Positions 1 to 64,000 of a stretch of 64,000 nt of DNA are shown here, piece after piece (positions within the stretch are counted from its first letter, which is position 1; the number at the start of each line of letters is the position of its first letter). A program made the position numbers and the translations under genes. Below the pieces are notes generated by a model that did no database searches, had not been told where the DNA came from, and saw nothing but the letters and a program-made list of their open reading frames with translations. Source of the DNA: Archangium sp. (GTDB lineage: Bacteria; Myxococcota; Myxococcia; Myxococcales; Myxococcaceae); NCBI GenBank assembly GCA_030695565.1, contig JAUYRZ010000033.1, forward strand, positions 1 through 64,000, read 5' to 3'.

Positions 1-1
1 C

Positions 2-148
2 TTCGGCGACAACATCAAGGCGCTGTTCGGCATGTCGGCTGACGCCCTCGCCGGCGACACCCAGGTCGAGAAGCGCACCAGCAAGTCGCAGGGCAAGCTC
101 GAGAAGAAGAAGCTCACCGACTTCGCCAAGGAAAACGCGGGCTACTGA
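2..148 (+). CDS. 3' end of an unrecognised gene (partial)
   Basis: The window opens inside a reading frame that gives 48 residues and stops at TGA. The tail is lysine-rich (GKLEKKKLTDF) and ends AKENAGY. No motif allows a family call. The codons have the strong G/C third-position bias of the neighbouring genes, and a hairpin terminator follows 26 bases after the stop, which together support a real gene end. The start lies outside the window. Confidence 0.6.
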   Translation, partial: FGDNIKALFGMSADALAGDTQVEKRTSKSQGKLEKKKLTDFAKENAGY

Positions 149-174
149 GCGGTTCTCAGGTCCTTCGTTTCAAG

Positions 175-206
175 TGCCGCTCCCGCGAAAGCAGGGGCGG
201 CATTTT
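175..206 (+). terminator. Rho-independent terminator
   Basis: A 12-base stem (TGCCGCTCCCGC against GCAGGGGCGGCA, one G-T pair and one mismatch) closes a GAAA loop and is followed by TTTT. It lies just after the upstream stop codon. The bases after it (TTTTCATGTG) recur exactly after the next terminator at 579-588. Confidence 0.7.
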
Positions 207-211
207 CATGT

Positions 212-330
212 GTGTGCCCAGCATGGGCGTGGATCGGAGGTGAAAGTCCTCTCGGGAGCTGGTTGTAGCGACCGACACGAACCGCAAGGTGGCATGGTCG
301 AGCGAAGCAACGTCGAGAAGGCCCCACCGC
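212..330 (+). mobile_element. Probable group II intron 5' (domain I) fragment
   Basis: The stretch starts GTGTGCCCAGCATGGGC, then GGTGAAAGTCC, then a GACCGACACGAACCGCAAGG block and paired GGTCGAGCGAAGCAACGTCGAG. A GTGYG start, a CCCAGCATGGG hairpin and a GGTGAAAGTCC element match what I remember of the 5' end of bacterial group II introns of this style. No reverse-transcriptase frame and no obvious domain V follow before 595, so it would be a 5' remnant. It begins directly after a terminator hairpin, the kind of site used by group IIC introns. The family call is from memory and needs a covariance-model search. Confidence 0.5.
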
Positions 331-548
331 AGTTGCTCCTCGTGACGTGAAGGCCACAGCCCGCTTCTTGCCGACCGCAGCCGTCGCCCCACCGGTGTGC
401 CCGCCACCCTCCGCGGCCCGCTCTCCTCAGCCCAAACCGCTGCGCTGGCCCTCGTCCTGTCGCCTTCGGCTGCCCTCCATCGAGCCTCAGTCGCCGTGCC
501 AGGCTCTCGGTTCCGCAGGTTGAACTTCTTGTTCTTTCCTGTCGAATC

Positions 549-582
549 CGCCGACGGCGCCTCTGGGCTCCGTCGGCGTTTT
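549..582 (+). terminator. Rho-independent terminator
   Basis: A perfect 9-base stem (CGCCGACGG / CCGTCGGCG) with a 12-base loop is followed by TTTT. No plus-strand gene immediately precedes it, so it may be left from whatever once filled 330-548, a stretch in which I see no gene. The following bases repeat the TTTTCATGTG seen after the terminator at 175-206. Confidence 0.65.
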
Positions 583-595
583 CATGTGCACAGGT

Positions 596-1126
596 TCACT
601 CGCCCCGCAGCCAGCCCAGGAACTTGCCGAACGTCGAGCGCGACGCCTCTTTTTCCGGCGCCGGCACGTGGTGTTGCTCCTCCATGCAGTCGCCGCACTC
701 GAGCCCGGTGAGCGTGGCCTGACCTTCGCTGAAGGGCTTTCGTGCGCCGCAGCCGTCGCAGATGAAGCCGGTGCCGTTGGGCGGCCGCTTCGACGACGGA
801 GACTTCTTCGCCAACGCGTCGAGATCGCGCGCCTCGAGGAACGTGCCTCGGCAGCTGGGGCAGTTCTCGACGTCGGGCCCGTCAGCGAGGCGGGCCTGCA
901 TCATCGAAGCGCCACACCCGGGGCAGCTGCGATCGGTCTTCACCTTGCTCGCGATGACCGCCTTCCCGCTCGCGTCCGAAAGCTCACCGGCATCGAACCA
1001 GACGCCGCCACAATCGCTGCAGCGGTCGAGCTCCACTTCGTCTCCCAGCCGGCGTGCCGGAACCCAGAACGGCTGGAGCCGCGTTCGGCAATCAGGGCAG
1101 TCGCGCTTCTTCATCTTCATCATCAC
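596..1126 (-). CDS. Triple zinc-ribbon protein (zf-TFIIB type)
   Basis: This 176-residue protein carries six CxxC pairs (CPDC, CSDC, CPGC, CPSC, CDGC, CGDC), enough for three zinc ribbons. The first two have the zf-TFIIB pattern in which the second Cys pair runs into CGGVWFDAGEL or CRGTFLEARDL. The third is a plainer ribbon followed by a charged, proline-containing tail. Such proteins are common in Proteobacteria and Myxococcota and presumably bind nucleic acid or protein, but no specific role is established. The start has four closely spaced Met codons and no strong ribosome site, so the exact first residue is uncertain. Nothing suggests a membrane location. Confidence 0.75.
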   Translation of the reverse strand: MMMKMKKRDCPDCRTRLQPFWVPARRLGDEVELDRCSDCGGVWFDAGELSDASGKAVIASKVKTDRSCPGCGASMMQARLADGPDVENCPSCRGTFLEARDLDALAKKSPSSKRPPNGTGFICDGCGARKPFSEGQATLTGLECGDCMEEQHHVPAPEKEASRSTFGKFLGWLRGE

Positions 1127-1146
1127 GCGCGAACTGTAACCTGAGG

Positions 1147-2067
1147 TCAGGGCGTGACTTCCACGCGGCGCAACAACCAGCCGTCATCACCGGCGGCCCA
1201 CATCGACGCGGGCGTGCCCCACAGCGCACGAATCACCGGGGCTGAAGACTCACCCACCGCCGACAGCGTCAGCTCGGTGCCGTTCCAGCGCGAGATCATT
1301 CCCTGCGTGCCGGCCAGCCAGACGTCGTCGGGCGCGTTCACCCAGGCCGTCACGGCCGAGGTGCCCTGCGGCAACACCAGCTCCCGCGGAGCACCTGAAC
1401 CCACGCGCGTCACCGACTCCGCGTTCTCCGAGAGCACCCAGAGCTCCGTCGGCGTCACGCCCACCACCGTCATCTGGTAGCCATTCACCTTGCCCGCGGC
1501 CGGGTACACCTCGCCTCCCGCGGTGCTCAGCGTCATCACCTCGTTGGCCGAAGAGCCGTCGACCGTGTCGACCAGCGCGCCGACCGTGGCCCCGCCCAGC
1601 GAGAACAACGACTCACACTCGACGGGGTCGCCGCCGCGCGTGAACTCGAGGAAGCGGGTGTCGAAGACGAAGAGCCCTGAAGATGAACAGAAGAACACCG
1701 AGTTGGCCGCCGAACCGCGCACCGCATTGAAGTTCACGCTCGCAGCGCCGCTCACCGCGCTCAAGCTGGTGCCGTTCCACCGCAACACCGCGCCAGCCTC
1801 TCCGACGAACCAGATGTCGCTGGGCCCGATGCCCCAGATGGAGGTGAGGTTGCGCGAGGTGCCGCTGCTCATCGCGGTCCAGGCAGAGCCATCGAAGTGC
1901 AGCACGGTGCCGTTCATGCCGGCCGCCCACACGTCGTCGGGCGCGAAGCCGTACAGCGCATTGAGGCGCTCTTGGGTCTTCGATTCTGACTTTTCCCACA
2001 GCGGGCCGGTGGGGCCGCCGCAGGCAGCGAGCACGAAGAAGAAGCTGAACGAGATGAGCGCGCGCAT
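1147..2067 (-). CDS. Beta-propeller-like lipoprotein
   Basis: The 306-residue product has a short signal peptide ending in a lipobox (VLAACGG), so it should be a lipid-anchored cell-envelope protein. The rest is a repeated pattern roughly every 40-50 residues in which an Asp-x-(V/I/M)-Trp turn recurs (DDVWAAG, SDIWFVGE, DDVWLAGT, ASMWAAGD), typical of myxobacterial propeller-type surface lipoproteins. No catalytic motif is visible. It follows 2071-3033 on the same strand with a 3-base gap, so the two are probably co-transcribed. Function unknown. Confidence 0.75.
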   Translation of the reverse strand: MRALISFSFFFVLAACGGPTGPLWEKSESKTQERLNALYGFAPDDVWAAGMNGTVLHFDGSAWTAMSSGTSRNLTSIWGIGPSDIWFVGEAGAVLRWNGTSLSAVSGAASVNFNAVRGSAANSVFFCSSSGLFVFDTRFLEFTRGGDPVECESLFSLGGATVGALVDTVDGSSANEVMTLSTAGGEVYPAAGKVNGYQMTVVGVTPTELWVLSENAESVTRVGSGAPRELVLPQGTSAVTAWVNAPDDVWLAGTQGMISRWNGTELTLSAVGESSAPVIRALWGTPASMWAAGDDGWLLRRVEVTP

Positions 2068-2070
2068 CGA

Positions 2071-3033
2071 TCAGATCTCCGAGGTGTTCGTGAGCGGCGT
2101 GGTTGCAGCGGGCAGGGGGAAGAACTCCACCTTGGTGCCGCTGAAGGCGATCATGGGGATGCCGGCTCCCAGCCCAGCGGCCCCCCCGATCAGCAGGCCG
2201 ATGCCCACGTCGCGCAGGCTGGTCTGCAGGCCTCCGTAGGGGTTCTGCACGCCGGGATGAGGGTCGACCCTGCCCGCGGCGATGATGCTCAACGGAATGC
2301 CGACGGCCAACGAGACGATGCTCAACGAAGAGAGCATCCAACCCAGCATGCGCAGGTACGAGCTCCCCGTCTTCACTTTGAGCTTCACGCCTTCGGGATA
2401 GGCGAGCAGCGAGAAGCTCAGCGAGCCCGCGACGCCGGTGCCCGAGATGAAGAAGTCGGACTTCGGTTGTTCGATGAACGTCGAGCAGGGCGCCACGCAC
2501 TCCTTCGAGATGGTGGTGAGCAGCGCGGCCTTGCCCGCCACCGTGCCGTAGGACGTGCCGACGTGGCGGTAGAGCGTGGCTTCTGGGTCATCGGTCTCCA
2601 GCTCCACCCAGACGGCTCCAGGCAAACGCGCCACCCGCGGCGCCTCGGGGGCCGGAGCTGCTTTCGCCACGGGCTCGGGTGGCGCGCTGACCTTCGCGTC
2701 GATGGTGGTCGCCACGATGAACGCGATGCGCGCGTCGAGCGCCCGGCAGTCGGCGTCGTCACCCACCACTTCGCGGGTGCCCAAAACGTCTCCTGCCGCG
2801 CTCACCACGGTGAGCCGCGCTTTCCACCGGGGCGCCGTACCGGCCTCCAAGACGCCATCGATGCGGAAGTCGGGGTTCAAGGCGAAGACCGGGCGGCCCA
2901 GCCGCTCCTGCACCTTCGCAGAGAGATCTGCAGCGCTGATGCAGCTCTCAGGCGCGCGCCAACGCAGGCCCCAGCGCGCATCGGCAGCGAAGGCAGGCAG
3001 AGAAATGAGGGTCAGCAGGGTGACGAAACGCAT
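2071..3033 (-). CDS. Secreted/membrane protein, function unknown
   Basis: The protein (320 residues) starts with a clean signal peptide (LLTLISLPAFAADA). The first ~120 residues resemble the leading domain of many myxobacterial envelope proteins of unknown function (WRAPESC near the start, DDADCRALDARIAF later). A proline-rich linker follows, then a region that could be PEGA-like (PGAVWVELETDDPEATLY), then two hydrophobic helices near the C-terminus (around 230-255 and 275-298). That layout suggests periplasmic sensing or binding with a membrane anchor. It is the first gene of a likely pair with the propeller lipoprotein downstream. Confidence 0.7.
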   Translation of the reverse strand: MRFVTLLTLISLPAFAADARWGLRWRAPESCISAADLSAKVQERLGRPVFALNPDFRIDGVLEAGTAPRWKARLTVVSAAGDVLGTREVVGDDADCRALDARIAFIVATTIDAKVSAPPEPVAKAAPAPEAPRVARLPGAVWVELETDDPEATLYRHVGTSYGTVAGKAALLTTISKECVAPCSTFIEQPKSDFFISGTGVAGSLSFSLLAYPEGVKLKVKTGSSYLRMLGWMLSSLSIVSLAVGIPLSIIAAGRVDPHPGVQNPYGGLQTSLRDVGIGLLIGGAAGLGAGIPMIAFSGTKVEFFPLPAATTPLTNTSEI

Positions 3034-3102
3034 GGTGGAAATGCCTCCAGAAATTCAGTTCGCACGGTGAGTGCGACCAGAGGCGGCCTTTTTTGAAACA
3101 AC

Positions 3103-3774
3103 TCAGGGGTCGGTGAGCAATGACTGGAGCCGCAGGAGGTGCGTCGAGGTCGGCCAGCGCTCCTTGAAGGCGTCGGCCCGGGTCCGCGCGTCGGCGCTCC
3201 GGCCCAGCTTCGAGAGCGCCTGCACCGCGAGCACCTCCCGCTCCTGGGCGAGGCTGCTGGCGGGGAAGCGGGCGACGTGTTGCTCCACCAGGGAGAGCGT
3301 TTCGGTGGGGGTGCCCGCCGACATCGCCGCCTGCAGCAGCTCCAGCTCTTCGTCTCCGGTGTTCACCGGCGCGGGGGCGGGCACCACGGGAGGAGGTGCG
3401 GCCCGCGGCCGGGGGGGCGGCGGCGTCACGACGGGAGGGGCGATGACCAGGACGGGTGCAGGCGGTGCGACAGCCACCACGGTCGCCGGGGCAGGCGGCA
3501 GGGGGGCGGGCGCGGGCCCTTCGTCTTTCTGGGAAAACCAGCTGCCCAGCCCGGCGCCCAGGGCGAGCAGGGCCAGCACGGTCAGAATCTTCCCGGCCAC
3601 CCCCGCGGCCGCCGTTGCGGGCGCTGCGCCCGGAGGCGTCTCGAGCAGCGGCGCCACCCGCGCCCGCAAGGACTTCAACTGCTCGAGCGACGGCTCATCG
3701 ATGACGGTGCTCTCCAGGAGCCGGGTCACCTCAGGCGAAGCGCCTTCATCCAGCCAGCGTCGTTCCGTGCTCAT
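3103..3774 (-). CDS. Single-pass membrane protein coupled to an ECF sigma factor
   Basis: I start this protein (223 residues) at MSTERRW because that ATG overlaps the TGA of the sigma-factor gene (ATGA), implying translational coupling. Residues ~1-60 are cytoplasmic, with a Leu-rich charged helix. A transmembrane helix follows (ILTVLALLALGAGLG), then a ~55-residue proline/alanine-rich spacer, then a ~75-residue helical region that looks like TPR repeats (ALSKLGRSADARTRAD). Gene order and topology are those of an anti-sigma or sigma-regulating membrane protein. No zinc-binding HxxxCxxC motif is present, so the inhibitory role is inferred from position only. Confidence 0.7.
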   Translation of the reverse strand: MSTERRWLDEGASPEVTRLLESTVIDEPSLEQLKSLRARVAPLLETPPGAAPATAAAGVAGKILTVLALLALGAGLGSWFSQKDEGPAPAPLPPAPATVVAVAPPAPVLVIAPPVVTPPPPRPRAAPPPVVPAPAPVNTGDEELELLQAAMSAGTPTETLSLVEQHVARFPASSLAQEREVLAVQALSKLGRSADARTRADAFKERWPTSTHLLRLQSLLTDP

Positions 3775-4301
3775 TCGATCGCCTCCGCGTGGCGCGAGAC
3801 TGCCGCTTCGATGAACTTGCGCGCCGCGTACAGCCGCGACCACGCCGTCTGCTGAGGCACGCCCAGGGTCTCTCCGACTTCAGCCATGGAGAACTGCTCC
3901 AACTCGAACAAGACGAAGACGGTGCGTTTGTCTTCGTCGAGTCGATCGAGCAGCGCGTCGAGCTGAACGCGGGCCTGCTTGAGGGCGATCGATCGCACCG
4001 CCAGCTCGCCGCTGTTGGCGCGTTCAGGAGCGGTCTCACCCAGTGACTCGCGCTGCACGTGCGCCCGCTGCCGAAAACCCGAGGCCACCCGCACACAGAT
4101 GCCGAACAGCCAGGTCTTCAAGCTCGAGCGGCCGGCGAACTCGGGGAGCTTGCGATGCACCACCACGAAGACCTCCTGCGCCACGTCTTCGAGATCCGCC
4201 TCACGCACCCCGAGCCGTCGCAGGGTGCGCAACACGCGGCTGGCGTGCGCTTCGTAGATCTCTTCGAACCCGGGGTCCGGAGCAGCAGGCTGGGGCTCCA
4301 T
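3771..4301 (-). CDS. ECF RNA polymerase sigma factor
   Basis: The 176-residue protein has the two-domain ECF layout. Region 2 runs through ~15-80 (VLRTLRRLGVREADLEDVAQEVF then SSLKTWLFGICVRVASGFRQR), where the DxxQE core contacts core polymerase and the later part recognises the -10. Region 4 is near the C-terminus (LDEDKRTVFVLFELEQFSMAE then TLGVPQQTAWSRLYAARK) with a helix-turn-helix for the -35. The DAVQ-type element is altered to DVAQEVF, common in this family. The next gene overlaps by 4 bases and encodes a membrane protein likely to control its activity. Confidence 0.9.
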   Translation of the reverse strand: MEPQPAAPDPGFEEIYEAHASRVLRTLRRLGVREADLEDVAQEVFVVVHRKLPEFAGRSSLKTWLFGICVRVASGFRQRAHVQRESLGETAPERANSGELAVRSIALKQARVQLDALLDRLDEDKRTVFVLFELEQFSMAEVGETLGVPQQTAWSRLYAARKFIEAAVSRHAEAIE

Positions 4302-4307
4302 GCCCTC

Positions 4308-5105
4308 TCAGCTCTGCGAGACGGAGACGGGCGAAGCCGACTCGACCGCGTCACGCCGCCACGCCCCACGCAGGAACGCGACGGCCGGCGTGCGCGACTT
4401 CTCGCGAGCGGCCATGGCCAGCGCGGTCATGCCCAGGAAGTGGCCGAGGAGGATCGACGCGCCCGCGATGCTCACCACCCCGAACACCGGCGGCCACAAG
4501 GCCACCACGGTGCCCAGGGTGACCCACGCCAGATCCAGAACGATCACGCCCGCGATGGCCAACAACCGGCGCTTGGCCCAGGTGCGTGGATCGAAGGTGG
4601 CCACCAGGTTGATGATCAGGTTCGAGCCCTGCTTCGTACCCGAGAGCCATACGAGGGCGCCTGCGCGCACCGAGCTGCGCACCGTGCGCACCGCACCTCC
4701 CGCGCCTCGTGCTCCGGTGACCAGGCTCTCGAACGCGGAGCTCGAGGGGCACGCGGCGGCAGCCTGCCGGGCGTCTTCGTCGATCCACACCTCGGCACCG
4801 GGAGCACCGGCCACCTCGAGCGTGGCGTCGGCGAACTTCACCGGGCCTCCCAGCACCGTGCTCAGGTGTTTGCGATCGAAGAACACCAGCGCAGGTTCAT
4901 CACCATCGAGCTGCTTCACGCGTTGCTCGACTTGGTGAACCGCCAGCTCGGGCGCCACCACCTGGCCCTGCAGCAGGTTCGTCTTCCATTCACTGAGCCG
5001 CTCGAGCATGGCGCGCGCGTCGATCAACGCGTCGAGCGCCACCATCACCGCGGTCACCCAGGCCAGGCCCAGCAGCGACAGGCCCATCACTTCGCGGGTC
5101 AACAT
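4308..5105 (-). CDS. Integral membrane protein, function unknown
   Basis: Starting at MLTREVMG gives 265 residues and places the start 2 bases after the desaturase stop, as expected in an operon. An N-terminal transmembrane helix (residues ~7-25) precedes a ~150-residue soluble domain, and two or three hydrophobic helices follow between ~190 and 245 (LLAIAGVIVLDLAWV, then VVSIAGASILLGHFLG). I recognise no family. A longer upstream frame exists but runs antisense to codons of the desaturase and is rejected. Its place between a desaturase and an ECF sigma factor hints at a membrane-lipid or envelope job, but nothing more specific can be said. Confidence 0.65.
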   Translation of the reverse strand: MLTREVMGLSLLGLAWVTAVMVALDALIDARAMLERLSEWKTNLLQGQVVAPELAVHQVEQRVKQLDGDEPALVFFDRKHLSTVLGGPVKFADATLEVAGAPGAEVWIDEDARQAAAACPSSSAFESLVTGARGAGGAVRTVRSSVRAGALVWLSGTKQGSNLIINLVATFDPRTWAKRRLLAIAGVIVLDLAWVTLGTVVALWPPVFGVVSIAGASILLGHFLGMTALAMAAREKSRTPAVAFLRGAWRRDAVESASPVSVSQS

Positions 5106-5107
5106 GG

Positions 5108-6001
5108 CTACGCGGCCTCCTGCTGCCGGGTGAGCTCCGGGGCGTGCACCACCTTCGGCACCACCGCTGCCGGGCGGGAGAACCGCAACACGTAGGTGCG
5201 GGCCAGGTACACCAGCAGGCTCTTCTGCAGCAGCTGCGGGTTCATGGTGGGCGCGACGTCTTTGACGTGATTGGCGGGCAGCTCGGTCCAGTGCAGGCCC
5301 GGCTTGTTGTGGTGCGCGGTGTGGTACCCCGCGTTCACCGAGAACCAGTTGAGGAGCTTGCCGCCGAAGTTGCGCGAGTGATCGATCTCCGACTCGGTGT
5401 CGCAGGCGTCGTGCTGGATCAGGTTCACCCGTAGGAACCAGCGGGCGCCCCACAGCTGCGGCACCAGCACGAAGAACAGCACCGTCCAGAAGTCCCAGGC
5501 GAGCAGCAGCGCGGTGAGACCGAAGGCGAAGATCGACTCCTGCATCGACTGGCGGCGATAGTCGGCGCGGCCCTTCACCGAGGCCCACCGGTTGATGCCC
5601 GCGAAGGTGATGGGCCCGATGATGTTGGGGAAGTGCATCAGGTTGAGCAGGTTCCAGGAGAACCGCGCGTGCGCAGGTGAGGCCCAGTCAGGCTGCCCGT
5701 CGTCGTCGAAGTGATGGTGCACGATGTTGTGCGAGGGGATCACCGACGAGACCGGGAAGAGGCCGCAGAAGCTCAAGACGAAGCGGAAGGCCCGGTTGAG
5801 CGCCTTGCTCTCGAACAAGACGCCGTGCAGCACGTTGTGCGTCACCGTCTGCACGTAGAAGCTGAACATGCAGGCAGTGGCCAGGAAGACGATGTTCCGG
5901 CACCAGGGCACCAGCACCATGGAAGCCAGGAGCGACAGGTACACGAACACGATGAAGAGCTGTCGCCAGTCGCTCGGATGCTTGAGTCTCACGGGGCGCA
6001 C
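5108..6001 (-). CDS. Fatty acid desaturase (membrane di-iron)
   Basis: The product (297 residues) contains the three histidine clusters of integral-membrane desaturases: HNVLHG (~55), HNIVHHH (~92) and HTAHH near 224, plus QHDACD. These bind two irons that use O2 to introduce a double bond, or a hydroxyl, into an acyl chain. Hydrophobic helices lie between the clusters. It is divergent from a second desaturase 174 bases away; the two are different subtypes rather than recent duplicates. They probably act on membrane phospholipid chains. It heads a likely operon with the membrane protein 4308-5105. Substrate and regioselectivity cannot be read from sequence. Confidence 0.85.
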   Translation of the reverse strand: MRPVRLKHPSDWRQLFIVFVYLSLLASMVLVPWCRNIVFLATACMFSFYVQTVTHNVLHGVLFESKALNRAFRFVLSFCGLFPVSSVIPSHNIVHHHFDDDGQPDWASPAHARFSWNLLNLMHFPNIIGPITFAGINRWASVKGRADYRRQSMQESIFAFGLTALLLAWDFWTVLFFVLVPQLWGARWFLRVNLIQHDACDTESEIDHSRNFGGKLLNWFSVNAGYHTAHHNKPGLHWTELPANHVKDVAPTMNPQLLQKSLLVYLARTYVLRFSRPAAVVPKVVHAPELTRQQEAA

Positions 6002-6175
6002 TTCCTACACCACGGGCCTTTCCGGCTTCCAGTGACCTCCGGTTCGCAGAATGTGCAGGTGCGACACGTCACGCAGGGGGCTCGCGCAAAGGCTGCTCCA
6101 TGGACTCAAGTACGGGTTTCCGCGTACAAAGCCCGGCCGCTTGATTCTGGGGCAGCCATTTCCTTCGGGGGCTTC

Positions 6176-7003
6176 ATGCTGTTGACCTCACATCCCATCA
6201 GTCAGTTCAGGAAGAACCCACGTTTCTATCTGATGTACGACGGGTTCTGGTTCCTGGTGTGTGCGGCCGTGCTCGGCACGTTCGCGGTGACTGGTTTCAC
6301 GCCGTTGATCAGCGGCCCGGCGTGGTGGTTCGCGCCGGTGTTCCCGGTGCTGTTGTTCTGCCTGATCTGGGCGCACCTGCTGATCCACAACGCGACGCAC
6401 GGCAACCTGCCCAAGCCCATCAACCGCATCGCCGGTGAGCTGCTGGGCCTGTGCGTGGTGGTGCGGTTCGCCTCGTGGGACATCATCCACATGCGGCACC
6501 ACAAGCACACCGACGATCGGGCGAAGGATCCACACCCGAACTTCCCCTCGTTCTGGAAGACCGTGTTCCACACGATCGTGAACGTCGAGAAGCAGCTCTT
6601 CGAGCAGTACTACGAGATCTGGGGCGACACCGCCGAGAACCAGGGCCGGGAGCGCCGCCGCGCGTGGATGAGCTACGGCACCAACGTGGTGCTGCTCGCT
6701 TCGTGGTTCTGGCTGCTGGGCCCGGCGTTCTTCCTGCTGGTCTTCGCGCCCTGCAACCTGCTCGCGGGTCTGTTCGTCATTCACTTCAACTGGTCGACGC
6801 ACAACGGCGAAGCGGCCCGGTCGCTCGAAGACATGCGCCCCACCAACCTGAGCGGCCCGTGGTACCGGCTGGGCAACAAGCTGTTCGCCGGCATCTACGC
6901 GCACCAGATGCACCACGATCGCCCCACGATGTTCAACCCGGCCAAGGCGCTGGCGGCAGCGGAAGCGGCGATCCAAGAACCCGCCGAGCAACAAGCGGCC
7001 TGA
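6176..7003 (+). CDS. Fatty acid desaturase (second, divergent)
   Basis: The protein (275 residues, start MLLTSHPI) has membrane helices and histidine clusters HNATHG (~70), HMRHHKH (~103) and HQMHH (~251), plus HFNWSTHNG (~205), a typical di-iron acyl desaturase arrangement. The second cluster HxxHHxH is a strong signature. The same frame is open far upstream, but that portion overlaps the divergent desaturase antisense and has no hydrophobic pattern, so the start at the first Met before the membrane region is preferred. A purine-rich CGGGGG lies just upstream. The intergenic region with the minus-strand desaturase must hold both promoters. Confidence 0.85.
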   Translation: MLLTSHPISQFRKNPRFYLMYDGFWFLVCAAVLGTFAVTGFTPLISGPAWWFAPVFPVLLFCLIWAHLLIHNATHGNLPKPINRIAGELLGLCVVVRFASWDIIHMRHHKHTDDRAKDPHPNFPSFWKTVFHTIVNVEKQLFEQYYEIWGDTAENQGRERRRAWMSYGTNVVLLASWFWLLGPAFFLLVFAPCNLLAGLFVIHFNWSTHNGEAARSLEDMRPTNLSGPWYRLGNKLFAGIYAHQMHHDRPTMFNPAKALAAAEAAIQEPAEQQAA

Positions 7004-7034
7004 AGTTCAGCGGGCTGCGTCGAGGCGTTCCTGA

Positions 7035-8399
7035 TCAGGGCGTGAGGATGGCCGTCACCGCGCGGCCTTCCACCACGTACGCGCCGGCGGCCGCGAGCTT
7101 CTCGAAGCTCTTCACCTGCGCGCAATCGAAGGACCACTTGAGTGGGCCTTCGGTGAACTTCGCCACCAACGCGTCGTAGTCGGGCTTCTTCAAGTCGCCC
7201 ACCCGGGTCACCTTGAGCGCACCGCCGGTGATGGTGGTGGTCTCCTTGCCGCCGGGTGTCGCGTAGGGGTCGTTGCTGCTCTCGTTGCGGTGGCTGCGGC
7301 CGAACAGCTCGACCGTCTTGCCGTCTTTGAGGATCCAGGTGCCATCGAGCACTTCTTTGACGGCGCCGTTGTCTCCATCGGCCGAGCGGTACACCACGAA
7401 GCTGTGGTTGCTGCGGAACTTGGCCTCGAGCTCGTAGCCGGGCACCTGGCAGGCGGAGCGCAGCGTCGTGTCGATGAAGCCCTTCAGCGGGCCCGCACCC
7501 ACTTCGCTCTTCAGCGCTGAGGCGCGTTCAGCCAGATCGCCAGTGGTGATCGCGCGCGGGCCTTCGGCGTCCCACACGCGCAGCTCAGAGAGCACCAGGT
7601 CGTCGTACTTGCTGCCCGGGTACGCTTCTTTGATGGTGAGCGTGAGTGACTTGGTGCTCACGGGCCTGGGCAGCACCAGCTTCTGGCTGCCCTGGGCATC
7701 TTTGAGCGTGAGCTCGAGGGGCTCGGCGCCATCGACGGTGAGCGTCACCTTCTTCGCGCGGGCGTTCTTCTTGAAGTGATCCTCGGAGCGTTGGTAGCCG
7801 TTCCACACTTCGATCGCCGTGACGGTGAGGGGCGCTGCGAAGGTGAGCGCCATCGATTCGCCGAGGCCGGGGCCCTTCACGCCTTCCACCCAGCCGAAGT
7901 CGAGGCGGCCATCGAAGAGATAGCCGGGGTGATACGCGTCTGCGGGCGCGAGCACCGACGACGCCTTCGCGGTGGCGGGCAGGCGACGGGGGGCGCGCAC
8001 GTCGAGCGGCTTGTCGGCCTCGAAGCTCACCTCGGCCAGGCACGCGCCCGGGCCGGTCTCGTCGATGCGCAAGAAGAGCGAGCGCACCTTGCGAGAGCTC
8101 ACGGTGACCACCGGCGTCTTCTTGCCCTGCACGGTCACCTGGCTGAAGTCGATGCCGTTGACGAAGGGCGTGAGCGTGGTGCGTTTGCCGCCACAGCTCT
8201 GCACGAACACCTTGTGGATCGCCGCTTCGCCCTCGAAGCGAAAGAGAATGCCTTCACCCTCGGAGTCGCCTTCGGGCGTCCAGCCGGTCTCCGCTTTGCC
8301 ATCGAGCAGCGCCTCGGCGTTCGCGCCAGAGGTGGGAACGAGCGCCTGCACGGTGATGGGCGCCTGCGACAGCACGAGGGCAGCGACGAGGTCGAGCAT
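7035..8399 (-). CDS. Secreted protein with tandem discoidin-like (NADase-type glycan-binding) domains
   Basis: Starting at MLDLVAALVLS gives 454 residues with a short signal peptide. Two copies of a discoidin-like fold follow. The first (~20-125) has LLDGKAETGW, the second (~140-285) has YLFDGRLDFGWVEG then ALTFAAPLTVTAIEVWNGY. The pattern of DG + x-W-x-EG then a beta strand with an N-G-Y turn fits the NADase-type glycan-binding domain often seen in myxobacterial hypothetical proteins. The last ~150 residues are a separate region (HSFVVYRSADGD, ETTTITGGALKV) that looks like a small beta domain of unknown role. Probably an exported glycan- or surface-binding protein. Confidence 0.75.
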   Translation of the reverse strand: MLDLVAALVLSQAPITVQALVPTSGANAEALLDGKAETGWTPEGDSEGEGILFRFEGEAAIHKVFVQSCGGKRTTLTPFVNGIDFSQVTVQGKKTPVVTVSSRKVRSLFLRIDETGPGACLAEVSFEADKPLDVRAPRRLPATAKASSVLAPADAYHPGYLFDGRLDFGWVEGVKGPGLGESMALTFAAPLTVTAIEVWNGYQRSEDHFKKNARAKKVTLTVDGAEPLELTLKDAQGSQKLVLPRPVSTKSLTLTIKEAYPGSKYDDLVLSELRVWDAEGPRAITTGDLAERASALKSEVGAGPLKGFIDTTLRSACQVPGYELEAKFRSNHSFVVYRSADGDNGAVKEVLDGTWILKDGKTVELFGRSHRNESSNDPYATPGGKETTTITGGALKVTRVGDLKKPDYDALVAKFTEGPLKWSFDCAQVKSFEKLAAAGAYVVEGRAVTAILTP

Positions 8400-8563
8400 G
8401 GGCGCGGGTTGTAGTCCGGCTGGTGGTCGTTTGCGGCTTCCGCAATGAGCCTGCACCGGCGCTCGTTCTGGGCGCCGTTCGTGCGCGCGGACCTGACCAC
8501 AACGGCCGGGGAGAGGGCAGTCGCCTCTCGACATCGCCGAGCCATGACGGTCTGCTGGTCGCC

Positions 8564-8764
8564 GTGAACTGCGCCGTGCCCGTGCTGCGACTGCGACGCG
8601 CGAAGCTGCTGTTGGTGGCGACGAAGGTCCTCGGCGAGGCGCGAGCACGTGAATGGGTGCGAACACCACAACCCGTCCTCGACGGCGCCATCCCCGACGA
8701 ACTCGCCGATACGCTGGAGGGACTCGAGCGAGCCCTCTGCGAGCTGGAGTCGCTCAGCGCCTAA
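8564..8764 (+). CDS. Possible orphan DUF2384 (MbcA/ParS/Xre-type) antitoxin fragment
   Basis: From a GTG start this frame gives 66 residues whose second half (ATKVLGEARAREWVRTP then LDGAIPDELADTLEGLERAL) follows the DUF2384 pattern: a helix, A-x-x-W-(L/V)-x-TPN/Q, L-x-G-x-xP, then T-x-x-G. DUF2384 proteins are the antitoxin half of RES-domain toxin pairs. No RES toxin adjoins, and the N-terminal DNA-binding helix region usual in the family is not evident, although the frame stays open back to 8423. It lies antisense-free between two minus-strand genes. It may be a degraded remnant; the family call rests on about 50 residues. Confidence 0.35.
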   Translation: MNCAVPVLRLRRAKLLLVATKVLGEARAREWVRTPQPVLDGAIPDELADTLEGLERALCELESLSA

Positions 8765-9450
8765 AGCGACTCGCGCACGTGTTGATAGACCTCTTCGGTG
8801 TCCTGGAGCCCTTTGGGCCCATCGTGACCGAGGCCCTCGAGCTGAATGTTCTGCGCACCCGCAAGGCGTGAACTCTCAGCCGAGACGATCTCATCGCCGG
8901 TGCTGAAGATGGACACCCACCGCGTGGGCCCGGGCGTCGCAGGCAGCGTGTTGAGGTCCTTGATGAAGTCACCGGCCAGGCAGAGCTCCTGCCAGACGCA
9001 GACCTTCACCGGCGACAAGCACGAAGCGAACAGCCCGTGGTGCATGGTGCCCAGGGTGATGAAGGTGTCGACCTTCTCGGTGCCGCCCAGGCGCTGCAGG
9101 TAGTAGCGCGAGCTGAGGCCGCCCATGCTGTGCGCGACGATGGCGATGTGTTTCGCGCCGCCGGCCGCGAGCTCATCGACCCACTGCGCGAGCTCTTCGG
9201 CGTTGCTCGTGTTGCAGCCCCACTTCCCGTCGGAATAGCCGCGGGCGATCAGCCGCTCGACGGGCCAGCCGTCGGCCTTGAAGCGCTCGACCATCTTGTC
9301 CCAGTCGGCGCCGGAGCCATTGATGCCATGCACGAAGACGATGCCGTCGATGGCTTCGGTGCGTTCTTCGAGCGCGAGCCCGCTCTCGTCGACGTCGGTG
9401 ACGCCACACCCGGCCGCGAAGATGAGAATGAAGCCCAGGGCGAAACGCAT
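8761..9450 (-). CDS. Lipase/esterase lipoprotein (alpha/beta hydrolase)
   Basis: The 229-residue protein has a lipobox signal peptide (FAAGCG). The mature part is a small alpha/beta hydrolase: the oxyanion strand VFVHGINGSG at ~38, the nucleophile elbow AHSMGG near 105 (catalytic Ser), an Asp candidate in STGDEIV and a late His in GLGHDGP. The order and spacing resemble class 2 triacylglycerol lipases (EstA/LipA-like). Two or more Cys in LASCLSPVKVCVWQELC could form disulfides, consistent with export. It follows a VanW-like gene by 17 bases on the same strand. Substrate chain length is unknown. Confidence 0.8.
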   Translation of the reverse strand: MRFALGFILIFAAGCGVTDVDESGLALEERTEAIDGIVFVHGINGSGADWDKMVERFKADGWPVERLIARGYSDGKWGCNTSNAEELAQWVDELAAGGAKHIAIVAHSMGGLSSRYYLQRLGGTEKVDTFITLGTMHHGLFASCLSPVKVCVWQELCLAGDFIKDLNTLPATPGPTRWVSIFSTGDEIVSAESSRLAGAQNIQLEGLGHDGPKGLQDTEEVYQHVRESL

Positions 9451-9467
9451 CGGTGAACAACCCTAAC

Positions 9468-10286
9468 TCAGTGGCGGTCGGCCGGTACTTGCTGCGACTG
9501 CCCACTTGGTGCGGCGACAGTGTAGGCAACGCGGGCATCGTGATCAGCCAGCCACTCTTCCCGGGTGGTTCCATCCTCGAAGTTCCAGCGGCGAAACAGC
9601 CGGTTGTGGCGGAAGACAGCGCCGTCGCGGTGTTCGAAGCGGTGGTCGCGCTCGATGAGCTCGCAGCGGAATGGAAGAGGGAAGGTGGAGTGCAACGAGC
9701 CCTGCAGTGCGCCGGAGGCGATCGACAGGCGCAAAGTGAGCGTGGAGCCGCTGGTGTTGAGGAGACGGAGATCTTTCTTCGGGAAGAACACCGTCGCGCC
9801 GCAGCCGAAGGGCACGGTGCGCGAGTCATCGGGGAAGAGATCGAGCGCGTGGCGATGTCGCTCCACCACCTCGAGCCCGGCGTGCACCGCCAGATAGAAG
9901 AGCAGGTTGGCGACCTGGCACAACCCACCACCATCGCCCGATTCGAGCTGATCCCCATGAAGCTCGGGACCCGCGGCGAACCCGCGCAGCCGCAGGGGTG
10001 GCCCGACGTGTCGATGCCACGAGAAGAGATCTCCAGGGCGGATGGTGAGGCCGTCGAGCAGGGTGATCGCGCGGGCCACGTTCTGTTCCTTGGCGCGCTG
10101 CAGTGACTCGTCGTAGGTGAGCCGCTCGCGCCGCAGCGGGGTGCTTCGGCTGACCACCACGTGATCTCGCCTGGCGCCATCGGAGGCAAGCCGCTCGAGC
10201 TTGAGCAGCGAGAGCATCGAGGGCCACTGCAGCAGCGCGACCCGCACCGGTACTGGGACGATGCGGCGAACGAGACGGCGCAACAT
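9468..10286 (-). CDS. VanW-like family protein
   Basis: I use the ATG giving MLRRLVRR (272 residues); a TTG seven codons earlier is the alternative. The central part carries the VanW-like signature: GDLFSWHRHVGPP, a GDGGGLCQVANLL block with the conserved Gly-Gly-Gly-x-Cys-Gln, then a helix ending VVERHRH. VanW was named from vancomycin-resistance clusters but its chemistry is unestablished; there is no other vancomycin-resistance gene here. The N-terminus is basic without a clear signal peptide, so a cytoplasmic or membrane-associated location is likely. It is upstream of the lipase on the same strand and divergent from osmC. Confidence 0.75.
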   Translation of the reverse strand: MLRRLVRRIVPVPVRVALLQWPSMLSLLKLERLASDGARRDHVVVSRSTPLRRERLTYDESLQRAKEQNVARAITLLDGLTIRPGDLFSWHRHVGPPLRLRGFAAGPELHGDQLESGDGGGLCQVANLLFYLAVHAGLEVVERHRHALDLFPDDSRTVPFGCGATVFFPKKDLRLLNTSGSTLTLRLSIASGALQGSLHSTFPLPFRCELIERDHRFEHRDGAVFRHNRLFRRWNFEDGTTREEWLADHDARVAYTVAAPSGQSQQVPADRH

Positions 10287-10368
10287 GGCGCGCACCCTAC
10301 TGCGCAAACCTCGCCGTCCAGAGAGCGGGACTCAGAATTGCACCCGTGGTGGTGGAGGAGACACCACC

Positions 10369-10794
10369 ATGATCCGCACCGCATCGGCCCGCTGGATGGG
10401 CAACTTGAAACAGGGCTCAGGCATCATCTCGACCGAGACCGGCGTGCTGAAGGATCAGCCGTACTCCTTCACCTCGCGCGTGGAGAACGCCACCGGCACC
10501 AACCCCGAAGAGCTCGCCGGCGCCGCGCACGCGGGCTGCTTCACCATGAAGTTCGTGGGTGTGCTCACCGAAGCGGGCTTCACAGTCGACGAGGTGCAGA
10601 CCACCGCGCGCGTTTCGCTGGAGCTGAAGGGCGGCGACCTGAGCATTCCGAAGATCGAGCTCGTGTGCCTGGCGAAGGTGAAGAACATCGAAGACGCGAA
10701 GCTGCAGGAGCTCGGGCAGAACGCGAAGACGAACTGCCCCATCTCGAGGCTCTACAAGGGCGCTGAGATCACGCTCACCCTGACGCGCGGCTGA
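10369..10794 (+). CDS. OsmC-family peroxiredoxin
   Basis: The 141-residue length is typical for OsmC. The start has a good ribosome site (GGTGGAGGAG, 5-10 bases upstream). Features: NPEELAGAAHAGCFTMKF with the first catalytic Cys at ~52, and AKTNCPISRLYKG with the second Cys at ~121. The two cysteines and a nearby Glu/Arg reduce organic hydroperoxides. It acts in the cytoplasm in oxidative and osmotic stress. The upstream VanW-like gene is divergent, so its promoter lies in the 82 bases between them. The next gene starts 17 bases after the stop and could be co-transcribed. Confidence 0.9.
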   Translation: MIRTASARWMGNLKQGSGIISTETGVLKDQPYSFTSRVENATGTNPEELAGAAHAGCFTMKFVGVLTEAGFTVDEVQTTARVSLELKGGDLSIPKIELVCLAKVKNIEDAKLQELGQNAKTNCPISRLYKGAEITLTLTRG

Positions 10795-10811
10795 GTACAT
10801 TCGCCGGTGGA

Positions 10812-11060
10812 ATGGCCCAGCAACTCGAAGAGCAGCTGCGCGGGACGATGTGGCTGCCGCGCGATCGCCGCGAGGTGATGCCGCGAGGCACCTCGATCAA
10901 ATCGGCGGTGATGTGGGGCCTCGAGCTCGGTGAAGCGTGGTGGCTCGCACAGCTCGGCCGCAACTGGACCAGCGTCGAAGGCGATCTCGAATCGGTCGCG
11001 GCGACCGTGCCAGACACCTGGTTCGCGCGCGCGATGCCGGTGATCGAGAAACGACGCTGA
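10812..11060 (+). CDS. Small protein, function unknown
   Basis: 82 residues, rich in Trp (five) and charged residues (MAQQLEEQLRGTMWLPRDRR, then WGLELGEAWWLAQLG). It has no signal peptide or transmembrane helix and no family I recognise. Support for it being real comes from tight packing between osmC and the large membrane-protein gene (3 bases before the latter's GTG) and from host-like codon use. A coupled small partner for the membrane protein is possible but not shown. Confidence 0.55.
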   Translation: MAQQLEEQLRGTMWLPRDRREVMPRGTSIKSAVMWGLELGEAWWLAQLGRNWTSVEGDLESVAATVPDTWFARAMPVIEKRR

Positions 11061-11063
11061 CGG

Positions 11064-12455
11064 GTGCGGCTCTTTCTTCTCACGGTGCTGGCCTTCGCAG
11101 TGAGGCTGCAGCTCCTCCTCTCCAATGATGAGCCCACGGGGTGGGACGGCTACTCGTACGTGGTGCAGGTGGAGCGGCTCGTCAGCGAAGGCCGCCTGCA
11201 CTGGCCTGACGCGAGCTGGGTGACGTACTTCCTGGGCGCGCTTCACCTGATCATTCCGTCGTCGATCATCGCGGTGAAGGTGGGCGCCTGCCTGCTCGCG
11301 GCGCTGGTGGTGCCCGCTGCGTGGAGATTGGGAAATCTCCTCGCGCCACCTCACGGTGCGTGGCTGCTCGCGTGCTGGGCGGCGGCTTCACCGACGCTGA
11401 CCCACCTCGCAGGCGACTTCATCAAGAACCTCGGCGTGGTCGCGCCGCTGCTGCTCGTATTTGCCTCTCGCGAAAGGCTTCTTGCGCTCGTGGGCGGCGT
11501 GTTGGCCGCCGCGCTGGCCCATCGCCTGGGAGCCGCGCTGCTGATCGCCGCCGCGGTGGGGACCTTGTCGGGCGCCGTCTTCTCGAAGCTCAGCGATCGC
11601 CGGCTGCTGCTCGTCGCGCTCGGGCTGGGCGTGTTCTTCACCGCGCTCAGCGTGAGCCTGCCCAACCTCCTGCACCCGGCTGACCTCGATCGACTGCAGA
11701 CCCAGTTCACCTTCTCACCGGGGCTGCCGCCGCCGCTGCCGTACTTCGCCTTGCGTGACACCCGTTGGCCGCAACGGGTGGAGTTGCTGCTCGCCTGGCC
11801 CGCGCTCGCGTTCGGTGCGTGGCAGTTCTTTCGCGTGAAGGAACGCAGGCCGATGCTGGGCGCGCTGTTGCTCCCGCTGGTGGTGTGCCTATTTCCGTTC
11901 TGGCGAAGTGACTCGCTCGACGTGGGCTACCGGCTCGTCTTGATGGCGCCGGTCTTCGCCTTCCCGGTGCTGCTCCTCGCTTCACCGCCACGGCGCAAGT
12001 CAGGCGAGTGGGTCGCGGTGGTGTTGATCATTCTGCTCGCACGCAGCGGATTCGATCCCCACTCCACGCCGCCGTATGCGGCGTGGCGCGAGTTGATCCG
12101 CCGCATTCCACGGCCGCTGCCGGCGCTGCTGATCGCTCCACAGGGTTTCAACTTTCTCTACGATCACCACACCGGCCAGGAGTCGCTGGCGTGGAGCCCC
12201 GAGCCCGGCATCGATCGCACCACCACCTCTCGGCTCGTGTGGGACCTCACCGACGGCGAGTGGGCCGAGTTCGCGCAAGGCCTCACGCCGCAGCCAGTGC
12301 GCCTCGACGCCCAGGTGGTCTACGTGCGCGAAGACGTGTGGGAACAGGTCCTCACCCGGGCCCGGCGCGAAGACGACGACGCGCTGCAGGCCCGGCTCAC
12401 CGGGTGGCGCAACCCCTCGAAGGTGCGGCCGCGTTCACTGCAACGAAACCACTGA
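11064..12455 (+). CDS. Polytopic membrane protein, GT39/ArnT-like topology
   Basis: The 463-residue protein starts at GTG with an immediate transmembrane helix (LFLLTVLAFAVRLQLLL) ending in an Asp-Glu rich loop (SNDEPTGWDGYSYV). An acidic first external loop followed by ~8-9 helices and a C-terminal soluble domain from ~330 is the layout of GT-C fold glycosyltransferases that use polyprenyl-linked sugar donors. No specific subfamily motif is certain, so a plain polytopic membrane protein is the alternative. It ends exactly where the convergent DUF2378 gene ends (stops at 12455 and 12456), leaving no intergenic space. Confidence 0.6.
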   Translation: MRLFLLTVLAFAVRLQLLLSNDEPTGWDGYSYVVQVERLVSEGRLHWPDASWVTYFLGALHLIIPSSIIAVKVGACLLAALVVPAAWRLGNLLAPPHGAWLLACWAAASPTLTHLAGDFIKNLGVVAPLLLVFASRERLLALVGGVLAAALAHRLGAALLIAAAVGTLSGAVFSKLSDRRLLLVALGLGVFFTALSVSLPNLLHPADLDRLQTQFTFSPGLPPPLPYFALRDTRWPQRVELLLAWPALAFGAWQFFRVKERRPMLGALLLPLVVCLFPFWRSDSLDVGYRLVLMAPVFAFPVLLLASPPRRKSGEWVAVVLIILLARSGFDPHSTPPYAAWRELIRRIPRPLPALLIAPQGFNFLYDHHTGQESLAWSPEPGIDRTTTSRLVWDLTDGEWAEFAQGLTPQPVRLDAQVVYVREDVWEQVLTRARREDDDALQARLTGWRNPSKVRPRSLQRNH

Positions 12456-12992
12456 CTACTTCCACGTGATGCGAAAGGTCGCTTCAGGCGGCGTCTGGTG
12501 GTCGACCACCACGGTGCCCTCCAGCCCGAGCAGCTCCAACGCGGCCTGGAAGATGCCGATCCAATAGGTGGGCATCTCCTGAACGTCGTTGATGGTGACC
12601 AACGCTTCTTTCGGGCCGAGCAGCTCGGTCTTCGCCTTGCTGAAGTTGTTCGTGGTGGAGAACGCGCGGTCGAGCCGGGTGAGCGCACGGACGGGCCCGA
12701 TCAGGCGAATCATCGCCGCCGCCGCCGAGCCGAGCAGCCCGCTCTGCCAACCCCGAATTGCCGAGAGGCCCAGCAGGCGGAGTCGCTCTTCCCGTGGGTC
12801 CGTGGGGAAGGCGCCGCTCGCGATGATGTCCATGAACGGAATCATCGCGCTGGCGTTGATGGCCGGGGGCAGCTTGTCCATGTCGAGGCCCGCGGCCTTG
12901 AGCTTCGCTCGCGTCTCCGCAGAGAAACGCGGGCCGAGGCCCTTCACGTAGCCGTCGAGCAACGACGGAAAGACCAGCCGCTCAGAGGACAT
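12456..12992 (-). CDS. DUF2378 / TIGR02265 family protein (myxobacterial)
   Basis: 178 residues, close to the usual size of this family, which I know only from Myxococcales. Recognisable parts: an N-terminal LVFPSLLDGYVKGLG, a central YPxxDPREERLRLLG-like segment (here FPTDPREERLRLLG), and a C-terminal beta region (MPTYWIGIFQAALELLG) resembling a heme-NO-binding/4-vinyl reductase-like fold. Function is unknown; myxobacteria carry many paralogs. Its start overlaps by 11 bases the end of the small lipoprotein gene upstream on the same strand, so they are likely co-expressed. It is the best taxonomic marker in the window. Confidence 0.8.
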   Translation of the reverse strand: MSSERLVFPSLLDGYVKGLGPRFSAETRAKLKAAGLDMDKLPPAINASAMIPFMDIIASGAFPTDPREERLRLLGLSAIRGWQSGLLGSAAAAMIRLIGPVRALTRLDRAFSTTNNFSKAKTELLGPKEALVTINDVQEMPTYWIGIFQAALELLGLEGTVVVDHQTPPEATFRITWK

Positions 12993-13272
12993 GGGCGAGA
13001 TCCCGGAGGCCGAGTTGCCGAGCGAGCGGGCCGTCGAAGAACCCGTTCGGATTGAGCGTGCGATACGCCGAGAGGAACCGGGGCACCGCGCTGCCGTACA
13101 GATTCTCCACCGCGCGGGCGACAGCGTTCGCTCCGCAGGCGTCGCCCTCCTGGGCGGGGAGGATGAAGTAGGGCCGGCTCGCGTCGACCGGAGTCAACGA
13201 GGTGAGCACCTGCCCCTGCGAACCGACACAACCCAGACCACACACCGCCACCACGCCCAGCAGCCCTCGCAT
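12982..13272 (-). CDS. Small lipoprotein, function unknown
   Basis: 96 residues from MRGLLGVV. The signal peptide ends VCGLGCVG, a lipobox, so the mature protein is lipid-anchored at a Cys. The mature part has a GDACGANAVARAVENLYGS segment, two Gly-Asn/Gly-Ala turns and no catalytic motif. Longer frames upstream exist but lack a signal. It overlaps the following DUF2378 gene by 11 bases and may feed or anchor it, which is inference from spacing only. Confidence 0.65.
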   Translation of the reverse strand: MRGLLGVVAVCGLGCVGSQGQVLTSLTPVDASRPYFILPAQEGDACGANAVARAVENLYGSAVPRFLSAYRTLNPNGFFDGPLARQLGLRDLAHVL

Positions 13273-13319
13273 GACTGCAGACGCTAGCTTCTCCGAGGCC
13301 GGGAGGCCTGAAGGAAATC

Positions 13320-13709
13320 TCAGCGGTACGAGAGGCCGTACTGCAGCGCATCGTTCTGCGGCTGCGGCGACGGGGGCGCGCTCGGAGGAACACACCGCCG
13401 CGCCGACGACACGCGCGAGAGCGGCTGGCCGTCGTGGGTGCGCACCACGAAGTCCCAACCCTCACAGCGCGCCACGGTGCACGCGTTCAACGCGCGCGAC
13501 ACCTGAAACCCTTCGTACGTGCGGCGCACTTGATCGGCGCCTTCACAACGCACCGTGGTGCAGGCGTTGAGCACGCGCGAGATCTCGATGCCGTCGTGAT
13601 TGCGACGCACCTGATCGCTGCCTTCGCAGGTCACCTTCACCGGCGGGCGCTCCGGGTGCTGGTAGGGCTTGCAGGAGAGGATGAGCGCAGCGGCGAGCGT
13701 GGTGAACAT
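13320..13709 (-). CDS. Lipoprotein built of three 27-residue Cys repeats
   Basis: Starting at MFTTLAAAL gives 129 residues with a hydrophobic leader and a Cys at a plausible lipobox (LILSCKPY). The mature part is three copies of a ~27-residue unit: CEG-x-D-QVRR-x-x-(D/E)G-x-x-(I/V)SR-x-LNAC-x-x-x-R. Each unit carries two Cys, suggesting one disulfide per repeat. The third copy is diverged (VVRTHDGQPLSRV). The unit resembles no catalytic family I know; a small repetitive surface or binding protein is likely. A dispersed structured element lies ~95 bases upstream and could contain or overlap its promoter. Confidence 0.65.
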   Translation of the reverse strand: MFTTLAAALILSCKPYQHPERPPVKVTCEGSDQVRRNHDGIEISRVLNACTTVRCEGADQVRRTYEGFQVSRALNACTVARCEGWDFVVRTHDGQPLSRVSSARRCVPPSAPPSPQPQNDALQYGLSYR

Positions 13710-13803
13710 GAGGAGCTGAAACGGGTGAGGGCGCGTCGCGATCTTTCCGAGGAAGAGCCAAGTAAATTCAGTGGCCTGCGGGCCTTCAGAAAGGCGGTGG
13801 GGC

Positions 13804-13934
13804 GGGTCTGGTTCCTTGCTGATCCGAACTGGCCTCTCATCCACGAGCGAGAACGCTCATGTGACCAGGTCCGCCCGGGATGACTTTCCAGCGTGTGACA
13901 ACCCTGTTGCTTCGCGTGACAACAGGGTTGTCAT
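13804..13934. repeat. Dispersed structured element, copy 1
   Basis: 131 bases that align almost end to end with 39282-39413. Shared blocks: GGGTCTGGTTCCTTGCTGAT, CCACGAGCGAG, GCTCATGTGAC, CCAGCGTGTGACAAC. The end forms a large hairpin: GTGACAACCCTGTTG pairs with CAACAGGGTTGTCA. An outer stem (CCCGGGATGACTTTCC at 13875-13890 with GGAAAGTCGTCCCGGG at 13940-13955) encloses it in this copy only. A weaker GC-rich stretch of similarity extends ~30 bases further left. The rest of 13710-14134 holds no gene I can support. Confidence 0.8.
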
Positions 13935-14134
13935 GGGCAGGAAAGTCGTCCCGGGCCTCACCTCTTTACTCTCGCATCCACGTTCGAAGAGAGAGGCCTG
14001 CGCGGTAAGGGCAACGAAGTGAGCCTGACACACAGCCTTCTTCAAGGCCTTCCTTCTCTATCTGGTGGCTGGGTAGCGCGCCGCTCGTGCGACGAATTCT
14101 GTTCCCGACGACGCGCGCCTTCGTGACCCGCTCC

Positions 14135-14797
14135 TCAACGGCGCCCGGCTGCACTGAGCGCGCGCCGCACGTGCGAGAGCGCCGAGCGCGCATCAGGATC
14201 CCACGGGCGTTCAGCCACCAGCCCCAGGATCAACCTCTCGGCATCGTGGTTCTCGCCCCTGGTGAGCATGGCCTCGACGCGCGCGAGCCGTTCGTCTTCG
14301 GGCCGCGGCTCGAGAGAAGGCGACCCACACTCTACGTTCGCGCTGCCTCCGGTGCGGCTGCTCACCACTTCGAAGTCGTGCGCGCCGCTGGTCCACGCGA
14401 GCACCACGGTGCGGCTCACGGTGTAACAACCACCGCGCAGGGTCTGGGTGGCGCGAACGAGCGGCAACGAAGGGAGCGTGGAGAACTCCAGCGCCCACGG
14501 GTCGACCAGCCCCGCGTCGACACAACGCGCACGGGCCGGGCGCCCGCGCGGATACCACGCGAAGATGAGGTGGGGCTCTGCGCTGCCCACCAGCCCCACC
14601 CAGAGCATCTGCGTCGTCGCGCCCTCGGGCCTCAGCTCGAACAACCGGCCGCGGCTGACCGCCTCGGCGTCGAGCGAGCAGCCGCTCAGCCGCAGATCTT
14701 GCGGTGGATCATCACCACCGCGGACCTCGGGCCCCGCGGCGAACACGTTGAACGCCAACAGCGCGACGGTGAGCGAGGTCGTTCGGAGCAGAGCCAT
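14135..14797 (-). CDS. Exported protein, function unknown
   Basis: 220 residues starting MALLRTTSLTVALLAFNVFA, a signal peptide. The mature part is mostly beta (LWVGLVGSAEPHLIFAWYP, VVLAWTSGAHDFEVV) with three Cys, followed by a ~60-residue helical tail (RLARVEAMLTRGENHDAERL) that may be a TPR pair. I recognise no family. It starts 32 bases after the DUF1552 gene stop on the same strand, so it may belong to that operon. A longer frame upstream is antisense-like and lacks a signal. Confidence 0.6.
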   Translation of the reverse strand: MALLRTTSLTVALLAFNVFAAGPEVRGGDDPPQDLRLSGCSLDAEAVSRGRLFELRPEGATTQMLWVGLVGSAEPHLIFAWYPRGRPARARCVDAGLVDPWALEFSTLPSLPLVRATQTLRGGCYTVSRTVVLAWTSGAHDFEVVSSRTGGSANVECGSPSLEPRPEDERLARVEAMLTRGENHDAERLILGLVAERPWDPDARSALSHVRRALSAAGRR

Positions 14798-14829
14798 GCC
14801 CCCGTGAAGGAGCAAGTGATGCGCCAGCC

Positions 14830-16239
14830 TCAGAGCCCCGGAAAACCTCCGGTGATCAACGCGGGATCGTTCGCCACGCCGAAGCTGTTGCTCTGATCTC
14901 CGAACAACTTCGCCACCGAGATCAACACCTTGTTGTGCGAGGTGAGATCGGGCCCCGACTGCAACCGGCGACCCATGGTGAGCTGTCCGTTCGCGCCACC
15001 CGCCAACAGCAGCGGAATGTTGCGCGTGCTGTGCGCGGAGGGATTGCCCATGTCGCTGCCCGCAAGAATCACCGTGCTGTCGAGCGCAGCCGCTTCGTCG
15101 AGGCGCTGCATCAAGCGGGCGATCTTGCCGTAGTAGTAGCGGTTCAAGCGGGCCAGCCGCACCCGGGTGGCGAGGCCCGCGGCCGTCGCCGAGGTCGAGT
15201 AGGTGTGCGCGACTTCGTTGTGCACGTCGCGCGGCAAGGCGGTGCCGTCGACGGTGTAGATCTTTCCCGGGTCGTCGAGGAACAAGGTGCCGAAGCGCGT
15301 CGAGCCGCACGCGATCGCCTGGGCCAGCAGGTCGATCTGCAGGTCCGCGATGCGATCGAAGTAGGGCTCGCCTCCGTTGTACTTGAGCACCTTCGGAAAA
15401 TCGTTGAGCGGGTCGGCGTTGCCCGTCTTCTCCGGCCGCGTGGGCTGCGTGCAGGTCTGCTGCTGCACCACCGTCAGGCGCGTCTCGATCTCCCGCAACG
15501 CAGAGAGATGTTGATCGAGCTTGAGCTTCTCGGCCGCGGCGAGCCGGCCCGAGAGCGAGTTCAGGTCACCCCGCACGAAGTCGAGCACGCTCTGCCCACG
15601 CCGCCGCGCTGCGGCCGCCGCCGCCGCGTCGGTGTTCACCACCAGGCTCGAGAAGACCTGATCGAACACCACCACCGGGTCGAGCTGGTTTCGAATGACC
15701 GCGCCACCGGGGGCATGCGCGATGGCGTCTTGGTTCGCGTCGCCCGACGCGCCCACGCCGAGGTTCAAAGTGGGGAAGGGCGTGCCGGCGCCCAGGCCCC
15801 GGGTTCGCGCGAGGTATTGATCGAGCGAGGGCCCCTGCGCGTTGTGATCGCCGGGCGTGGTCATCGAACCGGTGAACAGACACACCGCTGCCCCATGGCC
15901 CGAGGTGCCGCTCAGCTCAGCCACCGCGAGGTCGACGCCTTCGAAGGTGATGATGCGATTCTTGAAGCTGCGGCCGCCGTATTTCGCGGGCGAGTCGAAC
16001 GGCGTGAGCGCGCTGTCGGCGAAGTTCAAGTCGAACACCGTGTCGGTGTCGCTGGCACGCCGGGCGTAGTGCTCTGCCGAGACGCCGTGCGGGTGGTAGA
16101 CGCCGATGAACTTGAGCGGCGTGGGCATGCCCTGCGCGTGCGCGATCGAGCGGTACATCAGCCGGCCGACGGGCAGTGACGCGAAAGCGCCCAGCGCCTT
16201 CAAGATGCTGCGGCGCGGAATCTCGAAAGACTTCTTCAT
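14830..16239 (-). CDS. DUF1552 domain protein (Tat-exported)
   Basis: 469 residues. The N-terminus (FEIPRRSILKALGAFASLP) is a twin-arginine type signal with RRS(I)LK, so folded export is likely. The body has the DUF1552 pattern: FIGVYHPHGVSAEHY, a SGHGAAVCLFTGS block, then SLDQYLAR and a late SDMGNPSAHSTRNIPLLLAGG, a sulfatase-like core. The family is found beside DUF1592 proteins in Planctomycetes and Myxococcota, with no proven activity. Its ATG overlaps the DUF1592 stop (ATGA), so the pair is translationally coupled. It may act on a cell-surface substrate together with the cytochrome-like partner. Confidence 0.85.
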   Translation of the reverse strand: MKKSFEIPRRSILKALGAFASLPVGRLMYRSIAHAQGMPTPLKFIGVYHPHGVSAEHYARRASDTDTVFDLNFADSALTPFDSPAKYGGRSFKNRIITFEGVDLAVAELSGTSGHGAAVCLFTGSMTTPGDHNAQGPSLDQYLARTRGLGAGTPFPTLNLGVGASGDANQDAIAHAPGGAVIRNQLDPVVVFDQVFSSLVVNTDAAAAAAARRRGQSVLDFVRGDLNSLSGRLAAAEKLKLDQHLSALREIETRLTVVQQQTCTQPTRPEKTGNADPLNDFPKVLKYNGGEPYFDRIADLQIDLLAQAIACGSTRFGTLFLDDPGKIYTVDGTALPRDVHNEVAHTYSTSATAAGLATRVRLARLNRYYYGKIARLMQRLDEAAALDSTVILAGSDMGNPSAHSTRNIPLLLAGGANGQLTMGRRLQSGPDLTSHNKVLISVAKLFGDQSNSFGVANDPALITGGFPGL

Positions 16240-17921
16240 TGCAGCCTCCTGGTCACGAATGAGTCGCTCTGCGCGTAGTCGACCAACAGCTCGAGGATCT
16301 TCCCGTCGCGGCCGCTGGCCCTGCCGCGCACGAAGTCGACGAAGGTGCGCTCCTCCTCCGCACCCGAACGCCCCGCCGCGAAGCGAAACAGGTGCTGCTG
16401 AAAACACCGCGCGACGGTCTGCGACTTTGCCAACAAGGTGCTCAGCCCGACCGCGTCGGTGAAGGTGCCCTCTGCATCGCCCGCGTTGAGCAGCTCGCCC
16501 GAGGCGTCGATGGGCTTGCCGTTCTCGGTGGTGCGGTAGCGGCCGACCGCGTCGAAGCTCTCCAGCGCGAAGCCGATGGGGTCGAGCATCTTGTGGCAAC
16601 CCGCGCAGGTGGGGTTCGCCGAGTGCGCCGAGAACCGTTCGCGCGTGGTCAACGTCGCGTCGGGCGCAGGCACCACGATGTTCACGCCGACTGCGCTGGG
16701 CAACGGCAGCTCCTGGCACAGCAGCTTCTTGCGCACGACGGCGCCGCGTTTCATGGGCGCGGTGTCGGCGAAGTGCGCGTTGGCCGCGGCGAAACCACCC
16801 GCGAGCAAGAGCCCCTTGCGATGGGCCGGCTGGGTCATCGGCCCCGAGCCGGTGAGCCCGTAGAAGCGGGCCAACGCCGGGGTCATCACGGTGTTCGAGG
16901 TGGAGAGCAACGACTCCAGCGTGCCGTCACCGCCGAAGAGCACCGAGTCCACGATGAAGCGGCTCTCGGCCTGCATGTCCGTCCTGACCAGGGGCCACTC
17001 GGGGAACAAGGTGGTGTCTTTGCCCAGCGACTCAGCGCTGTCGGCGCCGGTCCACTCGAGCACCAGGCGGGCGACCTGCTGATGGGCTGCGGGGGTGGCC
17101 AGCAGCGCGCGCGCAGCCGTCTCGCGGCCCGCGGCCGTGGCGAGTTCACCGGCGCGGCCTGCAGCCATCAACGCGTCGTCTGCCGGTGCACCGGTCAACA
17201 ACAGCGAAAGCCCGGTGGCGATCTCTTCGCCTGACAGCGTGGTGGTCTCGCCGTTCACCGTGCCGCCCAGCTCGGTCACGTAGAGAAACGACGGCGACTG
17301 CAGCACCGCGGTGATGGTGAGCTCGATGCCCGCCGCGTAGGTCGAGCCGGTCTGGCCCGCGCGGTACACGGTCAGCAAGGCGGTCTCTTCTTCGGGCGTG
17401 ACGTCGCGGCGAAATGCGCGCGCAGCGAAGGCGTGGATGAAGGTCTGCGCGCAGGCTTCCGTGCCGGCGGCCGTCGCGCACGGAGCAAGGCTGGTCAAGC
17501 GGGCCACCACCGCGTCGTGGGCGAGGGCTTGCGCGGCTTGCCACAACGCGTCGGCCTGCACGCTGCCCACGCGTTGATCCGCGTTGCGGGTGAAGCCCGA
17601 CTGCCGCATGTCCGCGCCGATCGCGGTGGCCAGCTCTGGCGCCGGTGCGCCCAGCAGGGTGCTGGTGGCGGCCTGCAGCTCTGCGCTGGTGAGCCGGCGA
17701 ATGCCCGCGCGCGGAAACACCGGAGGTCCCGGAGGCGCCTCCGGATCAATCGGGGCCGGCAGCTGCGTCACCACCGGGGGCGGGGTGACCGAACCGGGCG
17801 TGGTGGGGGCCTCCCCCGGAACCACCGCCTCAGGCGCGGGCTCGGACCGCGGTCCATCGATGAGTCCGGTACACGACGACAGCGACAACGTGAGCAACCC
17901 GATGATCAAAACGATGCGCAT
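16236..17921 (-). CDS. DUF1592/DUF1588/DUF1585 cytochrome-like protein
   Basis: 561 residues, with a lipobox signal (LSLSSCTG) and a proline-rich linker to ~75. Domains in order: a DUF1587-like start (RRLTSAELQAATSTLLG), a DUF1595-like helical stretch (~150-190), DUF1592 around 190-330, DUF1588 (GLLLAGGFAAANAHF, then TTRERFSAH) ending in CAGCH, a c-type heme site, then DUF1585 at the C-terminus (GKILELLVDYAQSDSF). The CxxCH implies one covalent heme c in the periplasm or at the outer surface. It is the first gene of the DUF1592-DUF1552 operon. The metabolic role is unknown. Confidence 0.85.
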   Translation of the reverse strand: MRIVLIIGLLTLSLSSCTGLIDGPRSEPAPEAVVPGEAPTTPGSVTPPPVVTQLPAPIDPEAPPGPPVFPRAGIRRLTSAELQAATSTLLGAPAPELATAIGADMRQSGFTRNADQRVGSVQADALWQAAQALAHDAVVARLTSLAPCATAAGTEACAQTFIHAFAARAFRRDVTPEEETALLTVYRAGQTGSTYAAGIELTITAVLQSPSFLYVTELGGTVNGETTTLSGEEIATGLSLLLTGAPADDALMAAGRAGELATAAGRETAARALLATPAAHQQVARLVLEWTGADSAESLGKDTTLFPEWPLVRTDMQAESRFIVDSVLFGGDGTLESLLSTSNTVMTPALARFYGLTGSGPMTQPAHRKGLLLAGGFAAANAHFADTAPMKRGAVVRKKLLCQELPLPSAVGVNIVVPAPDATLTTRERFSAHSANPTCAGCHKMLDPIGFALESFDAVGRYRTTENGKPIDASGELLNAGDAEGTFTDAVGLSTLLAKSQTVARCFQQHLFRFAAGRSGAEEERTFVDFVRGRASGRDGKILELLVDYAQSDSFVTRRLQ

Positions 17922-17963
17922 GAGCCCCGCTGGAAAAAGTGAAGGCGCAAGGTGTCAGCGCAG

Positions 17964-18020
17964 GTTCTGCCTCCACAACCCCAGCTGCCCCGAACGTCGT
18001 GGGGTTCAAGTAGGCAGAAC
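17964..18020. other. Nested hairpin in a divergent promoter region
   Basis: An outer 9-base inverted repeat (GTTCTGCCT / AGGCAGAAC) encloses an inner 7-base one (AACCCCA / TGGGGTT), with a 16-base apical loop. It lies between the divergent DUF1592 operon and the membrane-protein gene at 18166, so it could be an operator or a leader RNA. It has no T-tract to make it a terminator on either strand. Confidence 0.5.
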
Positions 18021-18165
18021 GAGGCTGCTGGAACGGCAAGAGCGTGGGGTTGAAATCGGAGTGAGGCGGTCGTGTTGAAGGCCGCTGCTGCTGTGGTGCG
18101 TTTGCAGGTGGGCTGAAGAGAGGGGCATGCCACTTGCTCACATGACCCTTCATTCCGGAGGGTTC

Positions 18166-18516
18166 ATGGGAAGCGTTCTATCGGTCATCGTGGCCCTCAC
18201 CCTCGCGGCCGAAGCGCCCGCGGTTCCGGCCCGCACCCGCCCCGGGGTCACCGTGCTCGCGTTCGTGGGAGCGGGGCTGGTGACCGCGGGCCTTGGGTTC
18301 GAGATCAGCGGTCGGGCGGGCCGCGATCCCCGCGCGCCGGTGTACGAGTGGCGGCCCAACGCGGAGGCGAACATCGTGGGCGGGCTGAGCCTCATCGCTG
18401 CGGGGCTGTGCCTCATCACCATCGCCGCGGTGCTCACGCGCTGGCAGGTTCCCGCGGTCTCGTTGTCGGTGACGCCCGGCGGTGCACGCCTGGCGCTGGG
18501 CGCGACGTGGCCGTGA
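18166..18516 (+). CDS. Small two-helix membrane protein, function unknown
   Basis: 116 residues from MGSVLSVIVAL, chosen because GGAGG sits 4 bases upstream; a Met 13 codons earlier is less well placed. The start is a probable signal or anchor, followed by two hydrophobic helices (VTVLAFVGAGLVTAGLG and IVGGLSLIAAGLCLITIAAVL) with a short charged loop between. The GTG of the DUF3943 gene overlaps its TGA (GTGA), so the two are coupled and may act together. No family recognised. Confidence 0.65.
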   Translation: MGSVLSVIVALTLAAEAPAVPARTRPGVTVLAFVGAGLVTAGLGFEISGRAGRDPRAPVYEWRPNAEANIVGGLSLIAAGLCLITIAAVLTRWQVPAVSLSVTPGGARLALGATWP

Positions 18517-19910
18517 ACGCCCGCGGCATCGTGCTGCTGGTGTGGCTCACGGCGCTGGGCGCCTCCGCGAAAGACGCTTCAGATGCGCCGCTGCGCGAGC
18601 CTGAACCTGCACCCGAGGCGGGGTTGCCCTGGGAAAACTACGTCGTGCCCGCCCTGGAGAACGTCGCGATCAATCTCGGGCTGCTCTCCTTCAACAACCT
18701 CGTCACCCGCATGCCGTTCGCGTTGATCAGCGCTGATTCGGTCGCGCACAACCTGCAACCCCGCTCGTGGCGGGTCGACACCGACTACTTCATCACCAAC
18801 CAGTTCGGTCACGCGTACCACGGCAACTTCAACTTCAACGCCGCGCGCTCCAGCGGGCTCGACTTCTGGTGGTCAGGCCTCTACGCCCTGATCACCAGCC
18901 TCACCTGGGAGCTCTTCCTCGAGGTCGAACCGCCCTCGGTGAATGATCAGATCACCACGCCCATCGGTGGTTCGCTGCTGGGCGAAGCGCTGCATCGCTC
19001 AGCCCTTCAGCTGCGAAGGAGCAGTGGCCCGAAGTGGCTCACGTCGCTTGGAGCTGCCTTGCTCGATCCCATGGGCGCCTTGAACGGCGCGCTGCTCCCC
19101 GAGCCGCCCAGCGACGACGAGGCGCTCGATCCGCTCTTCGTGCGGTGGCAGTTCGGGGCCGGGGCGAGCGTGGTGATCGATCGGGTCGATGGTGAACAAC
19201 GGGCGCGCAGTCCGCCCGAGGCCATCATCGCCGTGCTGCTGGTGTCGGGAGCGCCGTGGAGCCGCCGCTCGAACTACGACGAGCCGCTCTCGTACTTCGA
19301 CCTGCGGGCTGATCTCTCGTTTCCCATCAACGTCACGGGAAACCTCTTCATCCGCGGGCTGCTGTTCGGGAAACGCATCAACGGTCATGGCGTGTGGGGG
19401 CTCTTCGGCGCGTATGACTACGCGTCGGCGGCCATCGTGCGCGCGTCAGGGGTGGGCCTGGGGCCGGGTGTCATCTTTCAATGGCAGCCGTTCTCCGGGT
19501 GGTACGTGCAGACCGCCGGGCTCGTCGGGGCCAGCCCGTTCGCGGCGGCCGGCCAGCTGCTCGACGTGCCACGGGAGCTGGGTCGCGACTACCACGTGGG
19601 CCCGGGCGTTCAGTCGAACCTCGACGTGCGCGTGCTGCGGCCCGGCGTGCTGCAGCTCGAGTTGGGGCTGCGGAACTGGGTGGTGGTCGGCGCGTACACG
19701 TTGCCCAAAGGGTACGAGTCGATCACCTGGCTGACCGCGGCGCTGACTGTTCCCCTCTGGCGCTGGCTCGGTGCGGGCGCGGAGTTCACGCTCGCAGATC
19801 GCCGCGCGCGTTTCGATGGCGCCCGCGACAACGACGACACGGGTTTGTCGTTGCGGCTCCTGCTCAGCGTGATGACCGAGCCTCACTTCGGGGTGCAGCC
19901 GCAGAATTAG
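18513..19910 (+). CDS. DUF3943 domain outer-membrane-type protein
   Basis: 465 residues from a GTG that overlaps the previous stop. The signal peptide ends near ASAKDAS. The DUF3943 core follows: VDTDYFITNQFGHAYHGNF, AARSSGLDFWWSG, a Ser-x-x-WE helix, VNDQITTPIGGSLLGE. The rest alternates aromatic beta strands (YFDLRADLSFPI, WRWLGAGAEFTL), consistent with a beta-barrel or surface layer protein. The family is widespread in Gram-negatives and unexplained. It sits two genes before a PAP2 phosphatase, and an envelope-lipid role for the cluster is a reasonable guess, not shown. Confidence 0.8.
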   Translation: MNARGIVLLVWLTALGASAKDASDAPLREPEPAPEAGLPWENYVVPALENVAINLGLLSFNNLVTRMPFALISADSVAHNLQPRSWRVDTDYFITNQFGHAYHGNFNFNAARSSGLDFWWSGLYALITSLTWELFLEVEPPSVNDQITTPIGGSLLGEALHRSALQLRRSSGPKWLTSLGAALLDPMGALNGALLPEPPSDDEALDPLFVRWQFGAGASVVIDRVDGEQRARSPPEAIIAVLLVSGAPWSRRSNYDEPLSYFDLRADLSFPINVTGNLFIRGLLFGKRINGHGVWGLFGAYDYASAAIVRASGVGLGPGVIFQWQPFSGWYVQTAGLVGASPFAAAGQLLDVPRELGRDYHVGPGVQSNLDVRVLRPGVLQLELGLRNWVVVGAYTLPKGYESITWLTAALTVPLWRWLGAGAEFTLADRRARFDGARDNDDTGLSLRLLLSVMTEPHFGVQPQN

Positions 19911-19979
19911 CGCAGCCCCGCCCGCGGCGCGCTCGGAAGAGGGCTGGTGCCCTTCTTGCTGAGCTCCCCGCGCGATGGC

Positions 19980-20111
19980 ACCGTTCGCAGCGAGCGCAGT
20001 CGAGAGGCCACCGTGGCTTCGTGTGGCAAGTGACTCCTCGACTTCTCGCGGGGCGACCGGTGAGTCGAGGGCACGGCCCGTACCCCTTCGACTTCGCTCA
20101 GTCAGAACGGT
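19980..20111. repeat. Terminal-inverted-repeat-like intergenic element
   Basis: The left end ACCGTTCGCAGCGAGCGCAGTCGAG resembles the reverse complement of the right end CCCCTTCGACTTCGCTCAGTCAGAACGGT; by eye about 19 of 25 positions pair. The right arm (CCTTCGACTTCGCTCAG) is of a kind seen repeatedly between genes in many GC-rich bacteria. The right arm touches the proposed start of the PAP2 gene. Confidence 0.45.
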
Positions 20112-21006
20112 GGCGCTGGCGGTCGTCCTCACGGCGCTCGCAGCGAACGCTGAACCCCCCTCACCCCAGGTGCTGCCGCACGCCGCGCACGGGCTCTTCA
20201 CCGGAGAGCAGTGGCGCTACCGCCGCGACAACCTGCTCGGTGGCACCGCGCTGCGCATCGTGGCCGACCTCGTCTCGATTCCCACGGGAGCGCCGTGGTG
20301 GAACGGTGGTGAATGGGCGCTCTTCGGCGGCGTGATGGGCACCACCGTCGGGCTCTCGGTCGGCACGCCGTCGCTCGACGTGCGCTTTCAAGACCTGGTG
20401 CACGAGCGGTTCCTCGGGCCGGATCGGTTCAGCATCTGGAACCAGACAGGCGATCTGATCATCTGGTCGGCCGCGGGCGCCGCCACGCTGGGCCTGCTGA
20501 TCTACGGGTTGATCAGCGGCGATGACCTTGCCGCCGAGACCGCCATGCTGATGGCCGAGGCCTTTGCGGTCGCGCAGCTGTACCACAACCTGATCAAGCT
20601 CCTGGTCGGCCGCGCCGGGCCACGCGAGACCTCGCTGCAGGGCCACTACTTCGGGCCCGCGGGTGGCGTGCAGCTCTGGCCGGCGGGCACGCCGTCAGGG
20701 CACATGGCGTCGATGTACGCGCTGCTCTCGGTCTTGATGCACACCATCGATCACCCTGCGCTCTGGGTGGGGCTCAACGCCTTCGCGCTGGTGTTCGGCG
20801 CGTCGCTGGTCGGCGACCAGTATCACTGGGTCTCCGACGTGATCCTCGGCGCAGCGATAGGGTTCTGCGTGGGCCGGTGGGTGGTGCGCCATCGCTCCAC
20901 GCTGTACGTGTACGGCGACGATCCGCCGCCGACGGTGCAGTTCAACCTGGTGCCGCTTTTGATGCCGGGGCAGGGCGCGGGCTTCGGCGTGGTGGGCACC
21001 TTCTGA
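20110..21006 (+). CDS. PAP2-family membrane phosphatase
   Basis: 298 residues from a GTG; the frame is open further back, but the upstream part lies in a repeat-like element, so the start is uncertain. A signal or anchor (VALAVVLTALAANA) precedes hydrophobic helices. The three PAP2 motifs are present: C1 KLLVGRAGPRE, C2 PSGHMAS, and C3 SLVGDQYHWVSDVILG with the nucleophilic His and its Asp. These hydrolyse phosphate from lipids such as undecaprenyl diphosphate or phosphatidic acid. It follows DUF3943 on the same strand. The exact substrate cannot be read. Confidence 0.85.
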   Translation: MALAVVLTALAANAEPPSPQVLPHAAHGLFTGEQWRYRRDNLLGGTALRIVADLVSIPTGAPWWNGGEWALFGGVMGTTVGLSVGTPSLDVRFQDLVHERFLGPDRFSIWNQTGDLIIWSAAGAATLGLLIYGLISGDDLAAETAMLMAEAFAVAQLYHNLIKLLVGRAGPRETSLQGHYFGPAGGVQLWPAGTPSGHMASMYALLSVLMHTIDHPALWVGLNAFALVFGASLVGDQYHWVSDVILGAAIGFCVGRWVVRHRSTLYVYGDDPPPTVQFNLVPLLMPGQGAGFGVVGTF

Positions 21007-21099
21007 GGGCGCACCCGGGTGAACGGCTGTCGCCGGGTGAAGTGAGACTCACGCCACGAAGAGAAGAAGCGCGCCCCGCCCGCCGTTAGCTGATCAGCA

Positions 21100-23211
21100 G
21101 TGACCCAGACGCCCGAAGAGCTCCAGTTGGCCCTCGCGGCGTCCGCCCGGCGCGCAGCGGAGCTCCAGGCGTGGATCGATTCATCGGAGCTCGAGGCGGA
21201 TCAGCTGCGGGCCCGCATCGCCGAGCTCGAAGCGAAGCCCGCGCCGAACACGCCTGATCCGCGTGTCGCCGAGCTGCAGGCGTGGGTCGATGCGTCGGAG
21301 GTCGAGGCCGATCAACTGCGCGCCCGCATCACCGAGCTGGAGACGAAGCCGACCGCGGTCGACCCGCGGGTGGCCGAGCTGCAAGCGTGGGTGGACTGCG
21401 CGGAAGAAGAGACCGATCAGCTGCGCGCGCGCATCGCTGAGCTCGAAGCAAAGCCCGCCACCAGCGCTCCTGACCCGCGCGTGGCCGAGCTGCAGGCCTG
21501 GGTGGATTCGTCGGACGAAGAAGCGGGCCACCTGCGCGCTCGCGTCGCTGAGCTGGAGGCCCAGGCGCCCGATCGCCGCGTGGCCGAGCTGCAGGCGTGG
21601 ATCGACGCCAACGAAGCCGACGCCGAAGAACTGACCAAGCGCGCCACGCGGGCCGAAGCAGAGCTCAGCGCGCTCAAGGCCACCGTGCTGACCGGCGATT
21701 CGCGCGCGCTGGTCGAGCGCATCTCCGAGCTCGAGGCGGTGAATCATTCGTTGCGCGGGCTCAACACCGGCCTGGTGCAGCAGGTCAGCAGCGCCGGCCA
21801 GCGCGACGTGGCGCTGCTCACCGCCCAGCTCGAAGCGGCGCGCGCCCAGGGCTCTGAGAGCCGGGTGGCAGAGCTTCAACACGCGCTCAGCTCGGCGCGC
21901 GAAGCGCTCGCTGCGCTCGAGGTGCAGCACGAGACCACCATCGTCGAGGCCCGCTCTCACCTGAAGGACGAGGCTCGCGAGGCGCGCCTGGCGATGGACA
22001 AGCAGCGCGCAGCGCTGGTGGCCCGCGAGCGGGAAGTGGCCGCGCTGACCGCCCAGCTCGCCACTCGAACCGACGAAGCCGCGGTGCTCGAGGCCCGGGT
22101 GAAGGCGCACACGGCTTCGGAGCAGAAGCTGGAAGCAGAAGTGGCTGAGCAGCGGGATCGCGCGTGTCAGGCCGAGCAGTCGTTGGGGGCCGCGCAGTCG
22201 GAGGTCACCACCCTGCGCCACCGCAGCGGCGTGCTGGAGGCCAAGACCGGCGAGCTGACCGGAAGGCTCGAGGAGTCCCAGCGCTGGCTGGCCCAGGGAG
22301 AGCTCGAGGCCGCCGAACTCACCCGGGAGCTCACCGCCGCGAGAACCGAACGCGCGCAGCTCGCTTCTGCCGCGCCTGCCGAGCCGAGCGCGCCGCTGCG
22401 CATCGTGCCACCGCCGCCGCCCGCCGATGCGGACGCGCCCGAAGACGACGGGCTCGAGGGCTTCTCGCCTCAACGCATGCACCGGCTGGAGGCCCTGCTC
22501 GCCGCCGAGAAGGTGAAGACGGGCCTGCTGCAGCAGTTCGCGGCGACCTCCGAGGCGGCGCTCTCGCGCATGAAGGACGAGCTCGAGGCGGCGGGCGGCC
22601 GGCTGGCGGATCTGCGCAAGCGGCTGGGGCTCTCCGATACGGAGACCGACGAGACCCTGGAGCGTCTGGAGGCCGCCCGGCGTGAGCTGCGCGGCCTGTT
22701 TGCCGAGCTGGCGGCCCTCCAGCAGGGAGCGCCCGATGACGAACTCATCGCGCCGGAAGACGTGCTCGACGCACCGTTGGCCGCGCTCGACCAGCTGGCC
22801 GCGCAACAGGCCGAGGTGGCGCAAGAAGCCACCCGGGCGCTCGCCGGTGAGCAGCGGGCCCGCGAGCAGTTGATGGGCGATCTCACCTGGCTCAAGGCCG
22901 AGCTGGAGAAGCTCTCGAACGTGCGTGAAGACCTGCGGCACCGCATTCACGCGATGGTGCAGCGTGAGCTCAAGCGCAAGCAGGTGGTGAGCGCGTTGCT
23001 CGACAAGCTGCGCAGCACCGAGGTCAGCTCAGCTTCGCGCGCGGGCACCTTGAGGCGGTTGCACGCGGCGATGGAGCTGGCTCAGAAGACGGCGGTGCGG
23101 GTGCAGACCGTCTACTTCCAGAAGCAGATTGGCTCGCTCAACCGCCAGTTGGAGAAACGCACGCCCTCTCCCTTCGGGCCCTTCGGGCCCTTCGGGAGAG
23201 GGTCGGGGTGA
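21100..23211 (+). CDS. Long coiled-coil protein with five ~39-residue N-terminal repeats
   Basis: 703 residues from GTG, with no signal peptide or membrane helix, so cytoplasmic. The N-terminal ~180 residues are five near-copies of a ~39-residue unit: (P)RVAELQAW(V/I)D-x-S/A-E/D-x-EADQLRARI-x-ELE. Two units are separated by Pro-rich joints (KPAPNTPDP). The rest is continuous heptad coiled coil with a flexible Pro/Asp linker near 420 (PPPPPADADAPEDDG). Such proteins act as scaffolds or filaments. The very end (SPFGPFGPFG) is encoded by a palindromic CCCTTCGGG repeat and is probably not original coding sequence, so the true C-terminus may lie shortly before. Function unknown. Confidence 0.75.
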   Translation: MTQTPEELQLALAASARRAAELQAWIDSSELEADQLRARIAELEAKPAPNTPDPRVAELQAWVDASEVEADQLRARITELETKPTAVDPRVAELQAWVDCAEEETDQLRARIAELEAKPATSAPDPRVAELQAWVDSSDEEAGHLRARVAELEAQAPDRRVAELQAWIDANEADAEELTKRATRAEAELSALKATVLTGDSRALVERISELEAVNHSLRGLNTGLVQQVSSAGQRDVALLTAQLEAARAQGSESRVAELQHALSSAREALAALEVQHETTIVEARSHLKDEAREARLAMDKQRAALVAREREVAALTAQLATRTDEAAVLEARVKAHTASEQKLEAEVAEQRDRACQAEQSLGAAQSEVTTLRHRSGVLEAKTGELTGRLEESQRWLAQGELEAAELTRELTAARTERAQLASAAPAEPSAPLRIVPPPPPADADAPEDDGLEGFSPQRMHRLEALLAAEKVKTGLLQQFAATSEAALSRMKDELEAAGGRLADLRKRLGLSDTETDETLERLEAARRELRGLFAELAALQQGAPDDELIAPEDVLDAPLAALDQLAAQQAEVAQEATRALAGEQRAREQLMGDLTWLKAELEKLSNVREDLRHRIHAMVQRELKRKQVVSALLDKLRSTEVSSASRAGTLRRLHAAMELAQKTAVRVQTVYFQKQIGSLNRQLEKRTPSPFGPFGPFGRGSG

Positions 23212-23215
23212 GGGG
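23164..23215. repeat. CCCTCTCCC palindromic element, copy A
   Basis: CCCTCTCCC (23164-23172) and GGGAGAGGG (23194-23202) are inverted repeats around two CCCTTCGGG units, followed by TCGGGGTGAGGGGC. It is the common bacterial intergenic palindrome style, and it overlaps the final codons of the coiled-coil gene. Related pieces occur at 27122-27157 and 32366-32383. Confidence 0.6.
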
Positions 23216-23282
23216 CCGTTCACTTCAGTAGACAGAGCGATGCCCGGGCAGTTCCGAAGAACCCCCGGGCAGCTCTCTCAGT

Positions 23283-24434
23283 TCACGCCGCGCGAGCCGC
23301 GCGCGCTTCGTTCACCGACGCGCTGATCACCAACTTCGCGGTCTCATCGAACTTCTTGAGCAGCGTGGCCACTTCGGAGTTCGCCACCAGCTTCACCTCG
23401 ATGCCGCGCTTGTTCGCCTCTCGCTTGATGTCGAGCACCAGCCGGGGCGTGCGATCCGTCTTGGTGAGCGCCACCGACAGATCGACGATCACCTCGTCGA
23501 AGCACGCCGCCGCCAGCTTCTCGATGGTCTCCTCGAGCAACCGCGTCACACGGCCGAAGTACTTCTCGATGCGGTCTTCCTTGCCGGTGAACGGGCCCAC
23601 CTTCACCAGGTTCTCGTCGGCGACCACCAGCTCCTGGTCGTTGAAGTACCGCACCAGGAAGTCATCGATGCTGTCCTTGTCGAACGGCTTGTAGATGACG
23701 TCATCGAAGCCGAGCGCCTGCTGTTCTTTCTGCACGTCGTTGGTGGTGCGCAGGGGCAGGGCGAGGAACGCCGCGTGCGCCTGCAGCGTGCGCAGCTGAT
23801 TCATCAGCGCCGCCGAGTTCACGTCGGGAATGTCGGTGTCGACCAACACCACGCGGAAGACCTTGTCGCGGCACAGCGTCATGGCGGCTGACGCGCTGAG
23901 CGCTCCGGTGACCGTCACGTGCGCAGGCACCAGCGTCTTGAGCTTTTTGCCGACGTTCTCCATGTCGTCGATCACCAGGATGTCGATGAACTGTTTGCCG
24001 GTGGGGTCGGTGCGCATGGGCAGCGAGGCCACGTTGAGCGCGGGCGCAGCAGCCGTCGAGGCGCCCACGGGCCCCGTCAACTTGAGCACCTTGAGCACCT
24101 TGGCCTTGAGCTCCTCGGGCTTGAAGGGCTTCAAGATGTAGTCCTCGATGCCCGCCTTCATCACGTCCATCATGATGCTCTTCTTCGACTCGCTGGTGAG
24201 CATGAGCACGGGCGTCTTGTTTCCGTCGCCGCGCATCTTCGCCAGCATCGCCGGCCCGTCCATGTTGGGCATCGTCACGTCGAGGATCACCAGGTCGTAG
24301 GTGACCTCCTCGAGCTTCGAGAGGCCGAGCAAGCCGTCTTCGGCCTCGTCGACGTCGAAGCCCAGTTCAGCGACCTGTTTACCGACGATCATCCGGATCG
24401 CCTTGCTGTCATCCACAGTCAGAATTCGGGGCAT
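23283..24434 (-). CDS. Double-receiver response regulator with STAS-like C-terminus
   Basis: 383 residues. REC1 (1-~120) has the acidic pair VDDS, phospho-acceptor Asp52 in ILDVTMPNMDG, Thr/Ser switch LMLTSES and Lys in LKPFKPEE, so it should be phosphorylatable. REC2 (~145-262) keeps LVIDDMENV, LVDTDIPDV and YKPFDKDS, and probably also functions. The last ~95 residues (FDEVIVDLSVALTKTDRTP then LVANSEVATLLKKF) look like a STAS-type alpha/beta fold. There is no DNA-binding domain, so it acts through protein contacts. It starts 18 bases after the CheX-like gene, implying a phosphorelay with built-in phosphatase. Confidence 0.85.
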   Translation of the reverse strand: MPRILTVDDSKAIRMIVGKQVAELGFDVDEAEDGLLGLSKLEEVTYDLVILDVTMPNMDGPAMLAKMRGDGNKTPVLMLTSESKKSIMMDVMKAGIEDYILKPFKPEELKAKVLKVLKLTGPVGASTAAAPALNVASLPMRTDPTGKQFIDILVIDDMENVGKKLKTLVPAHVTVTGALSASAAMTLCRDKVFRVVLVDTDIPDVNSAALMNQLRTLQAHAAFLALPLRTTNDVQKEQQALGFDDVIYKPFDKDSIDDFLVRYFNDQELVVADENLVKVGPFTGKEDRIEKYFGRVTRLLEETIEKLAAACFDEVIVDLSVALTKTDRTPRLVLDIKREANKRGIEVKLVANSEVATLLKKFDETAKLVISASVNEARAARAA

Positions 24435-24452
24435 GGTGTGTTGGCCTTTCTC

Positions 24453-24902
24453 TCAGCTCGCGTCAGCCGCGACCTGCACTTCGAGGTGAATGTCGTCGAC
24501 GTCGGCACGCAGCACGATCAGCTGCTGTCCGCTCCCCGGCCCGCCCCATGGTGCTGAACCGATGACGATGCGCGGCAGGCCCAGCGCCGAGTCGATCGAC
24601 ATCGCCCGCTTCACCTGTCCCGCGGTGATGTTGGCCAGCTCGCGCAGGGTGTCTTCCATCATCGAGATGTCGACGTCCTGGAGGTCGACACAGAAGAGGC
24701 GGGAGCCCAGCTTCTGGCAGCTCGCTTCGTCACCGGTCACCACCACCGCGACGGGGATGACACCGGTGATGGGCAGCACGGCGCGCCGGAACGGGTCGAT
24801 GTTCTGCGGGCTGTTCGCCAGCACGAACCTCACGTTCATCATCGTGGTGGTGACGCTGTTGACCATGGAAGCCAACGAGTCAGGAGATGGAAATTTGCTC
24901 AA
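24453..24902 (-). CDS. CheX-like chemotaxis phosphatase
   Basis: 149 residues from a TTG start; an ATG 12 codons later gives a shorter version without a ribosome site, while GAGGCGCC precedes the TTG. The fold matches the CheX/CheC/FliY group: MVNSVTTTMMNVRFV near the N-terminus, then VVTGDEASCQKLGSRLF, and the helix with the phosphatase motif DTLRELANITAGQVK (E..xN pattern). CheX removes phosphate from CheY-type receivers. Directly upstream of the double-receiver regulator, it most likely dephosphorylates that protein. No chemoreceptor genes are nearby. Confidence 0.8.
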   Translation of the reverse strand: MSKFPSPDSLASMVNSVTTTMMNVRFVLANSPQNIDPFRRAVLPITGVIPVAVVVTGDEASCQKLGSRLFCVDLQDVDISMMEDTLRELANITAGQVKRAMSIDSALGLPRIVIGSAPWGGPGSGQQLIVLRADVDDIHLEVQVAADAS

Positions 24903-25265
24903 GGCGCCTCGCTTGGAACATCGCGTCGCGCACCTTGATGGTGACGACCGTCCCCGCCGCGACCACATGAGCAATGGCCGTGCCTCCGGGCGGATCACGC
25001 ATTGTCGATGGGTTCGCGGCCTGCGAGGTGGGTAAGCGGTGACGATGGGTCATGGGGCACGGGTGATCCACATGACGGAGGATCGGGTTCGCACCGGGTC
25101 CGTCACACACCGGCGTGGTCGCAGCGCACCCTGTGACCCGGGTGCAGCGCGGTCAGCGATGCCGCTTTCGAGGGGGTTGCGCGTGGATCGCGGCTTGCTC
25201 CGTGACGCCGTGAAGTGGCCGCCGCGTCGAGTGCCTTCGCGTTGAGTGTCTTCGCGTTGGCTCCT
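24903..25265. other. Intergenic stretch without a supported gene
   Basis: I see a 15-base near-tandem repeat (GAGTGCCTTCGCGTT then GAGTGTCTTCGCGTT, 25232-25257) and a small hairpin (GCACCC / GGGTGC, 25126-25145). A possible 40-residue minus-strand frame overlaps the CheX start and is not convincing. Confidence 0.4.
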
Positions 25266-27113
25266 TCACTTCGCCATGAAGCCGAAGGCGATCATCACCT
25301 TGATGAACACGCCCATCAGGCTCTCCCCGGCCACGAAGCCCGAGGCGATCGGCATGGTCATCTTGTCGGCCGGCTTCTCGCCCATTCGCCGGCGAAGCAG
25401 CTCAGCCAGGCCCGCGCCGATGCACATCATGATGCTGTTCCACGCGGGCAGCACCATGGCGATGCCCAGGCCCGAAGCCGAGGGCACGTACTTCTTCACG
25501 TGTTTGGGCACCTTCACCTCGAGCACGGCGAGCAGCATGCCCACCCCGATGCCGATGGCCGCTGCCACGCGGGCGGTCGGGTGGAGCGCGTCGAGACCCT
25601 TCACCAACATCTCAGACACGTTGCGCCACACCACGGCGGAAGGCGCGGGGAACTCGGCCCCTCCGAGCGCTTCGGCGTTGGGCACCAGCAGGTTGAAGAT
25701 GGGCACCACCACCAGCGCGCCGGCCATCACGCCGAAGAACTGGCCAATCACCTGCTGACGCGGGCGGGCCCCGAGCAGGTACCCCGACTTCAAGTCCGTC
25801 AGCAGATCCGCCGCGTGCAGCCCCACGCCGCCGGTGATGTTCGCCGACATGATGTTGGGCACCAGCTGGCCCGGGAGCAGACCCGCGAAGGTGAGCTGCG
25901 TCACGGGGCCCAGCGCCTTGGTGGGCGTGATGTCGGTCTCGCCTGTGACGCGCGCGGCGATGACGCCCATCACCACCGAGAGCGGCAGCGCGATGACGCC
26001 CGCCCACACGGGAATGTCGAAGGCCCACCAGGCGAGGAACACCACCGGCGGCCCGAAGATCAGGAAGCCGATGGGGAACCACCACTGCGGCGCTTCGATG
26101 CCGTCGAGCGGATCTTCTTCGGCCGGCTTCTTTTTTCCGAAGAGCAGCGTGAGCGACTGCAGGCTCTTGAGCACGCTGCGCCACTGGAACGCGAAGGAGG
26201 TGAGACCCGATGACACGAGCACGGCCGCGCCCATCCACACCGTCCACTTCGCCATCAGCTTGAACTCCACGCCGCTGATGACCTGCAGCTCCACCATCTC
26301 GGGCGCGACGATGCCGAAGGTGATGAGCGCCCCCAGCAGGAGCGACCAGCCGGTGCGCCACGACATCAACGCGCCGGCGCCCAGCATCAGCACGCTGCCT
26401 TCGAGGCCCAGCGTCCAGTCGAGCAGCGGCTTGCCGCGATACTGAATCGGCAGGCTGAACTGAGCCGGCAGGCGAAACGGCATCCACGCCACCTTCGCGT
26501 CGCGGCACCAGGCGATGAGCGCCGCGGCGATGCCGGCCATACCGAGGTACTTCGCCTGGCGCCGGCCTTCGTCGTTCTCCGCGTGAAGGGCGCGCAGGGT
26601 CTCGGCGGTCGCGGTGCCCGAGGGGAAGACGAGCTGTTCGCGGTTGATCAGCTGCCGCTTGATGGGGATCGCGGCGAAGACGCCCAGCGCGGCGATGCAG
26701 GCGAACCAGGCGATGAGTGTCCACGTGCCGGGGCGCTGACCGGTGAGCATGATCAACGCGGGCAACGCGGCCATGTTGCCGCCACCCGTCATGTAGCCGG
26801 CCGCCGAAGCGACGCTGCCCATGGCGTTGTTCTCCAGCATGCCCATGTGGCCTTTGGGGCCGACCACCTTGCCGACCAGCGCGAAGATCGACCACGCCAT
26901 GATGCAGGCGGTGATGGTGACGCCCACGCTCCAGCCGGTCTTGAGCACGATGTAGAGGTTCGCCAGGCACATCACCGCGCCGAGGATCATTCCGGTGATC
27001 ACCGCGCGAACCGTCAGCTGCGGGGCGTCGGGCTGGTAGAGCTCAGCGAGCCACTTCTTTTCGAGCTCCAGCGCTTCCGCATCGGTGGGGGCAGCCATGA
27101 AGCCGCGCACCAT
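25266..27113 (-). CDS. OPT-family oligopeptide transporter
   Basis: 615 residues with about 14-16 hydrophobic helices. The N-terminal segment LTVRAVITGMILGAVMCLANLYIV and the following GWSVG are characteristic of the OPT/YSL family, as are MTGGGNMAALPAL and LVPNIMSANITGGVGLH. OPT proteins use the proton gradient to import peptides or metal chelates. Inner membrane. The first Met is preceded by GGGAG at a suitable distance; a second Met five codons on is an alternative. It follows the CoA-transferase gene (46 bases, containing a palindromic element) on the same strand. Substrate unknown. Confidence 0.85.
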   Translation of the reverse strand: MVRGFMAAPTDAEALELEKKWLAELYQPDAPQLTVRAVITGMILGAVMCLANLYIVLKTGWSVGVTITACIMAWSIFALVGKVVGPKGHMGMLENNAMGSVASAAGYMTGGGNMAALPALIMLTGQRPGTWTLIAWFACIAALGVFAAIPIKRQLINREQLVFPSGTATAETLRALHAENDEGRRQAKYLGMAGIAAALIAWCRDAKVAWMPFRLPAQFSLPIQYRGKPLLDWTLGLEGSVLMLGAGALMSWRTGWSLLLGALITFGIVAPEMVELQVISGVEFKLMAKWTVWMGAAVLVSSGLTSFAFQWRSVLKSLQSLTLLFGKKKPAEEDPLDGIEAPQWWFPIGFLIFGPPVVFLAWWAFDIPVWAGVIALPLSVVMGVIAARVTGETDITPTKALGPVTQLTFAGLLPGQLVPNIMSANITGGVGLHAADLLTDLKSGYLLGARPRQQVIGQFFGVMAGALVVVPIFNLLVPNAEALGGAEFPAPSAVVWRNVSEMLVKGLDALHPTARVAAAIGIGVGMLLAVLEVKVPKHVKKYVPSASGLGIAMVLPAWNSIMMCIGAGLAELLRRRMGEKPADKMTMPIASGFVAGESLMGVFIKVMIAFGFMAK

Positions 27114-27121
27114 ACACGACT

Positions 27122-27157
27122 GCTCCCTTCTCCCTCTGGGAGAGGGTGGGGGCCGAG
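27122..27157. repeat. CCCTCTCCC-type palindromic element, copy B
   Basis: TCTCCC and GGGAGA pair tightly around a TCT loop, followed by GGGTGGGGGCCGAGGTC, between the CoA-transferase stop and the OPT start. It could act as a hairpin in the joint transcript of these minus-strand genes. Confidence 0.5.
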
Positions 27158-27158
27158 G

Positions 27159-28442
27159 TCAGGCTCTGACCCACAAGTGCCGCCGCCGGGCATCCACCTC
27201 CAACGCCTCCCGATGTTGAGGCGCCGCGATCGAGATCAACGCCTGAACCCGGGCCGCCAGCGACTTCGCATACAAATCGGCCACGCCGTGTTCCGTCACC
27301 ACGTACCGAACATGAGCGCGCGTGGTCACCACGGTCGCCCCCGCCTTCAAGCGAGGCACGATGCGGCTCTCGCCCTTTGCGGTCGTCGAAGGCAACGCGA
27401 TGATCGCCTTGCCACCCTCCGACAACGTCGCGCCGCGGATGAAGTCCATCTGCCCACCGACGCCCGAGTACACCCGCTCGCCGATCGAATCCGCCGCCAC
27501 CTGGCCGGTCATGTCGACCTCGATGGCCGAGTTGATGGCCGTCATCTTCGGCTGCTGACGGATGACCGCGGTGTCGTTCACGTCGCTGCAATCACGCAGC
27601 TCGACCGACGGGTTGTCGTGCACGAAGTCATAGAGCCGCTGCGTGCCCATCACGAAGCTGGCCACCGTGCGGCCGCGTTGGCGCATCTTGAATTCGTTGG
27701 TCACCACGCCACGCTCGAGCAGCGGCAGCAGCCCGTCGCTGAACATCTCGGTGTGCACGCCCAGCGCGCGATGGTGCGTGAGCGCCCGAAGCACCGCATC
27801 GGGAATCGCGCCGATGCCCATCTGCAGGGTCGCTCCGTCTTCGATGAGCCCCGCCACCCGCTGGCCGATCGCGTCTTCCACCGGGTCGCCCGCCGTGGCG
27901 GCCGAGTGCTGAAAGAGGGGCAGGTCGACGTTCACCACCGCGGTGAAGCGCGACAGGTGCACCGCTCCATCACCCAGCGTGCGCGGCATCTTCGGGTTCA
28001 TCTGCGCGATGACCACCCTCGCGCACTGGGTGGCCGCGAGCGTGGCATCGACCGACGTGCCCAGGCTCACGAAGCCGTGCGCATCGGGAGGGCTCACGTG
28101 AACGAGCGCGGCGTCGAGGGGCATCACGCCCTTGCGGAACAGCCGGGGAATCTCCGAGAGAAAGATTGGCGTGTAGTCTGCCCGGCCTTCCTCCACGGCC
28201 AGCCGCAGGTTCGCGCCGACGAAGAAGGCGTTGGGCCGGAACGAGGCCGCGACATCGGGATGGGCGTGGGGCGCTGTGCCTTCGAGATGAAGGTGCACGG
28301 TCTCCACGTCACGCAGCTCGGGAGCCCGGGCCGCGAGTGCGTCGAGCAGAATGGTGGGCGTCGCTGCCTGCCCCTGCACGAACACGCGGTCACCCGACTG
28401 GATGTGCTTGAGCGCTTCGGCGGCAGACACGAAGGTCGTCAT
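27159..28442 (-). CDS. Acetyl-CoA hydrolase / 4-hydroxybutyrate CoA-transferase family
   Basis: 427 residues, the usual length of the family. Typical features: GDRVFVQGQAATP near the N-terminus, GIGAIPDAVLRAL, the HTEMFSDGLLPL segment containing the likely catalytic Glu that forms the acyl-glutamyl intermediate, a QQPKMTAINSAIEVD stretch and a C-terminal VVTEHGVADLYAKSLAARV block. The enzyme moves CoA between short-chain acids, for example acetate and butyrate-like acids. Cytoplasmic. It lies upstream of an OPT transporter; a joint nutrient-uptake role is possible but only inferred. The donor/acceptor pair cannot be determined. Confidence 0.85.
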   Translation of the reverse strand: MTTFVSAAEALKHIQSGDRVFVQGQAATPTILLDALAARAPELRDVETVHLHLEGTAPHAHPDVAASFRPNAFFVGANLRLAVEEGRADYTPIFLSEIPRLFRKGVMPLDAALVHVSPPDAHGFVSLGTSVDATLAATQCARVVIAQMNPKMPRTLGDGAVHLSRFTAVVNVDLPLFQHSAATAGDPVEDAIGQRVAGLIEDGATLQMGIGAIPDAVLRALTHHRALGVHTEMFSDGLLPLLERGVVTNEFKMRQRGRTVASFVMGTQRLYDFVHDNPSVELRDCSDVNDTAVIRQQPKMTAINSAIEVDMTGQVAADSIGERVYSGVGGQMDFIRGATLSEGGKAIIALPSTTAKGESRIVPRLKAGATVVTTRAHVRYVVTEHGVADLYAKSLAARVQALISIAAPQHREALEVDARRRHLWVRA

Positions 28443-28543
28443 GGCGTGGCTCTGTAGCGCATCATTTGCCGGTGGCGAGCGCTCAGCGCTGGCGCGGGTG
28501 ACGCTCGGCAGGGCCGGTGCATGGCTGATGCAAAGAGGCTCAC

Positions 28544-28933
28544 ATGTCGATCATCAAAGAGTTCAGGGCGTTCGCCGTGCGCGGCAACGTGATCGAGCTG
28601 GCCGTCGCGGTGGTGCTGGGCGGCGCCTTCGGGAGGATCGTCACCGCGGTGGTCGAGGGGCTGGTGATGCCGGTGGTCGCGGCCCTGACCCCCGGGGGCA
28701 CGTGGCGAGAGTGGTCGGTGACGCCACTGGGCCTCAAGGTGGGCTCGGTGCTGGGGGCGACCATCGACTTCCTGGTGGTCGCGTTGGTGGTCTTCCTGGT
28801 GGTGAACAAGCTGCTGGCGAGGAAGGGCCCCGTCGTCGTCACCAGCAAGACCTGCCAAGAATGCCTCGAGGTGATCCCGCTCGCCGCCCGCCGCTGCAGG
28901 GCCTGCGGCGAAGCGGTCTTGCAGGCCGCGTAG
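28544..28933 (+). CDS. mscL: Large-conductance mechanosensitive channel with C-terminal zinc ribbon
   Basis: 129 residues. TM1 ([19 protein letters not shown]) with the gating Gly/Ala/Val line, a periplasmic loop, TM2 ([18 protein letters not shown]) and the N-terminal amphipathic start ([13 protein letters not shown]) are all typical of MscL, which opens under membrane tension to release solutes. After TM2, instead of the usual charged bundle, there is [19 protein letters not shown], a CxxC...CxxC zinc ribbon seen in a subset of MscL proteins. The gene stands alone. It ends 8 bases before the convergent collagen-like gene. Confidence 0.9.
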
Positions 28934-28941
28934 CGCTCACC

Positions 28942-30426
28942 TCACTCGCAGCAGTACAGCGGCCTCGCGGTCTGACAGCCTGAGTTGACGCTCGAGATGT
29001 AGCTCGTTCCAAGCGCCCCCGACGGCAGCACGAGCGTTCCTTCGGTGCCGCTGTTGGTCAACGCGCTCGTCCACAGGCTGCACGTGTAGTTTTCCGTGCG
29101 ATCGACCCGCGAACCGGTGCCGGGCATGGTGCCGTCGACCCACGCGCCTCCAGCGGGCGCTGCGATGTACGACGGGGAGTTGACGTACTCGAGCGAGCTG
29201 CAGAAGTGGCTGCGCGGGAACGCGGCGGCGCACAGCGCGTTGGCGGCAGGCCGGCCTCCGAGGTTGCCGGTGGAGGCCGTCGGCGTCAGGCCACGCACCG
29301 TATTGCGCGTCGGCGCCGTGCAGCACACCAGCGGCCGCGGCGTCTGACAGCCCGAGTTGACGCTCGACACGTAGCTCGTGCTGACCGAGCCCTGCGGGAG
29401 CACGAGCGTGCCTTCAGTTCCGCTGTTCGTGAGGTTGCTCGTCCACATGCTGCACGTGTAGTTCTGGGTTCGGTCGAAGCGCTCGTTGGGGCCGGGCAGC
29501 GTGCCGTCGACCCATGCGCCGCCCGCGGGAATCGTGACGCTGTTGGGCGCATTGACGTACTCGAGCGAGCTGCAGAGGTGGCTGCCTGCATACGCCGCGC
29601 TGCACAGCGCGTGTGCACCGGGGCGGCCACCGAGGTTTCCGGAGTACGTCAGCGGGGTGATGCCGACGACCACGATGCTCCCCGAGGTGCCGCCGTCAGC
29701 CGAACCTCCTCCTCCTCCGCTCGAGGCGCCCGGCGCGCCGTTGCACGCGTAGCCCGTCGTGCTGCCGGCGACGAAACGTGAGCCGCCCCACGGGCAGTTC
29801 ACGTCGCCGCTGCTGAGCACCGTCACGGTGACCGACGCGCCCGCGGGGCCGATGGGGCCGACGCCGCCCGCAGGTCCGACGGGGCCGATGGGGCCGACGC
29901 CGCCCGCAGGTCCGACGGGGCCGATGGGGCCGACGCCGCCCGCAGGTCCGGTGGGGCCGATGGGGCCGACGCCGCCCGCAGGGCCGACGGGGCCCGCAGG
30001 GCCGATGGGGCCGATGGCGCCCGCAGGTCCGACGGGACCAACAGGGCCCCCAGGTCCCACCGCGCCGGCGTCACCCGCGGCACCGTTGCAGATGAACGTG
30101 CCCGCGTCTGTCACGCCTGCATCGCCGAGCGACAACACCACGCCACCCGCGGGGCAGCGGTTGTTCCCCGGGGGCAACTGCGTCACCGTCACTGACGAAC
30201 CGGCCACGCCTTGCGGCCCCTGAGGACCGGTGACCACGCCGCCATCGAGCACGAGCACGGCGCCCTGCGGCCCCCTCTCGCCCTGGTCACCCTTGTCGCC
30301 TTGCGGACCAACGGGACCGACGGCGCCCGTTTCCCCCCTGGCGCCAGGCTCACCCTTTTCGCCCGCAGGGCCCGACTCGGTGCACGCAAACAGACTCAGA
30401 ACGACCAACGCAGAAAGCAGACGCAT
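28942..30426 (-). CDS. Collagen-like lipoprotein with two Cys-rich C-terminal domains
   Basis: 494 residues from [10 protein letters not shown] lipobox (LSLFACTE) gives lipid anchoring. From ~20 to ~65 and ~135 to ~205 the sequence is Gly-X-Y repeats ([10 protein letters not shown], then [12 protein letters not shown] repeated several times), able to form a collagen triple helix. Separated by short Cys-containing globular pieces, the C-terminal half has two copies of a ~105-residue domain: GNLGGRPxAxALCxAA, then [27 protein letters not shown], SGCQTxRPLxCC. The conserved Cys and Trp suggest disulfide-linked binding domains. The DNA of the GPIGP stretch (29845-30055) is a tandem 36-base repeat, liable to slippage. 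Surface adhesin or stalk protein is my inference. Confidence 0.8.
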
Positions 30427-30499
30427 GCCTCGCCGTACCCCGCACTCGCGCGCCATGTGCAAGCAGGCGCAATACGTTTGCGCCCGAATGCTTGTGGCC

Positions 30500-30976
<477 letters not shown>

Positions 30977-31077
30977 GCCGGCTGTGTAGCGCATCAGTCG
31001 ACGCTGGCGAGGCCCTGCTTGAGCGTCGCCCTCGCGCCAGTAACGCTCCTGCGCTGCGCTGTGTAGAAGACAGCGCG

Positions 31078-32304
31078 ATGAAGCAGGAGACACTCGGCCC
31101 GCAGCTGTTGCTCGACTACCTCATCGAGCTCGGCACCGCGTTGATGTCGGCCGGCTGTCCCACGCACCGGCTGGAAGAGCTGCTGGTCACCGTCGCGCGG
31201 CACGAAGGCCATCAGGCTGACGTGTTCGCGGTGCCCACGGGTTTGTTCGTCGGGGTGCGCACGCCGGAAGGAGAGCCCTCGCTCACCACCATGGTGCGGG
31301 TGACGGAGTGGACGAATGATCTCCAGTTGCTCGCCGCGCTCGATGAGGTGCTCAACGAGGTGGCCGAACGCGCGCTGAGCATTCCCGCGGCGCGGCAGAA
31401 GATCCGCGAGGTGCAGCGCCAGCCCCGGCCGTGGGGCCGCGGCATGCAGTTGCTGGCGAGCGCCGCGGGCAGCGCGGGTGCAGCGGTCACGTTCGGTGGC
31501 GGGTGGACCGACTGCCTGCTCGCGGGCATCGGCGGGCTGATCCTCCGCGCCATCATGTTGAACCTGAGCCAGTCGCCCGGCGTGCGCGTGCTGGAGAACT
31601 TCATCGGTGGGCTGGTGGCGGCCACCACCGCGTGGTTCGCCACGTTGCTGTGGCCGGGCAACAGCCGTGAGGTGTTGATCCTCGCCATCGTGGTGCAGCT
31701 GCTCCCCGGGCTCACGCTCACCACGGGGTTGGCCGAGCTGACGTATCGAAACCTGGTGGCGGGCACTGCGCGCTTGATGCACGCGGCCATCACGTTGTTG
31801 TCGCTCGCGTTCGGAATCGCGGCGGTGGTGTCGCTGGCGCAGGCGATCGATCTGCCGGGCGCCCCGCCGGTGCCGCACGTGGCGCTCGCGTGGTGGTGGC
31901 AGGTGCTCGCCGTGCTCGTCGCGGCGCTGAGCTTCGGGGTGATGCTCGGGCTCTCGAAGGAGAAGCTGCGCATCGCCCTCATGTCAGGCGCGTTGGTGTG
32001 GGGCGTGACGCTGCTCACCCGCCCGCTGCCGGGTGTTCACGCGGCGTTCTTGAATGCGCTGGTGCTCGCGGTCGGCGCGAACGTGTGGGCGCGCGTCACG
32101 CGCAAGCCGGCGCAGGTGTTCTTGAACCCGGGGATGTTGTTGTTGGTGCCGGGCGCGTTGTCGTTTCGCAGCCTCGATACGTTGTTGTCGGGTGATGCCG
32201 TGCAGGGGATCTCGGGTCTGGCCGACGTGACGTTGATCGCCGGCGCGTTGGTGATGGGCCTGCTGGTGGCGAACGTCGCGCTGCCCCCGCGCAAGGTGCT
32301 CTGA
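31078..32304 (+). CDS. ThrE-type threonine/serine exporter
   Basis: 408 residues. The N-terminal half matches the cytosolic ThrE region (LMSAGCPTHRLEELL, DVFAVPTGLFVG, then TNDLQLLAALDEV), followed by about 10 hydrophobic helices comprising the DUF1212 and DUF3815-like parts (LPGLTLTTGLAELTYRNLVAGT, then LLLVPGALSFRSLDTLL). ThrE exports threonine and serine using the proton gradient. The ATG lies 101 bases after, and divergent from, the EVE start. No amino-acid biosynthesis gene is nearby. Confidence 0.85.
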   Translation: MKQETLGPQLLLDYLIELGTALMSAGCPTHRLEELLVTVARHEGHQADVFAVPTGLFVGVRTPEGEPSLTTMVRVTEWTNDLQLLAALDEVLNEVAERALSIPAARQKIREVQRQPRPWGRGMQLLASAAGSAGAAVTFGGGWTDCLLAGIGGLILRAIMLNLSQSPGVRVLENFIGGLVAATTAWFATLLWPGNSREVLILAIVVQLLPGLTLTTGLAELTYRNLVAGTARLMHAAITLLSLAFGIAAVVSLAQAIDLPGAPPVPHVALAWWWQVLAVLVAALSFGVMLGLSKEKLRIALMSGALVWGVTLLTRPLPGVHAAFLNALVLAVGANVWARVTRKPAQVFLNPGMLLLVPGALSFRSLDTLLSGDAVQGISGLADVTLIAGALVMGLLVANVALPPRKVL

Positions 32305-32385
32305 GCCCCCCGTTCGCATCGAGCGCCCTCGACTGCTCTCGGAAAGAACGGACGGTCGTGCTCCAAGGCCCTCACCCCAACCCTG

Positions 32386-33582
32386 CTAGCGGCGCACGAG
32401 CGCGTTGCGATCGTCTTCGCCGGTGAGGCGCAGCTTCCCGCTCATGCCCAGCGCCAGCCGCTCCACCGCCCCGAACGTGAACGATTTGAAGCCCAGCTCG
32501 AGCACGCCCGCCCGCAACGCCGCCTCTGAGAACCCAGCGTCCACGATGCCCTTCATGAACAACGCCCCCGCCGCGCTGCTCCTCGCTTCGTAGAAGGCGA
32601 GACCCTCGACCTCGCCCACCACGTCATCGAACTCGCGGGTGGTCACCACGCGCGCACCGGTGTGCATCACGTCAGCCACCCGGCCATCGAGCTCGAGGGC
32701 CAGCACGCTCGACAGCTCGCAGGCGTCTTCATCCACCAAGCCCACCCGCCCGAGATCGCCGGGCGCGTACCGCAACAAAGGCATGGAGCGGCTCAGCGGC
32801 GTGCTGAACACCAGCTCGTCATGGCCCTCGTGCTCGGAGGGCAGGGTCTCGACGAAGGCCTGGTAGTCGACCAGGTGCAGGTGCCCCGCCGGGCAGCCGA
32901 CGGCGAGATCGGTGCCACCGAACTCCGAGGCTCCGTAGAACTCGACCTGCGGCGCGTGGAACGCCCTGGCCAACGCGCGCTTCTGGCAGCGCGAAGGGTA
33001 CTGGTAGGTGAACACCAACAACTTCGGCTGATGCAGCGCGAGCCCCAGGCCCTGCGCGCGGCGATGCAACCAGTGCAGCCAAACGGGGTTGACGAAGGCG
33101 ATGTCGCCACCGAACGTGTTGAACGCTTCCGCCGTTCGGATGACGTGTGCGTCGCTCGCTTCGAACAGCCCCGCGCGAAACGTGAGCAGCAGCCCACGCT
33201 CACCGTGCGGCGCGATGTCACCGGGGCAGCTGGTGCCCACGCAGACGCCTGAAGTGAGGCTGGTCAACTTCGCGTCGTTGGGCAGCCCGTGCATCGCCCA
33301 CACGCTGGGGGGCAGGGCGAGCTCCTGGTCGGCGTAGACCTTGAGCGGCTCGTCGGTGGAGCCGCTCGTGGTGAGCGGGCGAAACCGGCCCGAAGCGAGC
33401 GCGGCGGGGAGATCGATCTCCCCCGCGATGAAGTGCGTCGCGGGCACGCCGAGCAGCGCGTCGCGCCGCAACACCGGGAACGACGAGAGCGCTGCCGCCG
33501 CGTCGTACGTCGCGTAGAAAGGCACGCTGCGCAGCACCCGTCGTACGGCCTCGTGCAGGTGTTCTCCGTCGAGCGTGTTCAT
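32386..33582 (-). CDS. PaaK/LuxE-like adenylate-forming ligase
   Basis: 398 residues from MNTLDGE. The start overlaps the flavoprotein stop (TGATG), so the two are translationally coupled. The ATP/AMP motif TTSGSTDEPLKVY (~90) is the Ser/Thr/Gly loop of the ANL family, with YGASEFGG (~238) and RYAPGDLGRV (~300) as the family's other core motifs. These activate a carboxylate as acyl-AMP, then pass it to CoA or another acceptor. The protein is shorter than PaaK (~430) and lacks the full C-terminal lid, closer to LuxE-like acyl-protein synthetases. With the flavoprotein it may make a small metabolite; substrate unknown. Confidence 0.75.
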   Translation of the reverse strand: MNTLDGEHLHEAVRRVLRSVPFYATYDAAAALSSFPVLRRDALLGVPATHFIAGEIDLPAALASGRFRPLTTSGSTDEPLKVYADQELALPPSVWAMHGLPNDAKLTSLTSGVCVGTSCPGDIAPHGERGLLLTFRAGLFEASDAHVIRTAEAFNTFGGDIAFVNPVWLHWLHRRAQGLGLALHQPKLLVFTYQYPSRCQKRALARAFHAPQVEFYGASEFGGTDLAVGCPAGHLHLVDYQAFVETLPSEHEGHDELVFSTPLSRSMPLLRYAPGDLGRVGLVDEDACELSSVLALELDGRVADVMHTGARVVTTREFDDVVGEVEGLAFYEARSSAAGALFMKGIVDAGFSEAALRAGVLELGFKSFTFGAVERLALGMSGKLRLTGEDDRNALVRR

Positions 33583-34631
33583 CAGGTTCCGCCCAGCAAG
33601 CGCAGCAAGCGACGGCCTTTCTCGAACCACTCCGCGTAAGGCCCGGTGTCCCAGTCTGCCAGACCCAGTTGATCCAGCGCGGGGCCCACTTGAAAGACCG
33701 GCACGGTGCGCCCCCGCGTCACCCGTTGCAGCGCGAGCTTCGCGCCGTCGTGCACCAGCGGCCGGTGCATCGCGCCCAGCAGCTCGAGCGGCGCGTGCAG
33801 GCCGGCACACCAGACGACCCCATCGGCGTCGTGCGCTTTGCCCGAAGCCTCGATCAGCGTCCAACGTCCCGCGCGGCGATGAACGGCAGAGATTCGCTCC
33901 GAACAGCGCTGCACCTGATCAGTTCGTTTCAGGCGCGCGAACAGTGGCGCGTAGCGCACCTCGAACATCTTCTTCACGCCCGGGGGCGCGGCGATCGGTG
34001 TCTTGCCGTCGAACCAGATCACCCGCTGCGACTTCGTCAGCTCCAGGCCCGAGTGCGGTGAGAGGCCGACACACGCCTCGAGAAACGAAAGCGCGCTCGG
34101 CCCACCGCCGACCACCGCGAGCGTGGCTTGCCGCAGCGAGCGCGTCGCCAGCCGCTGCAGCGCCGTGGAGAAATCGAACGCGTGTTCACCGCGCTTCAGT
34201 GCGCGGCGCAGCGGCTCGGGTCTCGCCAGCTCCACCTTCGGAGCGCCCCAGCCCAACGCCAACACCGCCGCCCTGGCTCGAATGATCGACCGGCCGGCCT
34301 TCAACTGCACTCCGGTGGAGGCCGTCTGGATCTCCCTCACCCGGGAAAAAACGCGCACCACGCCCGAGTCGCGAAGCACCTGCGCCGCCGCGTGCGAGAG
34401 CGCCTCTGCTGGCAAGAACCTTTCGCCTCTTCTCAAGACGCGAGAGAGCAAAGGGTGCTGATCGGGCCGCGCCCACGTGTTGAGGCGGAAGAAGCGACCC
34501 GCAACCAATGATTCCGACGGGGAATCAGGGCCGATACACACCACGTCGAGCCCCTGCGACCGGGCCTCGGCCGACAGCGCGCTGCCGAGCACGCCACTGC
34601 CCACGATCGCGACGTCGTACGAGTTGATCAA
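33582..34631 (-). CDS. FAD-dependent oxidoreductase
   Basis: 349 residues, TTG start (no in-frame ATG upstream). N-terminal Rossmann motif AIVGSGVLGSALSAEARSQG for FAD, a second dinucleotide-type motif VVGGGPSALSFLEA at ~170, and a late GXXP-like (PVFQVGPALDQLG). Two nucleotide sites place it among flavin monooxygenases/NAD(P)-FAD enzymes rather than simple oxidases. No heme or Fe-S signature. It is coupled to the ligase downstream and divergent from a small basic-peptide gene 81 bases away. Cytoplasmic, no signal peptide. Together these may form a minimal tailoring pair; the substrate is not inferable. Confidence 0.75.
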   Translation of the reverse strand: MINSYDVAIVGSGVLGSALSAEARSQGLDVVCIGPDSPSESLVAGRFFRLNTWARPDQHPLLSRVLRRGERFLPAEALSHAAAQVLRDSGVVRVFSRVREIQTASTGVQLKAGRSIIRARAAVLALGWGAPKVELARPEPLRRALKRGEHAFDFSTALQRLATRSLRQATLAVVGGGPSALSFLEACVGLSPHSGLELTKSQRVIWFDGKTPIAAPPGVKKMFEVRYAPLFARLKRTDQVQRCSERISAVHRRAGRWTLIEASGKAHDADGVVWCAGLHAPLELLGAMHRPLVHDGAKLALQRVTRGRTVPVFQVGPALDQLGLADWDTGPYAEWFEKGRRLLRLLGGT

Positions 34632-34712
34632 AGAAATCGCCGTGCCCTTTGCGCACCCGAACTATTTCCGGTGTGATGCACAGGTATCCCTTCTCCCACC
34701 TCAAGGACTGAC

Positions 34713-34892
34713 ATGACCAGCATCCGCAACAAGCCGCAGAATACCGGCATCACGGGCGGCCTGAAGAACGTGAAGAACAACGAAGTCCCTGCGAAGCAGA
34801 AGAAGGTCACCGACAAGAAGCCGGAGTCGGGCTGGAAGCCGGCCAAGCCCTCGCCGACCCAGACGCCCACCAAGCCGCCTCTGGCGCGCTGA
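34713..34892 (+). CDS. Small basic peptide (59 aa), candidate precursor
   Basis: A short gene below usual cut-offs, supported by an AAGGA ribosome site 6 bases before ATG, a following strong terminator and host-like codon use. The peptide has ~14 Lys/Arg, no Cys, and a C-terminal Pro/Thr-rich stretch (KPSPTQTPTKPPLAR); the N-terminal half is SIRNKPQNTGITGG. It is unlike ribosomal or nucleoid proteins I know. Its divergent pairing with the flavoprotein/ligase genes raises the possibility of a peptide substrate, but no Cys or leader cleavage motif supports a known RiPP class. It could be a DNA- or envelope-binding basic protein. Confidence 0.6.
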   Translation: MTSIRNKPQNTGITGGLKNVKNNEVPAKQKKVTDKKPESGWKPAKPSPTQTPTKPPLAR

Positions 34893-34912
34893 GCTCAACA
34901 CCCGGTTGCACC

Positions 34913-34943
34913 AGACGCCTCCTTTCACGGAGGCGTCTTCGTT
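34913..34943 (+). terminator. Strong Rho-independent terminator
   Basis: A perfect 10-base stem (AGACGCCTCC / GGAGGCGTCT) with a 6-base loop (TTTCAC) then TCGTTTC, 20 bases after the small peptide gene stop. It separates it from the convergent gene. Confidence 0.8.
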
Positions 34944-34946
34944 TCA

Positions 34947-36536
34947 TCAGCTGACGGGAACACCCGTGATGAGCGCGAGCCCGCCCAGGTGCGCGCCGGC
35001 TTCATCACCCAGCGCAGCCAACGCCAGCTGCGTGAGCGAACGCTCGGTCTTCTTGGTCTTCCAGTGCGCCGAAAGCGCCGCGTACAGCCGTGACGCCTTC
35101 CCGCCTCGCCACGCCGTCGCGAACGAAGGCGCCTCCGCATGTTGGCCCTCGTACGCGAGCGCTCCGGGGAAGAAGAGTCGGCTGCCTTCATGCACCGTGG
35201 CTTCGCCACCTTCGTCGAACTGCTGCATGCCATCGCCCCGCAACCCGCGCGGCCCGAGCCCGATGGGCTGCTTCCACCCATGCCTGAAGTACTTCACGCG
35301 CTCGAACGCATCGAGGAACTGCACCACGCACAAGCGCACCGAGTCAGGCGGCAACTCCATCGCCGCGAGTGCATCGCGCCCCGCTTCGCGCGGGTTGTCG
35401 TTGTCACCGGTCTCGCCATCGAGCACTTCTTTCACCGCCGCCACGGCCTTCGCCAACGAGCCCTCGGGCAACGCACCACTGACCGCGGAGAGCCACACCA
35501 GCACCTGGCGATCCGTGTGCAACGGCACCAACTCGAGCGCATCGCCCGGCCGCACCAGCCCGCTGAACTCGAAGCGCCGCGAGCGGAAGCTGCGCACCGA
35601 GACCTCCTTCGGCAACGCGCTCGCTTGCGGTGGAGAAATCGCCCGCACTGCCGCCACCCGCACGTCACCCACGGGCGTGTTCACCGAACGGCGTTGTTTC
35701 TGAAGCTCTGCCCAGAAGCCGTTCTTCGCCAGGGTCACCACGCGCAGCGGCTCTTCACCCAGGTGCGCGTTGGCCACTTCACTGAGCACACGCGGCCCTT
35801 CTGAATACCCGCGTGCACCCCGGCCCATGTAGCCCGCGCTGGGGATGAGGATCAGATCACCCGCCGCCAACAGAATCGGCTGCGCGTTGGAGAAATGATC
35901 AGCCGCTTCCCGCAGCATCTTCCGCTCGAGCGCGCCCCGATGCCCATCGATGGAGATGGTGCGCCCTTCTTCTCCTGACGCCCACAGCAGCCCCGACGAG
36001 ACACCCGACGCATACGTGGTCACCCGCATGTGCCGCGGCTCGAACAACACCACCGCACACTCGAGGCGATGATCGAACGGCTTCTCACACAACTTCTCCA
36101 ACGCGAGGTTGGCGGAGAGCCCGGGATCTCCGTCGGCCTCCAACGACTCGCGCAACGAGTCGAACGCGGCGTCGAGCGGGTGCGCGATCGGCCGGCCATC
36201 CTTGTCCACCACGCGCAGCGAGATGAAGGCGAAGCGCTCCTCGGCCAGCTCGATGCCGGCGAACAGCTCGGGCACCGCCTGGGGAATGCGCTGCTCGACC
36301 ACCGACAACTCGAAGCGCGGGTAGACCTTCGACCACAAGGTGGCGTCGGGCTCGGGGTAGGGCGTCTCGTCATCGTCTTCCAGCGGGCGCGACTCGGGCT
36401 TCGGCTTGCGGGTCGAGATGCGTTCGGCCTCGATCACCAGCTGCGTCGAGCAATACGCGCACGTCGCACGCGCGGCGCGCTCGGGAATCTCGATGGGTGC
36501 GCCACAAGAGGGGCAGTGCGGAGCTTGAATCTGCAT
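34947..36536 (-). CDS. Zinc-ribbon protein with a possible SpoIIE-like phosphatase domain
   Basis: 529 residues from MQIQAPHCPSC. An N-terminal zinc ribbon (CPSCGAPI then CAYC) is followed by an acidic linker (LEDDDETPYPEPD). The rest has patterns reminiscent of PP2C/SpoIIE-type phosphatases: a strand MRVTTYASGVSSG, then AAGDLILIPSAGYMG, a position where SpoIIE enzymes have the GDxLLLYTDG metal segment. Here the Asp of TDG is replaced by Ala/Gly (PSAGYMG), so metal binding may be lost. A large C-terminal region (~300-529) is unassigned. The fold call is tentative. It lies alone and convergent to the small peptide gene. Confidence 0.55.
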   Translation of the reverse strand: MQIQAPHCPSCGAPIEIPERAARATCAYCSTQLVIEAERISTRKPKPESRPLEDDDETPYPEPDATLWSKVYPRFELSVVEQRIPQAVPELFAGIELAEERFAFISLRVVDKDGRPIAHPLDAAFDSLRESLEADGDPGLSANLALEKLCEKPFDHRLECAVVLFEPRHMRVTTYASGVSSGLLWASGEEGRTISIDGHRGALERKMLREAADHFSNAQPILLAAGDLILIPSAGYMGRGARGYSEGPRVLSEVANAHLGEEPLRVVTLAKNGFWAELQKQRRSVNTPVGDVRVAAVRAISPPQASALPKEVSVRSFRSRRFEFSGLVRPGDALELVPLHTDRQVLVWLSAVSGALPEGSLAKAVAAVKEVLDGETGDNDNPREAGRDALAAMELPPDSVRLCVVQFLDAFERVKYFRHGWKQPIGLGPRGLRGDGMQQFDEGGEATVHEGSRLFFPGALAYEGQHAEAPSFATAWRGGKASRLYAALSAHWKTKKTERSLTQLALAALGDEAGAHLGGLALITGVPVS

Positions 36537-36577
36537 CACGCCTGACGATAACCCTGAGCGAGAAGCCGGAGACACGA

Positions 36578-36609
36578 AGACCCAGCCTCCTTTGAAAGAG
36601 ACTGGGCCT
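36578..36609 (-). terminator. Probable terminator after the cold-shock gene
   Basis: CCCAG (36581-36585) pairs with CTGGG (36602-36606), extended by two more pairs across one mismatch; on the minus strand it is followed by TCTTCGTG. It lies 30 bases downstream of the csp stop. Confidence 0.45.
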
Positions 36610-36638
36610 CGAAGGACTTCACCAGTCCTGGGGACTGC

Positions 36639-36845
36639 TCAGCCGGCGATACGGACGTTGGCCGCCTGGAGGCCCTTGGGGCCCTTGTTCACGTCGAATT
36701 CGACCTTCTGCCCCTCAGCGAGGGTGCGGAAGCCGTCTGCCTGGATCGCGGTGTGGTGGCAGAACACGTCGTCGCCGCCGCCGTCCTGGCTGATGAACCC
36801 GAAACCCTTCGCATCGTTGAACCACTTCACAGTACCGGTTGCCAT
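36639..36845 (-). CDS. Cold-shock protein (CspA family)
   Basis: 68 residues, the normal CspA size. RNP1 is KGFGFISQ and RNP2 is VFCHHTAI, with the start [10 protein letters not shown] typical. These bind single-stranded RNA/DNA and act as RNA chaperones. The family usually has VFVHFSAI at RNP2; here Val-Phe-Cys-His-His-Thr, so one Phe and a Ser differ. The ~160 bases upstream should hold the promoter and a long leader, as in many csp genes. Cytoplasmic. Confidence 0.92.
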
Positions 36846-37009
36846 TGTGTTGTTCTGCTTTCCAGATTTTCAGAAGCGCTCCATGCGCCCTGAACGCCGA
36901 CCCTGCGAGGCCGTCGCACCCGAAGGGATATCAGGCCTTCCCCGCTCGATGGAAGAGGCCGGGGCGCAGCGCAACCTCCGGAATCGACTGCGTGTATAAC
37001 GGCTCTGTG

Positions 37010-37780
37010 ATGACTCGCGCCCTGCTGCTCTGCTCGCTCCTGTTCTGCACGGCCGCCCGCGCCGACGATGTACCGCCGCCCCCGCCGAAGAAGACTGCGA
37101 AGGCGAAGAAGCCGCCCAAAGAGAAGCATGATGCGTTCGGTTTCATCGTGCTCAATGGAGAGCGCACCGAGGTTCGTTGGACTGACGGCGATTCTTTCAA
37201 GATCAAAGAAGGCGCGCGCAAGGGCATGGGCACGCGGTTGGTTGGGTTCAACACGCTCGAGGCCTATGGGCCGGTGCACCAGTGGGGCGAGTGGACGGCC
37301 CAAGAGCTCTTCACGCTCGCCAAACAATCCAGCCAGGTCGCCGCCACCCAGGAGTGGGACTGCGCCACCGACGGCAAAATGGACGGCTACCACCGGTTGC
37401 TGGTGCGCTGCGCGAAGCTCGCTGCCGAGATGGCGCGCGCAGGTCACGGCCTCGCCTACGCGGTCGATGGAGAGAAGCCCGATCCCGAAGTGGTCGCAGC
37501 GCAGGCCGAGGCAATGAAGGCGAAACGCGGCATCTGGGCCAAGGGCGTCACCAACGGGGTGATCACCTCGCTGCACTCCGTCGGAGAAGAAGGCAGCCAA
37601 GAGCCCGAGGCGTACAACCGCGTGGTCGATACGCGCACCGGGGCGGCCCTGAAGCGCAAACACGCCGACCGCTACGAGAGCTGCCAGAACGTCTGCCTGG
37701 AGACCGACGGCCAGACGTCCTGCATGATCTACGTGCCCTTCAAGCATCGGTATCGTGGGCAGCCAGACTGTCTCAAGTGA
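37010..37780 (+). CDS. Secreted thermonuclease-like (SNase-fold) protein
   Basis: 256 residues with a signal peptide (ALLLCSLLFCTAARA) then a Pro/Lys-rich stretch to ~40. The body has SNase marks: TDGDSFKI (Ca-binding Asp), TRLVGFNTLEAYG (positions of catalytic Arg and Glu), and GKMDGYHRLLVRC (second Arg). It then has a late Cys-rich piece (YESCQNVCLETDGQTSC). The SNase fold hydrolyses RNA and DNA when the Arg-Glu-Arg triad is intact, and here it appears to be. An upstream -10-like TATAAC lies 9 bases before the ATG, giving a very short or absent leader. The C-terminal Cys region is not part of standard SNases. Confidence 0.75.
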   Translation: MTRALLLCSLLFCTAARADDVPPPPPKKTAKAKKPPKEKHDAFGFIVLNGERTEVRWTDGDSFKIKEGARKGMGTRLVGFNTLEAYGPVHQWGEWTAQELFTLAKQSSQVAATQEWDCATDGKMDGYHRLLVRCAKLAAEMARAGHGLAYAVDGEKPDPEVVAAQAEAMKAKRGIWAKGVTNGVITSLHSVGEEGSQEPEAYNRVVDTRTGAALKRKHADRYESCQNVCLETDGQTSCMIYVPFKHRYRGQPDCLK

Positions 37781-37855
37781 CTGATATTGCGTGACTACAT
37801 GTGTCAACCTTGGACAAAGGTTGCACTGAGTCTCCAGCCCGTTAGAACAGGTTCC

Positions 37856-39250
37856 ATGACTCGTTTGCTCGCCGCAGTGACGTCGGTGGTGCTCAGTGGC
37901 TGCAGCTGCAACGGCTTCGAAGTGCCGCCGTTGCCCGAGAAGGTGCTCGGCACCTGCACGTACACGAACAAGTTCAGCCAGCTGACCGAGTGCAAAGACT
38001 ACGTGGGCGAGTGGTCGGAGAAGGAAGCGACCGAAGACTGCAAGAGCAACGGCGCGAACATCGTGCTCGCGCAGAAGTGCGGCATCGCTCCGGCCGAGAA
38101 GTTCGGCGACTGCATCTTCATCGTCGACGAAGCGAAACAGAAGTTCGCGCGCGTCGAGTTGCCCGGCACCGACTCGGCGAAGTGCGCCTCGATGGAGCGA
38201 GGCTGCGAGCTCTTCGGCGGCGGCAGCTTTCAACCCAGCACCGTCTGCGGTGGGCTCACCGGTCTCGATGGGCCGTCGGGTCTTCCTACGTTCCAGCAGC
38301 CCACGCTCGACTGCAAAGAGCCGCTCGCTGGTGAGCCTGCCGGCAAGGGGCCGGACGGCAAGGTGTGCAGCTGGTCGATGATCTCCGGCGCGACGGAAGA
38401 GGGCCGCGACTTCAACGCGTACGGCAACTGCGACATGGTCCGCACGCAGCGCCCCTATTACCCCGCGCCCCCGGCGCCCGACTCCACCCAGGCCGATGCA
38501 CGCATGGAAGATCCTGCGTACGCCGCCGACGTGCAGTGGGTGAAGAACCAGATTCAGTCGACCGCGTGCGTGTGTTGTCACTCCACGGTGGCGCCGAAGG
38601 GCAGCAGCAACTGGTTCCTCGAGTCGGGGCCGAACTTCTTCAACTCGTTCTTTCCGCGTGGCCTGGCGATGGGCGCAGGGTGGATCGATACGGTGGGTTT
38701 CGGCGCGTTTCCCCCGGAGCAGAACAACGGCTTCACGCGTGCCACGCCGATGAACCCGAACCACACCATCTTCGTGACCACCGACGATGCGCGCATGAAG
38801 CGCATCTTCGAGGCCGAGCTCGCCTTCCGCGGCAAGTCGCGCGCGGACTTCGCGGATCAGGTCTACGGCGCAGGCCCGCTCGACGCGCAGCGCTTCTACG
38901 TGCCCCAGGCGTGTGATTCGGGTGAAGGCGTGGCGGCCGACGGCACCATCACCTGGATCGGCGGCAAAGCGCGCTACGTGTACGTGATGGACATGAACGC
39001 GACCTCGCCTGGGGTGCCGCCCAATCTCGACATCCCGATGGGCACGCAGTGGCGCATCGACGTGCCGTGGATGGGTGGAACGCCCATCGAGTCGGGCTCG
39101 GTGAAGTACGGCGTGGTGCCGGATGGGCTCTCGCAGCGAAGTCCGTTGACCGGTGCGCCCGCGCCGCTCGAGGCAGGGAAGCAGTATTACCTGTACGTGC
39201 TGCAGGACATCGCGATCCCCGTGACGCGCTGCTTGTTCACGATGCCCTGA
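37856..39250 (+). CDS. Cys-rich lipoprotein with a CxxCH site
   Basis: 464 residues from MTRLLAAV. Lipobox VVLSGCSC. The first half has about a dozen Cys, typical of exported myxobacterial proteins. Around residue 240 there is a TACVCCHSTVAP segment: CVCCH fits a c-type heme site, which would make it a mono-heme surface protein, though an ordinary disulfide use is equally possible. The latter half has beta-rich Gly/Asp patterns. It lies 75 bases after the nuclease-like gene on the same strand. I know no named family. A repeat element begins about 30 bases after the stop. Confidence 0.65.
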   Translation: MTRLLAAVTSVVLSGCSCNGFEVPPLPEKVLGTCTYTNKFSQLTECKDYVGEWSEKEATEDCKSNGANIVLAQKCGIAPAEKFGDCIFIVDEAKQKFARVELPGTDSAKCASMERGCELFGGGSFQPSTVCGGLTGLDGPSGLPTFQQPTLDCKEPLAGEPAGKGPDGKVCSWSMISGATEEGRDFNAYGNCDMVRTQRPYYPAPPAPDSTQADARMEDPAYAADVQWVKNQIQSTACVCCHSTVAPKGSSNWFLESGPNFFNSFFPRGLAMGAGWIDTVGFGAFPPEQNNGFTRATPMNPNHTIFVTTDDARMKRIFEAELAFRGKSRADFADQVYGAGPLDAQRFYVPQACDSGEGVAADGTITWIGGKARYVYVMDMNATSPGVPPNLDIPMGTQWRIDVPWMGGTPIESGSVKYGVVPDGLSQRSPLTGAPAPLEAGKQYYLYVLQDIAIPVTRCLFTMP

Positions 39251-39281
39251 GGCCAAGCGGCCCTGAAGAAGGCGTGATGAC

Positions 39282-39413
39282 GGGTCTGGTTCCTTGCTGA
39301 TGACGAACTGGCCTCGCAGCCACGAGCGAGGATGCTCATGTGACGAGGTCCGGCCGGGATGACTCTCCAGCGTGTGACAACCATGTTGTCACGCGTGACA
39401 ACATGGTTGTCAC
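39282..39413. repeat. Dispersed structured element, copy 2
   Basis: 132 bases aligning with 13804-13934. Here the terminal part is a double perfect dyad: GTGACAACCATGTTGTCAC, a GC, then GTGACAACATGGTTGTCAC. The spacer triplets (CAT and ATG) differ from copy 1 (CCT and AGG) yet remain complementary to each other, that is, compensatory. A second small hairpin (GAGCG...CGCTC in copy 1, GAGCG...TGCTC here) keeps pairing by G-T. It sits between convergent genes, unlike copy 1. Confidence 0.8.
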
Positions 39414-39444
39414 GGCCCGCAGCGGTCCACCAGGTCACCTGAGC

Positions 39445-39951
39445 TCACCTCGCATGTGCCGAGAGCCCGCGCGTGACGAGCGCTGAAGAGAACCCTCCAA
39501 CACCGTCCACCATCAAGGCACGCGCGGCTGGCTGCGTTGAAGCGCCGCTCCAACGCCGGAAGGTGATCTCGGGGGTCCAGCCCTTCGGCAGCTCGACGCC
39601 GCGAAGAGCGAGCGCGCTCGCGACTGCGCTCCAGCATTCGATGTCGGGGCAAAAGCCCATCGACTGGTTGGATGCCTCGACGACCTTCACCACGCCTCCG
39701 CCGTGCGGAGGGCGCCGTCAGAGGGTGATGCCCTTCGTGTATGCGTGGGTCGTTCCGGAGAAGCCGGCGGCGAGCACTTCGTTCGCTCCCGCACACGCGA
39801 GGTGTTCCGAGCGCCGGGGCGCCAGCCGAAGCACGCCGGCGAGACCCACGACGAAGGTCGCGCCTTCCCCGAGGGCATCCGGGTTTTGCCCGAGCCACGC
39901 GGACAACGACGTTTCGTCGGAGATCGGTGCACCCACGGGCGCGCCCACCAA
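39445..39951 (-). pseudogene. Broken gene of a 'NQSTGYCP' family, in-frame stop
   Basis: Two same-frame pieces separated by a TGA at 39718-39720. The upstream piece (77 residues, TTG start) has FVVGLAGVLRLAPRRSEH and CAGANEVLAAGF; the downstream one has VVKVVEASNQSMGFCPDIECW and TPEITFRRW. I recall this order, a basic RRSEH + CAGG-x-VLAAGE, then NQSTGYCP-x-x-SW, then FRRC-x-x-C, as one protein family of unknown function. In this copy the C-terminal zinc Cys are also absent (RRWSGAS, where the family has RRC-x-x-C). An in-frame stop plus lost ligands suggest decay. Two separate genes or TGA readthrough are the alternatives. Confidence 0.6.
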
Positions 39952-39961
39952 CGGTCTGACC

Positions 39962-40621
39962 TCAGGCGCGGAGCAGCTTGCCGATCGCCAGCACGTGACC
40001 GAGCGCGGCCACGGGAACCATGAAGGAGGGGAGCAACGCGTACGGCCACTGCGCCACGATGGTCAGCGGCGCACCCATCGAGTCGAGGTGCAGCGGGCCC
40101 GGAGCCGACGTGATGGCGATGCTCACCACGTTCACCAACAACGCCACCGAGCCCAACTGCCACGCCCACTGCAGCCACCGCGGCGCGCGCTTCGTGGCGA
40201 TCAAGAACGCCATCACCGGCGCCGTCACGCCGACCAGCACGTCGAAGTTTCTCCCCGTGAACGTCATCTGCTCCGGGAGCAGCCCCACCACGAACAACGA
40301 ATAGAGCGCCAACTCGAGCGGCGCGCGGAACGTCTGCAGCGCCACCGGCCACCACGCGGGCATCATCTCGAGCGCCTGCTTCACCACCTTCACCCGCGAG
40401 AGCCCCAACCCCAGCCCGATGGCCCCGAACGCGAGCAGCGGAATCTTCGGCGGCATCTCTTCGAGCTTCGCCAGCATGCCCGCGCGTTCGAGCGCGAACA
40501 CCACGGCGAACCAGGCGGCGATCGCCAGCGCGGGAATCAGCTCGGCGCCGGGCCTGGCGCGGCGAAACGCGAAGAGGAGCACCACCGCGAGCAGCACCGG
40601 CAACAGCAGGAACGGGCTCAT
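39962..40621 (-). CDS. Polytopic membrane protein, function unknown
   Basis: 219 residues from MSPFLLLP. Six or seven hydrophobic helices with short loops, including one containing a charged RVKVVKQALEMMPAWW stretch. No family recognised. The ATG overlaps the TGA of an acyltransferase tail remnant (ATGA), showing that it was once the second gene of an acyltransferase operon whose first gene is now truncated here. It therefore may be expressed from sequence antisense to the inserted cassette, or be silent. The broken gene 39445-39951 follows by 10 bases. Confidence 0.7.
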   Translation of the reverse strand: MSPFLLLPVLLAVVLLFAFRRARPGAELIPALAIAAWFAVVFALERAGMLAKLEEMPPKIPLLAFGAIGLGLGLSRVKVVKQALEMMPAWWPVALQTFRAPLELALYSLFVVGLLPEQMTFTGRNFDVLVGVTAPVMAFLIATKRAPRWLQWAWQLGSVALLVNVVSIAITSAPGPLHLDSMGAPLTIVAQWPYALLPSFMVPVAALGHVLAIGKLLRA

Positions 40622-40717
40622 GCGCGAGAACGTACGCCCAGCCACGGGCCCAACGGTGTCCTCCACACGAACACGATGAAACTGAGCACTGCGATCGAGA
40701 AGGTCAGCGATTTGGCC
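40618..40717 (-). pseudogene. 3' remnant of an acyltransferase gene
   Basis: On the minus strand this encodes LTFSIAVLSFIVFVWRTPLG then PWLGVRSRA and stop. It matches the C-terminal end of the intact acyltransferase at 49264-50364 (SVLTFIVFVWRTPLGPWLGV). The DNA at 40635-40717 and 49314-49396 agrees at about 70 of 83 positions by hand count. Everything 5' of this tail is missing; the histidine-kinase gene starts 13 bases beyond. The stop overlaps the start of 39962-40621. Confidence 0.75.
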
Positions 40718-40730
40718 TACGACGGGGCCC

Positions 40731-42167
40731 ATGAGACTGGTGACCCGGTTGAGCCTGGCCTTTCTCCTGGTCGTCATCTGCATCATCTCGCTCAATGAGT
40801 TTCGCCAGCTGGCCGATCGCCAGGCTGATTTTGAGCGCGACATGGATCGCACGCATCAGCTGGTGGCCACCGCGCTCGCCGAGTCGGTGAAGCGGGTCGC
40901 GCCGCGGGAGGGCATCGAGGCCGCGCAGGCCACGGTGAAGGCCATCAACCAGCGCGTGGCCGGCGACCTTCGCGTGCGTTGGGTCTGCGGCACGAACACC
41001 GAGCCCACGCCCTTCGACTGCACCGCGCTCACCAGGGACCTGCCGGTCTCCACGACCCGCCAACAAGACGGCCAGGCCGCGCGCCGCTTTACGCTCGTCC
41101 CGGTCTGGGAGGGCGGTCAGTTGCTGGGTGCCGTCGAGGTCTCCGAGTCGCCTGCCCACGAAGGAGAGTGGGTGCGGCAGCATCTCGCCGACGCCGTACT
41201 CCTCTCGTTGATGACCATCGCCGGCATGACGGTGGCTTCTTTCGCGCTGGGGTGGTGGCTCGTCGCCAAGCCCACCCGGCTGCTCCGGGAAAAGGCGCGC
41301 GCGGTGGGGCGAGGCGAACTCGCGCCGGATCTCCGGCTGTCCACCCGTGACGAACTCGCGGAGGTCGCCGACGAAATGAACGCGATGTGCCGCCAGCTCG
41401 CGCAGGCACGAAGCGACACCGAAAGAGAAGCGGCGGCCCGCCTCGCGGCCGTCGAGCAGCTGCGTCACGCCGACCGGCTGGCCACCGTGGGCCGGCTCGC
41501 GTCGGGGCTGGCGCACGAGCTGGGTACTCCGCTCAACGTGGTGGAGGCCCGCGCCGGGTTCATCATGGACGACTTCGCGAAAGGTGAGCCCGCGCACGAA
41601 TCGGCGCGCGTGATCGTTCAGTGCACGGAGCAGATGACGCGGTTGATCAAACAACTGCTCGTCTTCGCGCGCCCGCGCACCCTCGAGCCCGTCGCCATGC
41701 GCCTCGACTACCTGGCCCGCGCGGTGGTCGACCTGGTGCATCCGCTGGCGAGCAAGCGGCACGTGTCTCTGCGCGTTCAGGAGCTGCCGGAGGTGCGCCT
41801 CGAGGCCGACGAAGTGCTCGTGCAGCAAGCGCTCACCAACGTGGTGGTCAACGCCTTGATGGCCAGTCGCGAAGGCTCGGCCGTGACGCTGGCGATTGGC
41901 TCGGTCGAGACGAAGAAGCCGGGCGCCACCGAAGACCGAACGTGGCACACGCTCGCCGTGCGCGACGAAGGAGAAGGCATGACCCCCGAAGTGAAAGCGT
42001 CGATCTTCGAGCCCTTCTTCACCACCCGCCCCGCTGGTGAAGGGACCGGTCTGGGGCTTGCAATCGCGCTGAGCATCATGGAAGACCACGGAGGGTTCAT
42101 GACGGTCGAGTCGGTGCTGGGTCAGGGCAGCACCTTCACCCTGCATTTCCCCGCGGAGGCTCGATGA
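40731..42167 (+). CDS. Membrane sensor histidine kinase
   Basis: 478 residues. TM1 ~7-22, a ~135-residue periplasmic domain with two Cys (WVCGTNTEPTPFDC), TM2 ~158-180, HAMP ~180-232, then HisKA with the phospho-accepting His262 in LAHELGTPLNV, and a HATPase domain: N box (TNVVVNALMA), G1 (VRDEGEGM), F (FEPFFTT) and G2 (GTGLGLAIA). The small sensor with two Cys is unusual and could form a disulfide. It autophosphorylates and passes phosphate to the NtrC-type regulator, whose start overlaps by 4 bases. The last genes of the cassette suggest it responds to a toxic compound. Confidence 0.9.
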   Translation: MRLVTRLSLAFLLVVICIISLNEFRQLADRQADFERDMDRTHQLVATALAESVKRVAPREGIEAAQATVKAINQRVAGDLRVRWVCGTNTEPTPFDCTALTRDLPVSTTRQQDGQAARRFTLVPVWEGGQLLGAVEVSESPAHEGEWVRQHLADAVLLSLMTIAGMTVASFALGWWLVAKPTRLLREKARAVGRGELAPDLRLSTRDELAEVADEMNAMCRQLAQARSDTEREAAARLAAVEQLRHADRLATVGRLASGLAHELGTPLNVVEARAGFIMDDFAKGEPAHESARVIVQCTEQMTRLIKQLLVFARPRTLEPVAMRLDYLARAVVDLVHPLASKRHVSLRVQELPEVRLEADEVLVQQALTNVVVNALMASREGSAVTLAIGSVETKKPGATEDRTWHTLAVRDEGEGMTPEVKASIFEPFFTTRPAGEGTGLGLAIALSIMEDHGGFMTVESVLGQGSTFTLHFPAEAR

Positions 42168-43534
42168 CTGGCCGCGTATTGCTCGTCGACGACGATGCAC
42201 ACCTGACCTCGACGCTCGAGCTCGGTCTTTCGCAGCGCGGCTTTCGGGTGGTGACCGCGACGCGGGCAGAGGAGGCGCTGGTGCAGCTCGACTCCGAAGA
42301 CGTCGACGCGGTGCTGACGGATCTCCACATGCCGGGGCTGGGCGGTCTCGAGTTCGCCGAGCGCGTCGCCCAGAGTCATCCCCAGACGCCGCTCGTCGTG
42401 CTCACCGCCTTCGGTAGTTTCGAATCGGCCGTGGCTGCGATTCGTGCCGGCGCGTACGACTTCTTGTCGAAGCCCGCGAAGCTCGACGCCATCATCATCG
42501 CCCTCGAGCGGGCGATGCAGCACCGGCAGCTCCAGCGAGAGGTGCAGCGGCTGAGGGTCGAGGTCACGCAGAACCAGGGCCCTCGTGTGGAGGGCGTCAT
42601 CGCGGCGAGCGAATCGATGAAACGCGCCCTCGACGTCGTGGCGCGCGTCTCGTCCACGCAGTCCTCCGTGTTGATCACCGGTGAGTCCGGCTCGGGCAAG
42701 GAGGTGCTCGCGCGGGCCATTCACGCGCGGGGCGGGCGGGGTGGACCCTTCGTGGCGATCAACTGCGCGGCGATGCCGGAGTCGCTGCTCGAGAGCGAGC
42801 TGTTCGGTCATGTGCGCGGCGCCTTCACCGATGCGCGGGAAGCGCGCGTGGGGCTCTTCACCGAGGCCAACGGGGGCACGCTGCTGCTCGATGAGATCGG
42901 CGACATGCCCCTGGGCCTGCAGCCCAAGCTGCTGCGCGTCTTGCAGGAGCGCAGGGTGCGACCGCTCGGCGCCCGCGCGGAGCACCCCATCGACGTGCGC
43001 ATCATCGCGGCCACCCATCGCGACCTCGAAGACCGGATCGAGCAGGGGCTGTTCCGCGAAGATCTCTACTTCCGCATCAACGTGGTGCAGCTGGCGCTGC
43101 CGCCGTTGCGGGAACGCGCGGCCGACATCCTGCCACTGGCGCATCGTTTCCTGGCGGAGCACAGCGCGAGGTCGGGCAAGGCGGTCAAAGGGCTCTCTGC
43201 GCCCGCAGCGGCGAAGCTGCTCAGCTACGACTGGCCGGGCAACGTGCGCGAGCTCTCGAACTGCATGGAGCGCGCGGTGGCGTTGACCCGCTACGACGAG
43301 CTGGGCGTCGATGACCTGCCCGAGAAGGTGTGCAGACACGTCGCGACCCGGCTCGTCGTCGCAGCCGATGACGTGAGCGAGCTGGTGTCGCTGGAAGAGG
43401 TCGAGAAGCGCTACATCTTGCGGGTGCTCGAGACGTTGAAGGGCAACAAGACGGCCGCTGCGCGCACGCTGGGCATCGAGCGAAAGACGCTCTACCGGAA
43501 GTTGGAGAGCTGGGGCATCAAGGGCACGGAGTGA
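42164..43534 (+). CDS. NtrC-family sigma-54 response regulator (GAFTDA variant)
   Basis: 456 residues. REC domain with Asp53 (DAVLTDLHMPGLGG) and Lys of SKPAKL. AAA+ sigma-54 domain: Walker A GESGSGKE (172-179), Walker B LLLDEIGD (239-246), an R-finger in FRINVVQL. The GAFTGA loop that contacts sigma-54 reads GAFTDA (218-223), a variant seen in some regulators; it may reduce or alter sigma-54 contact. A Fis-type HTH is at the C-terminus (NKTAAARTLGIERKTLYRKL). It should control the efflux genes directly downstream, probably with sigma-54. Confidence 0.9.
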   Translation: MTGRVLLVDDDAHLTSTLELGLSQRGFRVVTATRAEEALVQLDSEDVDAVLTDLHMPGLGGLEFAERVAQSHPQTPLVVLTAFGSFESAVAAIRAGAYDFLSKPAKLDAIIIALERAMQHRQLQREVQRLRVEVTQNQGPRVEGVIAASESMKRALDVVARVSSTQSSVLITGESGSGKEVLARAIHARGGRGGPFVAINCAAMPESLLESELFGHVRGAFTDAREARVGLFTEANGGTLLLDEIGDMPLGLQPKLLRVLQERRVRPLGARAEHPIDVRIIAATHRDLEDRIEQGLFREDLYFRINVVQLALPPLRERAADILPLAHRFLAEHSARSGKAVKGLSAPAAAKLLSYDWPGNVRELSNCMERAVALTRYDELGVDDLPEKVCRHVATRLVVAADDVSELVSLEEVEKRYILRVLETLKGNKTAAARTLGIERKTLYRKLESWGIKGTE

Positions 43535-43565
43535 GCCCACCGAGGGCGTAGAAGAAGGGAACGAA

Positions 43566-43630
43566 CGTGTCCTTTTGACACGGGCCGCCGACGGGCTCTT
43601 CCCCTGCGGCGGGGTGGCGTCGTTCTTGAA
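43566..43630 (+). promoter_or_regulatory. Possible enhancer and sigma-54-like promoter
   Basis: CGTGTC-CTTTT-GACACG (43566-43582) is a perfect dyad suited to an NtrC-type regulator. At 43615-43630 TGGC-x8-TTGAA has the GG/GC spacing of a -24/-12 promoter (GG-N10-GA instead of GG-N10-GC). The -12 lacks its C and the predicted start would be only ~3 bases before the GTG, so this is weak. The dyad alone may be the real site. Confidence 0.35.
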
Positions 43631-43642
43631 CAGCGAAGGTCC

Positions 43643-44725
43643 GTGAAACGAATCTCGATGTTGGGCGCGCTGCTGATCGCGCTGTGTGCCGCCAGCTGTC
43701 ATTCAGAGCACCACGAAGCCGAAACGAAGGGGAAGCTGCAGGTCACCACGCCGCTGCGCAGGTCGACCGCGCTGACCCGCCAGTACGTCGCCCAGATTCG
43801 CGCGATTCAGCACATCGAAGTGCGCGCGCTCGAGCACGGCTACCTGCAGGGCATCTTCGTCGACGAAGGCCAGGCGGTGCCCGTCGGCCACAAGATGTTC
43901 CAGATCATGCCGCTGCTCGCGCAGGCCGAGGTGCTCAAGTCACAGGCTGAAGCAGAGCGTTCGCAGATCGAGCTCGACAACACCCGGGCCCTCGCTGACA
44001 AAAACATCGTCTCGCCCAACGAGCTGGCGCTGGCGAAGGCCAACATGAACCGGGCCGTGGCCCAGCTCTCGATGGCCACCACCCACAAGGGGCTCACCGA
44101 GATCAGAGCGCCGTTCAACGGCATCATGGGCCGCTTTCAAGCCCGGCTCGGGAGCCTCATCTCCGAAGGCGACCTGCTCACCACGCTCTCTGACAACAGC
44201 ACGATGTGGGTCTACTTCAACGTCACCGAGTCGGAGTACCTCACCTACCAACAGGCCGCTCACGGCGCCGCTCCGCAGCAGGTGAAGCTGCTGATGGCCA
44301 ACGGGGCGATCTTCGATCAGCCCGGCGAAGTGCGCGCCATCGAAGCCGACTTCGACAACGAGACCGGCACCATCGCCTTCCGCGCGACGTTCGCGAACCC
44401 CAGCGGCCTGCTGCGCCACGGGGAGACCGGCAAGGTGTTGATGAGCGAGCCGCTGCCCGACGCGTTGCTCATTCCCCAGAAGGCCACCTTCGACGTGCTC
44501 GACAAGAAGTTCGTCTTCGTCGTCGACGAGAAGAACGTGGTGCACTCGCGGCCCATCATCATCGCCGCCGAGCTCCCGCAGCTGTACGCGGTGAAGAGTG
44601 GCCTCGTCGAGGGTGACGAGATCCTCCTCGATGGGCTGCGCAAGGTCCGGGATGGTGACGTGATCGAGCCCGACCTCCGCCCGCCCGACGAGGTGTTGGC
44701 GCACCTCGAGGTGCACTCCGAATGA
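43643..44725 (+). CDS. RND efflux periplasmic adaptor (MFP, lipoprotein)
   Basis: 360 residues, GTG start. Lipobox (LCAASCHS) anchors it in the inner membrane. The order is typical: N-terminal barrel strand IRAIQHIEVRAL, lipoyl half LEHGYLQGIFVDEGQ, a helical hairpin (AEVLKSQAEAERSQ ... LALAKANMNRAVAQL) that reaches the outer-membrane partner, second lipoyl half (TEIRAPFNGIMG), then barrel and membrane-proximal domains. His-rich start of the mature part (CHSEHHEAE) may hint at metal, but this is weak. It bridges the pump and TolC-like factor encoded next; overlap with the pump is ATGA. Confidence 0.9.
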   Translation: MKRISMLGALLIALCAASCHSEHHEAETKGKLQVTTPLRRSTALTRQYVAQIRAIQHIEVRALEHGYLQGIFVDEGQAVPVGHKMFQIMPLLAQAEVLKSQAEAERSQIELDNTRALADKNIVSPNELALAKANMNRAVAQLSMATTHKGLTEIRAPFNGIMGRFQARLGSLISEGDLLTTLSDNSTMWVYFNVTESEYLTYQQAAHGAAPQQVKLLMANGAIFDQPGEVRAIEADFDNETGTIAFRATFANPSGLLRHGETGKVLMSEPLPDALLIPQKATFDVLDKKFVFVVDEKNVVHSRPIIIAAELPQLYAVKSGLVEGDEILLDGLRKVRDGDVIEPDLRPPDEVLAHLEVHSE

Positions 44726-47700
44726 ACCGGTTCATTCACCGGCCGGTGCTGGCGATCGTGCTCGCGATCTTGACGGTCTTCCTCGGCGTGTTGTCGATGC
44801 GCGCGCGGCCGGTCTCCCAGTTTCCCGAGATCTCGCCCCCACGTGTGATCGTCTCGCTCGCCTTCCCCGGGGCCAGCGCTGACGTGCTGGTGCAGTCGAC
44901 GCTGATCAGTCTCGAGCGGTCGATCAACGGCGTGCCGGGCATGAGCTACATCATCTCGGATGCCACCAGCGCGGGTGAGGCGACCATTCAGGTCATCTTC
45001 ACGCTGGGCACCGACCCCAACCAGGCGCTGGTCAACGTGAAGAACCGCGTCGACCAGGTGATGAACAAGCTGCCGCCGCTGGTGCAGCTGGAGGGCGTCA
45101 TCGTCAACCGCGTGATGCCCAGCATGCTGATGTACGTGAACCTGTACAGCAAAGAGAAGTCGACGGATCAGAAGTTCCTGTACAACTTTGCGAGCGTCAA
45201 CCTGTTGCCCGAGCTGCAGCGCGTGAACGGCATCGCGCAGAGCCAGATTCTCGGCTCGCGCACCTTCGCGATGCGGCTGTGGCTCGACCCGGATCGCATG
45301 CGCGCGTACAACGTCAGCACCGAAGAGGTGATGAACGCGGTGTCTGATCAGAGCGTCATCGGCCGCCCGGGCCGGCTCGGTCAGGCCTCGGGCAAGACGT
45401 CGCAGGCCCTGGAGTACGTGCTCGTCTACAAGGGCCGCTTCAACACCCAGGAGGACTACGAGAACATCATCATCCGCGCGAAGCCGGAGGGCGGCAGCCT
45501 TCACCTCAAGGACATCGCCACCGTCGAGCTGGGCAGCGAGTTCTTCGACATCTACTCGAACCTCGATGGCCACCCCTCGGCTGCGATCATGTTGAAGCAG
45601 ACCTACGGCAGCAACGCGAGCGAGGTCATCAAGGACGTCAAGGAGAAGCTCGACGAGATCAAGAAGACCTCGTTCCCCGAGGGCATGGACTACGAGATCA
45701 GCTACGACGTCTCGAGCTTCCTCGATGCGTCGATCGAGAAGGTCATTCACACCCTCGTCGAAGCCTTCATTCTCGTCGCGCTGGTGGTCTTCGTCTTCCT
45801 GGGTGACTGGCGTTCGACGCTGATCCCCACCATCGCCGTTCCCGTGTCGTTGATCGGCGCCTTCGTCGCCATGCAGGCCTTCGACTTGAGCATCAACCTC
45901 ATCACCCTCTTCGCGTTGGTGATGGCCATCGGCGTGGTGGTCGACGACGCGATCGTGGTGGTCGAAGCGGTGCACGCCAAGATGGCCGAGGAGAACATCT
46001 CGCCCTACGCGGCCGTGCAGAAGGTGCTGGGTGAAATCAGCGGCGCGGTGATCGCCATCACCCTGCTGATGACCGCGGTGTTCGTGCCCGTGGCGTTCAT
46101 GGGTGGGCCGGTGGGGGTCTTCTACCGGCAGTTCGCCATCACCATGGCTTCGTCGATCGTGCTGTCGGGCGTCGTCGCGCTGACCCTGACGCCGGTGTTG
46201 TGCGCGATGATTCTCAAGAACACCCACGGCAAGCCGAAGCGGCGCACGCCGGTGAGCATCTTCCTCGACGCCTTCAACAGGGTCTTCGACAAGAGCACCG
46301 CCTGGTACGTGAAGCTGTTGCGGTCGATCGTCGACCGGCGCCTGGTGACCTTCGGCATCCTGGCAGCGTTTTCCGTCGGCACCCTGCTGGTCAACGAGGT
46401 GCTGCCCGCGGGGTTCGTGCCCAACGAAGACCAGGGCATGATCTACGCGATCGTGCAGACGCCGCCGGGCACGACGCTGGAGCGCACCAACGACGTCTCG
46501 CGCGAGCTGCAGCACGTGGCCCAGCAGGTCGAGGGCGTGGCCTCGGTCTCGTCACTGGCAGGCTACGAGGTGCTCACCGAAGGCCGCGGCTCGAACGCCG
46601 GCACCTGCCTCATCAACTTGAAGCCGTGGGGCGAGCGCGAACACAACGTCACCCAGATCATCGAAGAGCTCGAAGAGAAGGCCAAAGACATCGGCGCGGT
46701 GGTCGAGTTCTTCCAGCCTCCCGCGGTGCCGGGCTACGGCGCGGCCGGCGGCTTCTCGTTGCGCATGTTGGATAAGCAGAACAGCACCGACTACCAGGAG
46801 TTCGATCGCGTCAACCGCGAGTTCATGGATGCGTTGCGCAAACGCAAAGAGCTCACCGGCCTCTTCACCTTCTTCGCTGCGAACTATCCACAGTACGAGT
46901 TGATCGTCGACCCGTCACTGGCGATGCAGAAGGGCGTGTCGATCAAGAAGGCGATGGCGAACCTCGACATCTTGATCGGCTCTACCTACGAGCAGGGCTT
47001 CGTTCGGTTCGGCAACTTCTTCAAGGTCTACGTGCAGGCCTCGCCGGAGTACCGCCGGCTGCCGTCGGACGTCTTGAACATGTACATCAAGAGCGAGCGC
47101 GACGAGATGGTGCCGTATTCGGCGTTCATGACGATGAAGAAGACGCAGGGCCCCAACGAGATCACCCGGTACAACCTGTACAACTCGTCGGCGATTCGCG
47201 GCGAGCCGGCCAGGGGCTCCACCTCGGGCGCCGCGATTCAGGCCGTGAAGGAGGTGGCCGCCGCGACCCTGCCGCACGGCTACGACATCGCCTGGGAGGG
47301 GCTCTCCTTCGACGAAGCCAAACGGGGCAACGAAGCGATCGGCATCTTCATGGTGGTGATCGCCTTCGTCTACCTGGTGCTCGCCGCGCAGTACGAGAGC
47401 TTCATCTTGCCGCTCGCGGTGTTGCTCTCGCTGCCGCCCGGCATCTTCGGCTCGTTCCTGATGCTCAAGGGCATGGGGCTCGCCAACGACATCTATGCCC
47501 AGCTCGGCCTGGTCATGCTGGTCGGCCTGCTCGGCAAGAACGCGGTGTTGATCGTCGAGTTCGCGGTGCAGCAGCACCACCTCGGGACTTCGGTGCTGGA
47601 GGCCGCGATCGAAGGCGCGAGGGTGCGGTTCCGCCCGATCCTGATGACCTCGTTCGCCTTCATCGCAGGTCTGATTCCCCTCGCGGTGGCCACCGGCCCC

Positions 47701-47883
47701 GGCGCCATCGGCAACCGCACCATCGGCGCGTCGGCGCTCGGCGGCATGCTCTTCGGCGCCCTCTTCGGGGTGATCATCGTGCCGGGCCTGTACTTCGTCT
47801 TTGGCACCCTGGCGGCGGGCAGGTCGCTCATCAAGGGTGAAGAAGATCAGTCGCTCGCAGAAGAGGTCTCGCATCATGTGTGA
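44722..47883 (+). CDS. RND efflux transporter, HAE1 family
   Basis: 1053 residues, the usual AcrB length. TM1 and the conserved N-terminal RPVSQFPEI, porter-domain halves, TM4 with the proton-relay pair GVVVDDAIVVVEAV, and the repeated half in the C-terminus with VLLSLPPGIF and GLLGKNAVLIVEFA, plus a basic Lys there. These describe a hydrophobe/amphiphile pump (HAE1) rather than a heavy-metal pump (HME), because the TM4 motif is DD and not the DE/metal pattern. It exports drugs or lipids across both membranes with the adaptor and OMF. The 8-base overlap with the OMF indicates translational coupling. Confidence 0.95.
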   Translation: MNRFIHRPVLAIVLAILTVFLGVLSMRARPVSQFPEISPPRVIVSLAFPGASADVLVQSTLISLERSINGVPGMSYIISDATSAGEATIQVIFTLGTDPNQALVNVKNRVDQVMNKLPPLVQLEGVIVNRVMPSMLMYVNLYSKEKSTDQKFLYNFASVNLLPELQRVNGIAQSQILGSRTFAMRLWLDPDRMRAYNVSTEEVMNAVSDQSVIGRPGRLGQASGKTSQALEYVLVYKGRFNTQEDYENIIIRAKPEGGSLHLKDIATVELGSEFFDIYSNLDGHPSAAIMLKQTYGSNASEVIKDVKEKLDEIKKTSFPEGMDYEISYDVSSFLDASIEKVIHTLVEAFILVALVVFVFLGDWRSTLIPTIAVPVSLIGAFVAMQAFDLSINLITLFALVMAIGVVVDDAIVVVEAVHAKMAEENISPYAAVQKVLGEISGAVIAITLLMTAVFVPVAFMGGPVGVFYRQFAITMASSIVLSGVVALTLTPVLCAMILKNTHGKPKRRTPVSIFLDAFNRVFDKSTAWYVKLLRSIVDRRLVTFGILAAFSVGTLLVNEVLPAGFVPNEDQGMIYAIVQTPPGTTLERTNDVSRELQHVAQQVEGVASVSSLAGYEVLTEGRGSNAGTCLINLKPWGEREHNVTQIIEELEEKAKDIGAVVEFFQPPAVPGYGAAGGFSLRMLDKQNSTDYQEFDRVNREFMDALRKRKELTGLFTFFAANYPQYELIVDPSLAMQKGVSIKKAMANLDILIGSTYEQGFVRFGNFFKVYVQASPEYRRLPSDVLNMYIKSERDEMVPYSAFMTMKKTQGPNEITRYNLYNSSAIRGEPARGSTSGAAIQAVKEVAAATLPHGYDIAWEGLSFDEAKRGNEAIGIFMVVIAFVYLVLAAQYESFILPLAVLLSLPPGIFGSFLMLKGMGLANDIYAQLGLVMLVGLLGKNAVLIVEFAVQQHHLGTSVLEAAIEGARVRFRPILMTSFAFIAGLIPLAVATGPGAIGNRTIGASALGGMLFGALFGVIIVPGLYFVFGTLAAGRSLIKGEEDQSLAEEVSHHV

Positions 47884-49303
47884 GCGATTTCGATGGGCTG
47901 CCGCGGCGATGTTGCTGCTCACCGGGTGCATTCCCACGTTGCTCGAGAACCCCTCGCGTGAGGTCAGCAAGGCGGTGCCCAGGAGCTTTCGAGAGGGAGG
48001 CGAGAGCGCACCGGAGCTGAACGTCGGCCGCAAGAACTGGAAGGACTTCTTCACCGCGCCCGAGCTGCAAGAGCTGATCGGCCTGGCGTTGCACAACAAC
48101 CAGGAACTCAATCTCCGCATTCAGGAGGTGATCATCGCGCAGGCCGAGGTCTCGGCCCGCCGGGGCGACTACTGGCCTCGCGTCGGTGCGGGCTTGGGCT
48201 CGGGCATCGAGAAGGTCGGCGGCTTCACCAGCCAGGGCGTCTCCGATCGCGTCAACGGCGTGCCCGAACACCTCGGCAACTTCGGCTTCGGGCTCACCGC
48301 GTCCTGGGAGTTGGATCTCTGGGGCAAGTTGCGAAACGCCGCCAGCGCGGCCGACTTCCGTTTTCAAGGCACCCGTGAGGGGCAGAACTTCGTGGTCACC
48401 CAGCTGGTCGCTGAGATCGCGCGCTCCTACTTCGAGCTGGTCGCGCTCGATACCGAACTCGAGGTGCTCCATCGGAACATCAAGATTCAAGGCGACGCCC
48501 TCGAGGTGGTGCGCGCTGAGAAGCAAGCCGCCCGCGTGACGCAGCTCGCGGTGCAACGCTTCGAAGCCGAGGTGCTCAAGAACCGCAGCCGCCTCTTCGA
48601 TCTCGAGCAGGAGCGGGTGATGGCCGAGAACCGGATCAACTTCCTCGTGGGCAGGTACCCGCAGAAGGTCGCGCGTACGGCCAACGTGCTGACCGCTCCG
48701 CTGCCGACGATGATCGAAGCGGGGGTGCCTTCCGAGTTGCTCAGCAACCGCCCCGACGTCCGTCAGGCGGAGTTCGAGCTGGAGGCCGCGAAGTTGGAGG
48801 TCTCCGTCGCGCGTGCACGTTTCTACCCGTCGCTGAGCATCGACGCGTCGCTCGGGTACCAGTCGTTCAACATCACCCACCTGGTGAACACCCCGGAGTC
48901 GTTGCTCTACAACCTCGCCGGCAACCTCACCGCACCCTTGCTCAACCGCGCGGGCATCGAGGCGCAGTATCGAACGGCCAATGCGCGGCAGATTCAGTCG
49001 GTGTTCCTGTACGAGCGTACGCTCCTGCAAGCGTTCACCGACGTCGCGAACCAGCTCATCCGCTACGAGAATCTTCAGAAGAGCTACGACCTGCAGCTGC
49101 AGCAGGTCGACACGTTGGCGCAGTCGGTGGAGATCTCTTCCACCCTCTTTCAGTCGGCCCGTGCCGACTACATGGAGGTGCTGCTCACCCGGCGCGACTC
49201 GCTCGATGCGCAGCTGGAGTTGATCGACACCAAGAAGCGGTTGGCGCTCTCGATGGTCGCCATCTACCAGGCGTTGGGTGGCGGCTGGCGCTCTGACCCC
49301 TGA
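47876..49303 (+). CDS. TolC-family outer-membrane efflux lipoprotein (NodT)
   Basis: 475 residues from MCERFRWAA. Lipobox LLLTGCIP. Two repeats of the OEP fold: LHNNQELNLRIQEVIIAQ (first), then ELLSNRPDVRQAEFELEAAK, the usual NodT marker, and a C-terminal helical pair ending TKKRLALSMVAIYQALGGGW, a typical OEP end. It forms the outer-membrane duct for the RND pump. It closes the five-gene cassette. Its 3' end overlaps by 40 bases the convergent acyltransferase gene, explained by the insertion scar. Confidence 0.9.
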   Translation: MCERFRWAAAAMLLLTGCIPTLLENPSREVSKAVPRSFREGGESAPELNVGRKNWKDFFTAPELQELIGLALHNNQELNLRIQEVIIAQAEVSARRGDYWPRVGAGLGSGIEKVGGFTSQGVSDRVNGVPEHLGNFGFGLTASWELDLWGKLRNAASAADFRFQGTREGQNFVVTQLVAEIARSYFELVALDTELEVLHRNIKIQGDALEVVRAEKQAARVTQLAVQRFEAEVLKNRSRLFDLEQERVMAENRINFLVGRYPQKVARTANVLTAPLPTMIEAGVPSELLSNRPDVRQAEFELEAAKLEVSVARARFYPSLSIDASLGYQSFNITHLVNTPESLLYNLAGNLTAPLLNRAGIEAQYRTANARQIQSVFLYERTLLQAFTDVANQLIRYENLQKSYDLQLQQVDTLAQSVEISSTLFQSARADYMEVLLTRRDSLDAQLELIDTKKRLALSMVAIYQALGGGWRSDP

Positions 49304-50364
49304 CGCGAACGGACACCCAGCCACGGGCCCAACGGAGTCCTCCACACGAAGACGATGAACGTGAGCACTGACATCAAGAAGGTGAGCAGCGTGGCCGCGA
49401 GGTACTCCAGCCAGCCCGGGCCTTGCGTCTTCGCGAGGAGCACCTGGAGCGCCTGCACCAACGGGAAATGCACCAGGTACACCCAGTACGAAGACTCCAC
49501 GAGGAACCGCAGCCACGGCCGCTCTGCCGGCTGCACCCGGAAGGCGAGCCCGAACGCGCCGAAGGTGATCAACCACGGCACCACGCCCGCGAGCACCACG
49601 CCGGTGGTCTGCCACTGCAGCGGACCGCGGAAGATGAAGACGCCGAGCGCGACCCCCGCGAGCAGAAAGAGCGCTGACTGCCGACGCAGCGGCTCGAGCG
49701 CCTCACGCGCAGGCCACAGCCACCACCCCGCCGCGTAGAACAACCCGAAGTGAAACACCTCGAAGGGCATCGGCCACAACGCGAGGTCGGGCCGAATCGC
49801 CGGGTGAATCCACAACGCCACGCAGGTCGGCACGGCGAGCAGCAGCATGAGCACGGGATGACGGAGCCCACGAGCCATCCACCGCGAAGGCGCGGCCCAC
49901 TTCGGCACAGCCCACGCGAGCGCGCAGAAGGTGAACAGGTACACGAGGAACCACAGATGCCGAGGCAGCAGCAGCACGCCGGTACCGTCTTGAAACTGCG
50001 GCGACATCAGCCCTGACGACTGGCTCCACCTGCGCAGCACCACGTCGAGCGCCAGCACGCAGGGCAACGCGACCAGAAACGGGAGCACCAGCCGGCGCGT
50101 GCGATCGGTGAGGAACCCGGCCGGTCCACGCCGCTCGAACACCAGGTGCGAGAAGAAACCCGACAGCGCGAAGAACGCCTGCATGCGGAACGAGTGCAGG
50201 AAGCCCGTCACCATCGGCAACCACCCGACGGGCGAGGTGTCGGCCACGAAGTACCAGGGGCCCACGTCGGGCAACCAGGAGTAGGTCGCGTGGTACGCGA
50301 GGCCGAGCAGCATGGCGCCCGCGCGAAACGCGTCGAGGCCGTCGTAACGCGGCCCTGGTTTCAT
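49264..50364 (-). CDS. Acyltransferase family 3 (OafA/MdoC type)
   Basis: 366 residues with ~10 hydrophobic helices. The N-terminal GLDAFRAGAMLLGLAYHA has the conserved Arg and late His of the acyl_transf_3 family, then FFALSGFFSHLVFE and a C-terminal SSYWVYLVHFP block. These move acetyl or succinyl groups onto sugars at the membrane, e.g. O-antigen or glucan. The ordinary end would be GVRSR-A-stop, as in the remnant near 40618; here 12 codons (QGSERQPPPNAW) and the stop are read from the antisense of the OMF gene. Probably still functional because the extra tail is cytoplasmic. Confidence 0.85.
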   Translation of the reverse strand: MKPGPRYDGLDAFRAGAMLLGLAYHATYSWLPDVGPWYFVADTSPVGWLPMVTGFLHSFRMQAFFALSGFFSHLVFERRGPAGFLTDRTRRLVLPFLVALPCVLALDVVLRRWSQSSGLMSPQFQDGTGVLLLPRHLWFLVYLFTFCALAWAVPKWAAPSRWMARGLRHPVLMLLLAVPTCVALWIHPAIRPDLALWPMPFEVFHFGLFYAAGWWLWPAREALEPLRRQSALFLLAGVALGVFIFRGPLQWQTTGVVLAGVVPWLITFGAFGLAFRVQPAERPWLRFLVESSYWVYLVHFPLVQALQVLLAKTQGPGWLEYLAATLLTFLMSVLTFIVFVWRTPLGPWLGVRSRQGSERQPPPNAW

Positions 50365-50375
50365 CGACTCGAAGC

Positions 50376-51464
<1,089 letters not shown>

Positions 51465-51688
51465 TCATGAAGAGTACTGAGTTGCGAACGTCACGCCAAG
51501 TGGAAGGTAGAAGGAAATCAGGATCTTGGCCGTTTCGCGTTGCGTTACGGGTGCGGCTGATCGGCGTCATCACCCGTTGGAGGCGATTTGCCGCCCTTCC
51601 GGGCAGGAAGTTCAGCCCGAAGTACGGGGGTGGCGATCAGCAAAGAGAAAACTTCTGAAACGGCCCGGGAAGGTACATTCCGCCGCCC

Positions 51689-52648
51689 ATGAGCTCCGAA
51701 GAGACGGAAAACCAGGACGACCCTGGCCTCGAAGAGATGGACCCCATCGAAGACGCGTGGCTGCTCCAGGAGCCCGACCAGGTCGAGAAGATCGCCCGCG
51801 AGCGTCTGGCCACCGACGCCGATGACTCGGCCAGTCAGGCCTGGCTGGGCCTGGCCCTGTGCATCACCAACCGGCTCCCCGCGGGGCAGGCGGCCTTGAA
51901 GAAGGCCTTCGAGCTCATTCGCGCCAAGCTCGCGGTGCAGACCGACGAAGAAGAAAAACACATGCTCACCTGGGAGCTCCACGGCATCGCCAACCGCCTG
52001 GTGGACACCCTGGCCGAGAACCCCACCCTGGGCGTGGCCTCCGCGCAGTTCGTGGTCGACGGGCTCAAGTTCGAGCACGCCCCCAGCCTGCGCATGCTCT
52101 CGGAAGACGTGGCCACCCGCGAAGGCGACCCGGTGAAGGCGGCCGGTTTCCTCAAGCGGGCGCTCGCCGTCGACGCCACCGACCCCGAATCGCACTACCT
52201 GGCGGCGCGGTTGATGGCCCGCCTGGGCAAGAAGCCGCAGGTGCTCTCGCATCTGCAGAAGGCCCTCGACAACGCGGCCGGCACCATCGCGGTGCGCACG
52301 CTCGCGCGGTTCGAGCCCGACTTCGACGGCTTCCGCAAGGACCCCGAGTTCAGCGCGTTGATCGATCTCTTCCCGGCTGAGGCCGTCTTGCGCCCCATCT
52401 ACGTGGCGCTCGACGCGGGTGACTTCGCCAGGGTGGTCGAGCTGTGTGGCGCCAACTTCGACAAGGCGCCCCACAAGCTCGACGTGCTCTATCCGTGGCG
52501 CGAGTCGCTCGAGCTGCTGCTCGACGAGCCGGGGCCCGAGTACGACCGGGTCAACCAGGAGCTCGAACGTGTTCAGGCGGTGATCGACGAACACGAAGGC
52601 AAAGACGAGGAGAGCCCCGTCTACCAACGCTTCTGCGGCGACGCCTGA
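51689..52648 (+). CDS. TPR-like protein
   Basis: 319 residues without signal or membrane helix. It starts with an acidic disordered segment (SSEETENQDDPGLEEMDPIED). The rest is alpha-helical with TPR-type patterns (ASQAWLGLALCITNRLPAGQ, ALAVDATDPESHYLAARLMARLG), probably 4-6 repeats. TPRs bind proteins. It lies 5 bases before the exonuclease gene and is likely co-transcribed. The intergenic region to mreB has nothing else I can name. Confidence 0.7.
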   Translation: MSSEETENQDDPGLEEMDPIEDAWLLQEPDQVEKIARERLATDADDSASQAWLGLALCITNRLPAGQAALKKAFELIRAKLAVQTDEEEKHMLTWELHGIANRLVDTLAENPTLGVASAQFVVDGLKFEHAPSLRMLSEDVATREGDPVKAAGFLKRALAVDATDPESHYLAARLMARLGKKPQVLSHLQKALDNAAGTIAVRTLARFEPDFDGFRKDPEFSALIDLFPAEAVLRPIYVALDAGDFARVVELCGANFDKAPHKLDVLYPWRESLELLLDEPGPEYDRVNQELERVQAVIDEHEGKDEESPVYQRFCGDA

Positions 52649-52653
52649 GCCTC

Positions 52654-53538
52654 GTGCGAGTTCACCTGGTCGACGGCACCTTCGAGCTGTTCCGCGCGCA
52701 CTACAGCAAGCGGCCCTCGCACACCTCGCCGAAGGGGAAGGATCTCAAGGCGACGGTGGGCGTGGTGCAGTCGCTCATCTTCCTGTTGCAGGAGCAGAGC
52801 GAGCGCGCCACCCACGTGGCGATCGCGTTCGACAACCCCATCGTCTCGTTCCGCAACGAGCTGTTCGATGGCTACAAGACCGACGCCGGTATGGACCCCG
52901 CGCTGCGTGGCCAGTTCGACGACGTGGAGGAAGCGGCCGCGGCGCTCGGCGTGGTGGTCTGGAGCATGAAGGCGTTCGAGGCCGACGACGCGCTCGCCAC
53001 GGCCGCCTGGCGCTTCGAGAAGGATCCCCGGGTGGAGCAGGTGCGCATTCTGACGCCCGACAAAGACCTGGGCCAGGTGCTCCTCGGCGAGCGAATCGTG
53101 CAGGTCGATCGCATTCGAAGGAAGGTGATCACCGAAGAGACGCAGTGGAAGGACAAACACCTCAAGCCCGGCAGCGTGCCTGATTTTCTGGCGCTGGTCG
53201 GAGACACCGCAGACGGCATTCCCGGGCTCGACGGCTGGGGTGAGAAGTCGACGGTCGAGGTGCTCGCGGCGCACCCCAGGCTCGAAGACATTCCCGACAA
53301 GGTGGCCGACTGGAAGGCGCGGCCGCGCGGCGGGGAAAAGCTGGCCATCGTGCTCGCCCGTGAACGGAAGCAGGCGATGCTCTACCGCACCCTGGCCACC
53401 TTGCGCGCCGACGTGCCGCTGCCCCAGACGCTCGAGCAGCTGGAGTGGAAGGGCGCTCCGAAAGAACGGTGGCTCGCGTGGTGTGACGCGGTGGGCGCCG
53501 ATTCGATGAAGGACAAACCGCCTCGTTTCATCGGGTGA
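52654..53538 (+). CDS. 5'-3' exonuclease / flap endonuclease (Pol I N-domain-like)
   Basis: 294 residues from GTG (RVHLVDGTFELFRAHY). PIN-fold metal-binding Asp are seen in LVDGTFELF, FDNPIVSFRNELFDGYKT (plus an arch Lys), KAFEADDALATAAW, ILTPDKDLGQVL, then the helix-3-turn-helix LVGDTADGIPGLDGWG. This resembles the exonuclease part of DNA polymerase I as a free-standing protein that removes RNA primers and 5' flaps. Near-complete active site suggests it is functional. It follows the TPR gene by 5 bases. The polymerase domain is absent here. Confidence 0.9.
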   Translation: MRVHLVDGTFELFRAHYSKRPSHTSPKGKDLKATVGVVQSLIFLLQEQSERATHVAIAFDNPIVSFRNELFDGYKTDAGMDPALRGQFDDVEEAAAALGVVVWSMKAFEADDALATAAWRFEKDPRVEQVRILTPDKDLGQVLLGERIVQVDRIRRKVITEETQWKDKHLKPGSVPDFLALVGDTADGIPGLDGWGEKSTVEVLAAHPRLEDIPDKVADWKARPRGGEKLAIVLARERKQAMLYRTLATLRADVPLPQTLEQLEWKGAPKERWLAWCDAVGADSMKDKPPRFIG

Positions 53539-53556
53539 ACCATGAGGAGGCGGCCC

Positions 53557-54138
53557 ATGAGATTCGTCCTGCTGGTGTTGCTCGCTTCGGGCTGTGGCGA
53601 GGCGATGACGGCTGATGCGGGCGTGGATGCCGGCCGGGTGGTCATCGACGCGGGCACCGACGGAGGTCGTGGTTTCGACGCGGGCGCGTGCGCGGTTGCT
53701 CCGGCGTTCGGCCTGGCTGATCTCAACGGCAAGGCGGGCTTCGACCCGGGTGGGCCGACGTCGCCGCCGTTCAACTTCGCCACGTTGAGCCGGGCTTCGG
53801 GGGCCGACGCGGGTCGATTCGACGTGATGTTCAACGAGTTCTACGCAGGCGCGGTGGTGAGCAACGCGATGATTCCGGCCGAGAAGTACCGCGACTGCAG
53901 CCTCTGCTACGCCATCCGGATCGACTGCGACACCATGGGCCAGAACTGCGCGAAGTCGTACCTGGCGCAGTCGGGTTCGGTGACGGTCAGCGCAGCCACG
54001 CAGGATGCCGGGGCAGGGCGATACGCCTTTCAACTGAACAACGTCGTCTACCAACGTTGGGACTTCACCTCAGACACCGCCATCGATGGCGGCTGCCTGG
54101 CGCTGGGAAGCTTTTCATTCAGCAGCAGCTGGCCCTGA
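53557..54138 (+). CDS. Lipoprotein, function unknown
   Basis: 193 residues from MRFVLLVLLAS. GAGGAGG sits 7 bases upstream, better than a Met five codons earlier. Lipobox LLASGCGE. After it is a typical myxobacterial Asp/Gly linker (DAGVDAGRVVIDAGTDGG) often found after lipidation sites, then a ~150-residue compact domain with five Cys (CSLCYAIRIDC, NC, GGC) likely disulfide-bonded. No family recognised. It ends 4 bases before the end of the convergent AAA+/RF-like gene. Confidence 0.7.
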   Translation: MRFVLLVLLASGCGEAMTADAGVDAGRVVIDAGTDGGRGFDAGACAVAPAFGLADLNGKAGFDPGGPTSPPFNFATLSRASGADAGRFDVMFNEFYAGAVVSNAMIPAEKYRDCSLCYAIRIDCDTMGQNCAKSYLAQSGSVTVSAATQDAGAGRYAFQLNNVVYQRWDFTSDTAIDGGCLALGSFSFSSSWP

Positions 54139-54142
54139 GCCG

Positions 54143-56974
54143 CTACGCCTCTACAGAGTCGGGCGGGCGCGTAATCCACGCGGCGATGAACAGGTCGATC
54201 TCGCCCCGCATCACGTCCTTCACGCGAGGCGAACCTTCACCCGTCCGCGGATCTTCCACCCGCGGACTCTTCCCCACGAAGTAGCGCCGCACCTCCGCGC
54301 CGCCTTCGCCCTGGCCACCGAGCACCGTCATGGTGAGCGCCTTGAGCTCCAGCACGGTGGCTGAGCCGAACAGCGTCACCTCGCGCCCCGTCTTCTCGTC
54401 GCGAGCCGACACCTCACTGCCGACCCGCTCCACGAAACGGCCCGCACGCCGCTTCACTTCTTTGCCATCGAGCCGGAGCGTGTCGGGAACCACCACCTCG
54501 CTCGAAGACGGCCGGTAGATCCGCACGTAGGCCGACAACCGCGCGTCATCATCGATGCGTCGGTGCGTGCCGCGCTCTCCGGCCAGAAAGCCGAACACAC
54601 CCGGCCCGTGCAGATGCAGCACCGCGCGAGAAGGCTCAACGCCTTCGGCAACCGCGTTCACTTCGTAGCCGCGGCGTTCTGCCCAGCCCCGGTACATGGT
54701 GACCAGCTCGCGCACCCACGCTTCGCTCGAATCACCATTCGCGCCGGCGGACACCTCGAGCCACGCGTCGTCGACGTCCTTCGCACCACCGGCGGCCACG
54801 CGCGCTTCCGCCAGCCGCACCTCACGCGCCGCTTCTTCGACCGCGCGCACCGCGCCCGCCAACTGAAGCTCGCCTTTGGCATCGCGCGCACGTCGACGGG
54901 CGACCTGGCAGAGCTCACGCAGTCGATCGAGTTCACCCAGCTGCGCATCGATCGCGCGGAACGTTCGCAGCACCGCAGCCGCGCGTTCACCGTCATCCCA
55001 GAAACCGGGCGCCTGCGACTTCGCCAGCAGCTCACGCCGGCGCGACTCGAGCTCCGGCCGTTTCGCCGCGGAGGCGACCGCCGCTGCTCGGCCGACGAAC
55101 GCCTCTGCCTCTTGCGTCAGCGCCTTTTGATCGAGGCGCTTGTTCTTCACCTGGCCACCCGCCGAGGGCAAATGCGCCTGCGCCGTGGCTTCCCGCTCGC
55201 GCGTCACCCTGGGCTCGGCCACCGCGTGCACGGTGCCCTTGTGCGCGACGACCTTGACTGGCGTACCGGCGGGCAGCGGCCTGCGCGCGATCTCCACGGC
55301 GAGGGCGGCGGTCAGCGTCTTCTCGATTTCCCGCTGAAGGAAACGCGCACCATGTGACGGCGAATAGCCACGCTCCACCAGCAGCTCGACGACCTCGGGC
55401 GCCACCTCGACGTCGAGATGACGCGCCCGAATGCCCTCACGCTCGAGCACGCGGCCGACTTCGCGCTGCGCGATGCGGCGGATCTCGACCTTGCCCAGCG
55501 GGCGGAAGTGGCAGAGGCCGTCGAAGCGATTCAAGAACTCGGGGCGGAAGGTGGAGGAGATGCGGCGATCGATCTCGCTGATCAGCTCGTCGTCACCCCG
55601 GCGCGCGGAGAAGCCGATCGGCCCCTCGCGATACACCTCGGCGCCCACGTTCGACGTGCAGACGATCAACGTGTTGTTGCACGGCACCGTCTCGCCGGCC
55701 GCGTTGATGAACTGCCCTTCGTCGAAGAGCTGGAGGAACCGGTCGTGGCACTTCGCGTGCGCCTTCTCGAATTCGTCGAGCAGCAGCACGGTGAACACGC
55801 GGCCGTCGAGCAGCTTGGTGAGCTCCCCTCGTTTGCCCGACACCGTCTGCGCCCAGGGATTCCCGAAGAGCACCTGCTCGTCGCCGAAGTCCGGGTAGTC
55901 GGCCATGTTGAGCCGCACCAGGCGATCCGCCGCGCCGAAGAGATACTCCGCGAGCAGCTTGGCCAGGTGGGTCTTGCCGACGCCGGTGGGCCCCGCGAAG
56001 AGGAAGACGCCGAGGGGACGGCGCGGGTTGTTGAGGCCTGCTTTGAGCAGCGCGACCGAGCGCAGCACCGCGGCCACCGCGTCGGTCTGACCGAGCAGAC
56101 GCGTGCCGAAGAAGCGGCCCACCTCGTCGAGATCGAGCGCCACCGCGTCGTCGGCCATGAAGCGCGGCAGCCGGGTCGAGTTGCAGAAGCGCGCGAGCAC
56201 CTCTTCGCTGCTCACCCGCTCCTTGGCGGCGCCGGCGGCCTCCGTCACGGTCTCGCGCAGCAGCTCGATCGCTTTTCTCGGCAGCCGCTGAGCCAGTAGA
56301 AACTTCACCGAGAGCCGCAGCGCGAGGTCGCAGGCGGACGCGTCGATGGGCAGGTTCTGCTCGACCTCGAGCTCTTCGGCGACGCGCCCGAGAATCCAAC
56401 GCGCGCGCTCGACGGTGGGCTCGGCCACCATGAAGAGGTGCAGCTTCTCGGCGAGCGCCTCGTCACTGCGCAGCAGCTCGTGCGCCGCGCGGATGTCGGT
56501 CTCGAAGATGAAGCGCAGCTTGCCGGCCCGCAGTGCGCGAATGAGCACGGGCACCAGCGAGCTGCCGCGCACGTGGCCGACGTCGCGGATGAAGAGGATG
56601 GTGGGGTGGGGCTGCTGGCTGGTCTCCTCGAGGAATTCTTCGAGCAGCTCGGCGGCGCCCTTGGGCGTGCTGGTGCGCGCGAAGATGCCGGCGGCGGTCA
56701 GCTCGAGCACACGCGCGTTGAGGAGCGCCTCGGGGGCGTTGCCTTGAAAGATGCGGCGAGCGAGCTCCTGCACCACAGCGCTCTTGCCGACACCGGCTTC
56801 GCCCGCGAGCAGGGGGGCCTTGCCTCCGCGGGTGAGCAACGTGGCGAGCTCAGCGGCAGATTGATCGAGGCCGTAGCCTTCAGGGAGTTTTCGCGCGGTC
56901 GCCAACGCGGTGAGATCTCGCTCCACCAGCGTCTCGGCTGAGTCCCGGGGGCTCTTGTTGGTCTTCTTCGCCAT
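54143..56974 (-). CDS. Clp/Hsp100-type double AAA+ ATPase fused to an RF2-like domain
   Basis: 943 residues from MAKKTNKSPRD. D1: Walker A GEAGVGKS (58-65), but the Walker B strand reads ILFIRDVG, lacking the catalytic Glu. D2: Walker A GPTGVGKT (328-335), intact Walker B LLLDEFEKAH (397-406), sensor TSNVG and D2-small domain, as in ClpA/ClpB; there is no N-domain and no M-domain. From ~640 the protein follows peptide chain release factor 2 through to its end: APGFWDDGERAAAVL, YRGWAERRGYEV, GFLAGERGTHR, LRLDGKEVKRRAG and RRYFVGKSPRVEDPRTG then DVMRGEIDLFI. At the GGQ site the sequence is AGR (844-846), and the SPF codon-recognition loop is absent. ATP-driven handling of stalled ribosomes or nascent chains is my inference. 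It overlaps nothing and stands alone. Confidence 0.8.
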   Translation of the reverse strand: MAKKTNKSPRDSAETLVERDLTALATARKLPEGYGLDQSAAELATLLTRGGKAPLLAGEAGVGKSAVVQELARRIFQGNAPEALLNARVLELTAAGIFARTSTPKGAAELLEEFLEETSQQPHPTILFIRDVGHVRGSSLVPVLIRALRAGKLRFIFETDIRAAHELLRSDEALAEKLHLFMVAEPTVERARWILGRVAEELEVEQNLPIDASACDLALRLSVKFLLAQRLPRKAIELLRETVTEAAGAAKERVSSEEVLARFCNSTRLPRFMADDAVALDLDEVGRFFGTRLLGQTDAVAAVLRSVALLKAGLNNPRRPLGVFLFAGPTGVGKTHLAKLLAEYLFGAADRLVRLNMADYPDFGDEQVLFGNPWAQTVSGKRGELTKLLDGRVFTVLLLDEFEKAHAKCHDRFLQLFDEGQFINAAGETVPCNNTLIVCTSNVGAEVYREGPIGFSARRGDDELISEIDRRISSTFRPEFLNRFDGLCHFRPLGKVEIRRIAQREVGRVLEREGIRARHLDVEVAPEVVELLVERGYSPSHGARFLQREIEKTLTAALAVEIARRPLPAGTPVKVVAHKGTVHAVAEPRVTREREATAQAHLPSAGGQVKNKRLDQKALTQEAEAFVGRAAAVASAAKRPELESRRRELLAKSQAPGFWDDGERAAAVLRTFRAIDAQLGELDRLRELCQVARRRARDAKGELQLAGAVRAVEEAAREVRLAEARVAAGGAKDVDDAWLEVSAGANGDSSEAWVRELVTMYRGWAERRGYEVNAVAEGVEPSRAVLHLHGPGVFGFLAGERGTHRRIDDDARLSAYVRIYRPSSSEVVVPDTLRLDGKEVKRRAGRFVERVGSEVSARDEKTGREVTLFGSATVLELKALTMTVLGGQGEGGAEVRRYFVGKSPRVEDPRTGEGSPRVKDVMRGEIDLFIAAWITRPPDSVEA

Positions 56975-57149
56975 GTGCGGATGCTCCAACCGACGGACGA
57001 GGTTGCCCTCGCTGACGGCGCGGCACGATGGCACACGCTCGGCGCAGGTGACGGGGAAGTAGCGCCTCACCCCTGGAGGGAGACAAGGAATGGGGGCTTG
57101 GGCAGACTGCGTCGTCGTTTGCAGGGCCGGCAGAGAGAATGGGTGCTTC

Positions 57150-57494
57150 ATGAAGCAACTGCTGAGTGCGCTGGCCATCGTGGGGATTCTTCTTCTCCTT
57201 TCGCCTCGCGGCGTGGGCGCGGCGCCTGTCGAACCATGTCCGGTGAGCGAGTTGTTGACCCTCACGCCCCTCGAAGCGTTCGAGAATGGGGCGCTGCTCA
57301 CCCGCTCGTCGACGGGCCGCTACGTCACCGACGCCGGCCTGGAGTTCGACCTGGAGCGGGCCGAAGCGACCGCGCTCGAAGGAAAAGCGGACCCTCAGAG
57401 CGGGTGCTCTGGCGCCTCGAACACGGTCCAGCTCGAGATCATCGATCCGTTCAGCGGCGCCTCGCACCGGGTCACGCTGGAGGTCGCGCCGTGA
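57150..57494 (+). CDS. Small exported protein, function unknown
   Basis: 114 residues from MKQLLSALAIVG with a signal peptide (ILLLLSPRGVGAAPVEPC). The mature part has three Cys and a beta-rich pattern (TLTPLEAFENGALLTRSS, then TVQLEIIDPFSGASHRV). No family recognised. The GTG of the next gene overlaps its TGA, so they are coupled. It is divergent from the AAA+/RF-like gene and may share a regulatory region with it (~175 bases). Confidence 0.65.
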   Translation: MKQLLSALAIVGILLLLSPRGVGAAPVEPCPVSELLTLTPLEAFENGALLTRSSTGRYVTDAGLEFDLERAEATALEGKADPQSGCSGASNTVQLEIIDPFSGASHRVTLEVAP

Positions 57495-57754
57495 GCTCGA
57501 GATGGTGGGTGGCGGCCCTGTTGCTCGGCGCCGCGTGCAGCAACGGCTTCTGGGCGTGTGGCGGTGGTGGCTCGACCTGCTGCAGCAACCCCGTGGTGAA
57601 ACGCGACCAGCGCTACGTGGGCTCCATCCCTGCTGCTGATGGGGGGACGCCGACCCGGGTGGAGTTCATGGTCACCACGAACAGCAACAGCCGCGTCACG
57701 TTCGTGCGTGAGGGCGTGGAGATCGAAGAGTCGTTCTCCGTGACGTCGCGCTGA
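57491..57754 (+). CDS. Small Cys-rich lipoprotein
   Basis: 87 residues from a GTG. The lipobox is LLGAACSN. The first 25 residues of the mature part have Cys pairs (FWACGGGGSTCCSN) followed by a beta-type RYVGSIPAADGG. No family recognised. It is coupled to the preceding gene by GTGA, implying joint synthesis; both are likely envelope proteins. Confidence 0.6.
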   Translation: MSSRWWVAALLLGAACSNGFWACGGGGSTCCSNPVVKRDQRYVGSIPAADGGTPTRVEFMVTTNSNSRVTFVREGVEIEESFSVTSR

Positions 57755-57927
57755 TCGCTGGAGTGGTTCGAGGGCAGAGCGTTCTCGGTTGCTGGGATTG
57801 CCGATGGAGAGTCCACGCCGCGCCCGCGGAACCGCGCCGTGCGACGGGTCACCGCTCGGGCAGGGGCTGGCTTCGTCCCTGCACTGGGAAGTGAGGGCAG
57901 CTATCCACTACACTTCGGAGTGCTTTC

Positions 57928-58635
57928 ATGTCGCAGGCCACCAAGTACGTCACCCGAGCGGAGTTCGACCCCGTGAAGGAATCGGTCAACACCTTGTCGA
58001 CGCAGGTTCAGATCCTGACGATCAGGATCGAGGTGCTTGGTCAGGATGTCCACCGGCTCACGAACCAGGTGGCCGACATCGCGGAGGACCTCAATGAGGT
58101 GCGCTCCGACCTGAACCAGGTGACGACCGAGGTGACTCAACTGGGTACTGCGGTCGGCGCCCTGAGTACGGAGGTCGGTGCCCTGAGTACGGCGGTCGGT
58201 GCCCTGAGCACCCAGCTCACCGAGTTCCGCGGCAACACCAGGGCCGAGTTTGCCGGTGTCAGGGCGGAGTTCGCGGGCGTGAGAGCCGAGCTCGCGCTCC
58301 AGAAGTCGGAAGTTGCAGGCGTGAGGACCGAGCTTGCGGAGCAGAAGAGGGATATCGCCAGCATACAGAACCAGCTGGTCGAGATCAGGACCGAGCTTGC
58401 GGAGGTCAGGACCGAGTTGGCCGAGCAGAAAACGGAGATCGCGAGTCTGCGGACTGAGCTGGCGGAGGTCAGGACCGAGATTGCCGACGTGAAGTCCGAG
58501 CTGAAGGCAGAGATTGCCGACGTGAAATCCGAGCTCAGGGCGGAGATGAAAGCCGGCTTCGCGGCGCTGGCGCAGAGCGTCGCCGATGGCAATGCCGCCC
58601 TGATGTCGGCCTTCCTGCAACTCGCTCCGCGCTGA
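57928..58635 (+). CDS. Coiled-coil protein of short repeats (apolipoprotein-like)
   Basis: 235 residues, no signal. After ~50 residues it is almost all short repeats: VGALSTEVGALSTAVGALST (7-residue), then RAEFAGVRAEFAGVRAEL, and VRTELAEQK/EVRTELAEQK (11- and 14-residue). The heptads and hendecads predict a long straight coiled coil. The DNA is repetitive, with somewhat lower GC than neighbours, so the array can expand or shrink. Similar repeats occur in phage tail fibre rods and in bacterial rod proteins. Function unknown. Its stop is followed at once by a 27-base inverted repeat. Confidence 0.7.
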   Translation: MSQATKYVTRAEFDPVKESVNTLSTQVQILTIRIEVLGQDVHRLTNQVADIAEDLNEVRSDLNQVTTEVTQLGTAVGALSTEVGALSTAVGALSTQLTEFRGNTRAEFAGVRAEFAGVRAELALQKSEVAGVRTELAEQKRDIASIQNQLVEIRTELAEVRTELAEQKTEIASLRTELAEVRTEIADVKSELKAEIADVKSELRAEMKAGFAALAQSVADGNAALMSAFLQLAPR

Positions 58636-58636
58636 C

Positions 58637-58717
58637 CTAAATTTTAGTACCTCGCCACAGTGAAGATGAACGGTTGGTCGATCGGTCAAAATCACTGTGG
58701 CGAGGTACTCAATTTAG
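58637..58717. terminator. Long perfect inverted repeat, likely two-way terminator
   Basis: CTAAATTTTAGTACCTCGCC... (58637-58663) pairs with the repeat at 58692-58717 over ~25 bases (18 perfect in the core, AGTACCTCGCCACAGTGA). The loop is 28 bases. AT-rich outer ends (AAATTTT, AATTTAG) give T-tracts on both strands. It lies between convergent genes, one of whose stop codons is in the right arm. The unusual length also fits a mobile palindrome. Confidence 0.75.
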
Positions 58718-59454
58718 TCGCTCCAGCGATCCAGGAACGTGCCCAGCAACACCCAGCGCCGCGCATCGCCTTCACGCCCGCGTTTGGCCACCATCGGCGT
58801 CGTGTAGTGCCAGAACGGCAGCCGGTAACAGGTGACGCCGCCCATCGTGGCCACCGATTTGATCTCCTGCAGATGCCCGGCGCGTTCGTAGACCAGCCAC
58901 TGATGATCCACCGCGTCGGTGGAGAACGTCAGGTGCATGTCGGTGTACCCATCGCAGCCCAGCGGCTCGTCAGGGTGATGGTCGTTGTGCGGCCCTGAAT
59001 AGTCGCCGGGCCAATGACACAGGGTCTGCAGCCCCCACTGGCGGCGCAGCGGATACCCCGAGAGCGCCTCGGCGAACGCGTGAAAGCTCTTCGACTCGAG
59101 CATCGTGATGAGGCCGATCTCTTCGGCCTTCTTCCGTGCGGGCGACTTCTTGTCGTCGAGCATCGCGGTGCGCACCTTCACGGTCTTGGGCAACTTCTCC
59201 GTGTAGGCCTTCTTCATCTTCCACGTCGCGCCGGGTGGAATCGACTGCTCCATGGGCGACATGCGGTACCCAAGCGAGCGCTCCAGCAGCCCGGCGATGG
59301 CCCGCGACTTCTTCGCGTCGAGCAGGCCCTCCGCGGCCACGAAGCGCGACTTGCCCTGCGCGAGGAAACCGGAGAGCTCCGGATGACGGCCCTCCAGCAC
59401 CCGACGGCCCGTCTTCGTCAGCAGCGCTTCGAACTCTTCTGGAAACGACTTCAC
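58714..59454 (-). CDS. 2OG-Fe(II) oxygenase-like protein
   Basis: 246 residues, GTG start overlapping the preceding stop (GTGA). An HxD-type motif is in DYSGPHNDHHPD and a distal His in RLPFWHYTTPM, followed by an Arg in DARRWVLLGTF: the HxD...H...R pattern of 2-oxoglutarate dioxygenases. The N-terminal half is helical and unassigned. This fold hydroxylates diverse substrates. I rate the assignment moderate, because a generic beta-barrel with His is possible. The stop codon is inside the long inverted repeat. Confidence 0.6.
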   Translation of the reverse strand: MKSFPEEFEALLTKTGRRVLEGRHPELSGFLAQGKSRFVAAEGLLDAKKSRAIAGLLERSLGYRMSPMEQSIPPGATWKMKKAYTEKLPKTVKVRTAMLDDKKSPARKKAEEIGLITMLESKSFHAFAEALSGYPLRRQWGLQTLCHWPGDYSGPHNDHHPDEPLGCDGYTDMHLTFSTDAVDHQWLVYERAGHLQEIKSVATMGGVTCYRLPFWHYTTPMVAKRGREGDARRWVLLGTFLDRWSD

Positions 59455-59930
59455 TGCGTCTCGGCTCCCGTGCCTTTGACCCACCGATCCGTGCCGATGA
59501 TCGCATCGACCTCGTCTTCGAGCGCCGTCAGCTCGGGCGGGGCCTTCTCATCACCGCGGTTGTGCCGCACCGTGTGGCCCTTGTACGTGAGCACCACCGA
59601 CGGCATGTCGCTCACGTTGGTGCGTGTGTAGTCGGGCCACTTCTCGAAGCCCGACGTCTCGAACGCGGCCTTCAACTTCGCCAGCGCCGCGGGCTCGAGC
59701 TTCACCTCGACGGGCTCGGTGACCTTCACGTGCCGCTCACCCCTGAAGCGGGTGGTGCCATCGCTGAGCACGGACACCGCGTAAATGGGGCAGGCGCCGT
59801 AGCACGCCGTGCGCTCCAGCGAGACCAGGGCCTCTGGGGTGGTGGTGACCGCGGCTTCAACCTTCTTCACCGAGGGGGCCGTCTGGCAGCCGAATATCAG
59901 AATGGGCAGGAGCGTCAGCAGCGAGCGCAT
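59451..59930 (-). CDS. DUF6438-like lipoprotein
   Basis: 159 residues. Lipobox PILIFGCQT. The mature part holds LERTACYGACPIYAVSVLSDG and LDGT-like turns, the DUF6438 signature (Cys-x-G-x-Cys-P-x-Y), then a helical region (ALAKLKAAFETSGF). DUF6438 is widespread, with unknown function. The start ATG shares two bases with a plus-strand ATG, being nearly back to back with the sigma gene. It is coupled to the oxygenase-like gene. Confidence 0.75.
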   Translation of the reverse strand: MRSLLTLLPILIFGCQTAPSVKKVEAAVTTTPEALVSLERTACYGACPIYAVSVLSDGTTRFRGERHVKVTEPVEVKLEPAALAKLKAAFETSGFEKWPDYTRTNVSDMPSVVLTYKGHTVRHNRGDEKAPPELTALEDEVDAIIGTDRWVKGTGAETQ

Positions 59931-60033
59931 GAACGCTCACTATTCTCAGGCCCTCCTCGAGTCGAGATTCACCGCGCGGGTGGCCCATGAAACCCCTCGG
60001 GTCCGCAAGGCGGCGTGGTACGGTGCGCGCGCT

Positions 60034-60654
60034 TTGGCCACTGATGATCTCACGCTCGTCGAGCGCGTACGCACGGGCGACCAGCGCGCCTTCAAGCTCC
60101 TGGTGGAGCGTTATCAGCGCAAGGTCTTCTCCGTCGCCCTCGGCATGTTGAAGGACAAGGAAGAAGCCCGTGACGTGGCGCAGGAGGCCTTCATCAAGGT
60201 CTACCGCTACCTCGATCACTTCAAGGGCGACGCCAGCTTCTACACGTGGCTCTACCGAATCACGGTCAACATCTGCATCGACGTGATCCGCAAGAAGGGC
60301 TCGTCGGGCAGTAAGGAAGCAGTCGAGTTCGACGAGTCGGTGAAGATGGATCTGGCCGAAGCGAACATCGGCGCCCTGGGTTCACGGCTGGGCACCAACC
60401 CGCAGAAATCAGCCCTGCGCGCCGAGCTGGCCCAGCGCATCACCGAGGCCATCCACCAGATCCCCGAAGCGCACCGGCAGATCCTCCTCCTGCGTGAGGT
60501 CGAAGGCATGAGTTACGAGGACTTGTCGCGCACCCTGAACATCCCCAAGGGCACCGTGATGTCGCGGCTGTTCCACGCGCGCCTCAAGATGCAGAAAATC
60601 CTCGGTGATTACCTGGAGTTAGACGAGTCGAAGCAGGGCGTCGGTTCCGAATAA
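60034..60654 (+). CDS. RpoE-like ECF sigma factor
   Basis: 206 residues from TTG (LATDDLTLVERVRTGD); earlier in-frame GTG 59980 and ATG 59929 are alternatives, so the exact start is uncertain. Region 2: RAFKLLVERYQRKVFSVALG, then the DARDVAQEAF helix (EARDVAQEAFIKVYRYL) and SFYTWLYRITVNICIDVIRK. Region 4: EAHRQILLLREVEGMSYEDL, then the HTH TLNIPKGTVMSRLFHARLKM. It is the classic RpoE group, with a zinc-finger anti-sigma gene following, as expected. It probably controls an envelope-stress response including the operon downstream. Confidence 0.9.
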   Translation: MATDDLTLVERVRTGDQRAFKLLVERYQRKVFSVALGMLKDKEEARDVAQEAFIKVYRYLDHFKGDASFYTWLYRITVNICIDVIRKKGSSGSKEAVEFDESVKMDLAEANIGALGSRLGTNPQKSALRAELAQRITEAIHQIPEAHRQILLLREVEGMSYEDLSRTLNIPKGTVMSRLFHARLKMQKILGDYLELDESKQGVGSE

Positions 60655-60710
60655 TCTCCTGAAAATATCGGCATTTGGCCTTCGTCACGAAGACTCAGGC
60701 GGTGACAACC

Positions 60711-61307
60711 ATGAAGAATCCAGCTCGCGAAAAGTTTCTCCCCATGTTGTCGCCTTACGTCGACGGCGAGCTCACGCCCGAAGAGCGGCAGCTGGTCGAG
60801 CAGCATCTGGCCAACAGCAAAGAGTCAGCCGCACAGGTCGCCGACTTCCGCGCGGCCGACGGGCTGATGCGCCACGCGCTCGAGATGCAGGCCGACTCGA
60901 TGGATTGGAAGGCCTTCGCCGATGACGTGATGGCCAAGGTGACGCCCGAGAAGTTGCCGCTGTTCGAGCGCCTCAAGCTCTCGCTCTCCGAGATGTTCAC
61001 CTACCAGCGCGGCCCGTTGATGGTGGGCTTCGCCGCGGCTGCGCTGGCGGTGCTCATCGCGGTGCCCGTCACCATGAAGTTCGCCACGCCCGATGGGTAC
61101 GGCGCCAGCAAGGTGCAGGTGCAGATGGTCTCGGTGAAAGACACCAGCAGCTTCAAGCCGGTGGTGATGGAGACCGACACCGGCGACGCGATCATCTGGG
61201 TGGTCGAGTCGACGCCCGATGGCGGCAAGAAGAAGAAAGACGGTGAGCACTCCGAAGAGACGCTCACCCAAGATCCGCCCCTCGATGGAAAGCAGGGCGA
61301 CCTGTGA
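60711..61307 (+). CDS. Anti-sigma factor with a ZAS-like fold lacking Cys
   Basis: 198 residues from ATG. Residues 10-55 resemble the anti-sigma zinc-finger domain: LSPYVDGELTPEERQLVEQHL then the position where HxxxCxxC should be reads HLANSKES, so both Cys are Ser. Zinc binding is therefore lost and the fold may be held otherwise. A single TM helix (GFAAAALAVLIAVPVTM) at ~110, then a periplasmic domain (VQVQMVSVKDTSSFKPV) with no signal for known protease steps. It presumably holds the RpoE-like sigma at the membrane. The next gene overlaps by 4 bases. Confidence 0.8.
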   Translation: MKNPAREKFLPMLSPYVDGELTPEERQLVEQHLANSKESAAQVADFRAADGLMRHALEMQADSMDWKAFADDVMAKVTPEKLPLFERLKLSLSEMFTYQRGPLMVGFAAAALAVLIAVPVTMKFATPDGYGASKVQVQMVSVKDTSSFKPVVMETDTGDAIIWVVESTPDGGKKKKDGEHSEETLTQDPPLDGKQGDL

Positions 61308-61723
61308 TCAGACTCTCCGCTTCGTTCGCCGTGCTGGTCTCCCTCGCGGCGTTCGCGGCTGAGCCGTCCGTCACGGTGCAGGCCGACGTGGTGTTCGCGT
61401 CGACCGCGCCCGGCAGTGTCGACCCGTCGCTCACCAAGATGCGCGACGCGATGGCGCCCAAGGTGAAGTACCTCACCATGAAGAAGGTCGACTCGAAGAA
61501 GCTCGACCTGGTGCAGAACCGCGCGCAGACCATCGCGTTGCCCAATCAGAAGACCGCCGAGCTCACCTTGCAGCAGGTCAACGACGACAACGTGGCCACC
61601 GTGAAGGTGAAGACGCCTTCGGTCGAGGCGGTGTACTCGCTGGCAAAGGACAAGACCTTGTCCGCTCCGGCTGGAGCGAATGACGGCGGCGACCTGTGGC
61701 TCGTGGTGTCGCAACCGAAGTAG
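61304..61723 (+). CDS. Exported protein, function unknown
   Basis: 139 residues from a GTG that overlaps the previous stop. Signal peptide (SASFAVLVSLAAFAAEP). The mature part is beta-rich with many Val/Lys (VTVQADVVFASTAPGS, VKVKTPSVEAVYSL) and no Cys. It is the third gene of the sigma operon and so probably a target or sensor part of the envelope response. No named family. Confidence 0.7.
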   Translation: MIRLSASFAVLVSLAAFAAEPSVTVQADVVFASTAPGSVDPSLTKMRDAMAPKVKYLTMKKVDSKKLDLVQNRAQTIALPNQKTAELTLQQVNDDNVATVKVKTPSVEAVYSLAKDKTLSAPAGANDGGDLWLVVSQPK

Positions 61724-61741
61724 TCGCGTACGCTGCGCGGC

Positions 61742-63214
61742 GTGATGTTGCTCGCGCTCCTCTTCACTGCAACTGCGGGCCTGGTCGACGGCGGCGTGGA
61801 AGACGCGGTCGACGCGGGGCCTGAGCTGCACCTCGCCGTTCCTCTACCCGGGCCCGACGTGGCGCCGCCACCGCCCGATGGCCCGGCCATCACCGCGACT
61901 CGTGCGCCTGCGTTGACTCCGGTGCCGATGGCGCCTGCTCCCGCTGATGCCGGCATGGAGCCGCCTTCCGCGCTCTCGCTCCACGGCGCGGCGGAAGCGG
62001 AGCTGGGCCTCTTTCCCGCCGGTTTTCCCGAGAACGGCTTCGACCTGATGACCTCGTTGCACCCGGTCATCGGCTTCGCCGTGGGCGACGACTTCGGCAT
62101 CGACTTCGGCCCCACCTTCCGCTTCCGGCTCATCGACACGCCCGCGTTCAACCGGCCCAGCGACGTGGGCGGTTTTCTGCGCGGCGCCGATTGGGACGAG
62201 CTGTCGGACTACGGCCAGATTCTGCAGTCGCTACGCATCGCGAAAGAGACGGGCATCTTTCACCTGCGCCTGGGCCCCGAGCGGAAGAAGACCCTGGGCC
62301 TGGGGCATCTGCTCTGGCGTTACAACAGCCAGGCGAACCCCGACTACCACCCGGCCAGTGGCACCGCGGTGCTGCGCGCCGGGCCGATTCGCGCCGACTT
62401 CTTCGCCTCCGACATCCTGGGTGCGCGGCTCTTCGCGGGCGCGGTGGCGTGGGACATCGGCGGCACCTTCTCTTCGGATGCTCAGGTGAAGGATCGCTAC
62501 GTGCTCGCTTTCGAGCTCGCGCACGACGCGAACCTCGCTGCGCGGCCGTTTCGCCCCGATGCTTCGGTCGCGCCGTTCACCTTGCCCGCCGTCACCTTGT
62601 TGCAGCTCGACGCGAGCGCGGTGTTGGTGCGCAACGCGGCCTTGCGGTGGATGGTGATGGGCGGCGTGGGCACGCGGAACAACCTCACCGCGGATCTCGG
62701 CCTGGTGGTGGGCATGACGCTCGACGCGAACGTGAAGGAGATCGGTTTCTCCACCCGCCTCGAGCTGCGCAAGCAGGCCGGCGGTTTCCGCCATGGCTTC
62801 TTCGGGCCCACCTACGAGCTGCAGCGTTTCGTGGACATCGGCTTTCGCGGCGCTTCGTTGGGTGATGCGGTGTTGCCCGACAGTGGCTCGGGCTTCGCGG
62901 AGCTGCGCGTGGGCATCGGCACCAGGGTCAGCTTCGACGCGGCGGCCGAATACTTTTTCTGGAACCGGCTCGACCTCGACGGTGGGCTCTCGCTGGCGCT
63001 GCTGGGCGATTGGTTCTTCCTCACCGCGCGCACCACCATCCTGGGGCTGCTCCAGGCGCCCCGGTTCGCGTTCAATGCGGGTCTGCGCTGGCGGCTGTTC
63101 CCCAGCTTCTACGTGGTGGGAGACGGCGGCACCGTGTTCTTCCCGCAGGTCGACGGCACGCTGATCCGAGGGGTTTCGTTCTCCGCGGGCGTGGGCGTCG
63201 ACTTCGAGCGGTGA
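61742..63214 (+). CDS. Outer-membrane beta-barrel-type protein
   Basis: 490 residues from GTG (ATG one codon on is equivalent). A short signal (LLALLFTATAG) is followed by a Pro/Ala-rich linker to ~70. From there many amphipathic strands with aromatic girdles are seen (DDFGIDFGPTFRFRLID, FFLTARTTILGLLQAPRF, FSAGVGVDFER as the last strand, ending in Arg). A strand ending ...F-x at the very C-terminus is the usual Bam signal, here VDFER rather than F. It is the last gene of the sigma operon. Probably a channel or receptor; ligand unknown. Confidence 0.65.
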   Translation: MMLLALLFTATAGLVDGGVEDAVDAGPELHLAVPLPGPDVAPPPPDGPAITATRAPALTPVPMAPAPADAGMEPPSALSLHGAAEAELGLFPAGFPENGFDLMTSLHPVIGFAVGDDFGIDFGPTFRFRLIDTPAFNRPSDVGGFLRGADWDELSDYGQILQSLRIAKETGIFHLRLGPERKKTLGLGHLLWRYNSQANPDYHPASGTAVLRAGPIRADFFASDILGARLFAGAVAWDIGGTFSSDAQVKDRYVLAFELAHDANLAARPFRPDASVAPFTLPAVTLLQLDASAVLVRNAALRWMVMGGVGTRNNLTADLGLVVGMTLDANVKEIGFSTRLELRKQAGGFRHGFFGPTYELQRFVDIGFRGASLGDAVLPDSGSGFAELRVGIGTRVSFDAAAEYFFWNRLDLDGGLSLALLGDWFFLTARTTILGLLQAPRFAFNAGLRWRLFPSFYVVGDGGTVFFPQVDGTLIRGVSFSAGVGVDFER

Positions 63215-63274
63215 TGTAGGCAGAGCACTTCTCTCCGGTGATCCGAGGGCTTAGGGGATCAGGTCCTTGAAACT

Positions 63275-63300
63275 GTTCAGGTTCTTTCCAGAACTTGAAC
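63275..63300. promoter_or_regulatory. 11-base inverted repeat upstream of LysM gene
   Basis: GTTCAGGTTCT and AGAACTTGAAC pair with one G-T mismatch around a 4-base loop (TTCC). It lies 36 bases before the start of the LysM gene, in its probable promoter or leader. It may be an operator or mRNA hairpin. Confidence 0.5.
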
Positions 63301-63335
63301 GAATCCGCTCGGTTGCATTGCGGATAACCTTTCAC

Positions 63336-64000
63336 CATGAGCGCTTACCGAATTCGCACCGGAGACACCCTGTCAGGCATCGCCCAACGGTACGGCACGT
63401 CCGTCTCGGCGCTGATGGGTTCGAACCCGTCGATCACCAACAAGAACCTCATCTACGCGGGGCGCACGCTCAACGTGCCCGGCTCGCGTGACGAGTTCAG
63501 CTCAGGGCGGCCCGGCGGGGCCACGCGTCCTTCTTCTTCGCAGCCTTCGCGCCCGTCGACGCCTTCGCCTGCGCAAGGCCCCAGCAGCCCGGCGCCGGCA
63601 GGCTCGAGCAAGCCGTTGGATCTGGCCCGCCAGTACCTCGGTTGGAACGCACGTGACCTGAAGGTCCCCGGCAACGCGGTCGGCCGCGCGATGCAAGACT
63701 GGGTGCCCAACAACGTCAACTGCGCCAACTTCGTGTCCGGTACGTTGATCGCCTCGGGCCAGATTCGCGCGAACCAGGGCAGCGCCGGTGTCTACGCGCT
63801 CATGGGTAACCTCGATCGCGACTCGAACTTCCGCCGTGTTTCGCTCAGCCAGGCGCGCCCCGGTGACGTGGTCTCGATGCGCACGCCCGGTGGCCAGCAC
63901 GTGGTGCTCTTCGCAGGCTGGAAAGACGGCCGCCCGCTGTTCATCGGTTCGAACAACGTGAACCCCGACGGCAGCCAGAAAATCAGCTACTCGCAGATGC
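63336..64000 (+). CDS. LysM + CHAP/NlpC-type peptidoglycan hydrolase (partial)
   Basis: The first 221 residues of a protein cut off by the window edge. The N-terminus is a LysM domain ([17 protein letters not shown] ... [21 protein letters not shown]) which binds peptidoglycan. A Pro/Ser-rich linker (~50-85) leads to a CHAP/NlpC-P60-like domain: LARQYLGWN, the Cys nucleophile in [12 protein letters not shown], and a His in [11 protein letters not shown]. It should cleave peptide bonds in peptidoglycan. No signal peptide is visible, so export, if any, is by another route. The ATG follows a GGATAACC segment without a strong ribosome site. Confidence 0.85.

Follow-up and report, generated by a model that had tools for sequence, protein, structure and literature searches.

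A Clp-type AAA+ ATPase fused in frame to a degenerate release factor 2-like module in the Myxococcaceae

According to the accessible parts of two articles (PMC6514570 and PMC12868832), the AAA+ motor Cdc48/p97 acts with Vms1/ANKZF1 in RQC, where the motor extracts the nascent chain at stalled ribosomes. Among bacteria, the accessible part of the former, a review of release-factor (RF) diversity, treats PrfH (which occurs with RtcB) and ArfB as derived RF-fold paralogues beside RF1 and RF2. In the Clp protease systems, an (L/I/V)-G-(F/L) tripeptide of the Clp ATPase is the ligand of the ClpP H-pocket (PMC8745299). Myxococcus xanthus possesses eight divergent clpA/B/C copies, as given in the accessible part of a 2024 paper, and the gene described below may be among the Clp homologues listed there (PMC11423568).

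The window analyzed here is a 64,000-nucleotide stretch of Archangium sp. DNA, and it encodes a protein in which two Clp AAA+ modules precede an RF2-like module. To our knowledge, there is no known bacterial AAA+ motor that is covalently tied to a release-factor fold. Both halves belong to known families; what seems new is their fusion, and a new function is a proposal. The first-pass annotation of this DNA knew of no described system with this architecture, and no AAA+/RF2 fusion was described in the literature that we searched, including the accessible part of the RF-diversity review (PMC6514570).

The fusion gene, its distribution and its selection

54143 to 56974, minus strand: coding sequence of the Clp AAA+/RF2-like fusion, complete, 943 aa, with in-frame homologues 60-96% identical

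The reading frame (56974 to 54143, minus strand) runs through 943 residues without a stop and begins with MAKKTNK. No clear Shine-Dalgarno sequence was seen upstream of the ATG; the start codon is consistent with the starts of the homologues. Pfam assigned AAA_2 to residues 319-485 (1.9e-33), ClpB_D2-small to residues 493-575 and PCRF to residues 643-805 (E 7.5e-18). A single frame containing two ClpA/ClpC-type AAA+ modules and then a complete RF2-like C-terminal module, as proposed at first pass, is borne out by Pfam, NCBIfam and the homologues.

The fusion is real, and a chance explanation is excluded. That an error of sequencing or assembly merged two genes, which the first-pass annotation had named as a threat to its reading, has a negligible probability and is refuted: about 80 independent assemblies, complete genomes included, have the fusion as a single open frame. 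Two genomes speak for such an error: in one (G025) the RF part alone is intact, and in the other, a 13-Mb genome (G151, L046:5126-8156), the fusion is found as two overlapping frames that switch at the linker, at residue about 610, through a frameshift, a sequencing error or a true split.

Across Myxococcota, where the annotation had proposed looking for AAA-RF fusions, the gene is present in the Myxococcaceae and in one sister-family genome (195 phylum genomes). About 45 genomes of a 99-relatives set and about 80 of the phylum set contain it as a single frame; most Myxococcaceae genera carry it, including nearly all the large ones, with M. xanthus among the carriers, and some genera of the family are devoid of it. 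In a profile search of the order, fusions scored below 1e-100 except for contig-end fragments, and RF2 frames of ~360 residues scored between 1e-7 and 1e-26, so that the search separates both cleanly. A pattern scan of 84,980 GTDB representative genomes, which relies on short conserved peptides and which very divergent relatives elsewhere could escape, returned 47 loci, every one in a Myxococcaceae-type record, including Myxococcus xanthus, Corallococcus, Archangium, Hyalangium, Pyxidicoccus and Citreicoccus. None of the relatives, phylum and GTDB pattern scans found the fusion outside the Myxococcaceae and the one sister-family genome. One record titled Comamonas sp. KCTC 72670 (L096) has contig coordinates identical to those of a Myxococcaceae family genome (G044), and for this reason its title is presumably wrong and the record looks like a Myxococcaceae genome. 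Spread by phages or plasmids was rejected, as neither viral contigs nor plasmids yielded relatives.

Purifying selection acts on all parts of the fusion. Compared with a near relative, each domain has a pairwise dN/dS of 0.02-0.15, with RF domain 4 near zero; at higher divergence the Nei-Gojobori estimates suffer from saturation and can be given only as well below 1. In a tree with RF1, the RF-like modules group in a single clade (100/100) whose stem, at 3.1 changes per column, is too long for the duplication to be either dated or rooted.

In the genome G025, the stretch between xerC and hslV-hslU holds a remnant of the fusion (L045:8289-12346) from which the AAA part has been deleted and in which the frame changes twice, and the fusion N terminus (MARKRS...ERDLTELARAG) precedes the stand-alone RF relative there. 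Because of these features the RF relative looks like a remnant, and its interpretation as the ancestral state was rejected as unproven. Since the AAA part is gone from this genome and the gene itself is missing from some genera of the Myxococcaceae, the fusion is dispensable for life.

The AAA+ modules and the putative ClpP-docking loop

Residue conservation was counted in 56 distinct full-length members. The features of the AAA+ part, and the linker that follows it, are:

56180 to 56920, minus strand: D1 AAA+ module, degenerate, residues about 19-265, aligned to ClpA and ClpB of the same genome
56780 to 56803, minus strand: D1 Walker A, GEAGVGKS, Lys in 56/56
56582 to 56599, minus strand: D1 Walker B position, ILFIRD, canonical D-E changed to R-D (Arg 55/56, Asp 56/56)
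55235 to 56107, minus strand: D2 AAA+ module and small subdomain, residues about 290-580, catalytic set intact
55970 to 55993, minus strand: D2 Walker A, GPTGVGKT, identical in 56/56
55850 to 55867, minus strand: D2 pore loop 1, FGNPWA, Trp374 invariant, canonical Tyr missing
55772 to 55789, minus strand: D2 Walker B, VLLLDE, identical in 56/56
55610 to 55618, minus strand: IGF tripeptide, residues 453-455, at the site of the ClpA/ClpC ClpP-docking loop, [LIMV]GF in 56/56
55055 to 55234, minus strand: linker from D2 to the RF-like module, residues 581-640

The D1 Walker B motif had been annotated as lacking its Glu; the Glu is lost, and the canonical Asp is lost with it. An alignment to the genome's own ClpA and ClpB shows that pore loop 1 and sensor 1 of D1 are also degenerate and unlike those of Clp. 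Judged by its motifs, D1 is a degenerate and inactive ATPase. The description of D2 as intact and working stands for its ATPase residues, as Walker A, Walker B, the sensor-1 Asn, the Arg finger and the sensor-2 Arg are all present in 56 of 56 members, and by these residues D2 is the sole complete ATPase of the fusion. It does not stand for the pore loop, which reads FGxxW[AG] in the family and not GAPPGYVGY: the position of the canonical Tyr is occupied by Pro, Gln, Ala or Asn, and Trp374 (56/56) lies two residues earlier. With the canonical Tyr missing in both rings, threading would need the conserved Trp.

In the alignment to these two proteins, ClpA and ClpB, the fusion has neither a Clp N-domain nor a ClpB middle domain. 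The best matches of the predicted whole-protein model were ClpC-ClpP, ClpB and ClpAP chains, with a pTM of 0.45 that gives low confidence in the relative placement of the modules.

The first-pass annotation contained neither the invariant D2 Trp nor the [LIMV]GF loop. The tripeptide of this loop is [LIV]GF in 43 members and MGF in the other 13, and it aligns with the LGF of ClpA of the same genome, which also encodes ClpP. Its conservation at the ClpA/ClpC docking position suggests ClpP docking; the RF module, as a C-terminal fusion, lies on the ClpP side of the ring and might hinder it. Another Hsp100 of the genome (L002, G000:C60; 875 aa) has an SMGF loop, scores below both the ClpA and the ClpB cut-offs and is possibly a further ClpP-type ATPase.

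The release factor 2-like module

54770 to 55054, minus strand: RF domain 1 (PCRF helical domain), residues about 641-735
54467 to 54769, minus strand: RF domain 2, residues about 736-836
54539 to 54571, minus strand: GTHRRIDDDAR where RF2 has GVHRLVRISPYDSNARR, stop-codon loop deleted
54299 to 54466, minus strand: RF domain 3 (peptidyl-hydrolase domain), residues about 837-892, shortened and degenerate
54437 to 54445, minus strand: AGR at the GGQ position, residues 844-846, Gly845 in 56/56, Gln at 846 in 0/56
54161 to 54298, minus strand: RF domain 4 (VEDPRTG...FIAAW), residues about 893-938, DPRTG nearly invariant

In the C-terminal part, NCBIfam places prfB (1.2e-24) far ahead of prfA (2.4e-7), and the module is therefore RF2-type. 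The genome's own RF2, the product of a separate 363-aa gene (G000:C26), aligns to fusion residues 653-934 (E 3e-13). The RF2-like fold assigned at first pass was recovered by structure prediction and superposition: the AlphaFold2 model of the last 344 residues, made with 24 homologues, matched RF2 along its entire length in Foldseek (E 9e-18), and a VIA comparison of the RF module model with E. coli RF2 (1gqe) gave a Z of 21.1 and an rmsd of 6.0 with 312 residues aligned.

MAFFT agrees with the hand alignment of the first-pass annotation in placing AGRFVER at the GGQ, as the GGQKVNK of RF2 falls on it. The site reads [AEPLQV]-G-x in the family, the middle Gly being present in all 56 members and the catalytic Gln in none, and a homologue with an intact GGQ at this position, which that annotation had regarded as contrary evidence, is not found among them. 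A “GGQ” string near residue 888 was rejected as the catalytic motif, being an unconserved chance triplet in the shortened switch region. The shortening after GTHR that had been noted at the SPF position is a 6-column deletion of the SPF/SPY stop-codon loop in the aligned members. Also lost is the AGAGGTES tip of domain 2, which in RF2 helps read the first stop-codon base, while domain 3 is shortened by about 20 residues and has lost its switch loop.

Measured against the residues conserved in 21 RF2 proteins of relatives, domains 1, 2 and 4 retain 8/21, 16/46 and 11/30, while the recognition loop retains 1/9 (5 deleted) and domain 3 retains 2/31 (8 deleted). Because domains 1, 2 and 4 are retained and domain 3 and the recognition loop are lost, the pattern at the residue level is one of selective loss of catalysis and decoding rather than of general decay. 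In agreement with the earlier expectation, a module with the Gln in 0/56 members and a deleted recognition loop should neither read stop codons nor release peptides. The RF fold would suit an active, codon-independent release factor of the ArfB or PrfH kind, but the idea is hardly credible, contradicted as it is by the absent catalytic Gln and the shortened domain 3.

Genome context, possible functions and comparison with known systems

The fusion has no conserved neighbors outside the genus, and a comparison across genera revealed no operon that links it consistently to translation or protease genes. A gene for a 180-aa HNH endonuclease (L098:2552-3091) lies ~1 kb upstream on the same strand in several genera, namely in Myxococcus, Corallococcus, Archangium and others, and is absent from this window. 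Two nearby genes of the window are:

57931 to 58632, plus strand: repetitive coiled-coil protein with EIASLRTELAEVRTE-type repeats, close upstream of the fusion, matching generic coiled-coil families only
52507 to 53535, plus strand: 5'-3' exonuclease (5_3_exonuc_N and SAM fold) that stands alone, lacking a polymerase domain, near an apparent mreB (50376 to 51455)

RF1, RF2, ArfB, RF3 and tmRNA are separately encoded in the same genome, in which an NFACT-type match is weak. With the usual termination and rescue set encoded separately, the fusion is an additional factor.

We tentatively favor the reading, quite possible if still short of probable, that the protein is a ClpP-linked Hsp100 unfoldase in which the dead RF2 module serves as a targeting domain, likeliest for ribosomes or for another RF-binding partner. 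A duplicated, catalytically dead RF2 would have been fused behind the second AAA+ ring of a Myxococcaceae-specific Clp ATPase, and the RF2 body would substitute for the lost N-domain and adaptors. It would bring the hexamer to the translation machinery, that is, to the ribosomal A site or stalk base or to an RF2 partner, where D2 would pull protein via its Trp pore loop and hand the client to ClpP. Since codon reading is lost, clients would be recognized independently of the stop codon; they are likely to be nascent chains or factors on stalled ribosomes, and the exact client is a guess. The fusion architecture is read directly from the gene; the ribosome binding, the ClpP binding and the substrate are inferred.

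Ribosome binding is the weakest step of the proposed mechanism. Because the codon-contacting loop is lost, recognition of an empty A site would be merely one of several options, and the retained RF2 residues may be the fold core rather than a contact surface. The absence of the canonical pore-loop Tyr in both rings, the lack of a conserved translation or protease operon and the dispensability of the gene also count against the mechanism. The main rival, which is possible but rather doubtful, is that the RF2 module was exapted off the ribosome as a protein-protein adaptor or ring-assembly domain, in a specialized Clp chaperone or protease with an unrelated client. This would fit the loss of the decoding loop and catalytic elements, a fold-core role of the retained residues, the missing genomic link with translation genes and the many divergent clpA/B/C copies given for M. 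xanthus in the accessible part of PMC11423568. It fits less well with the retention of domains 1 and 4, the interaction parts of RF2, with their invariant motifs (DPRTG, GxHRR), and with the place of domain 4 among the most constrained parts by dN/dS.

Proteolysis would not be involved at all if the protein were a translation brake or hibernation-type factor, with the A site obstructed by the dead RF and the obstruction lifted or controlled by the ATPase. Non-catalytic RF-fold A-site blockers have been proposed (the baeRF-1 families, compared with Dom34 in the accessible part of PMC6514570), and the degenerate pore loops would be compatible with such a role; we consider it unlikely, as a simple blocker would not need the invariant D2 ATPase, sensors, Arg finger and GF loop. 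A regulator of termination that captures and unfolds RF2 partners (RF3, PrmC or ArfA-like factors) or RF2 itself would be in keeping with an RF2-derived module and with the RF3 encoded in the same genome, but the GGQ loop that PrmC recognizes is lost, and we regard such a function as quite improbable.

Should the preferred, ribosome-targeting reading apply and the RF module bind ribosomes, the protein would directly and physically couple translation to the Clp protease. The presence of the gene in the genetically tractable M. xanthus makes the proposal directly testable.

Compared with described systems, the fusion resembles ClpA/ClpC in its two AAA+ modules without a ClpB middle domain, its D2 catalytic set and its hydrophobic-G-F loop. 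It differs from them in lacking the N-domain, in the loss of the Walker B, pore loop and sensor of D1, in the replacement of the D2 pore Tyr by Trp and in the RF2 module at its C terminus, and its identity to the ClpA and ClpB encoded by this genome is only 30-32%. Assignment as a ClpB disaggregase was rejected, since the M-domain and N-domain are absent, D1 is inactive by motif and the TIGR03346 score is 299 against a cut-off of 1232. With RF2 (PrfB) it shares the domain order 1-2-3-4, the fold and about 24% identity, while it is devoid of the GGQ, the SPF loop and the switch-loop segment, has a shortened domain 3 and is fused to AAA+ modules. PrfH and ArfB, to which it is similar as a derived bacterial RF-fold paralogue, both retain the catalytic Gln and have no attached ATPase; domain 1, present in the fusion, is missing from PrfH. 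Cdc48-Vms1 likewise combines an AAA+ motor with a release-factor-fold protein at stalled ribosomes, a works-like analogy that implies no kinship: its RF fold is of the unrelated eRF1 type, its components are separate proteins, Vms1 is active, and the system depends on ubiquitin. By this analogy, the fusion could be a one-protein bacterial counterpart of Cdc48-Vms1, a ClpP-linked unfoldase led by a dead RF to stalled or terminating ribosomes, where the nascent chain or a bound factor would be extracted or degraded, although we consider this somewhat unlikely. If ribosome binding is true, the fusion would represent an independent solution to the nascent-chain extraction that Cdc48 and Vms1 perform in eukaryotes, and proven ribosome targeting could make it categorically new.
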